Source of the DNA: a virus
IMG/VR virus record: IMGVR_UViG_3300038548_000189
Span: 1 to 40,334 of that record
Direction: 5' to 3' (one strand)
Length of the DNA: 40,334 nucleotides
The notes beneath the pieces were generated by a model. The model saw only the letters and a list, made by a program, of their open reading frames with translations, had not been told where the DNA came from and ran no database searches. A program made the translations under genes and the position numbers. Numbering within the stretch: position 1 is the stretch's first letter; every line of letters begins with the position of its first letter. This document shows positions 1-40,334 of the stretch, piece by piece.

Positions 1-127
1 GAGTCACTTATTGGTGAGCCTACAGAAGATGAGCCCTTTGCGTCGATTGAGTACGATATTCTTTTTGAGTTCGGAAACTGTAAAAAGAAACATGCAATGG
101 TTATAGGTTGGAATGAAGACGATGGCG
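1..127. repeat. Terminal direct repeat, copy 1 (assembly overlap)
   Basis: Identical to 40208-40334 over all 127 bases. The repeat lies inside one open reading frame that continues correctly when the two ends are joined. A length of exactly 127 equals a common maximum k-mer of de Bruijn assemblers, so this is most simply the overlap left when a circular or circularly permuted genome is linearised, not a biological terminal repeat. Confidence 0.9.
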
Positions 128-243
128 TAGGGCTAGAGTTTGGAGAGGACGGGGATGTACTGCCAATCACCAGAGCTAGCGTAATGACGAGTATCTATTA
201 TGATTTAGCACTGGAGGGGCTGGACGACAAATACCTCCAGTGA
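1..243 (+). CDS. Small acidic protein, 3' part of gene split by the window ends
   Basis: Continuation of the gene that starts at 40103. Joining 40103-40207 to 1-243 gives one 115-residue protein ending at TGA 241-243. It is strongly acidic, with runs such as WNEDDG and EFGEDGD, and has no membrane segment or signal peptide. I do not recognise the family. It is transcribed away from the XRE regulator and is the only gene on this strand before the non-coding block at 244-950. An early host-takeover or DNA-mimic role would fit the acidity and position, but that is only a guess. Confidence 0.85.
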   Translation, partial: ESLIGEPTEDEPFASIEYDILFEFGNCKKKHAMVIGWNEDDGVGLEFGEDGDVLPITRASVMTSIYYDLALEGLDDKYLQ

Positions 244-308
244 CAGCCGCTACTGCTTCATCAGTGTCAATTGTTACTGCGTCTAATGAACTGACAGAGT
301 AGTTATGA

Positions 309-767
309 AGGGGTGCTAAAGCAGCGAGCCACTAGAATCTGGATATCCCGCGCTTGACTACTTTAGCAAGATGAAGCCCTCACTCGATCCCAGGTAGGCT
401 TATCTCGTTACCACCACATAATTACTCTGGGTAGACGGTAATCTGTATTCGGAATGACACCAAGTAGCAGGCTGAGAACCACTTTTAATCCGGCTTTTCC
501 CCATCGCAAGTACTCCTTCTCAGAGAGTAATGGTTGAGGTGTCACTTCAAATACAGACTACAGGAAGGCTTAAAGGAGGGATTGTGTCTTGGGGGAATTT
601 CACCCCTGCATGCCGGTTAATGCTGTTTACCGGGAGCCTAGAATCTACCAGTCAGACACAAAAAAGGCCAATAAATACAGACCCTAGAGATTGGGGCGAG
701 ATTAGAGAACTTGGAAGTTTACCTTGCTCTCTAAAATCTGTACTTATTGACCCTTTCTCTAATCTCG
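309..767 (-). ncRNA. Candidate large structured RNA
   Basis: No convincing gene lies here, yet the block is packed with long complementary arms (plus-strand coordinates): 697-709/755-767 (13 bp, perfect); 676-690/728-742 (15 positions); 582-589/654-661 (8 bp); 613-617/629-633 (5 bp); 439-461/538-560 (23 positions); 472-478/517-523 (7 bp); 314-321/361-368 (8 bp). Six oppositions that would be C-A on the plus strand (441-558, 450-549, 454-545, 682-736, 683-735, 684-734) become G-U pairs on the minus strand. Only one (452-547) goes the other way, so the minus strand is the likely RNA. Size and complexity recall phage 'ornate' RNAs such as GOLLD and ROOL, but I cannot match it to either. Exact ends are unknown. 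Confidence 0.7.
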
Positions 768-853
768 TTTAACGACGCACTTCCACACACGTCTACAATT
801 TGTTATCCCGATATTTCATCAAGCGTCGGAACAAGCGCCAGAACCATAATACT

Positions 854-882
854 AATTTAACTATCGCTATTTGTACAGTTAA
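854..882 (-). promoter_or_regulatory. Possible leftward promoter for the structured RNA
   Basis: On the minus strand TTAACT (882-877) and TAAATT (859-854) are 17 bases apart, each matching four of six consensus bases. It is the best-spaced pair upstream of the structured block but weak. Between it and the block (768-853) I see no gene. Confidence 0.3.
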
Positions 883-895
883 TATGTGATATAAT
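871..895 (+). promoter_or_regulatory. Extended -10 promoter for the 951 gene
   Basis: A perfect TATAAT at 890-895 is preceded by TGA (887-889), giving the extended -10 form TGnTATAAT. TTGTAC at 871-876 is too close to act as a normal -35. Transcription would start near 902, leaving a short leader to the strong GAGGAGG ribosome binding site. Confidence 0.6.
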
Positions 896-901
896 TAATC
901 T

Positions 902-915
902 GTTCAATTCTGAAC
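902..915. promoter_or_regulatory. Small palindrome at the start of transcription, possible operator
   Basis: GTTCA (902-906) and TGAAC (911-915) form an inverted repeat with a 4-base spacer right at the predicted start of the 951 transcript, where a repressor would block initiation. The binding protein is unknown. Confidence 0.35.
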
Positions 916-950
916 GACACGCTCAAAACGAGCAGCCCGAGGAGGCAACC

Positions 951-1265
951 ATGCAACATTTACATAATGCACTAGTCGATTATCGTGGTTCTGATGGTAC
1001 ATATCACGACACTTACATTCTTGTTGATGAAAATCAGGTTACATTCACCATTCAGGATGGCCCTATTGGCGATGTAGGCGTAAACGGTATTCAGGTGACT
1101 GATATGCTTGAGTTCGTCAAAGAGGTCTACAAGAGCCTTAATCACGCATTTCCTTGCCGGGAGAACAGCATCACAATCACCAAGATTGAAGAGGCTATCC
1201 ACTGGCAGGATGCGCGAACCAAAGATCGTGAAAGCCGGGGCGTTGAGGGCCAGAATAAAGACTAA
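951..1265 (+). CDS. Acb2/Tad1-like small protein (candidate cyclic-nucleotide sponge)
   Basis: 104 residues, with ribosome site GAGGAGG six bases before ATG. The C-terminal half has FPCREN (67-72), TKIEEAIHW (77-85) and RTKDRESRGVEG (89-100). This RE..xxITKxEEAxxW pattern followed by a basic helix is what I know from the Acb2/Tad1 helical-hairpin group of phage proteins, which sequester signalling nucleotides of CBASS and Thoeris. The N-terminal 50 residues look like a beta-rich part found in longer phage relatives of unknown function. It is a one-gene unit with its own strong promoter, between the structured RNA and a convergent operon. The anti-defence role is inferred from family resemblance only. 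Confidence 0.55.
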   Translation: MQHLHNALVDYRGSDGTYHDTYILVDENQVTFTIQDGPIGDVGVNGIQVTDMLEFVKEVYKSLNHAFPCRENSITITKIEEAIHWQDARTKDRESRGVEGQNKD

Positions 1266-1269
1266 CCAC

Positions 1270-1291
1270 TCAGGGGCTTAACGGCCCCTGA
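1270..1291. terminator. Stem-loop after the 951 gene
   Basis: TCAGGGGC (1270-1277) pairs with GCCCCTGA (1284-1291) around a 6-base loop. No T-run follows on either strand, so it would be a weak or bidirectional terminator between convergent genes. The core GGGGCTTAACGGCCCC recurs in the head-gene terminator near 25630. Confidence 0.45.
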
Positions 1292-1331
1292 TATCAGCCA
1301 GTAAATTATGTAATCCATATTAACCTTCGTT

Positions 1332-1370
1332 ACCCGTGGCGAATCATTCAACAGAGCTATCACGGGTTAT
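1332..1370 (+). terminator. Second candidate terminator between convergent genes
   Basis: ACCCGTG (1332-1338) pairs with CACGGGT (1361-1367) around a 22-base loop and is followed by the T-rich TATTTAATT. It ends just before the stop codon of the opposing gene at 1375. Confidence 0.4.
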
Positions 1371-1374
1371 TTAA

Positions 1375-1575
1375 TTAAGCATTTCTCCACTCGGCAAGCT
1401 CAGCCCGCATACGGTAAACATTATCGATGGCCTCCTGGACCGGACAATTCATACTGCTATGCTCACCAACATCAAAGCCCAGCGCCTCGCCAATGTCATT
1501 AGCCAGCTCTGTAGCCTTTTCTTCCCAATGATCACGCTGTTGTAAAATCTTGTCTATATCCGCTTCTGTAAACAT
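1375..1575 (-). CDS. Small helical phage protein, unknown
   Basis: 66 residues, with a GGAGAGAG ribosome site just before ATG. The N-terminus (ADIDKILQQRDHWEEKATELANDIGEALG) looks like one long amphipathic helix, as in many small phage proteins of unknown role. It is the last gene of the leftward early operon, 36 bases after the methyltransferase. Confidence 0.7.
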   Translation of the reverse strand: MFTEADIDKILQQRDHWEEKATELANDIGEALGFDVGEHSSMNCPVQEAIDNVYRMRAELAEWRNA

Positions 1576-1611
1576 GAACTCTCTCCTTCATCTTAATAAT
1601 TAATATTAACT

Positions 1612-2526
1612 CTATCCATCTATAGAGATGCTAAGGCTCATTATTGCCCTGCCGATTATTTCTGGTATTTGGGGGACTACGGCGTTTCCGAGTCCTTTAA
1701 GTCTGTCCACCCTGGAGGGTATCCCATTAGCCACTCTACCCACTCCGGGTTCAGCGATCCACCGAGCCGGCCTCTGGCTGCTGCTGACTTCACCCCGCGG
1801 CCTTTCGCTGCCCCCACATCCATCGTCGGCCACATTATTGTTTCCCTTAAACTTCTCCCCCCAGTCCTCCCTTTGTTGGGCTGAGCTCCTGTCCCCTCGC
1901 TTGCTGTCGGAGTTGGCCACAACTTGACGTGCCGGCTCAATGTCATCTGGCAATGATTCCCCGTTTTCTTGCTGTAATTTCGCTGATTTGGCGCTGCCGG
2001 CTCCATGAGCTCCGGCATTGGCCCTGACTCCTGAGCCGAGGGAGTTGGCAGCAATCCACACTCTATCGCGTCTATGGGGGGCGTCCACGGCGCAAGCTGG
2101 AATAATAAACGTTTCCCAGGTGTAACCTTGTCCTTCCAAGTCAGATAGCACTTGGTCGAGCCCCATACTGACGTGCCCAGCAACATTCTCCCCAATAAAC
2201 CAGGTTGGCCTGAGCTCTGATATAAGTCGATTAACCTCTGGCCAGAGATGGCGGTGATCCTCCTTGCCTCTTCGCTTCCCGGCATTACTGAATGGCTGGC
2301 ATGGATACCCTCCGGAAATAACGTCAATTGGTCCGATTCCATCAGCGTCTAGCCTCTCTTTTGTTAGTGTTCGTACATCATTATAAATAGGGATATCAGG
2401 CCAGTGCTTGGCTAATACTCGCTTGGGGTATTCTTCGATTTCACAGAACGCTACCGTTTCCATTCCTGCGCGCTCTAAGCCCAGGCTAAAGCCGCCGATT
2501 CCGCTGAAGAGGTCCAGGACTCTCAT
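1612..2526 (-). CDS. dcm: DNA cytosine-5 methyltransferase
   Basis: Transfers methyl from S-adenosylmethionine to cytosine C5 in DNA, in phages usually to evade restriction. Motifs of the 304-residue protein: I, DLFSGIGGFSLGL (5-17); IV, PCQPFS (75-80, catalytic Cys76); VI, ENV (113-115); VIII, QxRxR-like DAPHRRDRVWI (148-158); X, RLKGLGNAVVPQ near the C-terminus. The target-recognition stretch between VIII and X is short and Gly/Ser/Asn-rich. I start at 2526 because that ATG overlaps the upstream stop as ATGA; an ATG four codons earlier has no ribosome site. No partner endonuclease is seen. A second open frame (1677-2342) lies wholly inside this gene on the same strand. Confidence 0.93.
   Translation of the reverse strand: MRVLDLFSGIGGFSLGLERAGMETVAFCEIEEYPKRVLAKHWPDIPIYNDVRTLTKERLDADGIGPIDVISGGYPCQPFSNAGKRRGKEDHRHLWPEVNRLISELRPTWFIGENVAGHVSMGLDQVLSDLEGQGYTWETFIIPACAVDAPHRRDRVWIAANSLGSGVRANAGAHGAGSAKSAKLQQENGESLPDDIEPARQVVANSDSKRGDRSSAQQREDWGEKFKGNNNVADDGCGGSERPRGEVSSSQRPARWIAEPGVGRVANGIPSRVDRLKGLGNAVVPQIPEIIGRAIMSLSISIDG
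1677..2342 (-). CDS. Nested gene in another frame of dcm ('LPTP...MGYPPGWT' family)
   Basis: 221 residues read in the +1 frame entirely within the methyltransferase. It does not read like a chance shadow. It starts MESDQLTLFPEG, then SEEARRITAISGQR, then LLGTSVWGSTKCYLTWK, GKRLLFQLAPWTP, LLPTPSAQESG, WPTPTASEG, and ends LNPEWVEWLMGYPPGWTDL. I know this motif order from stand-alone phage and prophage proteins found beside cytosine methyltransferase genes; their function is unknown to me. A possible ribosome site, GAGAGG, lies 10 bases before the ATG. The conserved C-terminal end is the alternative reading of methyltransferase motif X. Real translation is unproven. Confidence 0.6.
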   Translation of the reverse strand: MESDQLTLFPEGIHASHSVMPGSEEARRITAISGQRLIDLYQSSGQPGLLGRMLLGTSVWGSTKCYLTWKDKVTPGKRLLFQLAPWTPPIDAIECGLLPTPSAQESGPMPELMEPAAPNQRNYSKKTGNHCQMTLSRHVKLWPTPTASEGTGAQPNKGRTGGRSLRETIMWPTMDVGAAKGRGVKSAAARGRLGGSLNPEWVEWLMGYPPGWTDLKDSETP

Positions 2527-2669
2527 ACCAGCACCCATACGCCAACAGCAAAGAGTATCCAGACACAGATAGCGCCGACTATAATATAAGCCTGGGTCAT
2601 ATCAAGCTTTGCAGACTCTGCTGAATAGGTGTTTATATCGTTACAAGTTTGTTTAATATCCATAATCAT
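2523..2669 (-). CDS. Small C-terminally anchored membrane protein
   Basis: 48 residues. A polar N-terminal half (DIKQTCNDINTYSAESAKLD) is followed by one membrane segment, AYIIVGAICVWILFAVGVWV. The ATG at 2669 overlaps the stop of the upstream membrane protein as ATGA; ATG 2663 is an alternative start. Its own stop overlaps the dcm start in the same way, so three genes are translationally coupled. Function unknown. Confidence 0.65.
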   Translation of the reverse strand: MIMDIKQTCNDINTYSAESAKLDMTQAYIIVGAICVWILFAVGVWVLV

Positions 2670-2854
2670 GCCCCAGGTGTAAATTGCATCAATACAGTGA
2701 TCAGAACGAGCGCTCCTAAGACAAATAGGAGTAACTGTAGTCTTTGTGTCTGAGCGTAGTACCATGCTGTAATGGCTTCCCAGTGCTTTATAGACCATGC
2801 TCCGATAACGCTAGATAGGGCTAATAAAATAATCCATGGTAGGTGTATGCTCAT
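2666..2854 (-). CDS. Small protein with two membrane segments
   Basis: 62 residues with hydrophobic stretches IHLPWIILLALSSVIGAW (3-20) and LQLLLFVLGALVLITVLMQF (39-58), joined by a basic, aromatic linker. The ribosome site GGGAGA precedes ATG. The shape is compatible with a small holin, but the endolysin is 8 kb away on the other strand, so I leave it as an unassigned membrane protein. Confidence 0.7.
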   Translation of the reverse strand: MSIHLPWIILLALSSVIGAWSIKHWEAITAWYYAQTQRLQLLLFVLGALVLITVLMQFTPGA

Positions 2855-2856
2855 AT

Positions 2857-3216
2857 CTATTCTCCCTTTGGCGGGTATGGTGCCCAGTGGGTAACGCTTG
2901 ATGTTTGTGAGCTTTCGTCAGAATACCAAACGTCCTTGTGCCCAAAACTCTCTTTCACAAACTCCATAACCTCCCCATCATCATAATAAGCCGACTTTGT
3001 TTTGTAGTAGCCATCTTTTTCAGGCAATCTATCCTCTACGCTCACCCACCCCTTAAGCTTTGACCGTAGCTGCTCATTCTTATGCTTTAGTCGCGAGATT
3101 TCTTCCTTATCCTCAAGCATTACCTGCTCTGCCAATCCATAAAGCCGGGACCATGCTTCGACGTTATCTGGCATCTTTTCACCTTTGGGCGTTGTGCTTC
3201 CGTCTTCAGTGCTCAT
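2857..3216 (-). CDS. DUF551-like protein
   Basis: 119 residues. The C-terminal part has the DUF551 signature: GWVSVEDRLPEKDGYY (56-71) and, at the end, VTHWAPYPP. DUF551 proteins are common in phage early regions and have no known function. A charged helix (LEDKEEISRLKHKNEQLRSKLK) precedes it. The listed start overlaps the upstream stop as ATGA, but an internal ATG at 3174 has a better ribosome site (AAAGGTG), so the protein may be 105 residues. Confidence 0.75.
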   Translation of the reverse strand: MSTEDGSTTPKGEKMPDNVEAWSRLYGLAEQVMLEDKEEISRLKHKNEQLRSKLKGWVSVEDRLPEKDGYYKTKSAYYDDGEVMEFVKESFGHKDVWYSDESSQTSSVTHWAPYPPKGE

Positions 3217-3416
3217 CGTGCATTACTCCATACAATATAATCCGGCATTATGTCGAACCAATCCAATTGGGTGCCAAAATCATTGTTATAGGACTCTGTT
3301 GCCTCTTCCTTCATGGCCCAATAAGCGCCATCGGGCATATCTTCAGTGCCGTCTGTGTAGCCTTCAATGTAAATGAATGCACCCTCTAATTTTTCATTCA
3401 TCTTAATATCGCTCAT
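3213..3416 (-). CDS. Small acidic protein, unknown
   Basis: 67 residues, rich in Asp, Glu and Tyr (YIEGYTDGTEDMPDGAYWAMKEEATESY). No motif recognised. It overlaps both neighbours by ATGA, which marks it as part of a tightly coupled operon. Confidence 0.65.
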   Translation of the reverse strand: MSDIKMNEKLEGAFIYIEGYTDGTEDMPDGAYWAMKEEATESYNNDFGTQLDWFDIMPDYIVWSNAR

Positions 3417-3781
3417 GAGTCCTTCACCTCTGCACTTGATAGCATGGCCTTAAGTGTTGTCCTTGCAGCCTGCCAGCGAGAAAAAACAATGTTAACCAAG
3501 GCTCTGTTGCTATCGCATCGACAGCCGCCATTTGTTCCGGCTCCGGTTGTAGGGCTGATTAGACAACTGTTATCGCCGCAGCCTTTAGGGATTGAGAATG
3601 CCTGACCCATAAACTCTAAATCCTTTTTAGGCACCAGAACATAGCCTTCCATCACTTCAGAGAATCGCTTAGTGGCCGCCTCAAGTAGATTCGCGCGCTC
3701 ATTAGGGTGAAGGTTTTGGAATGCCCCGCACTCATAGCCAAAATCCCCAAAAAGCTGCATTAGTTCTTTCTCTTTATTCAT
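3413..3781 (-). CDS. Hypothetical protein with a Cys-rich centre
   Basis: 122 residues. A helical N-terminal half is followed by PKGCGDNSCL...GGCRCDSN (67-91), whose four Cys could bind a metal, and then a helical tail (IVFSRWQAARTTLKAML). Not recognised. Its stop overlaps the next start as ATGA. Confidence 0.65.
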   Translation of the reverse strand: MNKEKELMQLFGDFGYECGAFQNLHPNERANLLEAATKRFSEVMEGYVLVPKKDLEFMGQAFSIPKGCGDNSCLISPTTGAGTNGGCRCDSNRALVNIVFSRWQAARTTLKAMLSSAEVKDS

Positions 3782-3806
3782 ATTGCTATTCCTTGGTTAG
3801 ATAGGG

Positions 3807-4154
3807 TTATAAAACTCTATATTCGTGATAGTAACCAGCTGCTCTACGCTTGAATGTAGGCGTAGTTATTATGCGAAGCTTGGTAGCGCCAAATTCATCG
3901 CCGTCTGGGTCAATCCATTTCCTTGTGTAAAATACTCGCTCTGGATACCGTCCAGGCTTATGAATATCCACAATAGATAAAATCATTTCTCCTTCGCCGT
4001 CAGCAACAAGCTCGCAATCATCGGGGCAAACGTCCTGACTTTTTGTGCCGGGAATCCATACCTCGTCACAATAATAGTCACCGCCAGCGTCATAGCCGTG
4101 ATGAGTGCCAAGATAAAAAGGAAATTTAATCCTGAAATCTTCGCCAATCTCCAT
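3807..4154 (-). CDS. Hypothetical protein
   Basis: 115 residues, mixed alpha/beta character, rich in aromatic and acidic residues (DAGGDYYCDEVWIPG, CPDDCELVADGEGEM). No domain recognised. Second gene of the operon, 13 bases after the Cro-like gene; its TAATCCTCCTTAA upstream context holds an AAGGAGGA ribosome site on the coding strand. Confidence 0.65.
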   Translation of the reverse strand: MEIGEDFRIKFPFYLGTHHGYDAGGDYYCDEVWIPGTKSQDVCPDDCELVADGEGEMILSIVDIHKPGRYPERVFYTRKWIDPDGDEFGATKLRIITTPTFKRRAAGYYHEYRVL

Positions 4155-4167
4155 TACTTAATCCTCC

Positions 4168-4371
4168 TTAAATAGATAAAAAACGTTTATGGATGCGGCG
4201 CAATAGTTTTGTCTCTACAACCTCATAGACATCATCTACCAGGATTATATTAATATCCCTAGACTCATTATTAACTGCTGCATTAACTGCCTGCTGGGTG
4301 ACTCCCCAGACCACTGCTGCGGTGTTCTCATCGTGATCCTTAATAAACTTCTTTAAGCTCCAGCTTTGCAT
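4168..4371 (-). CDS. cro: Cro-like repressor
   Basis: 67 residues, the size of lambda Cro. The N-terminus SLKKFIKDHDENTAAVVWGVTQQAVNAAVNN fits the short Cro helix-turn-helix, with TAAVVWG as the first helix and TQQAVNAAV as the recognition helix. A hydrophobic, beta-like tail (DINIILVDDVYEVVET) follows, as in Cro dimers. It is the first gene of the leftward early operon, back to back with the rightward operon, so it most likely binds the palindrome at 4427-4445 and damps both. Confidence 0.7.
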   Translation of the reverse strand: MQSWSLKKFIKDHDENTAAVVWGVTQQAVNAAVNNESRDINIILVDDVYEVVETKLLRRIHKRFLSI

Positions 4372-4403
4372 CTCACAACCTCTTGTTTGTTTGATTTGTA
4401 TGG

Positions 4404-4468
4404 AGTATGGACTTATTTTAACTATTTTACAATACCTGCTTGTAATTCTTTTTATCTTGGATTATAGT
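4404..4468. promoter_or_regulatory. Divergent early promoters sharing one palindromic operator
   Basis: TTACAATACCTGCTTGTAA (4427-4445) is a perfect inverted repeat, and each arm is a -35 box. Rightward: TTGTAA (4440-4445), 17 bases, TATAGT (4463-4468). Leftward: TTGTAA (4432-4427), 17 bases, CATACT (4409-4404). A protein bound to the palindrome would cover both -35 boxes at once. The nearby Cro-like protein is the obvious candidate. Confidence 0.65.
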
Positions 4469-4510
4469 TCAACCACTACAACGAAACACCAACAACCAAA
4501 GGATAAGATT

Positions 4511-4777
4511 ATGATCGATATTAAGAACATGAATAAAGCAGATGTACTAGCAAAACTATTTAACGCCAGCAAGCAACAAGGAATGGGTGTTTTAGACTCT
4601 TCCGGAGCTTCGGGAATGTCTGTTAATGAGGCGCAGGAAATCCTTGATGGTGGCCAAACCTATTTCGATTATCTAAAAGGTCGCGTAATGAAAATTGACT
4701 TAAGCGGCGACGAGCTTTCCCCCGGTCTTTATGATCGTGATAACGGAACAGGAGCTGCCGCAGCCGCATTGGCATAA
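4511..4777 (+). CDS. Conserved phage protein, unknown
   Basis: 88 residues. The start is fixed by AAAGGA seven bases before ATG 4511; the longer frame from 4391 runs through the promoter and is not used. The sequence (DIKNMNKADVLAKLFNASKQQG, EAQEILDGGQTYFDYLKGRVMKIDLSGDELSPGLYDRDNG) belongs to a short family that I know from many phages, always of unknown function. First gene of the rightward operon, followed by a strong terminator, so it is probably made alone and early. Confidence 0.8.
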   Translation: MIDIKNMNKADVLAKLFNASKQQGMGVLDSSGASGMSVNEAQEILDGGQTYFDYLKGRVMKIDLSGDELSPGLYDRDNGTGAAAAALA

Positions 4778-4798
4778 CCCCTCTAGGTCTAACTACTC

Positions 4799-4819
4799 GC
4801 CGCTTAATTGCGGCTTTTT
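4799..4819 (+). terminator. Intrinsic terminator after the first rightward gene
   Basis: GCCGC (4799-4803), loop TTAATT, GCGGC (4810-4814), then five T (4815-4819). A standard rho-independent signal. All genes to 13.6 kb lie beyond it, so antitermination or read-through is needed for the rest of the operon. Confidence 0.8.
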
Positions 4820-4843
4820 AGGCAGAGCCTAACGGAGAATAAA

Positions 4844-5032
4844 ATGATTAACTTAAACCAAGACCCTGTAGTTCAATCTGAAATTGAAAATGACCTGTCA
4901 CTATTTAGCCCGCAGTCATTGCCAGAAAATGCACCGGGATATGGTGATCCAGAAGAAGCCTTTGAAAATATGCTACATGGCAAGGCGTTACTGGCTGACT
5001 TTGATAAGTATTGTAAGGAGCTGCAGCAATGA
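4844..5032 (+). CDS. Small acidic protein, unknown
   Basis: 62 residues from ATG 4844, chosen because CGGAGAA lies just upstream. No motif recognised beyond a proline-rich acidic centre (QSLPENAPGYGDPEEAFENM). Overlaps the SPOUT gene start as ATGA. Confidence 0.65.
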   Translation: MINLNQDPVVQSEIENDLSLFSPQSLPENAPGYGDPEEAFENMLHGKALLADFDKYCKELQQ

Positions 5033-5493
5033 GCAGAGGATATGCCGGAATAGGGTTAGATAACCCTAAGTCAAATATTAATGTTGGGTCGGTGTTAAGA
5101 GCTGCCGGTGTTTATGAGGCCTCTATGGTTGCCGCCTCTGGTGGTCGCTGGAGGTCTGAAAAAACTGACACCATGAAGGCCTATCGACATCTTCCATTCT
5201 TTCATAACGTCGAATCGTTGCATGACATTATACCTTTTGACTGTGTTCCTGTCGCTGTAGATTTAATTGATGGCGCGATACCTTTGCATGAATACAAGCA
5301 CCCAGAAAGAGCCTTTTATATATTCGGCGCTGAAGATGCAACCCTCGGAAAGCGTATCACTGATTTCTGCAGGGACACTATTTACATCCCTACTAATGGA
5401 TGCATGAATCTAGCAGCTACCGTCAATGTAGTTTTATATGACCGACAAGCAAAGAGCCTACTTAAAGCACTGGAGAATAACAATGCTAGTTGA
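5029..5493 (+). CDS. SPOUT-family (TrmH/SpoU) RNA 2'-O-methyltransferase
   Basis: 154 residues, a bare catalytic SPOUT domain without the usual RNA-binding extension. Motif 1 is NVGSVLRAAG (18-27), motif 2 is FGAEDATLG (99-107), motif 3 is IPTNGCMNLAATVNVVLYDR (120-139), which forms the trefoil knot that binds S-adenosylmethionine. Family members methylate ribose 2'-OH in tRNA or rRNA as dimers, and the minimal length resembles TrmL. The target is unknown; an altered host tRNA or rRNA, or a phage RNA, are all possible. It overlaps both neighbours. Confidence 0.85.
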   Translation: MSRGYAGIGLDNPKSNINVGSVLRAAGVYEASMVAASGGRWRSEKTDTMKAYRHLPFFHNVESLHDIIPFDCVPVAVDLIDGAIPLHEYKHPERAFYIFGAEDATLGKRITDFCRDTIYIPTNGCMNLAATVNVVLYDRQAKSLLKALENNNAS

Positions 5494-5668
5494 AATCAGT
5501 GAGCAGACTTTAGAGAAGGCTCGCGAGTATGTAAAACTCCGCGATGGCATGAATGATATGTCTGTGGATGAGTTTAGAGAGTTTCAGCTTCTTGCCTGTT
5601 ATATCGCAACCGGTCTCGTTTTGGATGTTGAGCTAACCGAGAAAGCAATTAAAAGGAGTGGCAAGTAA
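5483..5668 (+). CDS. Hypothetical protein
   Basis: 61 residues from ATG 5483, with GGAGAATAACA before it. All-helical in appearance (ISEQTLEKAREYVKLRDG, DEFREFQLLACYIATGLVLDVE). Unrecognised. Starts inside the SPOUT gene and abuts the ERF gene. Confidence 0.65.
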   Translation: MLVEISEQTLEKAREYVKLRDGMNDMSVDEFREFQLLACYIATGLVLDVELTEKAIKRSGK

Positions 5669-6456
5669 TGACTGACGCACTAAACATATACCAGCGTATT
5701 AACGCAGTAATGCAGGACGTTGAATACGTCAAAAAGGATGGATCAATCAATGGGGGTGGCGCGAACTATAAAGCCGTTACCCACGATCAAGTAACATCAG
5801 TCGTCAGAAAATCAATGGTTAAGCATGGCATTGTTATCGAAGTTCAGCAGTTAAAATCTGAAATGCTTATTAAGCGCAACGTAGAGGCAGGCGTGAAAAT
5901 GCACCTTTACTCTGGCGACTACGCTGTGAGCTTCATTAACATCGATGACGGCAAGGATAGATTGACAGCCACTATCAACGCACACGCTAACGATAACGGC
6001 GACAAGGCACCAGGAAAGGCTGCTAGCTACGCTGTTAAGTATGCCATGCTGAAGACCTTCACGCTGGAGACTGGCGAAAACGATGAATCAAGAAGCTTTG
6101 AAGAACCCGACTTCACCGATCATCAAAAATCGCAGTTTGATGAAGTTCTTGAAAGTAAAAACGGCTTGAACTTTATCGTTTTCTCTAAGGCTGTAGGCCC
6201 TGAAGTAATGATGGGGCTAAATAACAGCTTTGAGAAAGGGACCATCTCACAGGGCAAAGCGCTTTGTAAGAAATTAGAATTAGAGGGCTGGGATACCCTC
6301 AAGGATTACGCTCGACAGATTACAGAGCTAATCGATAACCACGACCCATCTGTAACAGAATTAGTTGATGAGCTGTCAGGAGATGAAAAAAGGCTGTTAA
6401 TCGGCCTGCTTGATGAGCACCAGATAGCCCACTTGAAAAAGCTTAAGGAGTTATAA
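5668..6456 (+). CDS. erf: ERF-family single-strand annealing recombinase
   Basis: 262 residues. Residues 1-145 match the ERF core: an N-terminal helix (NIYQRINAVMQDVEYVKKDG), YKAVTHDQVTSVVRKSMVKHGIVI, and the conserved end APGKAASYAVKYAMLKTFTLETGENDE. ERF proteins such as that of P22 form rings that anneal complementary single strands and circularise phage DNA. The C-terminal 110 residues are helical and acidic. With NinB, the Ref-like nuclease and RusA downstream it forms a full recombination set. Ribosome site AAGGAG. Confidence 0.9.
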   Translation: MTDALNIYQRINAVMQDVEYVKKDGSINGGGANYKAVTHDQVTSVVRKSMVKHGIVIEVQQLKSEMLIKRNVEAGVKMHLYSGDYAVSFINIDDGKDRLTATINAHANDNGDKAPGKAASYAVKYAMLKTFTLETGENDESRSFEEPDFTDHQKSQFDEVLESKNGLNFIVFSKAVGPEVMMGLNNSFEKGTISQGKALCKKLELEGWDTLKDYARQITELIDNHDPSVTELVDELSGDEKRLLIGLLDEHQIAHLKKLKEL

Positions 6457-6457
6457 A

Positions 6458-6568
6458 ATGCCAGTCAGTGAATGTTGCGGCGCAGAAGCCGGAGAGTTTG
6501 AGGATGCGGGTATATGCCCTGATTGCCTGGAACACTGCGATTTTATTGAGGATGAAGAAGATGAATAA
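6458..6568 (+). CDS. 36-residue zinc-ribbon-like protein
   Basis: Ribosome site AAGGAG sits seven bases before ATG 6458. Residues Cys6-Cys7, Cys20, Cys23 and His26/Cys27 form a compact metal site (SECCGAEAG, GICPDCLEHC), followed by an acidic tail. Mini-proteins of this CCGAE...CPxCxEHC type recur in phage early regions; function unknown. Stop overlaps the next start. Confidence 0.75.
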   Translation: MPVSECCGAEAGEFEDAGICPDCLEHCDFIEDEEDE

Positions 6569-6782
6569 AGCAGCCGACGAGATAATGAAGGGAGTTTATT
6601 TCATAAGCCGAAGACCGGTAGATGAATATACACCTAAGCAGATGAAGGCGCTCTTGAACAGACTTGATGGCACTCAAGAAGCTATGATCAATCATCACAT
6701 CCCTACTATGACCATCACAGAGCGTCGCAGAGCTGAGTTAGTGAAAGCAGGCAAGTATCGCGGTCAGCTTGTAAATTCCTGA
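6561..6782 (+). CDS. Hypothetical protein
   Basis: 73 residues from ATG 6561, which overlaps the end of the zinc-ribbon gene. Basic and helical (DEYTPKQMKALLNRLDGTQEAM, TITERRRAELVKAGKYRGQL). The longer frame from 6468 is excluded because it overlaps the well-supported zinc-ribbon gene. Confidence 0.65.
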   Translation: MNKAADEIMKGVYFISRRPVDEYTPKQMKALLNRLDGTQEAMINHHIPTMTITERRRAELVKAGKYRGQLVNS

Positions 6783-6791
6783 GGGTCTTTA

Positions 6792-6820
6792 GCCCTGATG
6801 TTTGCGGTAGGGCATTTTTT
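6792..6820 (+). terminator. Intrinsic terminator or attenuator
   Basis: GCCCT (6792-6796) pairs with AGGGC (6809-6813), followed by ATTTTTT. It lies between two rightward genes and would lower expression downstream. Confidence 0.55.
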
Positions 6821-6836
6821 AAATTGGAGAAATAGA

Positions 6837-7040
6837 ATGAGTGATTTAATGGTAAGCGAGGCAATGGCAGAATTGTTTTATGATCAGTGTGGCGGAGAAT
6901 CTAATGGCCATATGGCGGCAATTCCTAACAGTCCAATACTTCAGAGTATTCTGAATGTCCACAAAGCCAACACTAGGGAAGAGTTCGCTGGATTTCTCAG
7001 ACAGGTAGCTGAACAGTTAACCAAAGAGCAGCCCTTTTAA
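6837..7040 (+). CDS. Hypothetical protein
   Basis: 67 residues from ATG 6837, preceded by GGAGAAATAGA; the earlier frame opening at 6798 lies in the terminator. Helical, no motif (SEAMAELFYDQCGGESNGHM, REEFAGFLRQVAEQL). Confidence 0.65.
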   Translation: MSDLMVSEAMAELFYDQCGGESNGHMAAIPNSPILQSILNVHKANTREEFAGFLRQVAEQLTKEQPF

Positions 7041-7067
7041 CCCTTTACACCTACAGGAGCATAGAGA

Positions 7068-7415
7068 ATGCCAAATATAATGGGCAGCGAGCATGAAACA
7101 AAAGAAACCCTGATCTTTGACAGGGTGGAAGATGACGGAAGCCTTACAAGCTATTTTCATATCAGTACTGCCTGTGATGATGATTTGTTTTATCACAATG
7201 CATTCTGTGATTTTATAAGCAATGAGGAAGACCCGGAAGTTATTATCCGCATAACCTTTAGCGTTTATGATGTGCTTGGTAGCCTTATTGAGAGTAATGA
7301 GTTCGGGCTATCTGGCCATACAAAAATTGATATTAATTCAAAGCCGAGCTTCGACGCGCTCCGATGCCAATGCCTGAAGATGATCGATAAGCTTGATAGA
7401 TTAGAGTTTGCATAA
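7068..7415 (+). CDS. Hypothetical protein
   Basis: 115 residues, acidic, with alternating hydrophobic strands (VIIRITFSVYDVLGSLIE). A CAGGAG ribosome site precedes ATG. Not recognised. It abuts ninB as TAATG, so the two may be translated together. Confidence 0.65.
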   Translation: MPNIMGSEHETKETLIFDRVEDDGSLTSYFHISTACDDDLFYHNAFCDFISNEEDPEVIIRITFSVYDVLGSLIESNEFGLSGHTKIDINSKPSFDALRCQCLKMIDKLDRLEFA

Positions 7416-7879
7416 TGTCTGAGCATTGGATCATCAACAGCGATCACACCGAAACGGCCTTTATTGCCAGCGTGAAGCAGGCTAGGGCTGAGCATGGCTA
7501 TATAACCTATTCTGCGCCTCGTATCGGTAAGGATAGAAGTCTGGATCAGAATGCACTGTTTCACGTATGGTGTGCTGAATACGCTGCCCACTTGCTCAAC
7601 AAGACTAAAAAGGATGTGACCAAGGGTGAGTTATCAGGAATGAAGCGGGTGGTTAAGATAAAGTTTAATACTGCTAATTCTAATAACTTTATGATCGATA
7701 CAATTACCGATCCATTTACCGGCGACACAAAGAGAGATTATACCAGTTCAGCAGACTGGAAATCAGGCGAAGCTTTTATCGTAATGGAGTGGTTGCAGTT
7801 ACACGCTGCTAACGATGGGCTTATCCTGGAATCTCTCGGTCAATATGATAAATTGAAAAGAAAGCAAACTAGCGTATAA
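7415..7879 (+). CDS. ninB: NinB-like recombination protein
   Basis: 154 residues, the length of lambda NinB (Orf). The signature RSLDQNALFHVWCAEYAAHL (47-66) matches NinB, which binds single-stranded DNA and SSB and helps load recombinases in place of RecFOR. Downstream come GELSGMKRVVKIKF and a helical C-terminus. Its last codons contain the -10 box of an internal promoter (7853-7880). Confidence 0.75.
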   Translation: MSEHWIINSDHTETAFIASVKQARAEHGYITYSAPRIGKDRSLDQNALFHVWCAEYAAHLLNKTKKDVTKGELSGMKRVVKIKFNTANSNNFMIDTITDPFTGDTKRDYTSSADWKSGEAFIVMEWLQLHAANDGLILESLGQYDKLKRKQTSV

Positions 7880-7880
7880 T
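7853..7880 (+). promoter_or_regulatory. Strong internal sigma70-type promoter
   Basis: TTGAAA (7853-7858), 16-base spacer, perfect TATAAT (7875-7880): eleven of twelve consensus bases. It lies in the 3' end of ninB and would start transcription near 7887. Confidence 0.65.
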
Positions 7881-7891
7881 TAAGCAAGCAA

Positions 7892-7958
7892 GGGGCAGAT
7901 GACTGCCCCCGCTCATCCCGGTGCTCAAACACCTAAACACATAGCCTATTGGGAGGCT
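7892..7958 (+). promoter_or_regulatory. Hairpin-rich leader that masks the ribosome site
   Basis: Three hairpins follow the predicted start: GGGGCA/TGCCCC (7892-7897/7904-7909), GGTG/CACC (7920-7923/7930-7933) and AGCCT/AGGCT (7943-7947/7954-7958). The last includes part of the GGGAGG ribosome site of the 7961 gene, so translation may be controlled. Confidence 0.45.
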
Positions 7959-7960
7959 TC

Positions 7961-8275
7961 ATGTCTAAGCGAAGTATAACCAAAAAAGACAAAGAACGCG
8001 CAGATAAACTTAGGGAACTAGGTTGTATTGTCTGCCTGCTTGAGAATGGCTTATTTACCCCTCCCGCTATCCATCACATCGATGGGCAGACTAAAAAGAA
8101 TTGCCACAAATTAACAATCCCTCTCTGTCCTAATCACCATCAAATTAAAGATAACTTTTCCCAGAAGCGATGGATTAGCCGCCACGCTGACGGTCGCGCT
8201 GCATTTGAGGAAAAGTATGGCACAGAGCAGGAATTACTTGAAGAAACAAATAGGCTGATCAATGCAGATTCTTAA
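7961..8275 (+). CDS. Ref-like HNH nuclease
   Basis: 104 residues from ATG 7961, with GGGAGG nine bases upstream. HNH-type core: Cys-x2-Cys in CIVCLLENG, then TPPAIHHIDGQTKKNCHKLTIPLCPNHHQ. This spacing matches phage P1 Ref, a RecA-dependent endonuclease that cuts at displacement loops, and its many small phage relatives. Sits between ninB and rusA, consistent with a recombination role. It has its own promoter and structured leader. Confidence 0.75.
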   Translation: MSKRSITKKDKERADKLRELGCIVCLLENGLFTPPAIHHIDGQTKKNCHKLTIPLCPNHHQIKDNFSQKRWISRHADGRAAFEEKYGTEQELLEETNRLINADS

Positions 8276-8594
8276 CATCAAGCCGCTATCAGTCAACGAG
8301 GCATGGAAAGGCCGGAGATTTAAGACCGATAAATATAAGCGCTATGAATTTGAGGTTTGTGCAAAGTTACCGCGCATTAAATTACCAGAAGGATTTCTAT
8401 CAGTTTCCCTGGAGTTTGGTTTTAGCAATCATGCCAGTGACATAGATAATCCGGTTAAATTGTTTATTGACTGCATGCAAAAGAAATACGGATTTAATGA
8501 TCGAATGATTAAAGAGCTTCATGTAAAGGCAATCGACTGTAAGAAGGGCGAAGAATATATTAAATTTTCAATTGAGGAATTTAACCATGATTAA
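8262..8594 (+). CDS. rusA: RusA-family Holliday junction resolvase
   Basis: 110 residues, near the 120 of E. coli RusA. The conserved acidic core SDIDNPVKLFIDCMQKKYGFNDRMI (58-82) holds the metal-binding Asp residues; LNIKPLSVNEAWKGRRFKT is the usual N-terminus. RusA dimers resolve four-way junctions, needed to clear branches before packaging. It overlaps the Ref-like gene by 14 bases. Confidence 0.88.
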   Translation: MQILNIKPLSVNEAWKGRRFKTDKYKRYEFEVCAKLPRIKLPEGFLSVSLEFGFSNHASDIDNPVKLFIDCMQKKYGFNDRMIKELHVKAIDCKKGEEYIKFSIEEFNHD

Positions 8595-8871
8595 TCGAAA
8601 GATAAAGATTGAAGGTATAGACGCAACATTTATCAAGCTTGGCGAGGCTGAAGGCAAAGTTGATCGGCCCACTGTTGATTACATATTCAAGACAGGGAAA
8701 CTGACTCGCCATGTATATCATTACATTAAGAATGGCGTCCTGGTTTTATTTTGCAGCGTTATAGTTGCCAAGGCAGAGCTTGATTGGTTAGTGCGGTTTT
8801 TAAAGCAGAAGGTTAAGGATCAGAAGAAAAAGCAGCTCTTTGAAATCACGGTGTTTGAATTTAATCACTGA
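8587..8871 (+). CDS. Hypothetical protein
   Basis: 94 residues from ATG 8587, supported by GAGGA eight bases upstream. Basic, with a hydrophobic stretch (GVLVLFCSVIVAKAELDWLV) too charged to be a clear membrane segment, and a lysine-rich C-terminus. Overlaps rusA by eight bases. Confidence 0.65.
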   Translation: MINRKIKIEGIDATFIKLGEAEGKVDRPTVDYIFKTGKLTRHVYHYIKNGVLVLFCSVIVAKAELDWLVRFLKQKVKDQKKKQLFEITVFEFNH

Positions 8872-8881
8872 GGGTAAGGTC

Positions 8882-9064
8882 ATGGCCGAGAAGCTGACAG
8901 TAAAGTATTGCAAGGACTGCTCAGATACGACAGAGCACTGGGGCGGAAAGTGTCATCCATGCGAAAAACTGAAGGCGGGTAAGCTAAACCCTGCTGATAA
9001 CAAACAATGGGTAAAGATGAGCATTGAGCAAAAGTTAGATTATCTCTATAAGCGAATTGGTTAG
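8882..9064 (+). CDS. Small zinc-ribbon protein
   Basis: 60 residues from ATG 8882. Cys10, Cys13, Cys24 and Cys27 (YCKDCSDTTEHWGGKCHPC) form a likely zinc ribbon, followed by a helical tail. Function unknown. Confidence 0.7.
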   Translation: MAEKLTVKYCKDCSDTTEHWGGKCHPCEKLKAGKLNPADNKQWVKMSIEQKLDYLYKRIG

Positions 9065-9073
9065 GAGAAGATC

Positions 9074-9406
9074 ATGAAGACTCTATCAGGAAAGAGTACG
9101 CAGCAAATATTGATCAGCAACATGCTTTATGACGAATATGAACTTAGGGAGATTTATCTTATTTACACCGCGATAATGAACCGTGATTACTACCTTAAGT
9201 TTAAAGTCATGAGTGAAGATTCTCTCCGTAGAAGACTGCAGGCCTGGGCATCTGTAGAGGGCGGCTGGCTGATTAAAAAAGGCGATAGGTCGGAGGCTGT
9301 TTACTATAAACGATGCTGCAAGCAAAGCGACATGTCTCGTAAAACATGGAAGCAAAGAGCTGCGGCATTATTCAATAGAGCCAAGGAGCCCAAGTCATGG
9401 TGGTAG
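9074..9406 (+). CDS. Hypothetical basic protein
   Basis: 110 residues. Helical, with a Lys/Arg/Trp-rich C-terminal half (KRCCKQSDMSRKTWKQRAAALFNRAKEPKSWW) suggesting nucleic-acid contact; a winged-helix fold is possible but not shown by any clear motif. Confidence 0.6.
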   Translation: MKTLSGKSTQQILISNMLYDEYELREIYLIYTAIMNRDYYLKFKVMSEDSLRRRLQAWASVEGGWLIKKGDRSEAVYYKRCCKQSDMSRKTWKQRAAALFNRAKEPKSWW

Positions 9407-9636
9407 AAGTGGCTAGAATCAATCAAAAGAAAGAGCGCGAAGAAAAAGATGAGGAATTCCAAAGCTTAACCACAGAGATTAAAGTGGTTGAGATATTGAT
9501 TTCAAACTTGCACAAGGCTGATCAATATATGAAGTCCGTGGAATTAAATCCCAATGTATTGACGGATAAGGTAAAATTAATCGGTAGAAAGCGAGTGTTA
9601 ATCAACAAGCAAATACAGCTAGGGGGTTTAATGTGA
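9397..9636 (+). CDS. Small coiled-coil-like protein
   Basis: 79 residues, highly charged and helical (NQKKEREEKDEEFQSLTTEIKVVEILISNLHKA). AAGGAG lies ten bases before ATG. Overlaps both neighbours. Unknown function. Confidence 0.65.
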   Translation: MVVEVARINQKKEREEKDEEFQSLTTEIKVVEILISNLHKADQYMKSVELNPNVLTDKVKLIGRKRVLINKQIQLGGLM

Positions 9637-9995
9637 AGATCGAATCACTACCGGTAATCATGCACTTTGACTACGAAAAGAATAAGGTCAAGATTGAGAT
9701 TGTCGAGGATTTCGAGTGGAAGGAGTGGCGATTTAAAGCCGGCTGGATGAGTGACGGGCATTCTGTAGGCGGTCTATTCAAGCACTTTGACGCATGGACC
9801 CTGGCAGCATTAGCGCACGACCAAGACTGCGAGCTAGCCAACCGTAAGCAGTCATACGATATACGCAAGCGCGGCGATAAGAATTACAGGATTAATCTCA
9901 AGGAGTTGGGCGCGCCAAGGTCTACAGTCTATCGTCGTTATGCTGCGGTATCTGCTAGAACTAAATGGCTGATGTTAACAGGGCGGATTAGCTGA
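9633..9995 (+). CDS. DUF1353 family protein
   Basis: 120 residues from a GTG start that overlaps the previous stop (GTGA), with AGGGGG upstream. WRFKAGWMSDGHSVGGLFKHFDAWTLAALAHDQDCEL (32-68) is the DUF1353 core (entry into a 'tDgaSvP...HD' pattern). The family is frequent near phage lysis genes; its biochemical role is not known to me. Next gene overlaps by one base. Confidence 0.75.
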   Translation: MKIESLPVIMHFDYEKNKVKIEIVEDFEWKEWRFKAGWMSDGHSVGGLFKHFDAWTLAALAHDQDCELANRKQSYDIRKRGDKNYRINLKELGAPRSTVYRRYAAVSARTKWLMLTGRIS

Positions 9996-10174
9996 TGATT
10001 AACGCAATATTTTTCGGAGCGTTCGCACTTATTGCAAGCCTGTGGATTGCCGGAATGTTTAGCGACTTTGAATCACAGCCATTATGGGTCAGAGCTATTG
10101 TTGATTTCATATTTGCTGGTGGGTGTATTTCTGTAGTATTGGGATTTGCTTTTTTAATGTTGAGTAAAATTTAA
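9995..10174 (+). CDS. 59-residue protein with two membrane segments (possible holin)
   Basis: ATG 9995 overlaps the DUF1353 stop; the frame ends at TAA 10172-10174. Membrane segments are AIFFGAFALIASLWIAGMF (4-22) and AIVDFIFAGGCISVVLGFAF (34-53), with a polar turn (SDFESQPLWVR) between. Size, topology and position 1 kb before the M15 endolysin suit a class II-type holin, but no family is recognised. Confidence 0.55.
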   Translation: MINAIFFGAFALIASLWIAGMFSDFESQPLWVRAIVDFIFAGGCISVVLGFAFLMLSKI

Positions 10175-10186
10175 CAGGGGGACTGG

Positions 10187-10552
10187 ATGAGAGAGATTAA
10201 ATTTAGGGCTTGGAACGGTAAGGCGATGGAGCATGGTGGCTTTTCTATTAGCCCGTCAAACGGGAGGATCATAGACTCATGTATTATATCAAAAGTTAAG
10301 GATGATTCGCCGCTCATGCAATACACCGGATTAAAAGATAAGAATGGTGTGGAGATATATGAGGGGGATATATTGCGAGGGGAATACGTAGTACCCGAAG
10401 AACATTTAATATTATTTATGAGTGTTGAGTTCATTACGGGATGCTTTTGTATCAGGGATAAGTTTGGGTCAACCAATCCCCTCCATGAAGATAACGAAAC
10501 CACCGAAGTAATCGGCAACATCTACGAAAACCCAGAACTACTGGAGAAATAA
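10187..10552 (+). CDS. YopX family protein
   Basis: 121 residues. REIKFRAWNGKAMEH at the N-terminus and LMQYTGLKDKNGVEIYEGDIL (44-64) with VIGNIYENPELL near the end are the YopX signature. YopX proteins are widespread in phages and prophages with no settled function. Ribosome site AGGGGG. Confidence 0.88.
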   Translation: MREIKFRAWNGKAMEHGGFSISPSNGRIIDSCIISKVKDDSPLMQYTGLKDKNGVEIYEGDILRGEYVVPEEHLILFMSVEFITGCFCIRDKFGSTNPLHEDNETTEVIGNIYENPELLEK

Positions 10553-10555
10553 ACC

Positions 10556-10564
10556 TGCTATAAT
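10556..10564 (+). promoter_or_regulatory. Extended -10 promoter of homing-type gene 1
   Basis: TGCTATAAT, a perfect -10 in extended form, with no -35 match. Expected start near 10571, the first base of the RNA element that follows. The same arrangement precedes the second homing-type gene (15653-15661). Confidence 0.6.
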
Positions 10565-10570
10565 GATCAA

Positions 10571-10614
10571 GCGGCTAGGGTTGCAACCCGAACAACAGTT
10601 AGTCACTGTGCCGC
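10571..10614 (+). ncRNA. Three-way-junction leader RNA, copy 1
   Basis: P1 GCGGC (10571-10575)/GCCGC (10610-10614); TA; P2 GGG (10578-10580)/CCC (10587-10589); GAA (10590-10592); P3 CAGT (10596-10599)/ACTG (10605-10608) with loop TAGTC. Copy 2 at 15667-15716 keeps P1, the TA and GAA linkers and the layout, while P2 and P3 change on both sides of the pairing. Confidence 0.6.
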
Positions 10615-10649
10615 CTACGCTTCGACTACCACTGACTAAGGTTTCTATT

Positions 10650-11132
10650 ATGATTACTCAAAAAAGACTTAAAGAATTGCTATCATATAATCCTGCCACT
10701 GGAATATTTACTCGACTCAATCTGCGCGGTAACTGGACCAATGCAGGGGGCTATGATAGGCAGGGATACAGGAGAATCAATATAGACGGGGATTATTATT
10801 TCTGTCATAGGCTGGCCTTTCTTTATATGGAGGGAGATTTTCCAAAGGACGCAACAGACCACATAAATCATATTAGAGACGACAATAGGTGGTCAAACCT
10901 TCGATGCGCCGATGCCGCTCTTAATTCCAGAAACAACTCAATACGAAAAGACAATACATCTGGCGTGGTTGGTGTAACGTGGCATAAGGGCGATAAAAAA
11001 TGGCAGGCTCAAATATCATCCGGTCTTAAAAATATCTATTTAGGAAGTTTTGACAGCATAGGAACTGCGAAAAAAGTAAGGGAAGAAGCCAGCAAAAACT
11101 ACAACTACCATCCAAATCATGGGAGAGCGTAA
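10650..11132 (+). CDS. HNH-AP2 homing-type endonuclease 1
   Basis: 160 residues from ATG 10650. Residues 35-100 form an HNH_3 domain (FCHRLAFLYM, DHINHIRDDNRWSNLR: His53, Asp70-His71, Asn79). Residues 104-145 form an AP2-type DNA-binding domain (SGVVGVTWHKGDKKWQAQI, LGSF). Such genes are selfish cargo that cut DNA lacking them. It sits between the YopX and endolysin genes, carries its own promoter and leader RNA, and its 3' end supplies the endolysin ribosome site (GGGAGAG). The longer frame from 10563 would run through the leader RNA and is not used. Confidence 0.85.
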   Translation: MITQKRLKELLSYNPATGIFTRLNLRGNWTNAGGYDRQGYRRINIDGDYYFCHRLAFLYMEGDFPKDATDHINHIRDDNRWSNLRCADAALNSRNNSIRKDNTSGVVGVTWHKGDKKWQAQISSGLKNIYLGSFDSIGTAKKVREEASKNYNYHPNHGRA

Positions 11133-11485
11133 TGGGTGATTTATCGAAGCATTTCAACCGGTCAGAATTTGCCTGTCGATGTGGCTGCGGATTTGATACC
11201 GTTGATTCTGAGTTAATAAAAATCCTTGAAGAGGTGCGGGACTATTTCGCTACACCGGTTAGAATTACGTCTGGCTGTCGATGCCATGAATATAACGAGA
11301 AGATAGGCGGCGCATATAAGTCTCAGCATAAATTGGGTAGGGCGGCTGATATAGTGCTGACTGTAGAGCCTGACGTTGTTGCGGATTATCTTGCCGTTAT
11401 GGATGTCGGCGGTGTTGGTCGCTACAGCACATTCAGTCACGTGGATTCAAGAACAACGGACAGGCCAGCAAGGTGGAAGGGATGA
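11132..11485 (+). CDS. M15-family peptidase endolysin
   Basis: 117 residues, a single catalytic domain. Starts LSKHFNRSEFACRCGCG, the usual opening of phage Peptidase_M15_3 lysins. Zinc ligands: His66 and Asp73 in SQHKLGRAADI (64-74) and His103 in SHVD (102-105). It would cut peptide cross-links of peptidoglycan. There is no signal peptide, so it needs a holin; candidates are the small membrane proteins at 9995 and 12299. The ATG overlaps the previous stop by one base. Confidence 0.88.
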   Translation: MGDLSKHFNRSEFACRCGCGFDTVDSELIKILEEVRDYFATPVRITSGCRCHEYNEKIGGAYKSQHKLGRAADIVLTVEPDVVADYLAVMDVGGVGRYSTFSHVDSRTTDRPARWKG

Positions 11486-11619
11486 TAAAATTCAGAGTTA
11501 ACGGGCAGCGCTATATATTCTGGATAGCTCGAACGGATGCCGAATTGCCGACAAAAGATAATAGCTGGAAACTGCCGGAACATTTGGCGCTTATTTTAAT
11601 TAAGGAATTGAAGCGATGA
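11482..11619 (+). CDS. Small basic protein, unknown
   Basis: 45 residues. ATG 11482 overlaps the endolysin stop as ATGA and its own stop overlaps the next ATG in the same way, so translation is coupled on both sides. IKFRVNGQRYIFWIARTDAELP then a helix LPEHLALILIKELKR. Not recognised. Confidence 0.65.
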   Translation: MIKFRVNGQRYIFWIARTDAELPTKDNSWKLPEHLALILIKELKR

Positions 11620-11900
11620 CTATTGACCGTAAATTTATTATTGCAGCACAAAACCCCGTCAACGGTAAGAAATACAGCCAAGAAAATGCGCTGATACTTT
11701 GCGCCAAAGACAAGGCTGTTCCTGTTGCGCTTGAAGCATACAAACAAGAGTGTATTCGGCTGGGTTGTAATCAAGAGCACATCGAAAGTATTGGCCTGCT
11801 AATTGGCCGCGTATGCTCTTATCAAGCGAATATTGAATCACGCATTCCCGATACCATCGGTGATGAATTGAAGCGCTGTATTGATGGTGAGGGCGTTTAA
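11616..11900 (+). CDS. Conserved phage protein, unknown
   Basis: 94 residues (TIDRKFIIAAQNPVNGKKYSQENALILCAKDKAVPVALEAY, HIESIGLLIGRVCSYQ, ESRIPDTIGDELKRC). I recognise this as a recurring family in podophage genomes, with no known function. No export or membrane signal. Confidence 0.7.
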   Translation: MTIDRKFIIAAQNPVNGKKYSQENALILCAKDKAVPVALEAYKQECIRLGCNQEHIESIGLLIGRVCSYQANIESRIPDTIGDELKRCIDGEGV

Positions 11901-11947
11901 ATAATTAACCAAATCCCATAACGGGAAAGCCAACGAGGAAAGAGAGT

Positions 11948-12220
11948 ATGAAATTTGAAAGTAAATTCGGTTTAGGTGAAGTATGTATTTACAATCATAA
12001 TGTGAGTTACAAGCCGGGCAGTGTAGATGAAAGAGCGGTCGCCGATATTCTTGTTAAAATTGTAGATATTACTTTTAATACCCAGGGCATCATCTACTAC
12101 ACGATTGAACTGACTACTCAGAGCGCTGGTATTCAACGGCTAAGTGTGAACGAAAATTCTCTAACCGGTGACTCTGCTTTTGATCAGGAAGCAGGCAAGT
12201 ACCCAGAAGAAGACGAGTGA
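11948..12220 (+). CDS. Conserved phage protein, unknown
   Basis: 90 residues, beta-rich (FESKFGLGEVCIY, VKIVDITFNTQGIIYYTIELTT) with an acidic tail. Looks like a small barrel. Preceded by GAGGAAAGAGAGT. Often beside the previous family, in my recollection. Function unknown. Confidence 0.65.
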   Translation: MKFESKFGLGEVCIYNHNVSYKPGSVDERAVADILVKIVDITFNTQGIIYYTIELTTQSAGIQRLSVNENSLTGDSAFDQEAGKYPEEDE

Positions 12221-12298
12221 AACCCCTTCGCTCATGGGAGTCAGCCGTAACAGGCTGAAACTGCAATCAAGTCCTGGGGCGAATTACTGGAGATAGAG

Positions 12299-12577
12299 AT
12301 GATACTAGAATGGATAGCCACCCACGGCTCACCCGTTGACGCTGTAATTATGTTTATGGGATTTTGTGTAGTCTGGTTGATACGCTATATCGTTAACTCC
12401 CAGAAGGCTCAGAACGTGCGCCTATGGAAGGAAATAACTTCCCTGAAGTATCAGCTCAATCAAGTGGATAAATTGACCTACACGCTCAGCATATTGCACA
12501 AGCGCGATGGATTAGACCTAATTAAAGAGTCTGCCAATTCACAGGGTGATTATGGATTGAACCGGGACGTTGAGTGA
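12299..12577 (+). CDS. Single-pass membrane protein, candidate inner-membrane spanin or holin
   Basis: 92 residues. One membrane segment near the N-terminus (VDAVIMFMGFCVVWLIRYIV, 13-32) is followed by a charged helical stretch (NSQKAQNVRLWKEITSLKYQLNQVDKLTYTLSIL). N-terminal anchor plus helix is the layout of an i-spanin, and it lies 0.8 kb after the endolysin, but no outer-membrane partner is nested in it. The 78 bases upstream hold a TCAGCC/GGCTGA hairpin (12241-12258). Confidence 0.55.
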   Translation: MILEWIATHGSPVDAVIMFMGFCVVWLIRYIVNSQKAQNVRLWKEITSLKYQLNQVDKLTYTLSILHKRDGLDLIKESANSQGDYGLNRDVE

Positions 12578-12978
12578 TGGCTGATCCATTCCACAATACA
12601 AAAGCATGGCGGGAACTAGCCAAGCGGTTTAAGCATCCCCGCTGTGTTGATTGCGATGGCAAGGAAGACCTTCAGGCTGGTCATATACTACCCGCTAGCC
12701 GATTTAAGATGGCGCGGCTATGGAAGTCTAACCTCGTCAATCAATGCGGCCCCTGTAATGCCAAGCTGGGCAATAAGATACGCTGGTCGCTACGGGCCGT
12801 TAAACTACTGAGCATCTACGCAATGATAAAATTTCTTACCTATTTAATAACAATTCTTATTATTGCCTCATTGGCCCGGTATGCCTATTTAGATATTACC
12901 TATAACAGCTCAACCATTACCGATCAGATTGAATCCGATATTATCGAAATCTACCGAACCCTTAACAGGGATGTATAA
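12577..12978 (+). CDS. HNH nuclease domain fused to a membrane segment
   Basis: 133 residues. An HNH domain occupies 8-66: Cys23-x2-Cys26 (CVDC), GHILPASRF (His36), NLVNQCGPCNAKLGN (Asn52, Cys57, Cys60, Asn61). Residues 83-104 (MIKFLTYLITILIIASLARYAY) form one membrane segment, then an acidic tail. A nuclease tied to the membrane is unusual. A read-through fusion of an HNH gene with a small membrane (lysis or exclusion) protein is one explanation. ATG 12577 and GTG 12574 are both possible starts. Confidence 0.7.
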   Translation: MADPFHNTKAWRELAKRFKHPRCVDCDGKEDLQAGHILPASRFKMARLWKSNLVNQCGPCNAKLGNKIRWSLRAVKLLSIYAMIKFLTYLITILIIASLARYAYLDITYNSSTITDQIESDIIEIYRTLNRDV

Positions 12979-12979
12979 A

Positions 12980-13627
12980 ATGAAAATAGTAATAATCGCA
13001 TTGGCTTTTGTACTAGCATCGTGCAGTAGTGGATCAAGCACGCCCGAAGATACCGAACCAGTCAATCAATTAACCAGGATCGCATTCTTTGGCAATAGCA
13101 TAACGGCTCATCACCCGGCCCCTCATATTGGCTGGCAGGGCAACTGGGGCATGGCCGCTAGCATGGAGTCTCTGGACTATGTTAATCAGACTGCTAGATT
13201 ACTGGGGGCCATAGAGTTTCAGACGTTCAGCGCAATAGCCTGGGAGAAAAATATCGAGGCCTACGATGTCAATGAGCTCAAGCCGATGACTGACTATAAT
13301 GCCGATCTGGTGATAGCGAATATTGGCGAGAATATCAAAAGCACACATTCGATTGAGAGTGTTAAAAGTCAACTGCTAATGCTAAAGAACTATATCTATG
13401 ATCACAGTGATTCAGAGCTAGTCATTGTCAACTCATACTACGGCGGGCATAGGGTTAACACCGCTATTGCTGAGTTCTGCCTGGAGCATGGCTTGATAAT
13501 GGTCGACGTTGGGGATATGCGGGCTCATTACAGCGCTTCAGACTTCTTTGATAACTACGCTGTTGGAAGTCACCCATCGGATGCGGGAATGCTCGAAATA
13601 GCCAATAGGATAGTTAACGCGCTATGA
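12980..13627 (+). CDS. SGNH/GDSL-hydrolase-like lipoprotein
   Basis: 215 residues from ATG 12980 (AGGG nine bases upstream). Signal peptide MKIVIIALAFVLASC with lipobox LASC (Cys15), so it should be lipid-anchored in the cell envelope. SGNH block I is FFGNSITA (Ser40), block III-like IANIGEN (112-118), block V VGSHPSDAG (His198). The Asp usually three residues before the His is Val195, so the site may be a dyad or inactive. SGNH esterases often remove acetyl groups from surface sugars. It is the last gene of the rightward operon, tail to tail with the tailspike. Confidence 0.75.
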   Translation: MKIVIIALAFVLASCSSGSSTPEDTEPVNQLTRIAFFGNSITAHHPAPHIGWQGNWGMAASMESLDYVNQTARLLGAIEFQTFSAIAWEKNIEAYDVNELKPMTDYNADLVIANIGENIKSTHSIESVKSQLLMLKNYIYDHSDSELVIVNSYYGGHRVNTAIAEFCLEHGLIMVDVGDMRAHYSASDFFDNYAVGSHPSDAGMLEIANRIVNAL

Positions 13628-15637
13628 CTCACTCCATACATCAGAACCACCAAATACCCACGTTACCGCTTCATTCTGTGGGATGGTGACAGTTGCGGCG
13701 CCTTTGTTATAAATCCCGCTAGTTGGGTTGTGGAGTATATCCATAGAAAAAACACTGTTGTTGAGTATCGTTAATCTATGCCCTTTTGCGAAGTCTTTAG
13801 CGCTCGCCACTGGAGGCGCGAACTCATTAACCTCTACACCCCCGGCAGTTGGAGCAGGTCGGACAAAGCTATAGCCATCACCCGCCTGGTTAGCAGGGAT
13901 GGTGAGCGTGTTGCCTGTTCCGGTTAGTGCTGGCTCTGAAACACCGTTGTTGGGACTTCCCACTCCAAATACTGTAGCAATCCTCGACCCCAGGACATTC
14001 ACATCACCGGTATTATTATAGGTAATGCCACCTATTTTCGCGGTTGTGAAGTTTAATATAATGCTCAAGTCATCAATACGAGACTTACTAGTGTTCGTAC
14101 CAATAAAACAGGATGCGTCCATAGTGCCCTGCGTGGCTGAGGCTTCGTAATTAATAAACAGGGATTCAATATTTAAGTCGTCTGTATCGCCGTTACCTTC
14201 AACACGCAATCCGAATACCTGGGTGCCCTCAGTAACCACGCTGCCAATATTTACGTTGAATATAGGCGCTATGCTGCTAGAGCCTGTGTCAATGCCCAAA
14301 TCTTTTGATTGTGAGTTTTTGCTCAAGATAGTATCGATGCTTATATTTCGTAGCTCAACACCACTTGCACCACACTGGAGTAAGACGTTCTCCTCGGCCC
14401 CATCTGATTTAACATGGCCTATTTGTACATCTCGAAGGCCAGCATCACTACTCTGAATATGGAAGCCGCGCTTCTGAGCTGCATTACAATCACAAATAAC
14501 ACGCTGAATAGATACATCACGGCATATACCAAAGGCTATATCCGATTTCAGCAATACGCCAGACTCATCATTTTCTATTGTGTTAATCAATCCAAGGTTA
14601 ACGTTTTGACATTTGCTCACAAAGCCGAAGTTGCCAAAAACCCCCAAAAGGTTATCCCCTGTGTGCTTTTGAAAGCTTTGGAATAATAACGCATGGCGCG
14701 GAACACTTGCTGTCTTACATAAGCCGACTATATTCTCAGTGTGTAAGTGACCGCCGGCGTTCAGCGTTGTAGCCGATACACGCAAGGCATCAGCCTCCGC
14801 CGCCGCCGAGGCAGAGCCAACATCTACGCCGAAGTCTCTAAAATCTGCGTTATCACATGTGAAAGGAAATGAGCCATCAATAATTGATCCGTTCTCTAAT
14901 GCGGTTTTGCCACTATTAACTTGCGGCATTGAATTTCCATACACCCTTACATCTGTTTCAGCTATTACCGTCCCATCATAAAAGTAACGCTTATCCTGCA
15001 GTCTAACCGGTGAGCCTGCCGCGAATACTATAGCCGCTCTAATAGCGATGCTGTCTCCGGCCCTTGTTCCATCAGTCCCGAATTGATCAAGGTTAATGAC
15101 GCCTTTAGGGAATAAGCCTTTAGCCTGTAATCCGTTATCTAAATTAATAAATGATCCGTTGTCAGCTGTACCTGTTCCGCCTGCTACAATTTCATACTGA
15201 TTATCACCGTCATCACCGTTTGACTGATGCCCCACAGTATCAACAAAGTCACCAATAACCAGGGAGGTATTAGCAACCACCGCAGCGACTAAAACACCGC
15301 CGACCTGATTGGGTAATATTTGGAGAAAATCAACATCATCGGCTAGTTGAATAGCGTTGCTGGTATCGTTGGCGTCTGCCTCTGCTGCTGTGGGGAATAT
15401 ATAAGCATCGTAAGCCTCATCCACATAAGGGATAAACGTCACATTACCGGCTGTCTTAATCAGTCCCAAAGGAGGCGTTGGGCCCGCTGAAATCTCAGCC
15501 TTGGCTACAGTAGGAGTGCCTGTTTTATTGGTCGCCATCACAATGGGCGTAGTCGTGCCCTGCTCATAAAGCTTAAGCCAGTAGTTTGGATAATCTTCCA
15601 TGAAGTCCGATATAAACTGAATTGGTGCAAGGGCCAT
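13622..15637 (-). CDS. Tailspike protein
   Basis: 671 residues. Residues 1-105 (QFISDFMEDYPNYWLKLYEQGTTTPIVMATNK, GNVTFIPYVDEAYDAYIFPT) resemble the P22-type particle-binding head. A linker leads to GVINLDQFGTDGTRAGDSIAIRAAI (about 180-205), the usual entry into a right-handed beta-helix, which fills most of the rest with repeating short strands. The C-terminus is a small beta domain ending TWVFGGSDVWSES. Such spikes bind and often cleave surface polysaccharide. The stop overlaps the opposing lipoprotein gene by six bases and no terminator separates them. Confidence 0.85.
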   Translation of the reverse strand: MALAPIQFISDFMEDYPNYWLKLYEQGTTTPIVMATNKTGTPTVAKAEISAGPTPPLGLIKTAGNVTFIPYVDEAYDAYIFPTAAEADANDTSNAIQLADDVDFLQILPNQVGGVLVAAVVANTSLVIGDFVDTVGHQSNGDDGDNQYEIVAGGTGTADNGSFINLDNGLQAKGLFPKGVINLDQFGTDGTRAGDSIAIRAAIVFAAGSPVRLQDKRYFYDGTVIAETDVRVYGNSMPQVNSGKTALENGSIIDGSFPFTCDNADFRDFGVDVGSASAAAEADALRVSATTLNAGGHLHTENIVGLCKTASVPRHALLFQSFQKHTGDNLLGVFGNFGFVSKCQNVNLGLINTIENDESGVLLKSDIAFGICRDVSIQRVICDCNAAQKRGFHIQSSDAGLRDVQIGHVKSDGAEENVLLQCGASGVELRNISIDTILSKNSQSKDLGIDTGSSSIAPIFNVNIGSVVTEGTQVFGLRVEGNGDTDDLNIESLFINYEASATQGTMDASCFIGTNTSKSRIDDLSIILNFTTAKIGGITYNNTGDVNVLGSRIATVFGVGSPNNGVSEPALTGTGNTLTIPANQAGDGYSFVRPAPTAGGVEVNEFAPPVASAKDFAKGHRLTILNNSVFSMDILHNPTSGIYNKGAATVTIPQNEAVTWVFGGSDVWSES

Positions 15638-15652
15638 ATTAGACTCCGGTTA

Positions 15653-15661
15653 TGTTATGAT
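15653..15661 (+). promoter_or_regulatory. Extended -10 promoter of homing-type gene 2
   Basis: TGTTATGAT, an extended -10 with one mismatch in the hexamer and no -35 match. Start expected near 15667-15668, at the first base of the RNA element, as in copy 1. Confidence 0.5.
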
Positions 15662-15666
15662 TTGCG

Positions 15667-15716
15667 TATGCGGCTAGGAGGCATCCGAAGCCGGTTTTAT
15701 CAACCGTTGCCGCATA
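15667..15716 (+). ncRNA. Three-way-junction leader RNA, copy 2
   Basis: P1 TATGCGGC (15667-15674)/GCCGCATA (15709-15716), eight perfect pairs; TA; P2 GGA (15677-15679)/TCC (15684-15686) with loop GGCA; GAA (15687-15689); P3 CGGTT (15692-15696)/AACCG (15702-15706) with loop TTATC. The layout and linkers equal copy 1 at 10571-10614, with compensatory changes in P2 and P3. Confidence 0.65.
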
Positions 15717-15748
15717 AATCAATGATACCTTAGATAGAGGCTTAAACA

Positions 15749-16270
15749 ATGTTAGCAAGAAAAGACCTGCCATCCCAAGAATACCTGAAAGACCTGTTTT
15801 CATACTCTGACACCAACAAGGCCATGCCGCTTACATATAAGAAGCGGCCTAAATACGCCTACGCCATAACTATTGGTGATAATGCCGGAAGCCTGGATAC
15901 AAGCTGCGGATATTACAGGGTAAGAATAAAAGGCAGCCTTTATAAACTTCATAGAATTATATTTAAGTATCACAATGGATGGTGCCCAGATGAGATAGAC
16001 CATGAGGACTGCGATAAAAGCAACAACCTTATCGGTAATCTGCGCACAACCACTTCTAGCCAAAATGTCCACTCCAGAGGGCTTACTATATCCAACACAA
16101 GCGGCTACAAGGGCGTGTCCTTTGTCCCGCATCTCAATAAATATAAGTCTCAAATTAGGATAAATGATGAGCTTATCTATCTTGGAGTATTCCATACGCC
16201 ACAAGACGCCCATAAAGCCTATGCCAATAAAGCAACAGAGATTCACGGTGATTATGCCAATACTGGATAA
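15749..16270 (+). CDS. HNH-AP2 homing-type endonuclease 2
   Basis: 173 residues. HNH_3 domain at 55-110 (LYKLHRIIFKYHNGWCPDEIDHEDCDKSNNLIGNLR: His68, Asp84-His85, Asn92) and AP2-type domain at 117-165 (SGYKGVSFVPHLNKYKSQI, YLGVFHTPQDAHKAY). It is the only rightward gene inside the 26-kb leftward unit, wedged between the tailspike and ejection genes, which marks it as inserted cargo. Ribosome site GAGG, with its own promoter and leader RNA. Confidence 0.87.
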   Translation: MLARKDLPSQEYLKDLFSYSDTNKAMPLTYKKRPKYAYAITIGDNAGSLDTSCGYYRVRIKGSLYKLHRIIFKYHNGWCPDEIDHEDCDKSNNLIGNLRTTTSSQNVHSRGLTISNTSGYKGVSFVPHLNKYKSQIRINDELIYLGVFHTPQDAHKAYANKATEIHGDYANTG

Positions 16271-16293
16271 GCCCTGTGCTGCGCCATATGCCA

Positions 16294-17916
16294 TTACTGC
16301 TCTCCCTGTATGGCTGTTGGGGCTACCGATCCTATTGATCTACCTATAATACGCCTTCCCTCCGCCATCTCCGCGGCCTCCCTAATCAACTTATTTGAAC
16401 TATCAATCATGTTGGATAAATCAATAGTGGGGTCGGATAATAATTCTGATAATTGTGTGGCGCTCTGCTTATTTCTTGGAATTGAATTTAAGTAAGCTCT
16501 AGTGATTTTCTTACCATCAGTCCCGGCCCTCGTCATACTGTCAACAAACTTTGCCCTCTTGGTTGTTAGTGTCTTAGCTATCTGCTTGGAAATAGTACCC
16601 ACTATAGGAACAACGATAGCGCCCGTACTCCCCCCGATAACCGTACCTAGCCCACCACCCGCGACAATAGAGGCAAATACATTGGGTGATCTATCAATTG
16701 AAAGCCCCACCTTACCAACAAGCCTTGTCATATTTTGGGAAAAATCACCCTTAATAACATCGCGCATCAATGCCTTTTCCTCGGCAGGAATGAACTTTGA
16801 CATCTTTTTGTTTCTTAATATCCGGTTAAATTCGTTTCTTATTCCAGCCTCTGCGCCTGCTGCTACATCCTGGCCGCGGGTAATAGCCTCTTGAATAACC
16901 TCTGATCGTCTAGCTCTACCCCATAAAGTCCGTGCAGCCTTATACTTTCCAGCTACCTCTGAGGCCGGTATATCGCCTTTCGTTAATGCGCTTGGCCGTA
17001 CTTGATCTAGGAACCCATCAATCTCATTAATCATTTGGACGCCTAAAGACGCCTCTGTTGGGTCAATGTTTTTAGCTACGTTTTGAGCGACTTTTCTTAA
17101 CGTGTCAATCTCGGTCAGTGTGGGCGAAGTGCCAACAACATCATCCAGTGCGGCAATAGCGCCCGCGGCTTTTGGTGTCACTCTCGCATCAAGGCCCTGC
17201 TTTCTTGTCTCCCGCTTAATTCTTCGCACCATCCCGCGGAAGTCTTTTGACTTCATCCTGATCCCAGAGTTATCAAGATCATCATAAATAGTTCGTGCCG
17301 CGGTCTTAATTGCCTCGGCATCCGGTGCAGCTTCTCGAATGGCTTTATTAATCGCACTATCTGACGGCTGTATGCGTTTAGTTGACTTTGCAAACCTCCC
17401 GCCAGCACCAAAACCAAAAACCTCAAGCAATGCCGTCGGTGCCGTAGTGGCAAGAGCCGCGGCAGCAGGGCTACCGGTAGCCTCAAATGCAGCCTCGCCT
17501 AACGTAGTTTCAGCCGCCTGCAATACCTCGCCAACAGGCTGTAAAAACTCGCCAGTAGCCTGTAATGCTTGCCGTCCTGCTTCCGTTCTTGGCTCGAAGG
17601 TTAATCGCTCTCTAACGCCAGAAACAACTTCAGCAGCCGCGGCAGGGTCTTGAGTTAATAATCCAGTGGCTAGCCCAGCAATCCCCGCGGCAGGCTCGGC
17701 AATCGCACCAGACGCAATAGTTGCGGCAGTTTCCAGCCCGCCTATAATTTGGTCGCCTATCCCCGCTTGTCGAACATCATCAACAGCAGGAGCAGGACTA
17801 ACGGCAGTATCTCCACTTTGAGCCCCCAATACTTGTTGCTCAACAGCAAAGCCGGGCGGCATAACCAGTGCGGTAGTTTGTTGTTGAATTTCAAAGCCTT
17901 CCGGTAAAGTCGCCAT
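16294..17916 (-). CDS. DNA ejection protein (P22 gp16-like position)
   Basis: 540 residues. Opens with two related units, LPEGFEIQQQ and MPPGFAVEQQ, then an Ala/Gly-rich region (AATIASGAIAEPAAGIAGLATGLL) and a long helical part, and near 420 a glycine-rich hydrophobic stretch (FASIVAGGGLGTVIGGSTGAIVVPIVG) that could enter a membrane. Composition, length and place as third of three consecutive genes match podophage ejection proteins expelled into the envelope. No lysozyme motif is seen. Confidence 0.7.
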   Translation of the reverse strand: MATLPEGFEIQQQTTALVMPPGFAVEQQVLGAQSGDTAVSPAPAVDDVRQAGIGDQIIGGLETAATIASGAIAEPAAGIAGLATGLLTQDPAAAAEVVSGVRERLTFEPRTEAGRQALQATGEFLQPVGEVLQAAETTLGEAAFEATGSPAAAALATTAPTALLEVFGFGAGGRFAKSTKRIQPSDSAINKAIREAAPDAEAIKTAARTIYDDLDNSGIRMKSKDFRGMVRRIKRETRKQGLDARVTPKAAGAIAALDDVVGTSPTLTEIDTLRKVAQNVAKNIDPTEASLGVQMINEIDGFLDQVRPSALTKGDIPASEVAGKYKAARTLWGRARRSEVIQEAITRGQDVAAGAEAGIRNEFNRILRNKKMSKFIPAEEKALMRDVIKGDFSQNMTRLVGKVGLSIDRSPNVFASIVAGGGLGTVIGGSTGAIVVPIVGTISKQIAKTLTTKRAKFVDSMTRAGTDGKKITRAYLNSIPRNKQSATQLSELLSDPTIDLSNMIDSSNKLIREAAEMAEGRRIIGRSIGSVAPTAIQGEQ

Positions 17917-19208
17917 TATGGAATAACCACTAATTCATTATTTACAACTTGCATTCTTTCGCCTGTTGTTGGATTTACAATTATGACGCCCTCTGTTAGC
18001 TCTGCCGCACCCTCCGCGGGCTGCTTAACAAGCCTCTGCTCTCTTGTTGACTTTGCTAACTGATTTCGAGCGGTAGACCTTTCAAATACTGTTTTGATTA
18101 TTTTTAGTTCTTTTCTTGCTAATTTATCGCTAATCAATGGATTGCTAAGGACTGTGGCCGACCTTTCGAGGGTTTTTGCTTCTGAGTCGCTAATGGTTCC
18201 CTGTCCTTTTAGTTTCTGTCTGCTCTCCAAGGATACAAGACCTCTAATCTGGTCAAGCTCTGCAATAACGTCAATAGCCTCCTGTGACCTAAGCGCTTCT
18301 GGCGTGTTCGCGACCAGTTTACCAAAGCCCGCAGAAAACCTATCGCCAGTTAATAGCCCGTTAATTCTACTAATGGCGTTATTAGATTCAGCTATGGACG
18401 CCTCTTTAGCACCAATTAGCTCAAGCCTGTCTTGATCGTTCTTTATTTTTGTCTCGTCCCTGGCTAGCCTTTTTACAGCTAGTTCTGTAGCGCCAATCTC
18501 GGTCTCTGCTTCCGCAGCACCTTTAGCCGTTACAACTGCCGCCTCAATCTTCGGCTTAGTTTTCAATTCAAGAGCGGCTAGTCTTGTTTGTTTATCAACC
18601 TCAGTTTCAACCTCTCCCGCAGCAGTCTCTCCAAGTATAGATACAAACTCACCCGCAACAGGCACCGACACTGTTTTAAATGTGCCATTGGGCTGACGCA
18701 CAAGCCCTGTAAGGAAGTTCTGGCCGTCTTTGGTCGTCCTGCTTGGCGTCCCTATGAATTTTGTTTGCTGGAACGCAGTGGGAGCCTTCAATATCCCCTG
18801 CTGCTGAGCAACGCTCATCACTTCATTAACTTGCGTTAATAATGCCTGCGGGTTGGTTCTTAATGTGTTTAAGGCGTTATCAGTCTCGGTTGTATCTCGG
18901 CCTTGCTGAATTAATTGGCTTCTTCGCGCCTCCAATTGTTGCTGAACACCTTCAAAGTTGCCCGATTTTAAATTGGGGAGTATTTCAGCCGCGCCAAAGG
19001 CTACCGACTGGAACCGGTTTAATTGTTCCTGTTGCTGTACCCCTGCCTCTGCACCACCCACTTGAGCCTCTAGCAATCGATTGCGTAAAGGCTGCTGCTC
19101 TCGACGTTCGAAAAGATTCTCAGCACCCTGAACATTCAACAGCGCATTCTGGAATGTGTTGCCTATGTTTGCCCTTGTCGCTAGGGCTATGCGTGGATCA
19201 GTTGCCAT
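17916..19208 (-). CDS. DNA ejection protein (P22 gp20-like position)
   Basis: 430 residues, Ala/Gln/Glu-rich and almost wholly helical (ERREQQPLRNRLLEAQVGGAEAGVQQQEQLNRFQ; SGNFEGVQQQLEARRSQLIQQGRDT; later ELDQIRGLVSLESRQKLKGQGTISDSEAKTLERS). The last motif is typical of phage DNA transfer proteins. Start overlaps the downstream neighbour region closely. Assigned from order and composition. Confidence 0.75.
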   Translation of the reverse strand: MATDPRIALATRANIGNTFQNALLNVQGAENLFERREQQPLRNRLLEAQVGGAEAGVQQQEQLNRFQSVAFGAAEILPNLKSGNFEGVQQQLEARRSQLIQQGRDTTETDNALNTLRTNPQALLTQVNEVMSVAQQQGILKAPTAFQQTKFIGTPSRTTKDGQNFLTGLVRQPNGTFKTVSVPVAGEFVSILGETAAGEVETEVDKQTRLAALELKTKPKIEAAVVTAKGAAEAETEIGATELAVKRLARDETKIKNDQDRLELIGAKEASIAESNNAISRINGLLTGDRFSAGFGKLVANTPEALRSQEAIDVIAELDQIRGLVSLESRQKLKGQGTISDSEAKTLERSATVLSNPLISDKLARKELKIIKTVFERSTARNQLAKSTREQRLVKQPAEGAAELTEGVIIVNPTTGERMQVVNNELVVIP

Positions 19209-19210
19209 AA

Positions 19211-19927
19211 TTAAGGTCCAAATGTTGGAATAGTTGCTGTACCTGTGCCAAAAGGATCACTGCGAGGGTCAAAAGTGTTGGCAAAAACACCGCCGCTTGT
19301 AGGAGATTCCCCTGGAAGGGCTAATATTCCTGTCTGTAGCGCTTGAGAAATGCCCGCTGTTCCTACATTGCGAGCATTAGCCGCGCCTACCGTTCCTGCT
19401 GCTGTTGCCGCTGCGCCACCGGTAGTAAGATCGCTGATTCTCGCTTGCTGCCCGGTTTCGATATTCGCTTGAGAGGTGGCTATATCACCGCCAAACTGTA
19501 ATAGATTAGTCAGATTCTGGTCCTGGGTAGCAAGCAATGGCGCCGATGATAAAAGCACATTGTTTGATAATTGCTGCAAGGTATCGCCAAAGCTTAAGCG
19601 TCTACCTGCTGATGCGGTCTGCAATGTTCTTTGGTTAGCATTCTCTAACTGCAATTGGAATAGAGGATTGTTTTGTAAGAATTCAAACCTTTCTTGCGGA
19701 TCGGTTAGGAAGCTGGAGCCCGCTACGCCTTGCTCGGCAACACCCTCAAAAGGCTGAAAGAATCCCTGTGCTCGCTCCCGGGCCTCCATCTCGCCGCCCG
19801 CCGCCGCCTCTGCCGCTTGCGATTGAGCCCTGGCCGCATCAGACGCCGCATTAGCAGCCCTATTTGATGCCTGATTCGATGCCACACCGCCAACAACCGC
19901 TGCACCTACTACCGCCGCCGCTACCAT
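19211..19927 (-). CDS. DNA ejection protein (P22 gp7 / T7 gp14-like position)
   Basis: 238 residues. Begins with an Ala/Val/Gly-rich hydrophobic helix (VAAAVVGAAVVGGVASNQASNRAANAASDAARAQ) then QGFFQPFEGVAEQG and DPQERFEFLQNNPLFQLQLENANQRTLQ, a pattern I know from small internal virion proteins of podophages. It is the first of the three ejection genes and probably forms part of the trans-envelope channel. Confidence 0.75.
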   Translation of the reverse strand: MVAAAVVGAAVVGGVASNQASNRAANAASDAARAQSQAAEAAAGGEMEARERAQGFFQPFEGVAEQGVAGSSFLTDPQERFEFLQNNPLFQLQLENANQRTLQTASAGRRLSFGDTLQQLSNNVLLSSAPLLATQDQNLTNLLQFGGDIATSQANIETGQQARISDLTTGGAAATAAGTVGAANARNVGTAGISQALQTGILALPGESPTSGGVFANTFDPRSDPFGTGTATIPTFGP

Positions 19928-20383
19928 TTAATCACCTATATATTTACTGTAAGTAACTTCAACACGTTCAAAGCCAAGCCTTTCAAACAACCAACTAGCG
20001 TCTAAATGACACTTCGAGCCTACAAACCACCGGTCCACGCCGCGCCTATCAAGCTCTTTTTCGACAAAATCAAACAACTTAAAGCCAAAATTCGAACCCC
20101 TATGCTCGGGATGTATGTAGAAAATGTCCATAATGCACGTTAAGCAGGTTGAATAATGTAATCCTGGAGCAATAAAGCCGATGAAATAACCAATCAACTC
20201 GCCCTTTTCCCTGGCTGTTACAAAGATCAACTCTCCAGCAGCCTCTCTAGCTTCATAAATATCATACTGCGGCGAGAGCGGAACCTTGTCTTTATCTAAT
20301 GCTAGCTCTTCGTAGTGTAGTGGTAAAATGGGCTTAAGTTCGGGCAAGTTGTCGGTAAATGACTCAATCTCAAACGTAATCAT
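19928..20383 (-). CDS. GNAT-family acetyltransferase
   Basis: 151 residues. Motif A spans CIMDIFYIHPEHRGSNFGFKLFDFVEKEL (83-111), with HRGSNFG as the acetyl-CoA loop. EKGELIGYFIGF is the preceding strand pair and HLDASWLFERLGFERVEVTYSKY is the C-terminal GNAT strand. Substrate unknown. It sits inside the virion gene block beside a hydroxylase-like gene, an arrangement I recall from BPP-1-like phages, so a virion or ejection protein may be its target. Confidence 0.85.
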   Translation of the reverse strand: MITFEIESFTDNLPELKPILPLHYEELALDKDKVPLSPQYDIYEAREAAGELIFVTAREKGELIGYFIGFIAPGLHYSTCLTCIMDIFYIHPEHRGSNFGFKLFDFVEKELDRRGVDRWFVGSKCHLDASWLFERLGFERVEVTYSKYIGD

Positions 20384-20922
20384 CTAAATACCTTAATATC
20401 AATAATCATATGAATGCGGTCATCTGCACTATTATTAATCACTTCGTGTTCTTGTTGATTGTCAAACCACCATACATCGCCGGTTAACATGGTAACTTGT
20501 TCGTCGCCCGCCCTGAATACCGAGCCTTTATGGCCTGATAATACCACATGATACCTTTCATAGTATGAAGCCGGTGCACCACTATCAACGTGGGGCGTTA
20601 TACATTTTCCTGGAGTTAATTCTGTGATTAAACAACGTCCAACCCTTTCACCCTTCACCCTGGCCATCAGCCAAAATATAAAGTGCTGGGCCTCGGGTAG
20701 TTGGAAGATAGCAGGGTAATTAATACACTCCCTATCATCCATTACCGTCGATTCATCCGATACATCATTGAATCTAAGCCAAATATCACTCACTTGACTG
20801 TGTGCCGTTTCAGGATGATCGGTCCTTAATGTGTTTTCATTCCATAAATCAGGGTTAGCTTTCAATGCAGACATCAAGGGAACTATGTCCATATTCTCAG
20901 CTAGTCGGTAGAAATTCTTCAT
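20380..20922 (-). CDS. Aspartyl/asparaginyl beta-hydroxylase-like dioxygenase
   Basis: 180 residues, cupin type. Iron ligands His111 and Asp113 in ITPHVDSGAPASYYERYHVVLSG and His159 in GDVWWFDNQQEHEVINNS; Arg169 (DDRIHMIIDI) would hold 2-oxoglutarate. These are the hallmarks of the Asp/Asn beta-hydroxylase fold. The substrate is unknown. It overlaps the GNAT gene as ATGA, so both are made together in the late virion block. Confidence 0.85.
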   Translation of the reverse strand: MKNFYRLAENMDIVPLMSALKANPDLWNENTLRTDHPETAHSQVSDIWLRFNDVSDESTVMDDRECINYPAIFQLPEAQHFIFWLMARVKGERVGRCLITELTPGKCITPHVDSGAPASYYERYHVVLSGHKGSVFRAGDEQVTMLTGDVWWFDNQQEHEVINNSADDRIHMIIDIKVFR

Positions 20923-21242
20923 TGTTCACGCCCTGTTACGTAGAAATTAATCCCATCTGCAGCGCTATTCTCAACCTGTAACGACGATCCTTTTGGGATT
21001 GTCTGGCCCACAATAGCCGAGCCAGGACTGAATTTATCCCTCCCGACAATCGTAAACGGAATAATAGCGCAATCAGCCGTTCCGCTCGTTATATAGGCTT
21101 TATAAGATACGCCTGTTGTCGTGCAATTAGTCGCCGTAAAGGCCGTTATAATCGTACCCTGCCCGTCTGACGGAGCCGTATAAACCGTTGTCGGCGTATT
21201 GACCGGAGTTACTGTTCTGTCTACTAGCACTCTATCAGTCAT
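20919..21242 (-). CDS. Small beta-rich virion protein
   Basis: 107 residues, Thr/Ala/Gly-rich strands (VNTPTTVYTAPSDGQGTIITAFTATN, GQTIPKGSSLQVENSAADGINFYVTGREQ). The pattern is typical of small phage fibre or decoration proteins. It shares one base with the preceding fibre gene, so a fibre accessory role is likely. Confidence 0.65.
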   Translation of the reverse strand: MTDRVLVDRTVTPVNTPTTVYTAPSDGQGTIITAFTATNCTTTGVSYKAYITSGTADCAIIPFTIVGRDKFSPGSAIVGQTIPKGSSLQVENSAADGINFYVTGREQ

Positions 21243-22999
21243 TAGGCAGCACTCACATCAACAGTTAAGGCGTCTGTTTCAAAATTATTCCCCGCCGACA
21301 TATTTCTAACATGTGTAGTGAACTTTTCATTAATTGTGGCACTTGACGGTATTCTTAAATTTACACTGTCACTTACATTCGCAAAAGAGCGGGGAATTGA
21401 GCCATTGACCTTAACAAATCCGTTGCCTGTATCATCATCACAAAATAAGCTAAATTGAAATAAATTAGCCGCCGCCCCGGATTTTTGGCCCGAAATACTC
21501 GCGTTATAAATCACTGACAGCGTAGATAATCCTGTGTGCTGCTGTTCGTTGTCCGCACTCCCTATAAAGCGCTCAATCTCCACACAATCCGTTGTTGACC
21601 CGGCCATTTTAACCCATCCAGACTCCCAACTTCCGGTAGCATCGTCAGCAACAAAGGCTCTGACAATATCAAAGGAAACACCGCCAACAACATTGGCCGC
21701 AGTAAATAGCCCGTTATAGGAGGTTGTACCAAAGATAGCGACTGGTGCACCACTGGCAGGCGTTGAAGCCGTAGAGACGGTTGTATCACCACCCCCTGCA
21801 TCAGCAAAGGCGGTAATCGTTCCGTCTGCTCCCTGAAAAGAAAGAGTGGTCGCCGTTCCCAGCGTATCAAACGTAAAGCAACCTAAAGTCGTTGAGTCTG
21901 CAACCTCATCGCTGACAGATAGGGAGGTTCCTACATTACTGAAAAACTTAAGAACTGGGTCTTTTTTAGTCGCATTCAATAAAGCGGTGGCACCAGCTAC
22001 GGCAATAAATGTAGTGGTCGTAATATCACCCACTAGACCAATATTTGTCGAACTGGGCGAATCGGTCGCGATACAGGCATTTCCCGATCCTGCTGACTGT
22101 AGATTAACATCATCGATTATTAAAGAATTGACCGTGCTCGCACCTTGAATATCAATGGCATGCCCATCACCGGATGCTGCGGTTACTGCGGTATTACCTG
22201 CAACCCTGGCCCCGGCAATACGTATAGCGCCTACTGTTGACCCTGTGAATTCTATCCCTTTAGCACCTGACGAACTAACCTGTCCATCTGTAATACCGTA
22301 TCCCTGTATAGCTTGATTGCACTTAATACCGATACCTACCGAAGAAATTAAAGGTAATTCTAAAATTAACGACCCGGTCATAGGGCCTTGAATATCAAGA
22401 CCTATGCCAGTTACGCCACTAGGATTGAAAGTCTTCATAACGGTTCGAGGATTGGTTCCTGTCATCACACAGCCGTTTGTAACCCCTGAAGTAAATGTCC
22501 AGTTATCTAATCCAAAGCCGCCCGCACCATCAAGCTCTAATCCGTTACCGGCCGCTGATGTGAATAAATTTTGCGTGAATAGAACCGAGTTAGGCGCTGC
22601 TCTAACCGCCGCACCCGTTCCTGTGTTGTTTATTTTAAATCCACCCATGCCAAAAAGAGAGGATGAACCCGCACCACTTGCCGCCGTTACTGTGGCTACA
22701 CTAGAATTTGTAGTAAGGCTGGATAAAGTGGAGGTTGTGCCAATAAGCACGGTGCCAGCCGGGATGATCAGTGTATCTGTGATTAAATCAACAACGCCCA
22801 TGACATAAGCGCCGAGATTCAAGGTAATTACTGAACCTACTTGAGTGCTATTGGCAATCAAGGTAGCCTTGTCAGGTATCGGCGCGGCAGAATTGTATAG
22901 CTCATTAGTATTATCATTGATCTTGTCGAAAGCCGAGCGTAATTCGTCGCCGGTTCCGTCGTCATCAGCCAAGCCTATGTTTACGAGCTGTTTAGTCAC
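21242..22999 (-). CDS. Tail fibre / beta-helical virion protein
   Basis: 585 residues from GTG 22999, chosen because it overlaps the previous stop (TAGTG) and has GGAG eight bases upstream; the ATG at 23023 lies inside the previous gene. Near the N-terminus GLADDDGTGDELRSAFDKINDNTNELY is the trimer-forming motif seen at the start of many phage fibres. The rest is low-charge repeats of Gly, Thr, Ser and Asn strands, consistent with a beta-helix. Receptor contact is inferred. Confidence 0.75.
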   Translation of the reverse strand: MTKQLVNIGLADDDGTGDELRSAFDKINDNTNELYNSAAPIPDKATLIANSTQVGSVITLNLGAYVMGVVDLITDTLIIPAGTVLIGTTSTLSSLTTNSSVATVTAASGAGSSSLFGMGGFKINNTGTGAAVRAAPNSVLFTQNLFTSAAGNGLELDGAGGFGLDNWTFTSGVTNGCVMTGTNPRTVMKTFNPSGVTGIGLDIQGPMTGSLILELPLISSVGIGIKCNQAIQGYGITDGQVSSSGAKGIEFTGSTVGAIRIAGARVAGNTAVTAASGDGHAIDIQGASTVNSLIIDDVNLQSAGSGNACIATDSPSSTNIGLVGDITTTTFIAVAGATALLNATKKDPVLKFFSNVGTSLSVSDEVADSTTLGCFTFDTLGTATTLSFQGADGTITAFADAGGGDTTVSTASTPASGAPVAIFGTTSYNGLFTAANVVGGVSFDIVRAFVADDATGSWESGWVKMAGSTTDCVEIERFIGSADNEQQHTGLSTLSVIYNASISGQKSGAAANLFQFSLFCDDDTGNGFVKVNGSIPRSFANVSDSVNLRIPSSATINEKFTTHVRNMSAGNNFETDALTVDVSAA

Positions 23000-23292
23000 T
23001 ATCCTGTCTCCGTCCTGTCGCACGTTATTGTTGTTGTGTCTGCCGTGAAACCTGTTTCATCACACGTAAAAGGATCGCCACTACCTAATCTTTGCTCAAT
23101 ATCGGTAATTCTTGCTGCCACATTGGGGCTAAATTCATTGGCGGGCTCAATTATATCGGTGCCGCCGCCTGTTCTTAGCCACAACTTGAAGAAGTCTTCC
23201 ATTAATTGTGTAAAGAACACCCGCGAAGGCTTAGTCTTTAGCAGCTCATCAGGGATTCTATTTTGTAAGGGTGGATTGACTTTAATCGGCAT
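22999..23292 (-). CDS. Small structural protein upstream of the fibre
   Basis: 97 residues. Helical N-terminal half (PPLQNRIPDELLKTKPSRVFFTQLMEDFFKLWLRTGGG) and a coiled-coil-like IEQRLG segment, ending in a Cys-containing tail (FTCDETGFTADTTTITCDRT). Found between the gp10-like protein and the fibre in related podophages. Precise role unknown. Confidence 0.65.
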   Translation of the reverse strand: MPIKVNPPLQNRIPDELLKTKPSRVFFTQLMEDFFKLWLRTGGGTDIIEPANEFSPNVAARITDIEQRLGSGDPFTCDETGFTADTTTITCDRTETG

Positions 23293-24728
23293 CAGAACCC
23301 CGCTAGCCTTGCTTCTATAGAGGCTGCCTGAATCGAAAAATAAACAGGATCAGAAGTGACAATACGAGGAATCAAGTCATAAAATGACTCTACGTTGTCC
23401 CATTTCACCTTAATATTCGTTTGGCCCAATCGTCCTACGGGAATAAAATTACCCTGCTTGTAAGATTCTCCACCGTCCACAGAGTACTCCATAATAATTT
23501 TCGGGTTCTCGCCCTGACCTGTAATTAGGCCCACGCCTTTTTTCATGATTAATTCAAAGCTGGACATCTCTATTCGCTTACCTGGCTTTCTAACCAAGCC
23601 CCCATGAATAGACGCCAGCGTTCTCACTCTCTGGATGGTCTGACCGTTATTAGAAAATGCATTTATATCAAGTATGTATAAGTTGCCGTTAGTTTCATCA
23701 GCAATTAAATGTTTATTATAAGCTTTCATATGAGAGGTGGCGTTATACTTGCCTCTATTAGTATCTGCCGATAAATTAAACCAGCCATCAACTCCTAGCA
23801 CCTCACTTAAGCACCAAGTTTTGTTCTCAGTAGGGAAGGACAATAAATAGAAGTTCTGTCCTTCAATTTTAAACGTGTATCCTACTGCGTCTGATGTTAC
23901 TGCATAATTCTCCATTGCGTGGGCAACGGGAATACTAGAGACAGACTGGGCATTACCTGCAATCGCACGATAAACACTCTTATCATCGCCTAGCCAGTAA
24001 ACAAACTCATCGGTATTAGCGACCGAGTGCAAGGCATCCAGTCCCACCTTTTCAATCACTCTGCCCGTTCTTGGATCAAGGGGGGGTTGTAAATCACCGT
24101 TATTCCAATAGGTGGGCGTTGTCTTCTCCGTAAACATGTAAATAATGTCTTCAAAGGCATAAGCATAAATCAACTTACCTGGGTCATCTTCTACCGCCCC
24201 GGCATTTAATCCATTCGCAGTAGTCCCATCCCCTACATTAGATACAACAAAATCCACCCCTGATTCAATATCAACATTGGTGTAAATAAATTTGTTATTG
24301 AGAAAAGTAACGGCAGTCGAGCCGACTATATTGACATCCGTCACGGTAATTAATGCCTGGGTGGATTGGGTGTATTGCTGAACCACTCCGGCAGAGCAGA
24401 TGATCATATTCCTGCCGTCATCAGCAAACGTACATCGCTCAGAGCCTGGAATAGTTCCACGTGAAATATGGTTGCCATCAGACTCAACCTCAAACAATGT
24501 AGTCCCAGCCACACGGTAGCCTATGTTTTGCATCTCCCATGATCCACGATCAGCTCCCGTCGTAGAGCCAAATAAACTTTGGCCAGGAAAGGACTGAAGC
24601 GTAAACTCAGATTTACCGCCCCGCATTATCTCAGGGTAGAAGTTTTGTGTGAACTGGGAAGACTCGGATAAATCCCTGTGTTCTGCAGAAGGCCCGGCCA
24701 CGTTAAGAGGAAAGGTTTCGAATGGCAT
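23292..24728 (-). CDS. Packaged-DNA stabilisation protein (P22 gp10-like)
   Basis: 478 residues, the size of P22 gp10 (472). The opening FPLNVAGPSAEHRDLSESSQFTQNFYPE and the later beta-propeller repeats (YAYAFEDIIYMFTEKTTPTYWN, TDEFVYWLGDDKSVYRA) match the phage_stabilise family that closes the portal channel after packaging. Follows the adaptor gene, overlapping by one base. Confidence 0.85.
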   Translation of the reverse strand: MPFETFPLNVAGPSAEHRDLSESSQFTQNFYPEIMRGGKSEFTLQSFPGQSLFGSTTGADRGSWEMQNIGYRVAGTTLFEVESDGNHISRGTIPGSERCTFADDGRNMIICSAGVVQQYTQSTQALITVTDVNIVGSTAVTFLNNKFIYTNVDIESGVDFVVSNVGDGTTANGLNAGAVEDDPGKLIYAYAFEDIIYMFTEKTTPTYWNNGDLQPPLDPRTGRVIEKVGLDALHSVANTDEFVYWLGDDKSVYRAIAGNAQSVSSIPVAHAMENYAVTSDAVGYTFKIEGQNFYLLSFPTENKTWCLSEVLGVDGWFNLSADTNRGKYNATSHMKAYNKHLIADETNGNLYILDINAFSNNGQTIQRVRTLASIHGGLVRKPGKRIEMSSFELIMKKGVGLITGQGENPKIIMEYSVDGGESYKQGNFIPVGRLGQTNIKVKWDNVESFYDLIPRIVTSDPVYFSIQAASIEARLAGF

Positions 24729-25342
24729 CAGGCTAGTTTCATCACTGGGCTTTGGCCGTACTTACCGGCGATGAATTTCTTGTTCGCACCTCTAATAGCA
24801 CTGATAAATTTAGCCTCGTATTTTAGTTGGTTTTCAGTATCGTTCGCCCATGAGAACACCTCTTTCAGTGCGCCAAATAGATAGATATTAGGATCAAGGG
24901 TTAACACTGGGTTTGTCTGGTTGCTTGAGGATAAGGCTGTAAACTCTGCCAAGTACTGAAACTCAATGGTATAAGCCTCGTCTGGCACGGTATCGAATTC
25001 TATCTGGTCGGTGACGGTAAAGAATCTGGGGCGAGCTGGCCCATCAATAGACACTAACTGCTCTGGCGTTCTGTAAGTTAGAGGAAGAAATCCTGAATCA
25101 GTATCAATACGTAACCGTCTCATTTCCAGAAAGCCTGAAGGCAATGCAAGGAATCTTGACGATGTAGAGGCCGCGCTTGTCGTTAGTGTCTCACCACTCC
25201 TAACCTTTAACCGCTTAGTCGCATTAGAGAACATCTCAACTTCAGCCAGATTGATAAATGTATCGACCTTTAAGTCAATATCATTCCTGTGAGACCAGTC
25301 AATTATCTCAAGCTTCAGGTTATTAAAGGTGTCTAGTGACAT
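24728..25342 (-). CDS. Head-tail adaptor protein (P22 gp4-like role)
   Basis: 204 residues. Begins SLDTFNNLKLEIIDWSHRNDIDLKVDTFINLAEVEMFS, then LPSGFLEMRRLRID and PARPRFFTVTDQIEFDTVPDEAYTIEFQYL, a pattern I know from the podophage adaptor family that sits on the portal. Position before the gp10-like gene agrees. A terminator lies just upstream on this strand. Confidence 0.8.
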   Translation of the reverse strand: MSLDTFNNLKLEIIDWSHRNDIDLKVDTFINLAEVEMFSNATKRLKVRSGETLTTSAASTSSRFLALPSGFLEMRRLRIDTDSGFLPLTYRTPEQLVSIDGPARPRFFTVTDQIEFDTVPDEAYTIEFQYLAEFTALSSSNQTNPVLTLDPNIYLFGALKEVFSWANDTENQLKYEAKFISAIRGANKKFIAGKYGQSPVMKLA

Positions 25343-25350
25343 ATCGACCT

Positions 25351-25374
25351 CAAAATAAAAGGGCCGAAGCCCCT
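25351..25374 (-). terminator. Intrinsic terminator with UUCG loop
   Basis: On the minus strand AGGGGC, loop TTCG, GCCCTT, then TTATTTT: six pairs (one G-U) on a stable tetraloop followed by a T-run. It lies between the 25378 gene and the adaptor gene and would end most of the abundant capsid transcript. Confidence 0.8.
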
Positions 25375-25377
25375 GCG

Positions 25378-25608
25378 TTAGATTAAGGGAGAATCAAGAC
25401 TAGGCTCGACTTTCGGCTTAGGCCCTGGCTTCTTAGGTACGTTTACTTTTTCCATCCATCGGTCGGAGAACTGAGACTCGGCAGAAACAGTCTTGCCGTC
25501 TTTGGTTTTTGTGGCTATCAGCTCAAACTCATCACCGGGATAACGGCGTTCTTGACCGTAGAACCCATAGAAGCTTTCAACCTGCGTTTCTTTAACACGA
25601 ACTCGCAT
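25378..25608 (-). CDS. Small head-associated protein, unknown
   Basis: 76 residues. Basic N-terminus (RVRVKETQVESFYGFYGQERRYPGDEFELIA) and a Pro/Lys-rich tail (KVNVPKKPGPKPKVEP). Lies between cement and adaptor genes and is flanked by terminators on both sides. Similar small proteins occur at this place in other podophages. No function known. Confidence 0.65.
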   Translation of the reverse strand: MRVRVKETQVESFYGFYGQERRYPGDEFELIATKTKDGKTVSAESQFSDRWMEKVNVPKKPGPKPKVEPSLDSPLI

Positions 25609-25616
25609 ACATACTC

Positions 25617-25642
25617 CAAATAGTAAGGGGCCGTTAAGCCCC
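25617..25642 (-). terminator. Terminator-like stem after the cement gene
   Basis: On the minus strand GGGGC, loop TTAACG, GCCCC, then TTACTATTT. The stem and loop equal those at 1272-1288. Together with the stronger signal at 25351-25374 it steps down transcription after the head genes. Confidence 0.6.
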
Positions 25643-25648
25643 GGTTAT

Positions 25649-26125
25649 TTAAGTGATATCAAAACCGCTGGCATAATCGTTTGTTGCGTCAATCATGCTC
25701 ATAGGTGTTAGCCACGCGTCACAGGCTACACTGTCACCAGTGCCGACTGTGGTTACGCGAATGCCGAGAAACTGCTCAGACTCCGATAATGCAGTTGGAG
25801 GAATTGGGATAACAATCCGAAATCCTACAACCAGCAAGGTAGAGTCTTGAGCTGGACTAGTTGGCGTAGTCTCAAAAACACGCCGTCCAATAAGTTGCTC
25901 TACACCTGTAGACTGATCAGCTGCTGCTGCATATTCCACATCGAACGTGTAATCCTCGTCGCCAGTGTTAACAACTGCGTCCGTAGTGACAGCAAATACA
26001 ACTGCCATCGGTTCGCCGTTACCAATCGAACGATCTAATGAAAGATCAATAACATTAGTTCCGACCCCGCCACCAGCAGCAAATACCTGCGCACTGGAGA
26101 ATTGTAATTGTGAATCAATATACAT
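25649..26125 (-). CDS. Bbp16-like capsid cement protein
   Basis: 158 residues. Opens MYIDSQLQFSSAQVFAAGGGVGTNVIDLSLDRSIGNGEPMAVVFAV, the hallmark start of the Bbp16 family, then beta strands with short acidic loops. Bbp16 proteins coat the capsid of BPP-1-like phages. It follows the major capsid gene by 11 bases. Confidence 0.85.
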   Translation of the reverse strand: MYIDSQLQFSSAQVFAAGGGVGTNVIDLSLDRSIGNGEPMAVVFAVTTDAVVNTGDEDYTFDVEYAAAADQSTGVEQLIGRRVFETTPTSPAQDSTLLVVGFRIVIPIPPTALSESEQFLGIRVTTVGTGDSVACDAWLTPMSMIDATNDYASGFDIT

Positions 26126-26136
26126 AATATTTCCCC

Positions 26137-27153
26137 TTATACTACGCGAGCTTCGGCTTCTGTCAGTGCGTCAGTGACGCGAACAGGGTGGCCTAAGAAC
26201 GACATTGTGAAGATGGTCTTGCCGAATTGATCAAGCGCTGGCTCAATCGTTACAGCTGAATTACTTTTATCCAGGGCTGCGACTCGCAAGTTTGAAAGAA
26301 CGGTTCGGTTACAGTAGAAGCTCGTGTTAACACCCGTAAGCGTTGGCAGACGATCAATAGACCGAGACATCAGTTTAATGATTGCCGTTGCTGCTGTGGA
26401 TGCCTGGGAGCCTGTCTGTCCAACAAGGTCAGGGATATCGATGTTTGCAATACGAGCTGCAAAGCGATGATCCTTAAGCACCAACCCGGCTTTCCATGAA
26501 TAATCATCCATATAAGCGCGGAATCGATTGTTATTCGAATCAAACGCATCACCCAGACCTAAGTCTTCATGCTGCAAGCCAGCATTAGAACCTTTAGGGA
26601 ATACGCCAAAGACTGCGCGTGGTCCCCAGCCTACAAACCAGATAGAACTGTTATCTGAACCTGTACCACCCGCATCCAGAATGTTCTGGCCATTAACTGC
26701 GCCAAGATCATTATAACGATTGGAAAAACCGACAAACTCTTCAGGGTTTGCAGCCGAGCCATAAAACAGCGTTGATGCCATTTCCTGGCTCATGCCTTCC
26801 ATATGAGCGACGTTCTCATTAAAGCGGAATGAGTTGGTATTGCCGTTTAGCATGGCTTCATCCTTGTCGATCTGTGAACGAGCGGTAAGAATACCGACCC
26901 CTTCAGTGATCTGCGCAGATGTTGCTTTGCTGTTTGGCGTACCGACGTTGAGTAAACGCCAAGTCGATGTGGGCAATCCGGTTCGGATTGATGTTTGTTC
27001 GCCCGTGGGAAGGTTGCCTTCCTTCCAGAGCATTTCTCTTAGCACTTCATTACTTTGATCCAGGATCTCAATAATCTGTGCGGTGTTACCATCCGGATCG
27101 ACTTCTTTAGCCCAATCGTTCAGGGTTTTTAAAGAACCACCTATTGTAGCCAT
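26137..27153 (-). CDS. Major capsid protein (Bbp17/gp7-like)
   Basis: 338 residues. IGGSLKTLNDWAKEVDPDGNTAQIIEILDQSNEVLREMLWKEGNLPTGEQTSIRTGLPTSTWRLLN is the N-terminal pattern of the BPP-1 type capsid protein; the middle has RFNENVAHMEGMSQEMASTLFYGS and WFVGWGPRAVFGVFPKGSNAG. An HK97-like fold is expected for the family. It follows the scaffold gene and is the likely most abundant product. A hairpin covers its ribosome site (27161-27194). Confidence 0.9.
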   Translation of the reverse strand: MATIGGSLKTLNDWAKEVDPDGNTAQIIEILDQSNEVLREMLWKEGNLPTGEQTSIRTGLPTSTWRLLNVGTPNSKATSAQITEGVGILTARSQIDKDEAMLNGNTNSFRFNENVAHMEGMSQEMASTLFYGSAANPEEFVGFSNRYNDLGAVNGQNILDAGGTGSDNSSIWFVGWGPRAVFGVFPKGSNAGLQHEDLGLGDAFDSNNNRFRAYMDDYSWKAGLVLKDHRFAARIANIDIPDLVGQTGSQASTAATAIIKLMSRSIDRLPTLTGVNTSFYCNRTVLSNLRVAALDKSNSAVTIEPALDQFGKTIFTMSFLGHPVRVTDALTEAEARVV

Positions 27154-27160
27154 GTTCTCA

Positions 27161-27194
27161 CCTCGTTACCGGGCGTCTCACGACGAGCCCGAGG
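27161..27194 (-). promoter_or_regulatory. Hairpin over the capsid ribosome site
   Basis: On the minus strand CCTCGGGC (27194-27187) pairs with GCC (27174-27172) and CGAGG (27165-27161), leaving a 6-base bulge. CGAGG holds the GAGG ribosome site, seven bases before the ATG. It fills the gap between scaffold and capsid genes. Confidence 0.4.
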
Positions 27195-27201
27195 AAAATG
27201 A

Positions 27202-28086
27202 TTAACCCTTTGCGTAGAACCTATCTCCAGCGCTTCGGGTATCATCAGTTTTAGTTGATTTCTGTGTTGGTTTGACTAACTTCGGAGCCACTTTGACCTT
27301 TTTGGATTCAGTTGTTTTTTTCTTCAACTGACGATATTTCGCAGCATCAAGAATAGCCTGCATATGATTGGCATTGACAACTTGGTTAAACTCATCACCC
27401 GTCCATCCTGATTCCTTAAGATAGTCGTTGATTAGCTTATAGTCATCTTCCTTCTTGGCTGTTGATTGACCTTGGTCATCAGTCCAATCGGGATTTGCCT
27501 CATGTAACTTGACTTGTTCCTGTTGCGCCCTTACTAAAAAAGCTTCGTCCGTCGCCTTCTTCACTGCTGCTTTAGCTTCGGTCAGCTTGGTGCGCCTGCC
27601 GTCTATCGTTTCCTTGGTCTTCTGGTACTCTTCATAATCTAGTTCGCGCAACTCTTCAAGATCAACGCCACCCTCTATCTCGTCAAGCAAGGTAGCAAGC
27701 GCTGTTGTGTGTTCGTCCAGAGATTTCGCCCTGGCATCAAGATCACCAGTAACCTCTGATACCTTGCTCGATACCTCGGTCTTGACTTTCTCGGCCACAC
27801 CCTGAGTCTTTTGCGTATAATCGGATTGCCGTAAATATCCCTGCTTCCACTCCAGAATCTGCTTCTGGGTTACCTCTTCTTCACCAATTTCATAAACAAG
27901 AGATCCCGCATCATCCTCGGCGTCACTGGCGGTGACTTCCAACTCTTCAGATTTAACAACAACTGTTTCCTCTGGGGCTTCTTCTACTACAGCGGCGGCT
28001 ACCTCGGGGACTTCCGTCTTATCCGATTCAACACCGTAAAACTTGTCACTAGGTTCCACTATTGGATTATCTAGTTCGTCTGACAT
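27202..28086 (-). CDS. Scaffolding protein
   Basis: 294 residues. The N-terminal 70 residues are very acidic (EVPEVAAAVVEEAPEETVVVKSEELEVTASDAEDDAG). The centre is charged helix with coiled-coil character (KVKTEVSSKVSEVTGDLDARAKSLDEHTTALATLLDEIE), and the C-terminus is strongly basic (KKKTTESKKVKVAPKLVKPTQKSTKT), as expected for a scaffold that binds capsid through a basic end. GEEEVTQKQILEWKQGYLRQSDYTQKTQ is typical of podophage scaffolds. Confidence 0.82.
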   Translation of the reverse strand: MSDELDNPIVEPSDKFYGVESDKTEVPEVAAAVVEEAPEETVVVKSEELEVTASDAEDDAGSLVYEIGEEEVTQKQILEWKQGYLRQSDYTQKTQGVAEKVKTEVSSKVSEVTGDLDARAKSLDEHTTALATLLDEIEGGVDLEELRELDYEEYQKTKETIDGRRTKLTEAKAAVKKATDEAFLVRAQQEQVKLHEANPDWTDDQGQSTAKKEDDYKLINDYLKESGWTGDEFNQVVNANHMQAILDAAKYRQLKKKTTESKKVKVAPKLVKPTQKSTKTDDTRSAGDRFYAKG

Positions 28087-28093
28087 AAAAACC

Positions 28094-28402
28094 TCACATT
28101 TGAATTACTTTTTTACCTAATTTTACTGCCTTTTGTAACCGTGTTAGCTCATCTTCGGCTAGTTTACCTGTGGTTAGTATACTCTCATAGTATTTTTTTA
28201 CACGTTGTAGCCCTTTCATCTCACGATAAAGCGCTTCTCTTTGATCGGATTGCTCGTGTTTAGTCTTTGAGAACTGGTCAAATATATGCATCTCGATGAC
28301 ATTCCATGCCTCCTTGTGGAGATATGAGTTTAATATAATATCAGCATCAGCCTTACGACTAATCTCATCGTCTAACTGTTCGCGCCGCTCTTTGTCGCTC
28401 AT
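28094..28402 (-). CDS. Hypothetical protein between portal and scaffold
   Basis: 102 residues, charged and helical (EQLDDEISRKADADIILNSYLHKEAWNVIEMHIFDQFSKTK, GLQRVKKYYESILTTGKLAEDELTRLQKAVKLGKK). Looks like a coiled coil and could be a chaperone or minor head protein. Overlaps the portal stop as ATGA. Confidence 0.65.
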   Translation of the reverse strand: MSDKERREQLDDEISRKADADIILNSYLHKEAWNVIEMHIFDQFSKTKHEQSDQREALYREMKGLQRVKKYYESILTTGKLAEDELTRLQKAVKLGKKVIQM

Positions 28403-30474
28403 ACGAGTGCTCCGGGTACGTCTTTGCCGCTATCAACTTCAATCTTCGTAAGATCAACGGCGGTTTGCTTATCAGACTGCCTTGCATCTTCTAGGAGTTT
28501 GGCAAACTCAAGCTTCATTTCTTCTCTGAATTCGTTCATATCCTTTAGCATATTAGCAGCATCTAGCTCTTGCTTGCTTTTAGCTTCAATCAACTTGCCC
28601 TCTGCTGTGATCTTAGCAGCCTCGGCCAATGGATTCTGTAATTGCTGGACCATTTGCTGCAATTGCTCAACGGCTTTGTTTAGTATCTCATTCTCAGCTT
28701 GTAATAGTTGCTCTGGCTTCTCTGGATCATTAAAGAAATCAGCGGTGTTTTGTAATCCGGCACCCTTCACAATCCTATCGAGTGTATTGTAAATATCAGC
28801 CTCGTCAACCAACGCAGAACCCTGGGCCTTTAACTGCTGTTGAATAGCATAGATGCCTTGCATGGTCTGCAATAGCTTCTCGTTGTCTCCTGCACCTAAA
28901 CCAACACTTGATTTAACATTGTGATCAAACTTCCACTTCCTCGGGTCAATGGTTAAGGGTTCGCCTAATACCATGATCTCAGTGGCTGAGTCTTGGAAGT
29001 GACCGACAAGCCACGCCATACCCTCATAAAGCTTCCGATAGCCTGTCTCAGCTATGCCCCTTGCCACTAATTCTATCTTTGCTGCACCCTCATCCGCTAT
29101 ACCGTCAAACCGTGTGGCCGTCTCCTTGCTGAGTGCGTCAGCATCCAGACCTTGGGATGCCATCAATGTTCCTGTTGTCTGGGCTCGGGCAAAGTCGAGA
29201 TACTGAATCATTTTTAGGGATTCATTCAGCACAGAAGGAATGGTTAAGGGGAATATATCTTGCTGCGGTATTCCATCCGTCCTGACAATGCGGCCTGACC
29301 TTACGACAAGCATATCATCGATGTTTACATTATCGTCGTTTACCAGCATGCCTGGATGGTTGACTAACTCCAGGTTATCAAATGACTCTCTGAGGATTTT
29401 AGACTTCTGTAATTGGTTGGACTTGGTGACCTCGACACGACTGCGACCAATGGCCGAATGAGGCATTAGGATTGACGAGATAAGCGCATAAGGTACGTGA
29501 TCAAATGCTTCGTTAATGATGATTACATCAGCGTCTCTCGCTTTTAATACCCGCCTGCGCTCTGCGATTCCGTCTTGATCGAAGTCAACCTTCACATAGG
29601 CATCTATTAGCTCTACGTTTTCAGCAGCCCACTCATCAGAAGAGGTGCCCTCAGTTTCATCGTCTTGATCCTTAAACCGGAATGTATCCATGCGACTGGC
29701 TTCGATGATCTTTGAGCCCGATGTCGGTATGAGGTTGATCTTTTTAACTGATATGCCCATTGACTTTAACTCGCCACGGGTCTTTATCATTTTATCACCA
29801 ACCAGATCAGCATCATCTTCACTGGCTGATTGAGTAGTAATAAGGAAGTTCTCTGTATTAACCCCCTTATATGTCGCTCTATTGCCTGACTTTACTGTGA
29901 CCCTGAATGTAATATCAAAGGTAGGCTCTTCACCCTCCTCAACATCATTCTCCTCCTCCTTGACAATATCGATTTTCTTTACATTGTCGCCGTCTAGGTC
30001 TTGCTTTGTTTGCTCTATTTCTAGCTCTGATAAGCCGCGGAGACTGACTTCTTTCGTTGCTTCAACATCCTCAATGAAGTATTTAACCACGCCAAACTTC
30101 TGTATTTCTGAATCCTTCAGCCATCCCATTTGAGTGGCGAATGAATGCGGCTGCTCCCTGACTATCCAATCGATATACTTGGTCTTTTCTTCGGCCTCTT
30201 TAACATCAGCATCACTGGTACTGTTGGGCTGGAACGTAACGATAGGGCCGCTACCAAGGAATACACGGGCAAGAGAGGGCATATCAGCCTCAACAACATC
30301 AGCGCAGTCAGTTGAGACTACTTGAGATTGTTCTGCTACCTCATTCCCAAAGGGCTCGCCCATATAGTAAGAGAGGTTTTCTTCGTTAACAGTACCGAAC
30401 TTGCTATTGAACTGGATAGCATCAGCCTCGCGCTCTCTCAGCCTATTGCATAGTTGGTCTTCTGTCATTGGCAT
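28399..30474 (-). CDS. Portal protein
   Basis: 691 residues, close to P22 gp1 (725). MPMTEDQLCNRLREREADAIQFNS and QSQVVSTDCADVVEADMPSLARVFLGSGPIVTFQP (about 52-86) are the usual start of P22/BPP-1-type portals. An acidic insert (EEENDVEEGEEPTF) follows near 170. The C-terminal 130 residues are a helical barrel-like region rich in Gln and Glu (EILNKAVEQLQQMVQQLQNPLAEAAKITAEGK). Forms the 12-fold ring through which DNA enters and leaves. Shares one base with the upstream gene. Confidence 0.9.
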   Translation of the reverse strand: MPMTEDQLCNRLREREADAIQFNSKFGTVNEENLSYYMGEPFGNEVAEQSQVVSTDCADVVEADMPSLARVFLGSGPIVTFQPNSTSDADVKEAEEKTKYIDWIVREQPHSFATQMGWLKDSEIQKFGVVKYFIEDVEATKEVSLRGLSELEIEQTKQDLDGDNVKKIDIVKEEENDVEEGEEPTFDITFRVTVKSGNRATYKGVNTENFLITTQSASEDDADLVGDKMIKTRGELKSMGISVKKINLIPTSGSKIIEASRMDTFRFKDQDDETEGTSSDEWAAENVELIDAYVKVDFDQDGIAERRRVLKARDADVIIINEAFDHVPYALISSILMPHSAIGRSRVEVTKSNQLQKSKILRESFDNLELVNHPGMLVNDDNVNIDDMLVVRSGRIVRTDGIPQQDIFPLTIPSVLNESLKMIQYLDFARAQTTGTLMASQGLDADALSKETATRFDGIADEGAAKIELVARGIAETGYRKLYEGMAWLVGHFQDSATEIMVLGEPLTIDPRKWKFDHNVKSSVGLGAGDNEKLLQTMQGIYAIQQQLKAQGSALVDEADIYNTLDRIVKGAGLQNTADFFNDPEKPEQLLQAENEILNKAVEQLQQMVQQLQNPLAEAAKITAEGKLIEAKSKQELDAANMLKDMNEFREEMKLEFAKLLEDARQSDKQTAVDLTKIEVDSGKDVPGALV

Positions 30475-30749
30475 TAGTCAAGCCCTTTAAGTTCGGTGTT
30501 TAGCCGGGCTATAGTGCCGGTCAGAAGCTCTCGATAAACAGTGCGATATAGCTTGCCAGGCGTAACCTCGCTAGGATCAAGGCGCTGAGAGCCACCAATA
30601 AGATCTAATTCGCAAGCGCTCAGGACATTACGAACCCTCACCAAGTCAAGCAGAGAGTCGTGCTTTGAGATAGCCCCCTCCACAACCAGTATTGCAGCCT
30701 GCTTGTCGGATGTCTTATGGCCGGTTGCGGCCTCGTCTGTGTCACTCAT
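30474..30749 (-). CDS. Hypothetical protein between terminase and portal
   Basis: 91 residues, helical (KQAAILVVEGAISKHDSLLDLVRVRNVLSACELD) with LYRTVYRELLTGTIARLNTELKG at the end. Unrecognised. Its place between terL and portal suggests a packaging accessory. Confidence 0.65.
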   Translation of the reverse strand: MSDTDEAATGHKTSDKQAAILVVEGAISKHDSLLDLVRVRNVLSACELDLIGGSQRLDPSEVTPGKLYRTVYRELLTGTIARLNTELKGLD

Positions 30750-30949
30750 TAAACTGTACCTGTCTTAGCGTAGTTAATAGGCTGTCTTTTGTTCTTTAGC
30801 ACTGAGAATACCCGGCCATCTGTTTTAAATATATAGCCTTCAGTCATAACGGCAATCCTCAAATCATCCACATGAACACCTGGGTCTATCTCGGCTGAGC
30901 ATTCACCGTCTTCATCGGCGGCTCGGAACATGCTGGTTAAATCATTCAT
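30749..30949 (-). CDS. 66-residue protein sharing the TerL C-terminal tail
   Basis: Acidic N-terminus (FRAADEDGECSAEIDPGVHVDDLRIAVM) and a basic C-terminus KNKRQPINYAKTGTV. The large terminase just upstream ends KKVRTPINYASTGSV, so the last ten residues match at eight positions. The shared codons differ mostly at third positions. The gene overlaps terL as ATGA. In several phages the terminase C-terminal tail binds the portal, so this protein may touch the same surface; that is inference. Confidence 0.7.
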   Translation of the reverse strand: MNDLTSMFRAADEDGECSAEIDPGVHVDDLRIAVMTEGYIFKTDGRVFSVLKNKRQPINYAKTGTV

Positions 30950-32535
30950 ACCGAGCCTGTGCTAGCGTAATTGATTGGGGTTCTTACTTTCTTTGGTGAC
31001 TTATACTCTAAGCACATACTAACACCGTCTAATAGATTCGGTGATTCAACGCCGCGGGCCTTCATGTCCTTCTTCGACTCTACCTTAATCTGGCCATTGC
31101 CCATGTACTGTCTTTGCGGCCTGCTTATCTCGGCTTTTAATTCAGTTAAGCAATCCATATCGCTGGAGAATGAAATCATTTCGTTGGGGTCAGTATACAC
31201 CTTATGAATGATAGCGTTATATGTAGCCTCACATCGACATCTTAACCGGTACATTGACTGCGCTCTCTTGTTTAGGAACGCCTCAGCATTGGTTTTATCA
31301 AGCTTCTTATTGAAAGTTTCAGGTTCTTCAACTCCACCGCCACCGCGGAAAGCAACAATGGGCAGATTCTTTGCTTCAAATTCATCTTGAACCGATAGTT
31401 TAATAGCTGGCGCACCCATACCATCGGCATCATAAACAAACTGATCCGTTTTATTGTTAGCGATAAACTCAGTCACCCAGGGCATTGCATCCCGTATATC
31501 GCCTTGCTTCTTTTGCATTGCCTGAAGTATTACCGAGCCATGCCGATAGACCAAGGCTTTAGCATCACCTGTATCCGCGGGGTCAAACGAGACAACCTTG
31601 ACACCGACAGGATCAAAGCCAAGTTTAATATGGGCATCGACACAAGCCTCCACCCACTTAGCAGGTATAAAGACATTCTCTTGTGAGGCGTTATAATCCC
31701 GATCAATCTCTTGAGCGACTGTAACCTCGTCTTGCTCTAATACCTGCTTGTCATACCATGCTTGGGTTTTCCGCGGGTCATCGTGCCAATCCATTACAAA
31801 GACAGGTATCTTGTCACTCATCCGTTTTTTATAGAACTTGTTGCCGTTTCCATTAGGGGTGGATATGTCAATCTGGCAATTAGTGGTTTGAGATAGAGCG
31901 GCATCGGTCGACTCTTGCCGCGGTATAAAAGCAGCTTCATCCACAAAGTAAACCGACATTCGCGCACCGCGGCCTATATCGTCGCCTGACTCACCGGTAA
32001 TAGTGGCGTCATTAGCAGGATTAATAATCTTTAAAAACCCTGCATGTTTGCTTTCATCATATCCATCGGGCCTGAACTCAACCGGCAAGTAGCGCAAGAA
32101 GAACCGTATCTTCTCAAATATACATTTAGGATCACCTTTTTTATCAACCAGGGCCTCCTTTCTCGAGCCGAACCCAACAGTGAACCCAGGATAGAACAGG
32201 AACATTGAAACAGACCAAGAGCCAGCTATCCAGGTTGCGCCAAAGTCTCGAGACTTCTCGACTAATCCCCTTTCAGCAGCCTGCCACCTCTCATACATCC
32301 ATTTCATAAACTCTATTTGTCTTGGGAAGGGTATAAAGGGAATGGCCGCGGGTAATCCTTTCTCTACATTCCTTGGCTCAAAGGTCATACCCCAATCACG
32401 TACAAAATCCCATGGATGGGTTTTATAGTGAATCCTGCAGGCTTCTAAGTATTTGGGGTTGGATCGTATCTTGATAAGCATTTCTGACCGCTGGGCCAGT
32501 ATCGCTGGGTAATCAGGGCTAAGGTAATCAATCAA
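30946..32535 (-). CDS. terL: Terminase large subunit
   Basis: 529 residues. ATPase: Walker A-like EKSRDFGATW (93-102), Walker B VYFVDEAA (195-202, Asp199-Glu200), coupling motif SQTTNCQIDISTPNG (215-229). The RNase H-like nuclease starts at VVSFDPADTGDA (314-325, Asp318 as a metal ligand), with FVYDADGMG and LNKRAQ further on. Pumps DNA into the prohead and cuts it. Overlaps terS by four bases. The C-terminal tail is repeated in the next gene. Confidence 0.93.
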   Translation of the reverse strand: MIDYLSPDYPAILAQRSEMLIKIRSNPKYLEACRIHYKTHPWDFVRDWGMTFEPRNVEKGLPAAIPFIPFPRQIEFMKWMYERWQAAERGLVEKSRDFGATWIAGSWSVSMFLFYPGFTVGFGSRKEALVDKKGDPKCIFEKIRFFLRYLPVEFRPDGYDESKHAGFLKIINPANDATITGESGDDIGRGARMSVYFVDEAAFIPRQESTDAALSQTTNCQIDISTPNGNGNKFYKKRMSDKIPVFVMDWHDDPRKTQAWYDKQVLEQDEVTVAQEIDRDYNASQENVFIPAKWVEACVDAHIKLGFDPVGVKVVSFDPADTGDAKALVYRHGSVILQAMQKKQGDIRDAMPWVTEFIANNKTDQFVYDADGMGAPAIKLSVQDEFEAKNLPIVAFRGGGGVEEPETFNKKLDKTNAEAFLNKRAQSMYRLRCRCEATYNAIIHKVYTDPNEMISFSSDMDCLTELKAEISRPQRQYMGNGQIKVESKKDMKARGVESPNLLDGVSMCLEYKSPKKVRTPINYASTGSV

Positions 32536-33017
32536 CCCATTAAGTCCTTATAAACATTAGATGCTTCGTCATTGGTCATCTCAGCAGCGACTACCGCGGC
32601 AGTGATTCCGATAGGCCCGCCATTGGGTCCACTAACTTCTTTCTTGTCAACAAATAAACCTAAGTGTTTACCCAGCAGCTCTAATGACTTATTGGCTCCC
32701 GAGTGCTCAAACTTAAACTCACCAGACTCTATCATCTCGTCGCCCTCACGTATCATAACCGGCTCTTTCTGCATGCATCGCTCATGCACCTCTAACAGTC
32801 CGTTTATCACGTATTTGGCATCCACAAGCGTCTCAGCACTAATCTCAGCCCTAAGCACAGCTATGCGATCGGCTATGTCATGTTTTGACATATTATCTGC
32901 CGCTATCTGTCTTGCTGACGTTTCGCTGTATCCCGCACGAATAGCGGCTTGTGTGGCATTGTTGTCAATGACGTATTCTAGACAGAAGGCTTCTTGCTTG
33001 GCAGTTAAATCAGCCAT
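32532..33017 (-). CDS. terS: Terminase small subunit
   Basis: 161 residues, Terminase_2 type. KQEAFCLEYVIDNNATQAAIRAGYSETSARQIAADNMSKHDIADRI (7-52) contains the helix-turn-helix that recognises the packaging site. The middle forms the ring-forming helices and a Gly/Pro loop (SGPNGGPIGIT) precedes the C-terminal tail. One base overlap with the upstream gene, ATGA with terL. Confidence 0.92.
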   Translation of the reverse strand: MADLTAKQEAFCLEYVIDNNATQAAIRAGYSETSARQIAADNMSKHDIADRIAVLRAEISAETLVDAKYVINGLLEVHERCMQKEPVMIREGDEMIESGEFKFEHSGANKSLELLGKHLGLFVDKKEVSGPNGGPIGITAAVVAAEMTNDEASNVYKDLMG

Positions 33018-33250
33018 TACTCTTGCACCTCAATAGTGCATGAATGGATAGTGACGTTAACAGGCTCTTCTGGTGTGAATTTATACGCCTTTTTAATACG
33101 AGTGCACCTGCCGCTCAATATGTCGCCAAGGCTGGCTTCATTGTCAGCATAATAAATAGGCTTCAGTGCTGGCTTAACCCTGGCATAGCCAAGGCCAGTG
33201 GGAGATGTTAGCTTCTGAAGGTCTTTGGGGTGTATTTCTAATTCGCTCAT
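33017..33250 (-). CDS. Hypothetical protein
   Basis: 77 residues, mixed (SELEIHPKDLQKLTSPTGLGYARVKPALKPIYYADNEASLGDIL, TPEEPVNVTIHSCTIEV). Start overlaps the preceding stop as TAATG. Next gene is terS. Unrecognised. Confidence 0.6.
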   Translation of the reverse strand: MSELEIHPKDLQKLTSPTGLGYARVKPALKPIYYADNEASLGDILSGRCTRIKKAYKFTPEEPVNVTIHSCTIEVQE

Positions 33251-33537
33251 TACCGATTGACCTCAATGATATTAATATCTACCCCTTCATTTTGTAGCTT
33301 CACGGCGTCATCTATATTCATATTTTCGTCAACGAATATAACATACGTCCTGCTTCGATCTATCTCTATCAGTTTTGATTCAGTTTGTGTCATTGCAACA
33401 GGTACGAAGTCACCATTATTAAAACAGTCGATTTCTTCTCTTGTGCAAGGGATTAACGCGCCAGGCTTGGCTTGTTCAGCCATTTTCTTCATTAAGCTAT
33501 TGGCGGCGGCGGTTTCGTTATTGATTAGATAAAACAT
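33250..33537 (-). CDS. Hypothetical protein
   Basis: 95 residues from ATG 33537, preferred over TTG 33546 because GAGG lies ten bases upstream. FYLINNETAAANSLMKKMAEQAKPGALIPCTREEIDCFNNGDFVPVAM, then strands (RTYVIFVDEN, VDINIIEVNR). Not recognised. Confidence 0.6.
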   Translation of the reverse strand: MFYLINNETAAANSLMKKMAEQAKPGALIPCTREEIDCFNNGDFVPVAMTQTESKLIEIDRSRTYVIFVDENMNIDDAVKLQNEGVDINIIEVNR

Positions 33538-33561
33538 AGATAGCAATCCTCGCGGTTGTTG

Positions 33562-33747
33562 CTAGTGTAAGATACCTGTCTCATTTTTGATAACAGATAG
33601 ATTGTATTCGTTCAGGATGATCATTATAACAGAATAGGGCTCATCTTTGTTGACCTCTTTGCCGTCAACGTTTTTGACCTTGTCGCCCAGTTTGTAGACT
33701 TCTGTATTATCAACCTTAATTTCGCTCTGGTTGTTTATGTTAGTCAT
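33562..33747 (-). CDS. Hypothetical protein
   Basis: 61 residues from ATG 33747, which has AGGG eight bases upstream; the ATG at 33783 lacks a site. NNQSEIKVDNTEVYKLGDKVKNVDGKEVNKDEPYSVIMIILNEYNLSVIKNETG reads as a small beta barrel of SH3 or KOW type, but no family is named. Confidence 0.6.
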   Translation of the reverse strand: MTNINNQSEIKVDNTEVYKLGDKVKNVDGKEVNKDEPYSVIMIILNEYNLSVIKNETGILH

Positions 33748-33798
33748 GGTATCAACCCTGTGAATATGGCTGGATTGTACCATAACTCTGATGAATGG

Positions 33799-33891
33799 TT
33801 ACCTATTACGCTTCCGGGTTATTTTTTTAACCTTCCGCTTGGATTTCTTGAGTTTATTCTTTGCTTTTTCCTTGTCTGTATGTCCTGGCAT
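33799..33891 (-). CDS. 30-residue highly basic peptide
   Basis: GAGGA lies seven bases before ATG 33891; stop at 33799-33801. Of 30 residues about half are Lys or Arg (KEKAKNKLKKSKRKVKKI), so it should bind nucleic acid or an acidic partner. It sits eleven bases after the 33903 gene in the same operon. Support is the ribosome site, spacing and extreme composition. Confidence 0.55.
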   Translation of the reverse strand: MPGHTDKEKAKNKLKKSKRKVKKITRKRNR

Positions 33892-33902
33892 TGTCTTATC
33901 CT

Positions 33903-34211
33903 CTAGGTATACTGGGAAACCTCTACAACGTTCTCTGTTTGGGGTTTGTTTATCCTGAAGTCTACCGGACCTACTAACTGTATTGTTTCGTAGCCGGTGG
34001 CAAGCTGAGCTACCATTCGCTCACCCTTGTTATCAAGGTAGGTGATCGGCGTAAATCCTGTCCCTGCGGCGTCTGAACCCTCAAATACAATAGGTTTATC
34101 ATCATTAACCATGCCAATGGCAATGAAGTTCCCTACTGATCCAGCAGCTATAGTAAGAAGCCCTGTTGTTGATGGGTCTGCTGTAGCCACAATGATTGCT
34201 GTTGTTGTCAT
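33903..34211 (-). CDS. Small beta-rich virion-type protein
   Basis: 102 residues, Thr/Ala/Gly-rich strands (TTTAIIVATADPSTTGLLTIAAGSVGNFIAIGMVNDDKPIVFEG, YETIQLVGPVDFRINK). Resembles small phage decoration proteins. It directly follows the large 539-residue virion-type gene, so the two may work together. Confidence 0.6.
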   Translation of the reverse strand: MTTTAIIVATADPSTTGLLTIAAGSVGNFIAIGMVNDDKPIVFEGSDAAGTGFTPITYLDNKGERMVAQLATGYETIQLVGPVDFRINKPQTENVVEVSQYT

Positions 34212-34215
34212 AATC

Positions 34216-35835
34216 TCACCTTATAAATGATCCAATTATTCCGTTTCCGCCACCTACGCTACTTACCGAAAAGTCCTCAAACAACGCTGCGTCGAAAGAT
34301 TCATCACCCGGATTAGCGCTGTTAATGACAAATCCTGGCTGGCCGTTGGTGTTGACAGTACTGAAGAGTATAGGACTTCCCACAACAGTGCCATTGAGAC
34401 ACGCTGTAAACACGGCCTGGCCCCCGCCCACATCGACGGCCTGTATGCTTACATCGTCAGTCGCCGAAACAACAGCGTTGCCAAAGTTACCTCTTTGCAC
34501 TTCGGCTGCGGCACCTGGAATAAGCTCATACAGAGTTAAGGCAGTGCCTATGGCGTATTTAAGCGCAAAATAACCTAAATCAACATTAATGGTTGTACCT
34601 ACAGCCCAGACAGCAGGCCCCATAAATTTAAAGTTTTGGGTTCCTATGGTGACTGTGGCTTTCTGGTTGGCATTGTTAAAATCGTGGACAGACGTTAAAA
34701 TATAAGCGCCGTCTTCTGAGCCACCAAGCACGGATGGGGTTAATTTATCATTTAAAATATCCAGGGTAACCGTACTAAATATTTCATAGCTGCTTGTTAC
34801 CCAAGCCCCGTCACTTTGGTTGAAGTTTTCAGTAAATTGGGTCATTTTTTGGTATCCGTTTAAAGCCACTAATACTGAGTTTTGAGAGCCTTGCGGGTAT
34901 AGACCAGCCTCGGTTGCTGCCTCATCTTCCCATGCTCCTGAGAGCTGTGTATCGATATCTTCGCCAATGTACAACGATGCGCCAATAAAGTTAACATCGG
35001 TTGCGGATTGACTGTTAACAACGTAAATATCGCTTGCATCGGCTGACATGTCAATAGTAATAGGTACCGGCGCGAAAGAGGTGACAAATTGACAAGCTGT
35101 GGGCGTACTCGCCTCAGCCAGCATGGCTATATGGATCTCTTGCTGACTAGGAACGCCTAAGTCGTCAGAAATACTGTCCCAAGGTCGCCACTCACGGTAA
35201 TAATTATTAACTCCCGTGAAATACAATACACCATCAGCCTCTAGGATCGTCCCGTCGTTAGGCTGAAAGATTGCCGCAGCTGTAAAAGCCACTCCCCAAT
35301 AAAACTCTGCCAATGCCTCTGTGTACACCTGTCTTATTACTAAATCCTGCAATCTATTCCTGCGATTGATAGCCGGAAAGGAATCATCCATCTGATCCCC
35401 TGGAATACCCACGATCAAGGTAGCAATAGAGCTTGTTATCTGGGTTTTAAGGCTGGCTCCCTGCTGGCGGTAGTTAGTTGAAGGCTCAAAGGAATCACCA
35501 TCCCAGGCTTCATAAGGTGCGCCGAATCTCTCTATCCATAATACATCATAATCAGCACCAAATAATTCGATATCAGGAGTAACAGCTTGTGTATTAGCGA
35601 CTGTTACATGCCAATTACGCCAGAACGGAGTGGGGTAATAAATCCCACCATTCAGCGGCATTATTTCCTGGTCGGGTAACATTAAAGTAGAGTTGGGGAG
35701 TATTTCAAAGGTTGAGTGGCTACCACCAATCGCTAAACTCGGTACACCGTTTTCAATCTGAGTCGTTGGAAGGTTTTGATTGCCGTATAGATACCACTGA
35801 CAAGCGGTTGACATGTATTTGATAGGTAGGGACAC
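34216..35835 (-). CDS. Large virion-type protein, function unknown
   Basis: 539 residues from a GTG start with AAGGG six bases upstream. The N-terminal half has aromatic-rich strands (GGIYYPTPFWRNWHVTVANTQAVTPDIELFGADYDVLWIERFGAPYEAWDGDSFEP), and the C-terminal 170 residues look like a lectin or concanavalin-like sandwich (LTSVHDFNNANQKATVTIG, GYFALKYAIGTALTLYELIPG, DDVSIQAVDVGGGQAVFTACLNGTVVGSPILF). It lies upstream of terS, away from the tail genes. A second adhesin or head fibre is possible. I recognise no exact family. Confidence 0.6.
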   Translation of the reverse strand: MSLPIKYMSTACQWYLYGNQNLPTTQIENGVPSLAIGGSHSTFEILPNSTLMLPDQEIMPLNGGIYYPTPFWRNWHVTVANTQAVTPDIELFGADYDVLWIERFGAPYEAWDGDSFEPSTNYRQQGASLKTQITSSIATLIVGIPGDQMDDSFPAINRRNRLQDLVIRQVYTEALAEFYWGVAFTAAAIFQPNDGTILEADGVLYFTGVNNYYREWRPWDSISDDLGVPSQQEIHIAMLAEASTPTACQFVTSFAPVPITIDMSADASDIYVVNSQSATDVNFIGASLYIGEDIDTQLSGAWEDEAATEAGLYPQGSQNSVLVALNGYQKMTQFTENFNQSDGAWVTSSYEIFSTVTLDILNDKLTPSVLGGSEDGAYILTSVHDFNNANQKATVTIGTQNFKFMGPAVWAVGTTINVDLGYFALKYAIGTALTLYELIPGAAAEVQRGNFGNAVVSATDDVSIQAVDVGGGQAVFTACLNGTVVGSPILFSTVNTNGQPGFVINSANPGDESFDAALFEDFSVSSVGGGNGIIGSFIR

Positions 35836-35879
35836 TATTAACCCTTATTTGAGGAATGTTTCAATTTTATCATAGGTAT

Positions 35880-36101
35880 TTACCCTACAATCGCACAATG
35901 CGGCTCAATAACTTCTAGGACACCCTCGACCTGCTTTGATTCCCCGTCAGTCTCAATAAATCCCCACACTTCAGATTGACCGCTTGGCACCCCTTGTCGG
36001 CTGCGACCTTTTTCTATTAATACCCTATCGCAACGGGAATCAACTTCATAATTCCTGCACTCAAGATTCGCGCCATTCCACTCATAGACCTCAATCTTCA
36101 C
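35880..36101 (-). CDS. Hypothetical protein
   Basis: 73 residues from GTG 36101 with AAAGGAAAGG before it. Beta-like (KIEVYEWNGANLECRNYEV, SEVWGFIETDGESKQVEGVLEVIEPH). Unrecognised. Confidence 0.55.
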   Translation of the reverse strand: MKIEVYEWNGANLECRNYEVDSRCDRVLIEKGRSRQGVPSGQSEVWGFIETDGESKQVEGVLEVIEPHCAIVG

Positions 36102-36124
36102 CGCCTTTCCTTTAAGGTTCTGTC

Positions 36125-36409
36125 CTATTTAAGTATTTCTATGATTGTATCATGAAAAGACCAGCCGCCACCCGACAGCGCAGCGCTCCCAGCCAAATAT
36201 CTAAACCAGTATTCTATGATATTTTTGCGTAATTTAATCAGGTTAGCCTTTACTCTAAAGACAATTTTTCTTGATTCTGTGTTCTTGGCATAGTTGTTGG
36301 CCATAGCCTTGGCTGCTTCTTCACTGATAACCCCACGATCTACCGCGTCTTTGCCTATATCCTTGATAGCTTCAAATCCAATTTTTGTGTCATTCGGGTC
36401 ATCGTTCAT
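36125..36409 (-). CDS. Hypothetical helical protein
   Basis: 94 residues. Amphipathic, basic helices (DRGVISEEAAKAMANNYAKNTESRKIVFRVKANLIKLRKNIIEYWFRYL) and a short Ala/Gly patch (AGSAALSGGGWSF) that is too short for a sure membrane span. Unrecognised. Confidence 0.6.
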   Translation of the reverse strand: MNDDPNDTKIGFEAIKDIGKDAVDRGVISEEAAKAMANNYAKNTESRKIVFRVKANLIKLRKNIIEYWFRYLAGSAALSGGGWSFHDTIIEILK

Positions 36410-36429
36410 TATCCCGGCCTAATATAGGA

Positions 36430-36630
36430 TCACAATCTAAAGCTGGGAACCTTCCATAACTCCCCATTGAACCACCTAGCATGCCATCCACAGCCGTTTT
36501 CATCCCATGCCTCGGTAATCTCATTACCTGCCGGGATATAGTGCCTCGTCTCAGCAGGCAGCGCTTCAGGGTGAAAATCTGAGAGCTTTCTCAATGCGAA
36601 AATATCCTTTTTGTTTCTCAGCCTTATCAT
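36430..36630 (-). CDS. Hypothetical protein
   Basis: 66 residues (RNKKDIFALRKLSDFHPEALPAETRHYIPAGNEITEAWDENGCGWHARWFNGELWKVPS). The Trp-rich end suggests a small compact fold. Not recognised. Confidence 0.6.
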   Translation of the reverse strand: MIRLRNKKDIFALRKLSDFHPEALPAETRHYIPAGNEITEAWDENGCGWHARWFNGELWKVPSFRL

Positions 36631-36666
36631 GCTGTCAAGTATAGATGATTAGCGGGCTGTATGGAA

Positions 36667-37254
36667 TTAAGCCAATTTCTGCTCCAGGGCGTAGGCATGG
36701 CGGAATAGGCCGATCATTATTGAAGGGTTAGATTGCTCCCTGCCCTGCCTCCTTATTTCTTCTGTTTTTGCTTTGATGTAGGCGGCCTCTGCGATCTCTG
36801 GACTAAGGAAAGACCCTAGTCTTTTTTGCCTCTTGTTAATACATATTTGAGCTATATAGGTTCTGTTTTTCTTATCCAGATGAACTCCAGTTGGAAAATC
36901 CCCTTTATTCAACTGATTTTGCGTTAAAATACTATTCGACCTATGATCAACAAAGAGGCAGGTTGATGGCGAATACTCTTTATTTCCCGGAATTAATATA
37001 TCTTTATCTAGCTCCCTGCCTTCCCAGTCCTGACAAACCATCCACAACCTGAAATTACTAAACAAAAGCCACTCGCTACAAACCGAGCCCCCCTTATATG
37101 AAGGGAACTTATCTAAAAATTTAGCACTATAGACCCTTTCCAGCATTCCTCCCCAGACAACGTAAAAAGGGCAAATGATGCGCATACCATTTTCTATCCG
37201 ATTAACCCGATAAGGGGCATCATTAATACCAGACCCATAAACAATTCCTTTCAC
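36667..37254 (-). CDS. AP2-type homing-like protein 3
   Basis: 195 residues from GTG 37254 with AAGGAG upstream. The first 110 residues carry WGGMLERVYS, YKGGSVCSEWLLFSNFRLWM and GRELDKDILIPGNKEYSPSTCLFV, a phage HNH-like family. Residues 121-165 (GVHLDKKNRTYIAQICINKRQKRLGSFLSPEIAEAAYIKA) form an AP2-type DNA-binding domain like those of the other two homing-type genes. Unlike them it lies in line with its operon and has no leader RNA element. Confidence 0.78.
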   Translation of the reverse strand: MKGIVYGSGINDAPYRVNRIENGMRIICPFYVVWGGMLERVYSAKFLDKFPSYKGGSVCSEWLLFSNFRLWMVCQDWEGRELDKDILIPGNKEYSPSTCLFVDHRSNSILTQNQLNKGDFPTGVHLDKKNRTYIAQICINKRQKRLGSFLSPEIAEAAYIKAKTEEIRRQGREQSNPSIMIGLFRHAYALEQKLA

Positions 37255-37280
37255 CCTCTTACTCCTTAGTGGTTAGGGGG

Positions 37281-37478
37281 TTATTTATCGCCCGTGTACA
37301 GTAATAAATAATCGCAGTGGTACAGGCCCGTTCTCTCGTTTTGATAAAGAGGCGACGTCGGCAGTATTTGAATAACCAATCGATTAGGTATGTTGCCCTT
37401 AATAAAATCATCTAACTGCTCCCCGGTGTAGTCAAGCAGCACAGCTGTTGTTGTTCTCATAACTCTATCCGTTGTCAT
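37281..37478 (-). CDS. Hypothetical protein
   Basis: 65 residues (TTTAVLLDYTGEQLDDFIKGNIPNRLVIQILPTSPLYQNERTGLYHCDYLLLYTG). Start is unsure: ATG 37478 has no clear ribosome site, while ATG 37460 has GGAT seven bases upstream. Unrecognised. Confidence 0.55.
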   Translation of the reverse strand: MTTDRVMRTTTAVLLDYTGEQLDDFIKGNIPNRLVIQILPTSPLYQNERTGLYHCDYLLLYTGDK

Positions 37479-37495
37479 TAGTGTTTGTTAGGGGG

Positions 37496-37666
37496 TTAAC
37501 CTTCAAGCTTCTCTCTCAATTCATCAAATTGAACCTGCAGACCAACCTCTTTCTCATAGTTTAATGTGTGGTAAAATGTGGCATCAAGCCCTTCGGAGAC
37601 CGGGCCTTTAGGAAGAAGATTCAGGATAATTCGAATCTCGCTATCTTCTAAAAATAGCTCTTTCAT
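37496..37666 (-). CDS. 56-residue hypothetical protein
   Basis: ATG 37666 overlaps the upstream stop as ATGA. Acidic and helical (KELFLEDSEIRIILNLLPKG, YEKEVGLQVQFDELREKLEG). No motif. Supported by coupling and a continuous frame. Confidence 0.6.
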   Translation of the reverse strand: MKELFLEDSEIRIILNLLPKGPVSEGLDATFYHTLNYEKEVGLQVQFDELREKLEG

Positions 37667-37842
37667 AATTCCATTGTCTCCAGCAAGTAAGCAACTTCGC
37701 TCTTTTCGCCTTGTAACTGCTCGACGCAGAATCTAAGGACGTCGCTAATAGAGTGATCCTCAGTGATTACATATTCATCAGCAGCCGGAATATAAGGCTC
37801 ACTTTCGGGTAATGACTTTAATTTTCTAATAATTTCTGCCAT
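37663..37842 (-). CDS. 59-residue hypothetical protein
   Basis: AGGAGA lies eight bases before ATG 37842. AEIIRKLKSLPESEPYIPAADEYVITEDHSISDVLRFCVEQLQGEKSEVAYLLETM: a likely helix pair with a polar middle. Unrecognised; coupled to the next gene by ATGA. Confidence 0.62.
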   Translation of the reverse strand: MAEIIRKLKSLPESEPYIPAADEYVITEDHSISDVLRFCVEQLQGEKSEVAYLLETMEL

Positions 37843-37879
37843 CCTATTTCTCCTGGTTATGCTTCTTTATGGGGAGTGG

Positions 37880-38143
37880 TTAGGCTCCGAAGTGCGCCTT
37901 TAGTATCTTGGTGTCAATATCGCCGCGAGACTCCAGCCCTAATGTTTCGCTTTTGCCGTGACACTCCAGGTTATGACTTACAAATCCGGCAGATATAGGC
38001 ATTCTAAATTCCCGAGTCCAGTTACCGTGGGTTTGGTCTTTGATTCGAGACAACACCTCCTTCATGCAGTTATGGTTTACCCAGTCAGGGAATAAGAAAA
38101 TCTCCTCCATTTCAGCTTCATTCTTCATGCAAATATATTTCAT
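37880..38143 (-). CDS. Hypothetical protein
   Basis: 87 residues (KYICMKNEAEMEEIFLFPDWVNHNCMKEVLSRIKDQ, FRMPISAGFVSHNLECHGKSETLGL). The GFVS...CxGxSETL pattern recurs in short phage proteins, as far as I recall, without a known role. Confidence 0.6.
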   Translation of the reverse strand: MKYICMKNEAEMEEIFLFPDWVNHNCMKEVLSRIKDQTHGNWTREFRMPISAGFVSHNLECHGKSETLGLESRGDIDTKILKAHFGA

Positions 38144-38153
38144 TCTCGCCTCT

Positions 38154-38342
38154 CTAGTTAATTACCCGAGCATCAAACTCCTGGATGCGTAGGGCTATAT
38201 AATTGCTAATCTCTTTCCAGTCTGAGCCGTCATAATCGCATTCGTGTCGATCCAGAGCTTTGTCAACTAGTTCGATATGTGCTTTTAGTTCTGGCTTGCA
38301 CTCGGCATCGTGGATACCGGTCATTATTTCGTCTTTGGTCAT
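38154..38342 (-). CDS. Hypothetical protein
   Basis: 62 residues, acidic and helical (TKDEIMTGIHDAECKPELKAHIELVDKALDRHECDYDGSDWKEI). ATGA overlap with the upstream gene. Unrecognised. Confidence 0.6.
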   Translation of the reverse strand: MTKDEIMTGIHDAECKPELKAHIELVDKALDRHECDYDGSDWKEISNYIALRIQEFDARVIN

Positions 38343-38701
38343 AAATCCTCCTTTTCTGCCTTCATTCGCGCATTTGCCCTATCCATCAGCCGATCCCATT
38401 CAAACGGAGATAAATCCTCCTTTAGGATATCGAGAAGATATCTCACCACTCCCGGCGATCTTTTCTTTGGCCTGAATGCGATTATCTGCTGCTGTATCTC
38501 AAACTGTTTAATGCCTAGAGCCTTTCTTTCTGGCGAGCCTTTCTTGCTAGCAAAAATCTCTTTATGAATACTCTTTATCCTAGCGACTAGGTTTTCTCTT
38601 TTCTGTTCATCAGTTAGCGTGTCATCGGTCGAACAACCGGACTGACCTGTTACTAATGCAGCCGTTTTGTTGACCGGCTTTAGTCCGTAGACGTCGATCA
38701 T
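38339..38701 (-). CDS. Hypothetical protein downstream of the helicase loader
   Basis: 120 residues. Basic helical middle (RENLVARIKSIHKEIFASKKGSPERKALGIKQFEIQQQIIAF) and C-terminus DILKEDLSPFEWDRLMDRANARMKAEKE. It overlaps the loader gene as ATGA and may belong to replication or late control. No antiterminator motif seen. Confidence 0.65.
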   Translation of the reverse strand: MIDVYGLKPVNKTAALVTGQSGCSTDDTLTDEQKRENLVARIKSIHKEIFASKKGSPERKALGIKQFEIQQQIIAFRPKKRSPGVVRYLLDILKEDLSPFEWDRLMDRANARMKAEKEDL

Positions 38702-39180
38702 AAGTCCTCCAGAATACCCTTTAGAGCGTCTTTGCCAGTTTGTGTACGTTTGGATACATGTTCAATGAGTTTTGACTGTGGTCGCACGTATTCGGCGCTT
38801 AACGGGTCGTTTCGAGGGTGCTTAGGCGAGTCAAAGCTCAAATACGCTGCCGAATTGCCTCCATTGGGGCTAATTGTCTCCGGTAAGCACAGCTGCCGAA
38901 ACTGCAAAACCGTTGGCGGGAATGCACTATCCCAGGAAAGAAGTTTGTCAAATCCGCTATTAACTTGTTCTTGTGAAAGTTCCGTCAATAGTTTCCCCCA
39001 TATGTCCGTCGGCTCCTCCCCCTCCCGGCTGGTCCATGCGTGGTGGAATAGTTTGGTCATCATCACCCATAGATTCCACATTGCGTCTTCGTTGAGCGGC
39101 TTCGTCTCGTTTGGCTTCGACTCTTTGAGTTGGCGTGAGTCGATTTGCTGCTGGATTTCCTCCAGATTGATTTTGTCCAT
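38698..39180 (-). CDS. Lambda P-like replication protein (helicase loader)
   Basis: 160 residues from ATG 39180, supported by AAGGGG seven bases upstream; the frame runs back to 39258 without a site. NEDAMWNLWVMMTKLFHHAWTSREGEEPTDIWGKLLTELSQEQVNSGFDKLL and SAFPPTVLQFRQLCLPE are the Replication protein P core; that family takes host DnaB helicase to the origin. Its first 74 codons (38960-39180) overlap the end of the O-like gene in another frame, an unusually long overlap. Confidence 0.82.
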   Translation of the reverse strand: MDKINLEEIQQQIDSRQLKESKPNETKPLNEDAMWNLWVMMTKLFHHAWTSREGEEPTDIWGKLLTELSQEQVNSGFDKLLSWDSAFPPTVLQFRQLCLPETISPNGGNSAAYLSFDSPKHPRNDPLSAEYVRPQSKLIEHVSKRTQTGKDALKGILEDL

Positions 39181-39736
39181 TGGTATTCCCCTTTGGCTCG
39201 AATAGCCCTTGATAATCATTTTGAATTGATTGGTCGATAATCTGTTGTTGAACGTCAAAAGCGTAATTAGATAATAATTTAAATTGTTTCTTAGCTGCGG
39301 CTGGACTCACGGTTTTCTTTTTTGATTTCCGATATTCAATCCATTCAATCCAGGCCGGTTGATTAATACCGTCAGGTATTACAAGTCTTTTACTATCACT
39401 ATCATTCTTACTATCACTCTTACTCTTACTAACACTATCGGCTTTTTTGGGTTTTACTGGGTTCCCAGATATCCCAGTGGGTTCTTCTGGGTTCTTTGGC
39501 CTTCCACCCTTTAAGCCATTGTTTCTATTACGGTCTACGATGTTTTGATACTTTATTTCGTCACGGGCAAATTGATTCTTGAAGGGGGAAAAGGCTATTT
39601 TAACAATGGGGGATAGCTCGAGGTCTTCGCCTAACTGGTAGGATTTGATAGCCTGGAATAGTTCGCCGCACTGCTCGAGAGTGAGGTCTTCCAAGACTGC
39701 CAGACTATCATTGTGGACTATAAAAGATTTACGCAT
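38960..39736 (-). CDS. Lambda O-like replication initiator (DUF6291 N-terminus)
   Basis: 258 residues. KSFIVHNDSLAVLEDLTLEQCGELFQAIKSYQLGED (3-38) and IAFSPFKNQFARDEIKYQNIVDRNRNNGLKGGRPKN (47-82) are the DUF6291 domain of phage replication proteins. A Ser/Lys/Asp linker (SVSKSKSDSKNDSDSK, 100-115) is encoded by three 18-bp direct repeats, the likely origin. Then PAWIEWIEYRKSKKKTVSPAAAKKQFKLL, as in O-type C-terminal parts. Preceded by the XRE gene and the candidate antisense RNA, followed by the P-like gene: lambda's order. Confidence 0.78.
   Translation of the reverse strand: MRKSFIVHNDSLAVLEDLTLEQCGELFQAIKSYQLGEDLELSPIVKIAFSPFKNQFARDEIKYQNIVDRNRNNGLKGGRPKNPEEPTGISGNPVKPKKADSVSKSKSDSKNDSDSKRLVIPDGINQPAWIEWIEYRKSKKKTVSPAAAKKQFKLLSNYAFDVQQQIIDQSIQNDYQGLFEPKGNTNGQNQSGGNPAANRLTPTQRVEAKRDEAAQRRRNVESMGDDDQTIPPRMDQPGGGGADGHMGETIDGTFTRTS
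39390..39443. other. Candidate replication origin: three 18-bp iterons
   Basis: TTACTATCACT at 39390 and 39408 and TTACTAACACT at 39426 repeat with exact 18-bp spacing in the middle of the O-like gene. Lambda's origin likewise has 18-19 bp iterons inside O. An AT-rich tract (39264-39292, TAATTAGATAATAATTTAAA) lies on the P side, where lambda has its melting region. The repeats also code a low-complexity linker, so selection on protein alone is possible. Confidence 0.6.
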
Positions 39737-39820
39737 TATAATTGATCTACTATGTGAATAGTGTTCCGGTGTCCCAAGTTGAGCCGCTTATCTCCTCTAA
39801 GATGTTAAGCGGCTTTTTCT
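39714..39820 (+). ncRNA. Candidate OOP-like antisense RNA with its promoter and terminator
   Basis: Promoter: TGGACT (39714-39719), 17 bases, perfect TATAAT (39737-39742). Terminator: AGCCGCTTA (39782-39790) pairs with TAAGCGGCT (39806-39814), followed by TTTTCTT. The RNA would run from about 39749 to 39820, some 70 bases, antisense to the start of the O-like leader and to the 3' end of the XRE gene, whose stop (39805-39807) lies at the stem. Lambda OOP has the same size, direction and place between cII and O. Confidence 0.65.
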
Positions 39821-40017
39821 TCCCCTAAAGCTATAAATTCACTGACCGAATAACCAAAAGCATCAGCGAACCTTTTCACTGTAGCCATATTTAGCCGAGT
39901 ACCTCTTGACGCCCAGTAGGATACATTGGACTGAGCAACACCCATCTCATCTGCTAGCCTTGTTTGAGTCCAGCCCTGATAGGCCAGCCCAATCTTTACG
40001 GATCGCTCTATATTCAT
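39805..40017 (-). CDS. XRE-family regulator (Cro/CII-like position)
   Basis: 70 residues, one helix-turn-helix domain: RSVKIGLAYQGWTQTRLADEMGVAQSNVSYWASRGTRLNMATVKRFADAFGYSVSEFI. TQTRLADEMG is helix 2 and SNVSYWASR helix 3. No dimerisation or self-cleaving peptidase domain, so it is more like Cro or a small CII-type activator than CI. First gene of the long leftward unit and divergent from the split acidic gene; probably binds the palindrome at 40040-40058. Confidence 0.85.
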   Translation of the reverse strand: MNIERSVKIGLAYQGWTQTRLADEMGVAQSNVSYWASRGTRLNMATVKRFADAFGYSVSEFIALGEEKAA

Positions 40018-40038
40018 AATCAGCTATTTCTCGTTTAA

Positions 40039-40086
40039 TTATCAGTTCAGTGCTGATACAATATACTCTGATTTGTATTTAGTCAA
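40039..40086. promoter_or_regulatory. Divergent promoters and operator between XRE gene and acidic gene
   Basis: Rightward: TTATCA (40039-40044), 17 bases, TATACT (40062-40067). Leftward: TTGACT (40086-40081) with TATATT (40065-40060) at 15 bases or TATTGT (40063-40058) at 17. TATCAG (40040-40045) and CTGATA (40053-40058) form a perfect inverted repeat that overlaps the rightward -35 and lies just past the leftward -10, a sound site for the XRE protein. Confidence 0.6.
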
Positions 40087-40102
40087 CATAAGGAACAATA
40101 TT

Positions 40103-40334
40103 GTGGAAATGATAAGCATCAATGAGATTAAAGATTTGGCAAGCAAAGAATTAGTAGCCGCCCTACCAGCCAAGGAAGAGGGTGTGATTTTCGAAGTTGT
40201 ATCTGGTGAGTCACTTATTGGTGAGCCTACAGAAGATGAGCCCTTTGCGTCGATTGAGTACGATATTCTTTTTGAGTTCGGAAACTGTAAAAAGAAACAT
40301 GCAATGGTTATAGGTTGGAATGAAGACGATGGCG
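40103..40334 (+). CDS. Small acidic protein, 5' part of gene split by the window ends
   Basis: Starts at GTG 40103, with AAGGA eight bases upstream; ATG 40109 is the alternative. Reads VEMISINEIKDLASKELVAALPAKEEG onward and continues at position 1 after the shared 127 bases, to give 115 residues. First and only gene of its rightward unit before the structured RNA. No family recognised. Confidence 0.85.
   Translation, partial: MEMISINEIKDLASKELVAALPAKEEGVIFEVVSGESLIGEPTEDEPFASIEYDILFEFGNCKKKHAMVIGWNEDDG
40208..40334. repeat. Terminal direct repeat, copy 2 (assembly overlap)
   Basis: Same 127 bases as 1-127; see that entry. Removing one copy gives a 40,207-bp circle. Confidence 0.9.

Follow-up and report, generated by a model that had tools for sequence, protein, structure and literature searches.

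The gene-free block and its fold

The window, by which we mean the whole 40,334-base stretch of viral DNA analysed, carries a 127-base direct terminal repeat (positions 1–127 equal 40208–40334) that closes it into a unit of 40,207 bases and makes it probable that the record is a complete genome. Among its genes are those for portal, terminase, head-closure and tail proteins, and genes for a DNA methyltransferase and an ERF-type recombination protein lie at 1612–2538 on the minus and 5668–6456 on the plus strand. The block studied here is flanked on one side by a plus-strand open reading frame that runs across the ends of the record to a stop at 243, and on the other by a plus-strand gene at 951–1265, the gene next to the RNA being convergent with it. 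Its sole open reading frame of at least 60 amino acids (plus strand, 80 amino acids, 530–772) is without a Pfam match, which bears out the view of a first-pass annotation that the block holds no convincing gene. A minus-strand peptide frame inside the RNA (about 502 to 398, 34 amino acids), preceded by a Shine-Dalgarno-like AAGGAG, was considered and discarded as unsupported. No reverse transcriptase, as would be expected beside a retron RNA, was present among the flanking genes scanned.

The same annotation had proposed that 309–767 encodes a large, highly structured RNA on the minus strand, to be checked by folding both strands against shuffled sequence. The minus strand of this interval folds at −162.4 kcal/mol with a z-score of −5.64, none of 100 shuffles being equally stable, while the plus strand is unremarkable (z −0.21), so that the excess stability resides on the predicted strand. 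Z-scores by themselves are weak evidence here, since a relative, L077, reaches −6.6 in a coding stretch (14205–14535), and folding energy alone would therefore not settle the question of an RNA; that stretch, examined as a possible relative of the block, was rejected as its stable fold lies inside a 383-amino-acid reading frame. The long helices reported for the block were recovered when all 40 kb of the window were scanned strand-symmetrically: the top three inverted repeats (scores 20.5, 18 and 13) and a further one (11.5) all fall inside 295–767. The asymmetry in G–U pairing noticed earlier was also reproduced: the four strongest helices in the window hold 11 G–U pairs on the minus strand versus 2 on the plus strand, and over seven family members (see below) the count is 63 on the RNA strand versus 16 (p 9e-8).

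Wider folding adds the arms 796–790:437–431 and 429–410:314–295. The true element thus extends from about 796 to 295 on the minus strand, some 500 nucleotides, and may reach about 257 through a small hairpin (290–283:264–257); these boundaries are the outermost conserved helices, not transcript ends. The interval first proposed was right in location and strand and too short in extent. A nine-nucleotide motif, CTAGAATCT, to which attention had been drawn because it occurs twice, did not hold up: by our own estimate about 0.4 repeated 9-mers are expected by chance in 459 nucleotides, the repeat was not seen in the relatives, and it is probably a chance occurrence. The parts of the RNA are as follows, with L151 denoting the relative closest to the window.

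295 to 796, minus strand, read 796 to 295: whole structured RNA, delimited by the outermost conserved helices
790 to 796, minus strand: P1 5′ arm, GUAGACG, pairing with 437–431; L151 has GUAGGCG
431 to 437, minus strand: P1 3′ arm, CGUCUAC; CGCCUAC in L151, a compensatory change
774 to 793, minus strand: hairpin H1, GACG/CGUC, with the S1 5′ arm in its loop; two-sided changes in 4/4 pairs across the family
779 to 785, minus strand: S1 5′ arm, UGGAAGU, pseudoknot partner of 718–712
712 to 718, minus strand: S1 3′ arm, ACUUCCA; 5/7 pairs change on both sides
755 to 767, minus strand: S3 5′ arm, CGAGAUUAGAGAA, partner of 709–697
697 to 709, minus strand: S3 3′ arm, UUCUCUAAUCUCG; 6/8 pairs change on both sides
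729 to 753, minus strand: 5′ arm of the long hairpin P3, from fold and covariation
665 to 689, minus strand: P3 3′ arm, running directly into the U-tract
660 to 665, minus strand: U-tract UUUUUU behind P3, in all family members collected
583 to 660, minus strand: P4 slot, in which the stem UGUGUCU/AGACACA (660–654:589–583) closes three small hairpins
438 to 561, minus strand: P5 domain, helix 561–538:461–438, from fold and subfamily comparison
295 to 429, minus strand: P6 3′ domain, helix 429–410:314–295, inner stems 406–390:386–368 and 367–357:325–315
803 to 811, minus strand: weak −10-like GATAAC, near the place of TATAAT in the relatives

The S1 pseudoknot (785–779:718–712), which leads from the H1 loop into the interior of P3, is present in the window, and the 13-base-pair perfect repeat that makes up S3 (697–709/755–767) crosses P3, so that S3 and P3 are both impossible within one nested fold. 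Because both S1 and S3 cross P3, the 5′ core must be either pseudoknotted or switching between states. In the window the 13 base pairs of S3 and the full P3 probably cannot both form completely, there being almost no linker between them, whereas S1, with its longer linker, can be compatible with P3. The P1 5′ arm overlaps H1, and these two helices are therefore probably mutually exclusive. A kissing loop between 523–517 and 478–472 was dropped from the model, its 5′ partner being equally well read as a GAGA tetraloop.

Relatives in Vibrio phages and covariation

Rfam (15) gave no match to the block at curated or permissive thresholds, and none in the window to a group I or II intron or any other catalogued RNA. 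A blastn search with the block against phages and plasmids yielded nothing at E 0.01; relaxed to E 10, it returned a single 37-base match (E 0.6) in Vibrio phage NF, located in an unannotated gap of 610 bases (10262–10871). As a query, this NF gap gave matches in 33 phage records with E-values no higher than 2e-6, counting those that cover more than the promoter part. All are Vibrio phages, among them NF, phiV208, Seahorse, H2 and many Nahant isolates, and most of the matches lie in unannotated gaps or have tRNA genes inside. A pattern search of IMG/VR (U-tract, GUGUCU and AGACACAA) returned 25 contigs, 13 of which have the same upstream hairpin, and the family as collected comprises the 33 phage records and these 13 contigs; a pattern for a second subfamily retrieved only L151 and L152 again from IMG/VR.

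A 5′-core covariance model, derived from seven relatives with the window and L151 left out, matches the window at 794–653 on the minus strand, scoring 69.5 bits (E-value 4.8e-11 over 312 kb), its only match there, and matches L151 with 79 bits. Of the search that the first-pass annotation had suggested, Rfam thus drew a blank and the model of phage relatives found the window, showing the window RNA to be a distant member of the family. Its suggestion that the RNA might be a new class agrees with the absence of the family from Rfam. The helix in front of the U-tract recurs throughout: the 14 bases ahead of the U-tract in the window pair upstream at 13 of 14 positions (0/500 shuffles), 30 of 34 sequences pass the same test at ≤2/500 shuffles, and in nearly all members a stem based on GG/CC runs directly into 5–8 U. 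Elsewhere, the model gives a weak second match in L151 (6113–6224, just before a gene; E 0.01), which may be chance, and NF has a second copy of the RNA (NF 21723–22268, L164:724–1269; model match 21745–21872, E 6.6e-8).

Several other routes to relatives were abandoned. The protein encoded at 951–1265 is common in unrelated phages with no RNA beside it, the open reading frame across the record junction led to no RNA, and scanning for exact 16-mers taken from guessed loops turned up nothing but chance matches in coding sequence. In L069, a phage with a related terminase, a gene-free stretch adjoining an HNH gene (8135–8640; z −2.8 minus, −3.9 plus; no Rfam match) is unrelated to the window RNA in position and sequence. 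No member of the family turned up in 299 Pseudomonadota genomes, a thin sample scanned with strict filters, and two Cohaesibacter matches from the scan of genome contigs were judged chance. The RNA is also absent from terminase relatives of the window. Because the nearest contig by terminase (92%) is without it, the RNA is dispensable in this lineage and behaves as an accessory phage element.

Covariation across relatives, another of the checks proposed beforehand, came out clearly. In a MAFFT alignment of ten rows that was not fitted to the structure, with pairing read from NF, itself one of those rows, 24 of the 42 pairs in H1, S1, S3 and P3 show two-sided changes versus 10.7 expected, a value reached in none of 500 shuffles, and the covariation score falls from 0.41 to 0.18 or less when the partners are shifted by one column. 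For P3 and H1 in 20 distinct model-aligned sequences, 141 two-sided cells were counted versus 38 in shuffles, in an alignment that leans to the model. The P4 closing stem was built into the IMG/VR search pattern and so carries no weight in the IMG/VR members; its support comes from NF, V208, 1.122.A and the second copy in NF (GUAUCUG with CAGAUAC). P1, P5 and P6 are kept in the window's subfamily despite different sequences. For P5, 42/42 pairs are kept in the window, L151 and L155 as against 51% with swapped partners, and for P6 the arms pair with their own partner at 31/33 as against 27% with swapped ones; the arms were read by hand and partly by eye, so that the percentages flatter the structure and the swapped-partner values serve as the control, and support for the 3′ domain comes from three to four sequences only.

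Folding on the minus strand alone, the covariance model and covariation together support the large structured minus-strand RNA first proposed, and we have very little doubt that 796–295 encodes a member of a conserved RNA family on that strand.

The P4 slot, tRNAs and the promoter

The content of the P4 slot varies across the family between a closed stem domain, a tRNA-like domain and two to three tRNA genes. Directly after the U-tract, Seahorse carries tRNA-Trp, Arg and Gly, H2 tRNA-Met and Arg, and 1.116.O and 1.085.O tRNA-Trp and Arg; with L143 and L148, these are the members in which tRNA genes were found inside the block. NF, phiV208 and L143 have a tRNA-like domain in the slot with an adjoining T-arm-like GGUUCGAUUCC, and tRNA-like or T-arm-like stems recur in NF, V208, L143, L151 and L152. 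In the window the slot consists of the closing stem and three arms; ARAGORN and Rfam call no tRNA in the window or at the corresponding place in NF, for which the published genome reports no tRNAs (PMC10196503). Outside the family, a 1.3-kb gene-free stretch of Xanthomonas phage Kintu (41901–43207; L171:900–2206) holds tRNA-Trp, Gly and Arg and has a stable predicted fold. It has a 48-base module in common (94%) with the P6 interior of L151, the P3 core being absent, and may possibly be another large tRNA-bearing RNA.

Most relatives have a TATAAT-like box 11–19 nucleotides before S1 together with a −35 box, as in a sigma-70 promoter. At the 5′ core of the window nothing passes a sigma-70 scan, GATAAC included; a host with other promoters is possible. 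The genes downstream differ between phages. From the promoter in most relatives and the differing downstream genes we infer that the RNA would be transcribed as its own unit.

A proposed architectural RNA and its rivals

The RNA can be compared with GOLLD and ROOL, which form RNA cages and occur near tRNA islands, GOLLD sometimes holding tRNAs in its linkers (PMC12286853). Like GOLLD, the family is phage-encoded, several hundred nucleotides long, of complex structure and sometimes with tRNAs inside (PMC12286853), but the arrangement is reversed: GOLLD has a conserved 3′ domain and a variable 5′ part (PMC12286853), whereas the present family keeps its 5′ part constant and varies in its 3′ part, as between 1.131.O, NF and L151. 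With ROOL it has in common a phage or prophage setting near tRNA islands and a complex pseudoknotted structure (PMC12286853), and it differs in having no bacterial genomic copy in the Pseudomonadota sample described above. The Rfam models of GOLLD and ROOL match neither the window nor 13 Vibrio phage loci, permissive E-values included. The first-pass annotation, which had named both RNAs and could match neither, therefore stands on this point, with phage setting and tRNA association alike and the models not matching. The P4 slot, with its closing stem of 7–8 base pairs and small arms, also resembles tRNA and tmRNA, but neither is called in the window by ARAGORN or Rfam. The open papers on large phage RNAs retrieved by our searches deal only with GOLLD, ROOL and OLE and do not describe the family, which may have been described elsewhere.

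Our best explanation, modelled on proposals for GOLLD and ROOL, is that the pseudoknotted 5′ core (H1, S1, S3, P3 and the U-tract) would be a rigid unit held constant, and that the peripheral slot would, during infection, display or carry tRNAs or stems derived from them. This architectural mechanism, which we arrive at by analogy, is plausible though short of probable; the statement as a whole, joining a conserved RNA, a transcript of its own and the mechanism, we consider somewhat more likely true than false. Counting against it are the weak promoter in the window, the lack of a tRNA there and the terminator-like P3 with its U-tract, and the 5′ core might instead be a separate short RNA in which P3 and the U-tract resemble an intrinsic terminator.

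That last feature also suggests an attenuator, in which P3 and the U-tract would stop most transcription after about 135 nucleotides and S1 and S3 would choose between stopping and reading on into the tRNAs and the 3′ part, making the block a cis-regulator. The GG/CC-based stem before the U-tract in nearly every member, the ability of S1 and S3, which cross P3, to compete with it and the tRNAs just behind the U-tract in several phages would all fit. P1, however, joins the 5′ end to a site about 350 nucleotides downstream with a compensatory change, P5 and P6 beyond the U-tract covary as well, and the downstream genes are not conserved, the next gene in the window being convergent; we consider this reading unlikely. 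As a tRNA decoy, the RNA would use its tRNA-like domains to divert tRNA-cutting defence nucleases of the host, or enzymes that modify or process tRNAs, during infection. Such a role would explain why tRNA-like or T-arm-like stems recur and real tRNAs occupy the same slot, but it would have no need of the conserved 5′ core, and many members, the window included, have no recognisable tRNA in the slot, so that we rate it as rather improbable. Several members carry genes for tRNA-Trp, Arg, Gly and Met, which could also point to a stable polycistronic precursor, the RNA being mainly leader and trailer for phage tRNAs and a remnant where these were lost; a remnant would decay, whereas the structure is conserved in tRNA-free members, which makes this very unlikely. 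A DNA-level element with no RNA role (an origin, a packaging site or decaying inverted repeats) would account for the strong inverted repeats and for their place in a block that lies between gene modules and has no genes, but the one-strand G–U bias, the 5′ promoters of the relatives and the conserved pseudoknots bring it close to refutation.

Returning to the architectural reading, we tentatively suggest, as a proposal still more doubtful than the mechanism itself, that the family may be a third class of large architectural phage RNA beside GOLLD and ROOL, with a core that would capture tRNAs in an exchangeable slot, possibly with RNA-only assembly, in several phage lineages. The large structured RNAs of phages are a small group, in which no function is known yet for GOLLD or ROOL. 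The present family, absent from Rfam and supported by covariation, occurs in dozens of sequenced Vibrio phages. With members that come from isolates, expression, structure, assembly and deletion phenotypes are directly testable, and the question of why tRNAs recur at one place in an RNA is opened to direct tests.

Follow-up and report, generated by a model that had tools for sequence, protein, structure and literature searches.

Two leader elements in one viral genome

What is the role of an RNA element that precedes two HNH genes, DNA-cutting and probably mobile, of the same viral genome? The window (the whole stretch of DNA analysed, a virus record of 40,334 bases) encodes terminase, portal, major head and baseplate-type proteins. 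A first-pass annotation had placed a -10 box and the order P1-UA-P2-GAA-P3 before both HNH genes, which is borne out by the sequence, by folding and by matches to a covariance model (R1, described below); it overlooked that the loop of P3 (L3) can pair with two strands further downstream (S1 and S2) and that the Shine-Dalgarno sequence (SD) lies inside a hairpin (P4). The features of the two sites are as follows.

Site 1
10556-10564, + strand: extended -10 box TGCTATAAT (from the sequence; position enriched in relatives)
10571-10614, + strand: three-way junction (folding, R1 match, covariation in relatives)
10571-10575/10610-10614, + strand: P1, GCGGC/GCCGC, the 5' strand followed by TA
10578-10581/10586-10589, + strand: P2, GGGU/ACCC hairpin
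10590-10592, + strand: GAA between P2 and P3
10595-10599/10605-10609, + strand: P3, ACAGT/ACTGT hairpin
10599-10605, + strand: L3 with closing pair, TTAGTCA, putative anti-SD, complementary to S1 and S2
10624-10628, + strand: S1, GACTA, putative decoy, pseudoknot with L3 (S1 covaries in relatives)
10633-10639, + strand: S2, TGACTAA, seven pairs with L3 (S2 covaries in relatives)
10637-10641, + strand: SD, TAAGG, into which S2 runs
10628-10642, + strand: P4, ACC/GGT hairpin around S2 and SD (P4 covaries in relatives)
10650-11132, + strand: HNH-AP2 gene 1, 160 aa (Pfam HNH_3, E 7e-11; AP2, E 8e-5; PHROG 99)

Site 2
15653-15661, + strand: extended -10 box TGTTATGAT (from the sequence)
15667-15716, + strand: three-way junction (folding, R1 match, R2 match)
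15667-15674/15709-15716, + strand: P1, TATGCGGC/GCCGCATA, the 5' strand followed by TA
15677-15679/15684-15686, + strand: P2, GGA/TCC
15687-15689, + strand: GAA between P2 and P3
15692-15696/15702-15706, + strand: P3, CGGTT/AACCG
15696-15702, + strand: L3 with closing pair, TTTATCA, complementary to S1 and S2
15723-15727, + strand: S1, TGATA, pseudoknot with L3
15733-15738, + strand: S2, GATAGA, pairs with L3 and overlaps the SD
15737-15740, + strand: SD, GAGG, within P4
15728-15740, + strand: P4, CCTT/GAGG hairpin, weak, containing the SD
15749-16270, + strand: HNH gene 2, 173 aa (Pfam HNH_3, E 1e-11, AP2 part undetected by Pfam; PHROG 99)

The minimum-energy fold of both sites is the three-way junction described. 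Its energy is moderately unusual at most (z of -1.25 at site 1 and -2.36 at site 2) and was dropped as proof, being too weak for site 1; the case for an RNA therefore rests on comparison. Both copies contain L3, S1, S2, P4 and an SD. P4 is weak in each of them. A blastn search of positions 10001-17000 against phages returned matches only to YopX and to the HNH N-terminus, and HNH protein 2 returned no relatives among viral contigs.

Relatives and identity of the element

A loose pattern made from both sites yielded at least 120 matches in IMG/VR viral contigs; among the matches listed, lengths cluster at 46-48 nt (the pattern permits 37-57) and most elements sit a few tens of bases 5' of a start codon. 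The covariance model R1, built from 43 relatives, finds exactly two sites in the window, at 34.4 bits (E 1e-7) and 24.8 bits (E 5e-5), the next-best match scoring 8.4 bits; this result is partly circular, because the seeds of R1 came through the pattern made from the window. A second covariance model (R2), constructed without window sequence and with P1 mostly left free, matches site 2 at E 3e-4 and site 1 only at E 0.32 (the E-values of these models are rough), indicating that site 1 has diverged further than site 2. The covariance searches took the place of a DNA pattern with a fixed P1, which gave five matches in genome contigs.

Rfam, at its own thresholds, has no match anywhere in the window. 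Against int-alpA RNA (RF02996; Rfam gathering threshold 35.8 bits), site 1 scores 12.6 bits and site 2 has no match, and the window copies are therefore filed as divergent relatives and not as members. Four relatives found with the window pattern exceed the RF02996 cut-off (L009 at 44.9, L126 at 44.6, L016 at 46.7 and L117 at 45.2 bits), and the Rfam alignment displays the layout found here. The likeness to int-alpA extends to the junction order, to the core (UAG and CGAAAAG) and to a strand further downstream that complements L3; the window copies have the same junction order, the UA and GAA core, and an L3 complementary to sequence 3' of P1. As judged from sequence, they are divergent relatives of int-alpA, linked to it by intermediates. 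The entry itself is typed as an sRNA and its model stops at the S1 strand, whereas the window copies and their relatives are 5' leaders with S2, P4 and an SD, and stand ahead of many genes. This RNA, reportedly described by Weinberg et al. 2017, was presumably first described as sitting between integrase and alpA genes; the window copies lie elsewhere, before HNH genes. It is to our knowledge an orphan motif without an assigned function, and our literature search found it named in one paper only, as a table entry, and found nothing closer among comparable phage leader RNAs. Other Rfam matches below threshold (Bacillus-plasmid at site 1; HOTAIRM1, GNAS-AS1 and SNORA47 at site 2) were weak and are attributed to chance.

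Conservation of the junction and its promoter

From the two sites it had been claimed that sequence changes while pairing is kept, and covariation of P1 and P3 across 75 relatives upholds this. In that set 83.8% of cells are paired in the structure; shuffling lowers the share to 59.9%, and sliding the structure along the sequences lowers it to 34-51%. Covariation scores 0.568, compared with 0.148 for shuffled data. P1 is complementary in 124 of the 129 non-redundant matches although the search did not constrain it, and over 30 distinct inner sequences occur among them (redundancy was cut at 80% similarity, and residual kinship also raises shuffled scores). Single column pairs of P1 are filled by as many as five or six kinds of Watson-Crick or wobble pair. 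Amid these variable helices the bases of the junction (the UA/GAA core) are near-invariant. Palindromes are over-represented in the P2 loop, and were considered as a possible dimer contact.

A near-consensus -10 box lies at most 30 nt upstream of P1 in 63 of 156 relatives, mostly 6-10 nt from it; control windows give 3-13 of about 153. This enrichment places the predicted transcription start at P1, in support of the first-pass annotation, which had predicted that the transcript begins there.

Competing pairings of the P3 loop

Downstream of the junction, S1 lies about 9-11 nt past P1, and S2 lies 4-10 nt ahead of the start codon, at or adjoining the SD; S2 and the SD sit inside P4, which ends at the start codon. 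The distance from P1 to the start codon has a median of 35 nt (a start was found in 166 of 170 elements, by mechanical calls). We compared the complementarity of L3 with each strand against a control in which partners were shuffled among sequences. In the set found by the pattern, L3-S1 complementarity averages 14.72, against 8.99 shuffled (standard deviation [sd] 0.18; z 32), and L3-S2 complementarity, the weaker of the two, averages 13.19, against 9.78 (sd 0.18; z 19), whereas coding windows at +3 to +20 and +30 to +47 and an upstream window carry no signal (z of 1.0, 0.3 and -0.6). The same two signals recur (z of 9.8 for L3-S1 and 7.2 for L3-S2) in an independent set of 25 elements, taken from the R2 search of Pseudomonadota genomes and from named phages. 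P4 covaries as well (10.11, against 7.87 partner-shuffled; sd 0.16).

Both pairings are present in 119 of 152 elements, and S1 alone in 27 of them. Where both occur they overlap on L3 by at least 3 nt in all except four (115 of 119), and are thus mutually exclusive. The S1 pairing is shifted to the 3' side of L3 in 76% and to the 5' side in 7%. An overlap of 2 nt or more between the S2 pairing and the SD is seen in 84 of 130 elements; in the other 46 it is 1 nt or none. The S1 and S2 duplexes have correlated energies (r 0.65, partly trivially so because L3 is common to both), which lie within 2 kcal/mol of each other in 59%. S1 forms the stronger duplex in 64% of relatives, whereas both window copies favour S2 over S1 (-7.4 versus -5.6 and -5.0 versus -3.3 kcal/mol). 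The exclusive SD-exposing and SD-hiding structures expected of a riboswitch are thus found, by covariation only; for the predicted double-pairing anatomy of S1, S2 and P4 we found no earlier description.

Genes behind the element

Among 148 downstream proteins, Pfam identifies HNH_3 in 16, AP2 in seven, Endonuclease VII in six, DUF1376 in five, NUMOD4, HNH and HNH_5 in four each, KilA-N and Rha in three each and GIY-YIG in two (the counts are not additive, since some families co-occur in one protein). Compared with 148 other open reading frames (ORFs) of the same loci (HNH in five, HNH_5 in four, HNH_3 in two), endonucleases are enriched behind the element, clearly so for HNH_3 (16 versus two); most of the genes that follow the element are of a different or an unknown kind. 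Many mutually unrelated genes of phages and prophages stand behind it. Among named phages, it stands before a Seg-like GIY-YIG gene between the capsid and connector genes (Rhizobium phage RHph_X2_25), ahead of a Rha gene (Acinetobacter phage Ab105-2phi), ahead of an HNH gene (phage D6E, whose host is absent from the record) and ahead of a small ORF (a P22-like phage). Such locations are typical for inserted accessory genes.

The first-pass annotation had suggested that the RNA travels with the mobile gene, and had proposed a covariance-model search for further copies ahead of HNH-AP2 genes in other phages. The element does occur before HNH genes elsewhere, in D6E, at L024 and L126, and in Thalassomonas phage BA3, where it lies directly upstream (41.9 bits) of a gene whose product shares 45% identity with the first HNH protein of the window and where L3, S1, S2 and P4 are all readable in the layout seen in the window. 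However, 16 of 18 loci with HNH relatives lack an element at E < 0.1, several of these relatives beginning inside or against the preceding gene; at L007 an element lies upstream at a distance of 383 nt from the HNH start, and no gene is evident behind it. With only one of the 18 loci having an element directly upstream, the RNA is a shared leader and not a fixed partner of HNH genes: mobile-type genes do follow it, and the notion of a package bound to HNH-AP2 is rejected.

A probable translational switch and its alternatives

A loop that covaries both with a nearby strand and with the SD is most simply accounted for by competition between an anti-SD and an anti-anti-SD. On this ground we regard the element as a 5' leader RNA, of the int-alpA family in its wider sense, that probably acts in cis on the translation of the gene behind it, and our best reading, held with the same moderate confidence, is a cis-acting translational switch of accessory and mobile phage genes; the earlier suggestion that the RNA may set translation becomes probable through the pairing of L3 at the SD. 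In such a switch L3 would be the anti-SD, S1 the anti-anti-SD (decoy) and S2 the SD strand: with L3 on S1 the SD would be open, or weakly held by P4, and the gene translated, and with L3 on S2 the SD would be closed. Because S1 leaves the polymerase first, a fresh transcript would begin as L3:S1 in most relatives, and the stronger L3:S2 duplex of the window copies suggests a tighter OFF state there. The balance between the pairings would be set by the junction core or its binding partner. A switch common to unrelated genes points to a common signal, and since the downstream proteins are unrelated the trigger should be one common to infected cells and not the encoded protein; candidates are a small molecule, an ion, a host or ribosomal protein, or the timing of folding.

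A riboswitch in the strict sense, in which the core binds a metabolite or ion altered by infection and so selects L3:S1 over L3:S2, is one form of such a switch (so that the likelihoods given to the two overlap), and we consider it possible but somewhat unlikely: the near-invariant junction bases among variable helices and the anti-SD/anti-anti-SD platform speak in its favour, but the nucleases, regulators and unknown proteins downstream include no single-pathway enzymes or transporters that would hint at a ligand. A role in stability or standby, with the pseudoknotted 5' junction protecting the mRNA or offering the ribosome standby for a closed SD, would suit the position of P1 at the predicted 5' end, the strength of the L3:S1 signal (the strongest found) and a topology resembling flavivirus xrRNA; it leaves the complementarity of L3 to S2 unexplained, and we judge it unlikely.

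The remaining explanations fare worse. That L3, which is C-rich, might serve as the seed of a trans-acting sRNA aimed at the SDs of other mRNAs agrees with the Rfam type (Gene; sRNA) but sits badly with a start codon so close downstream and with covariation of L3 with its own S1 and S2 and no fixed target, which makes it improbable. Binding of the leader by the encoded endonuclease, raised by the first-pass annotation and suggested by an RNA common to two related HNH genes in the window, is very improbable as a general function, since the same RNA precedes GIY-YIG, Endonuclease VII, Rha, KilA-N and DUF1376 genes. Chance, or repeats acting at the DNA level (an operator or homing site) that mimic an RNA, can be given hardly any weight: inverted repeats could be protein sites, but compensatory changes in P1, P3, S1, S2 and P4 recur across many lineages and the orientation towards the start codon is fixed. 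Nor did self-cleavage, proposed earlier as something to check, find any footing: the junction order of the hammerhead differs from that of this element, Rfam has no ribozyme match in the window, and the hammerhead and other known ribozymes were rejected as candidates.

Comparison with known systems

Hairpins that sequester the ribosome binding site (RBS) are known for the homing endonucleases I-TevI, Aeh1 mobE and T4 segB, where they are thought to limit early translation; these are plain hairpins, some with an internal late promoter (PMC3014915). They provide a precedent for limiting translation of such genes, and the likeness is that a homing-endonuclease gene has its SD covered by structure: P4 likewise holds the SD in a hairpin beside the start codon, weakly in the window copies. 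The present element differs in its conserved junction, in two competing loop pairings and in the many gene families it precedes; the conserved junction, decoy strand and range of genes are new relative to known RBS hairpins. The tisB mRNA has a 5' pseudoknot and a standby site for a closed SD, and thus resembles the element in combining a near-5' structure, a pseudoknot and a sequestered RBS in one mRNA (PMC7708055). It differs in being a single gene with an extended leader. We know of no competing decoy strand in tisB. Flavivirus xrRNAs and some riboswitches have a three-way junction in which the P3 loop pairs with a strand 3' of P1; the likeness is one of topology, in a different setting, and no sequence kinship with xrRNAs or with three-way-junction pseudoknot riboswitches was detected.

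The double covariation offers a concrete, testable mechanism, which would move int-alpA from 'sRNA' to translational control in cis and, if true, would account for the way in which mobile genes inserted into phage operons carry control of their own expression. According to a review of T4, no riboswitch had been functionally characterised in that phage (PMC3014915). As a tentative proposal only, the element may represent a new class of phage translational riboswitch, in which an aptamer-like junction, carried as a portable cassette, would answer a signal of infection while the anti-SD loop and decoy strand vary freely, serving homing endonucleases and other mobile genes.

Distribution in bacterial genomes

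The fourteen control genomes contain zero copies of the element, and at least one copy (E 1e-4) is present in 22 of 249 sampled genomes of Pseudomonadota, the phylum of Pantoea septica, a species with six matches to RF02996, three of which fall within 5 kb.

P2 loop palindromes

Among relatives of the three-way-junction leader element, 11 of the 21 distinct 7-nt P2 loops carry a 4-nt palindrome at their centre (AGCT, GATC, AATT or GGCC), compared with an expected 3.9 ± 1.7. These palindromes could mediate loop-loop dimers, or some other contact.

Surroundings of the element

The features around the two window copies (sites 1 and 2, each ahead of an HNH gene), and one further copy at another locus (L007), are as follows.

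Window 10187-10552: YopX family gene, directly 5' of site 1
Window 12574-12978: ORF between both HNH genes, with weak similarity to HNH_5 (E 0.006) and NinG (E 0.009)
Window 13622-15637, minus strand: 671-aa protein, weakly similar to the C-terminal domain of a phage depolymerase
L007:1542-1650: element copy with different P1 letters, TGTGCC/GGCACA

The 3' end of the YopX family gene lies 4 nt from the site 1 -10 box that follows it, and the 671-aa protein starts just ahead of the site 2 promoter, on the opposite strand. The leader element is absent at the ORF between the HNH genes.

In the L007 copy the P3 loop is CCACTAAT, and the strand ATTAGTGG is present twice; no clear gene was found behind the element at this locus, where an HNH gene starts 383 nt downstream of it. 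A near-identical element is common to a group of contigs (L018, L035, L043, L047 and L053), with genes for FLxRVLGxxGYY-type proteins downstream; in most of these elements, pairing of the P3 loop with the strand just 3' of P1 (S1) and with that at or near the Shine-Dalgarno (S2) is poor or absent.

The Pantoea septica genome (G004) holds six matches of the RF02996 (int-alpA RNA) type in total, three of them (L361, L362 and L365) inside 5 kb of contig C7, and two of these three exceed the Rfam cut-off.

Follow-up and report, generated by a model that had tools for sequence, protein, structure and literature searches.

What is the role of a short antisense transcription unit that faces the junction between a small regulator gene and a replication initiator gene in a phage otherwise unlike lambda? 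The question is raised by the window, i.e. the whole stretch of 40,334 bases analysed here. A direct terminal repeat of 127 bases stands at the two ends of this virus record (1-127 is identical to 40208-40334), so that it probably represents a whole phage genome that closes into a circle. The features around the junction are as follows.

38698-39258, minus strand: P-like helicase loader, the next gene of the operon (phrog_109, E 1e-07)
38960-39736, minus strand: O-like replication initiator, with a DUF6291 N-terminal domain and an O-like (phrog_678) C-terminal part
39390-39439, no strand assigned: 18-base repeat in 2.8 copies within the O gene, candidate origin iterons
39714-39742, plus strand: pO-like promoter, -35 box TGGACT (39714-39719), 17-base spacer, -10 box TATAAT (39737-39742)
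39749 to 39818-39821, plus strand: predicted antisense RNA of 69-72 nt, both ends predicted
39781-39818, plus strand: intrinsic terminator, stem 39781-39790 / 39806-39815, T-run 39814-39818
39805-39807, minus strand: stop codon TAA of the XRE gene, inside the terminator stem
39805-40017, minus strand: XRE (HTH_3) regulator of 70 amino acids, first gene of the operon, in a Cro-like position
40040-40058, no strand assigned: palindrome TATCAG-N7-CTGATA, flanked by divergent promoter-like sites (40039-40086)

The original prediction described a promoter and a terminator that frame an RNA of about 70 bases opposite the XRE-O junction, and both elements were located as described. The -35 box falls within the coding sequence of the O-like gene, where it is written by the Ile-Val-His codons 6-8, while the -10 box abuts the start codon of this gene, which starts at 39736. 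The terminator stem has ten pairs, GAGCCGCTTA (39781-39790) with TAAGCGGCTT (39806-39815), closed by a 15-nt loop. It was therefore missed by a simple terminator scan, which allowed loops of at most 8 nt. With its start placed, as we infer, 7 nt past the -10 box, the predicted RNA would consist of a 31-nt 5' part, the 10-bp terminator hairpin and a U-run. A 75-nt RNA from this position folds at -19.1 kcal/mol compared with -11.85 for shuffled sequences (z -3.0), and one of 200 shuffles is as good. As also predicted, the 3' stem overlaps the XRE stop codon, the 3' arm covering 39806-39815 and the TAA 39805-39807. Altogether the RNA is complementary to the XRE gene over about 14 nt only, and some 12 bases separate its predicted 5' end from the O start codon.

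The promoter match by itself is no proof of a promoter, because ten promoter-like sites are found in the AT-rich stretch 36000-40334, of which this is the best, and 8.5 are expected by chance. Rfam has no match in the window, nor at lambda's own oop, and so it cannot decide the matter.

The case that the pair is not due to chance rests on relatives of the initiator. DUF6291 initiators were gathered from named phages, from IMG/VR (the best 80 of 204 loci) and from bacterial genomes, which gave five loci, all on MAG contigs. Of the named phage records, 21 were found, 13 taken and 12 scored; L015 ends at the record edge. L052 and L069 were too short and are unscored, L003 and L026 are the same contig, and several loci are near-copies. 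A promoter and a terminator, hereafter the cassette, are paired in antisense orientation at 28 of the 96 scored junctions, and the cassette is present in nine of the twelve scored named phage records. The reported promoter spacer is 17 bases in all 28 positive loci (L017 fits 18 equally), and the distance from the -10 box to the initiator start is 0, 1, 2 or 4 bases. In comparison, dinucleotide shuffles of the positive junctions contain a pair in 6 of 1120 cases, and off the junction the antisense strand of the same loci has 55 pairs over 492,585 bases, or some 0.025 for a stretch the size of a junction. Thus the pair at the initiator junction is not a product of chance.

The detector overlooked L026 and L091, owing to its energy and loop limits, and these were added by eye. 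So was L083, in which the terminator is present and the -10 box is weak. The cassette set therefore consists of 31 loci. The form found in the window, TGGACT-17-TATAAT, is also present in L026 (L003) and L045. As many loci are related, the 28 positives are not 28 independent events. On the DUF6291 domain tree, which is poorly resolved, the presence of the cassette requires at least 15 gains or losses, seven of them forced by well supported branches. The distribution among DUF6291 initiators is patchy. The conservation test suggested along with the original prediction gave a divided answer, since promoter and terminator are kept in many relatives but the cassette is absent in L025 and L027, the nearest relatives of the window on the domain tree. 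The cassette is a recurrent phage element and the window's site is one instance of it.

The geometry of the site is that of lambda. The lambda promoter has a -10 box, CATAAT, that overlaps the start codon of O, and a -35 box, TTGAGT, at a distance of 17 bases within O; the T-run of oop is found 81-86 nt above the O start and the end of cII 33 nt above O. In both phages the -10 box is placed at the initiator start and the -35 box in the first codons, and a short RNA (in the window a predicted one) ending at an intrinsic terminator is antisense to the place where a small regulator gene meets an initiator gene. Judged by position and geometry, the window site corresponds to the pO/oop site of lambda, and the claim that it shares the place and direction of OOP is borne out. 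Equally correct was the remark that the phage is otherwise unlike lambda, as it has an SU10-type portal and its O-like protein has a DUF6291 N-terminus. Lambda uses the initiator O, while the cassette loci have DUF6291 or other initiator domains. The literature gives lengths of 77 nt for lambda OOP (PMC12197685) and 63 nt for oop of P22 (PMC13397905), and mentions OOP-BTP1 of phage BTP1 as detected by RNA-seq (PMC7067206). The cassette RNAs are mostly predicted to be about 40 nt, compared to the 77 nt of lambda.

A second likeness is to plasmids. In pMV158 the RNAII gene sits between copG and repB, and analogous circuits are CopB/CopA/RepA of R1 and CopR/RNAIII/RepR of pIP501. As in pMV158, the operon of the cassette loci places the predicted antisense RNA between a regulator and the initiator, and a small co-oriented DNA-binding regulator just upstream of the initiator is the plasmid-type feature found here as well. 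In one locus (L020) the upstream regulator even matches the CopG-type ribbon-helix-helix family, PF01402 (E 2.7e-07). RNAII is described as having a tail of 17 nt, a stem of 8 bp, a loop of 6 nt and a U-rich end of 8 nt (PMC4485353). The predicted cassette RNAs are alike, i.e. a single hairpin with a single-stranded 5' tail and a U-rich end, with medians of 14 nt for the tail, 7 bp for the stem, 7 nt for the loop, U6 and 40.5 nt in total. This tail-hairpin-U-run shape is predicted in 31 loci with a narrow distribution, and the window's RNA (69 nt) exceeds the median length. Alongside the repressor CopG, RNAII inhibits translation of the initiator gene repB, according to PMC4485353; for the cassette RNA such inhibition is our proposal, made by analogy. 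The systems also differ, as pMV158 is a plasmid with a rolling-circle RepB and the cassettes belong to phages with O/DnaD-like initiators.

We propose that the cassette is an antisense brake on the replication initiator, acting through RNA pairing together with convergent transcription, and we hold this to be probable, with moderate confidence. RNA polymerase would begin at a promoter that lies partly inside the first codons of the initiator, move away from it, cross the gap to the upstream regulator and end at a terminator placed on the stop codon of that gene. The resulting short RNA would be complementary to the spacer just 5' of the initiator translation start on the regulator-initiator mRNA. 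Pairing could then make it harder for ribosomes to load onto the initiator mRNA or trigger cleavage of this mRNA, and head-on RNA polymerases could reduce the transcription that reaches the initiator and the origin. In net effect, replication initiation would be held back in a dosage-dependent way, as by RNAII of pMV158, which is joined by a small DNA-binding repressor encoded upstream; among phages, lambda pO comes nearest to this. Position, direction, promoter spacing, terminator, recurrence and the predicted size and shape of the RNA are read directly from the sequences. From these we infer RNA synthesis and its exact ends, the pairing with mRNA and the consequences for the amount of initiator and for replication. 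The initiator and origin are taken as the controlled target because the geometry recurs without a recognisable lysogeny module and beside a dozen unrelated upstream genes. The step of translation control is borrowed from the plasmids, since oop is reported to leave the stability of the lambda O-P mRNA unchanged (PMC3985674). The cassette would thus work like pMV158 RNAII and lambda pO, a likeness that carries no claim of common descent.

The alternative that survives best is that only the promoter counts. Transcription against the early operon would act by interference or through DNA topology near the origin, and the RNA would be a by-product kept short by the terminator. According to PMC3985674, lambda pO reduces pR transcription, loss of pO impairs replication and oop RNA is seemingly dispensable for it. 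Further, the sequence of the RNA body varies among the loci while promoter and terminator are kept, and some 300 bases into O there are iteron-like repeats. These candidate iterons, located in a Ser/Asp-rich linker of the O-like gene, resemble the arrangement in lambda O, and the DNA around 39390-39439 matches several other phages. However, the narrow RNA length and the tail-stem-U shape are not needed for interference, and an antisense RNA acting in cis likewise needs no conservation of its sequence. We consider this explanation unlikely. The varying RNA body also disfavours a small RNA that acts in trans on a fixed target.

Silencing in the manner of lambda, with the regulator as the target and its XRE mRNA degraded once the RNA has paired with the 3' end, appears improbable. 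In its favour are the place and direction shared with OOP, the RNase III mechanism by which OOP reduces cII expression (PMC5869508 and PMC12197685), and the XRE stop codon, which the duplex would take in. However, the overlap is about 14 nt in the window and mostly just the stop codon in the relatives, compared with about 54 nt between OOP and cII. In 25 of the 31 cassette loci the stop codon of the upstream gene is inside or touching the T-run. As the RNA barely reaches the upstream gene, silencing of the XRE mRNA is unlikely to be the main job.

The identity of the upstream gene also speaks against silencing. The neighbour of OOP is cII, while the upstream genes of the 31 cassette loci, of the XRE kind or one of a dozen others, form 13 unrelated clusters (no similarity at E 1e-4). 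Among ten sampled upstream genes, Pfam supports types with XRE/HTH_37, Phd/YefM and CopG-type ribbon-helix-helix domains, and for five of the ten the match is absent or doubtful. The cassette is therefore not tied to an XRE or cII-like gene. The original prediction had the device kept or re-evolved with an XRE/cII-type module, a view that finds no support, given the 13 clusters, the several initiator families described below and the slight overlap. Control by LexA is another difference. The OOP promoter of lambda is LexA-controlled, but a CTG-N10-CAG site is found near the promoter in none of the 31 cassette loci; two of the 31 have one 85-120 nt away. Because the overlap is about 14 instead of about 54 nt, the upstream gene is not cII-like and a LexA-type site is missing, the features that define OOP as a cII regulator do not appear in the window.

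Nor is there a trace of a lysogeny decision. Models of tyrosine integrases, serine recombinases and S24-type repressors each matched in 0 of 24 records, while the built-in controls responded; some of these records are fragments, and prophages that transpose or persist as plasmids lay outside the search. As integrase and S24 repressor are absent from these records, in contrast to lambda, a role of the cassette in the lysis-lysogeny choice is unlikely. The phages are apparently non-lysogenic, which is evidence and not proof of a lytic life.

Both ends of the cassette carry signs of selection, and these bear on two weaker explanations. The Lys-Ser of the KSF motif is coded AAG TCA in 20 of 28 cassette loci and in 5 of 34 loci without the cassette, a count that omits 26 loci without KSF as well as identical codon stretches. 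Three loci (the window, L026 and L045) have the start codon nearer to the -10 box and build the -35 box from other codons, still at a spacing of 17 bases. These patterns are signs of selection on a -35 box within the initiator coding sequence. We also considered TATAAT as mere context of the start codon and rejected it, as the distance to the start varies (0, 1, 2 or 4 bases) and the spacer to the -35 box is constant at 17.

It is very unlikely that the terminator acts as an insulator, which keeps stray antisense transcription out of the regulator gene, next to a promoter that arose by coincidence from an AT-rich spacer and start-codon context. TATAAT does lie in the usually AT-rich interval between ribosome site and start codon, the promoter scores are near those of chance, and L083 retains the terminator with a weak -10 box. 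However, the 17-base spacer in 28 of 28 loci, the codon bias at the -35 box and its two different codon solutions argue against a coincidence.

The terminators are constant in form and not in sequence. Among 30 RNAs there are 22 distinct 5' arms, and the arms pair with their own partner in 23 of 23 cases, compared with a mean of 2.8 after the arms are re-dealt, although the stems had been picked for pairing and the fair control is given by the shuffle and background counts (6/1120; 55/492,585). All 31 loci have the T-run on the antisense side, and an A-run usable in the sense direction is present in one of them. The remaining explanation, a short conserved joint that serves to swap regulators and initiators between phages and has no regulatory role, agrees with the exchange of both flanking genes around a constant joint and with the near constancy of TATAATTACCT in many loci, but it is hardly credible, as the stem varies in sequence while its pairing and the T-run are kept, and therefore offers little homology for recombination.

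The cassette is not confined to DUF6291 initiators. A pattern scan of IMG/VR for TATAATTACCT followed by GGCTTTTTTA at 20-45 bases gave 23 loci, four of them at DUF6291 initiators and six directly at other initiators, which are listed here.

L111 and L124: cassette at a DUF1376 initiator
L114: cassette at an HTH_36 initiator (phrog_391)
L117: cassette at a phrog_16167 initiator, a PHROG-only type
L127: cassette at a Lin1244_N initiator
L130: cassette at a phrog_345 initiator, a PHROG-only type

In L118 and L125 the match lies one small gene ahead of the initiator, and six of the 23 loci resemble chance matches. The pattern was also seen in early operons with no recognised initiator adjoining (L109, L112, L113, L115 and L123). 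Among close relatives of the DUF1376 initiator, the cassette is present in five of six loci, with TTGAAT or TTGAAC as -35 box and a spacer of 17 or 18. In the HTH_36 type it is found at the start in only one of 67 distinct loci, the seed contig itself. L152, which matches only in its C-terminal part, was omitted from this survey of initiator families. A device common to every initiator family was considered, and this idea failed for the HTH_36 type. In ten O loci of this type (L166, L176, L182, L192, L195, L196, L201, L203, L211 and L222) an antisense terminator lies about 120 bases upstream of the initiator, mostly with GTCGCCAAA in the loop, and no matching promoter was found at the initiator start of these ten. 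Such terminators may perhaps end a longer antisense RNA.

Most accounts of OOP present it as a regulator of cII in the lysis-lysogeny decision. Tentatively, and with less confidence than in the brake itself, it can be speculated that a plasmid-like copy-number circuit is common among marine phages that appear to be non-lysogenic, built from a constant antisense cassette with exchangeable repressors and initiator domains. Lambda OOP would then be a specialised case of this circuit and not an invention of lysogeny. If this is true, replication control in phages and plasmids shares one architecture. The recurring geometry also offers a way to test if the replication role of lambda pO came first, and it provides a sequence rule for spotting such RNAs in unannotated phage genomes. 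In the PMC literature, which leaves subscription journals mostly out of scope, we found no paper that uses 'OOP-like' together with phage, and none that combines antisense RNA, replication initiation, Vibrio phage and terminator.

Several smaller observations concern the early operon of the window. The XRE protein matches HTH_3 and general repressor PHROGs; as a search seed it gave one weak locus only and was dropped. The palindrome TATCAG-N7-CTGATA is a likely operator of this protein, and on its other side a gene of 113-115 amino acids with no assigned function runs from 40103 across the genome end. The start codon of the P-like loader is uncertain, as the listed TTG overlaps the O gene. The DUF6291 domain is predicted to fold into three helices (mean pLDDT 75.9), and this predicted fold has no match in the PDB at E 0.001 or better.

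Past its stop, the XRE frame continues uninterrupted as far as a TAA sharing bases with the start codon of O (TAATG; window 39737-39804), and a short TTG-started frame there could couple translation, a frame that is not conserved in L045. All three cassettes of the TGGACT type, i.e. those of the window (loop 39791-39805), L026 and L045, have CTCC in the antisense hairpin loop. On the mRNA strand the loop shows a ribosome-site-like motif in these three, GAGGAG or GGGGAG, and there is no clear ribosome site at the O start codon. It is possible that a loop-loop contact prevents translation of the initiator.

Finally, promoter-terminator pairs were counted over eight genomes, the window and seven named records, four of the latter over their first 40 kb only. 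The initiator junction accounts for 8 of the 35 pairs and is the sole recurrent place. Of the strong pairs (spacer 17, score at least 10, at least six T), six are at the initiator junction compared with two elsewhere. One record, MG592450.1 (L233), contains a second cassette at about 26431-26560 (TATAATTTACCTC, a hairpin and T7) before NVP1074O_42, in the same early operon as the cassette before the initiator.
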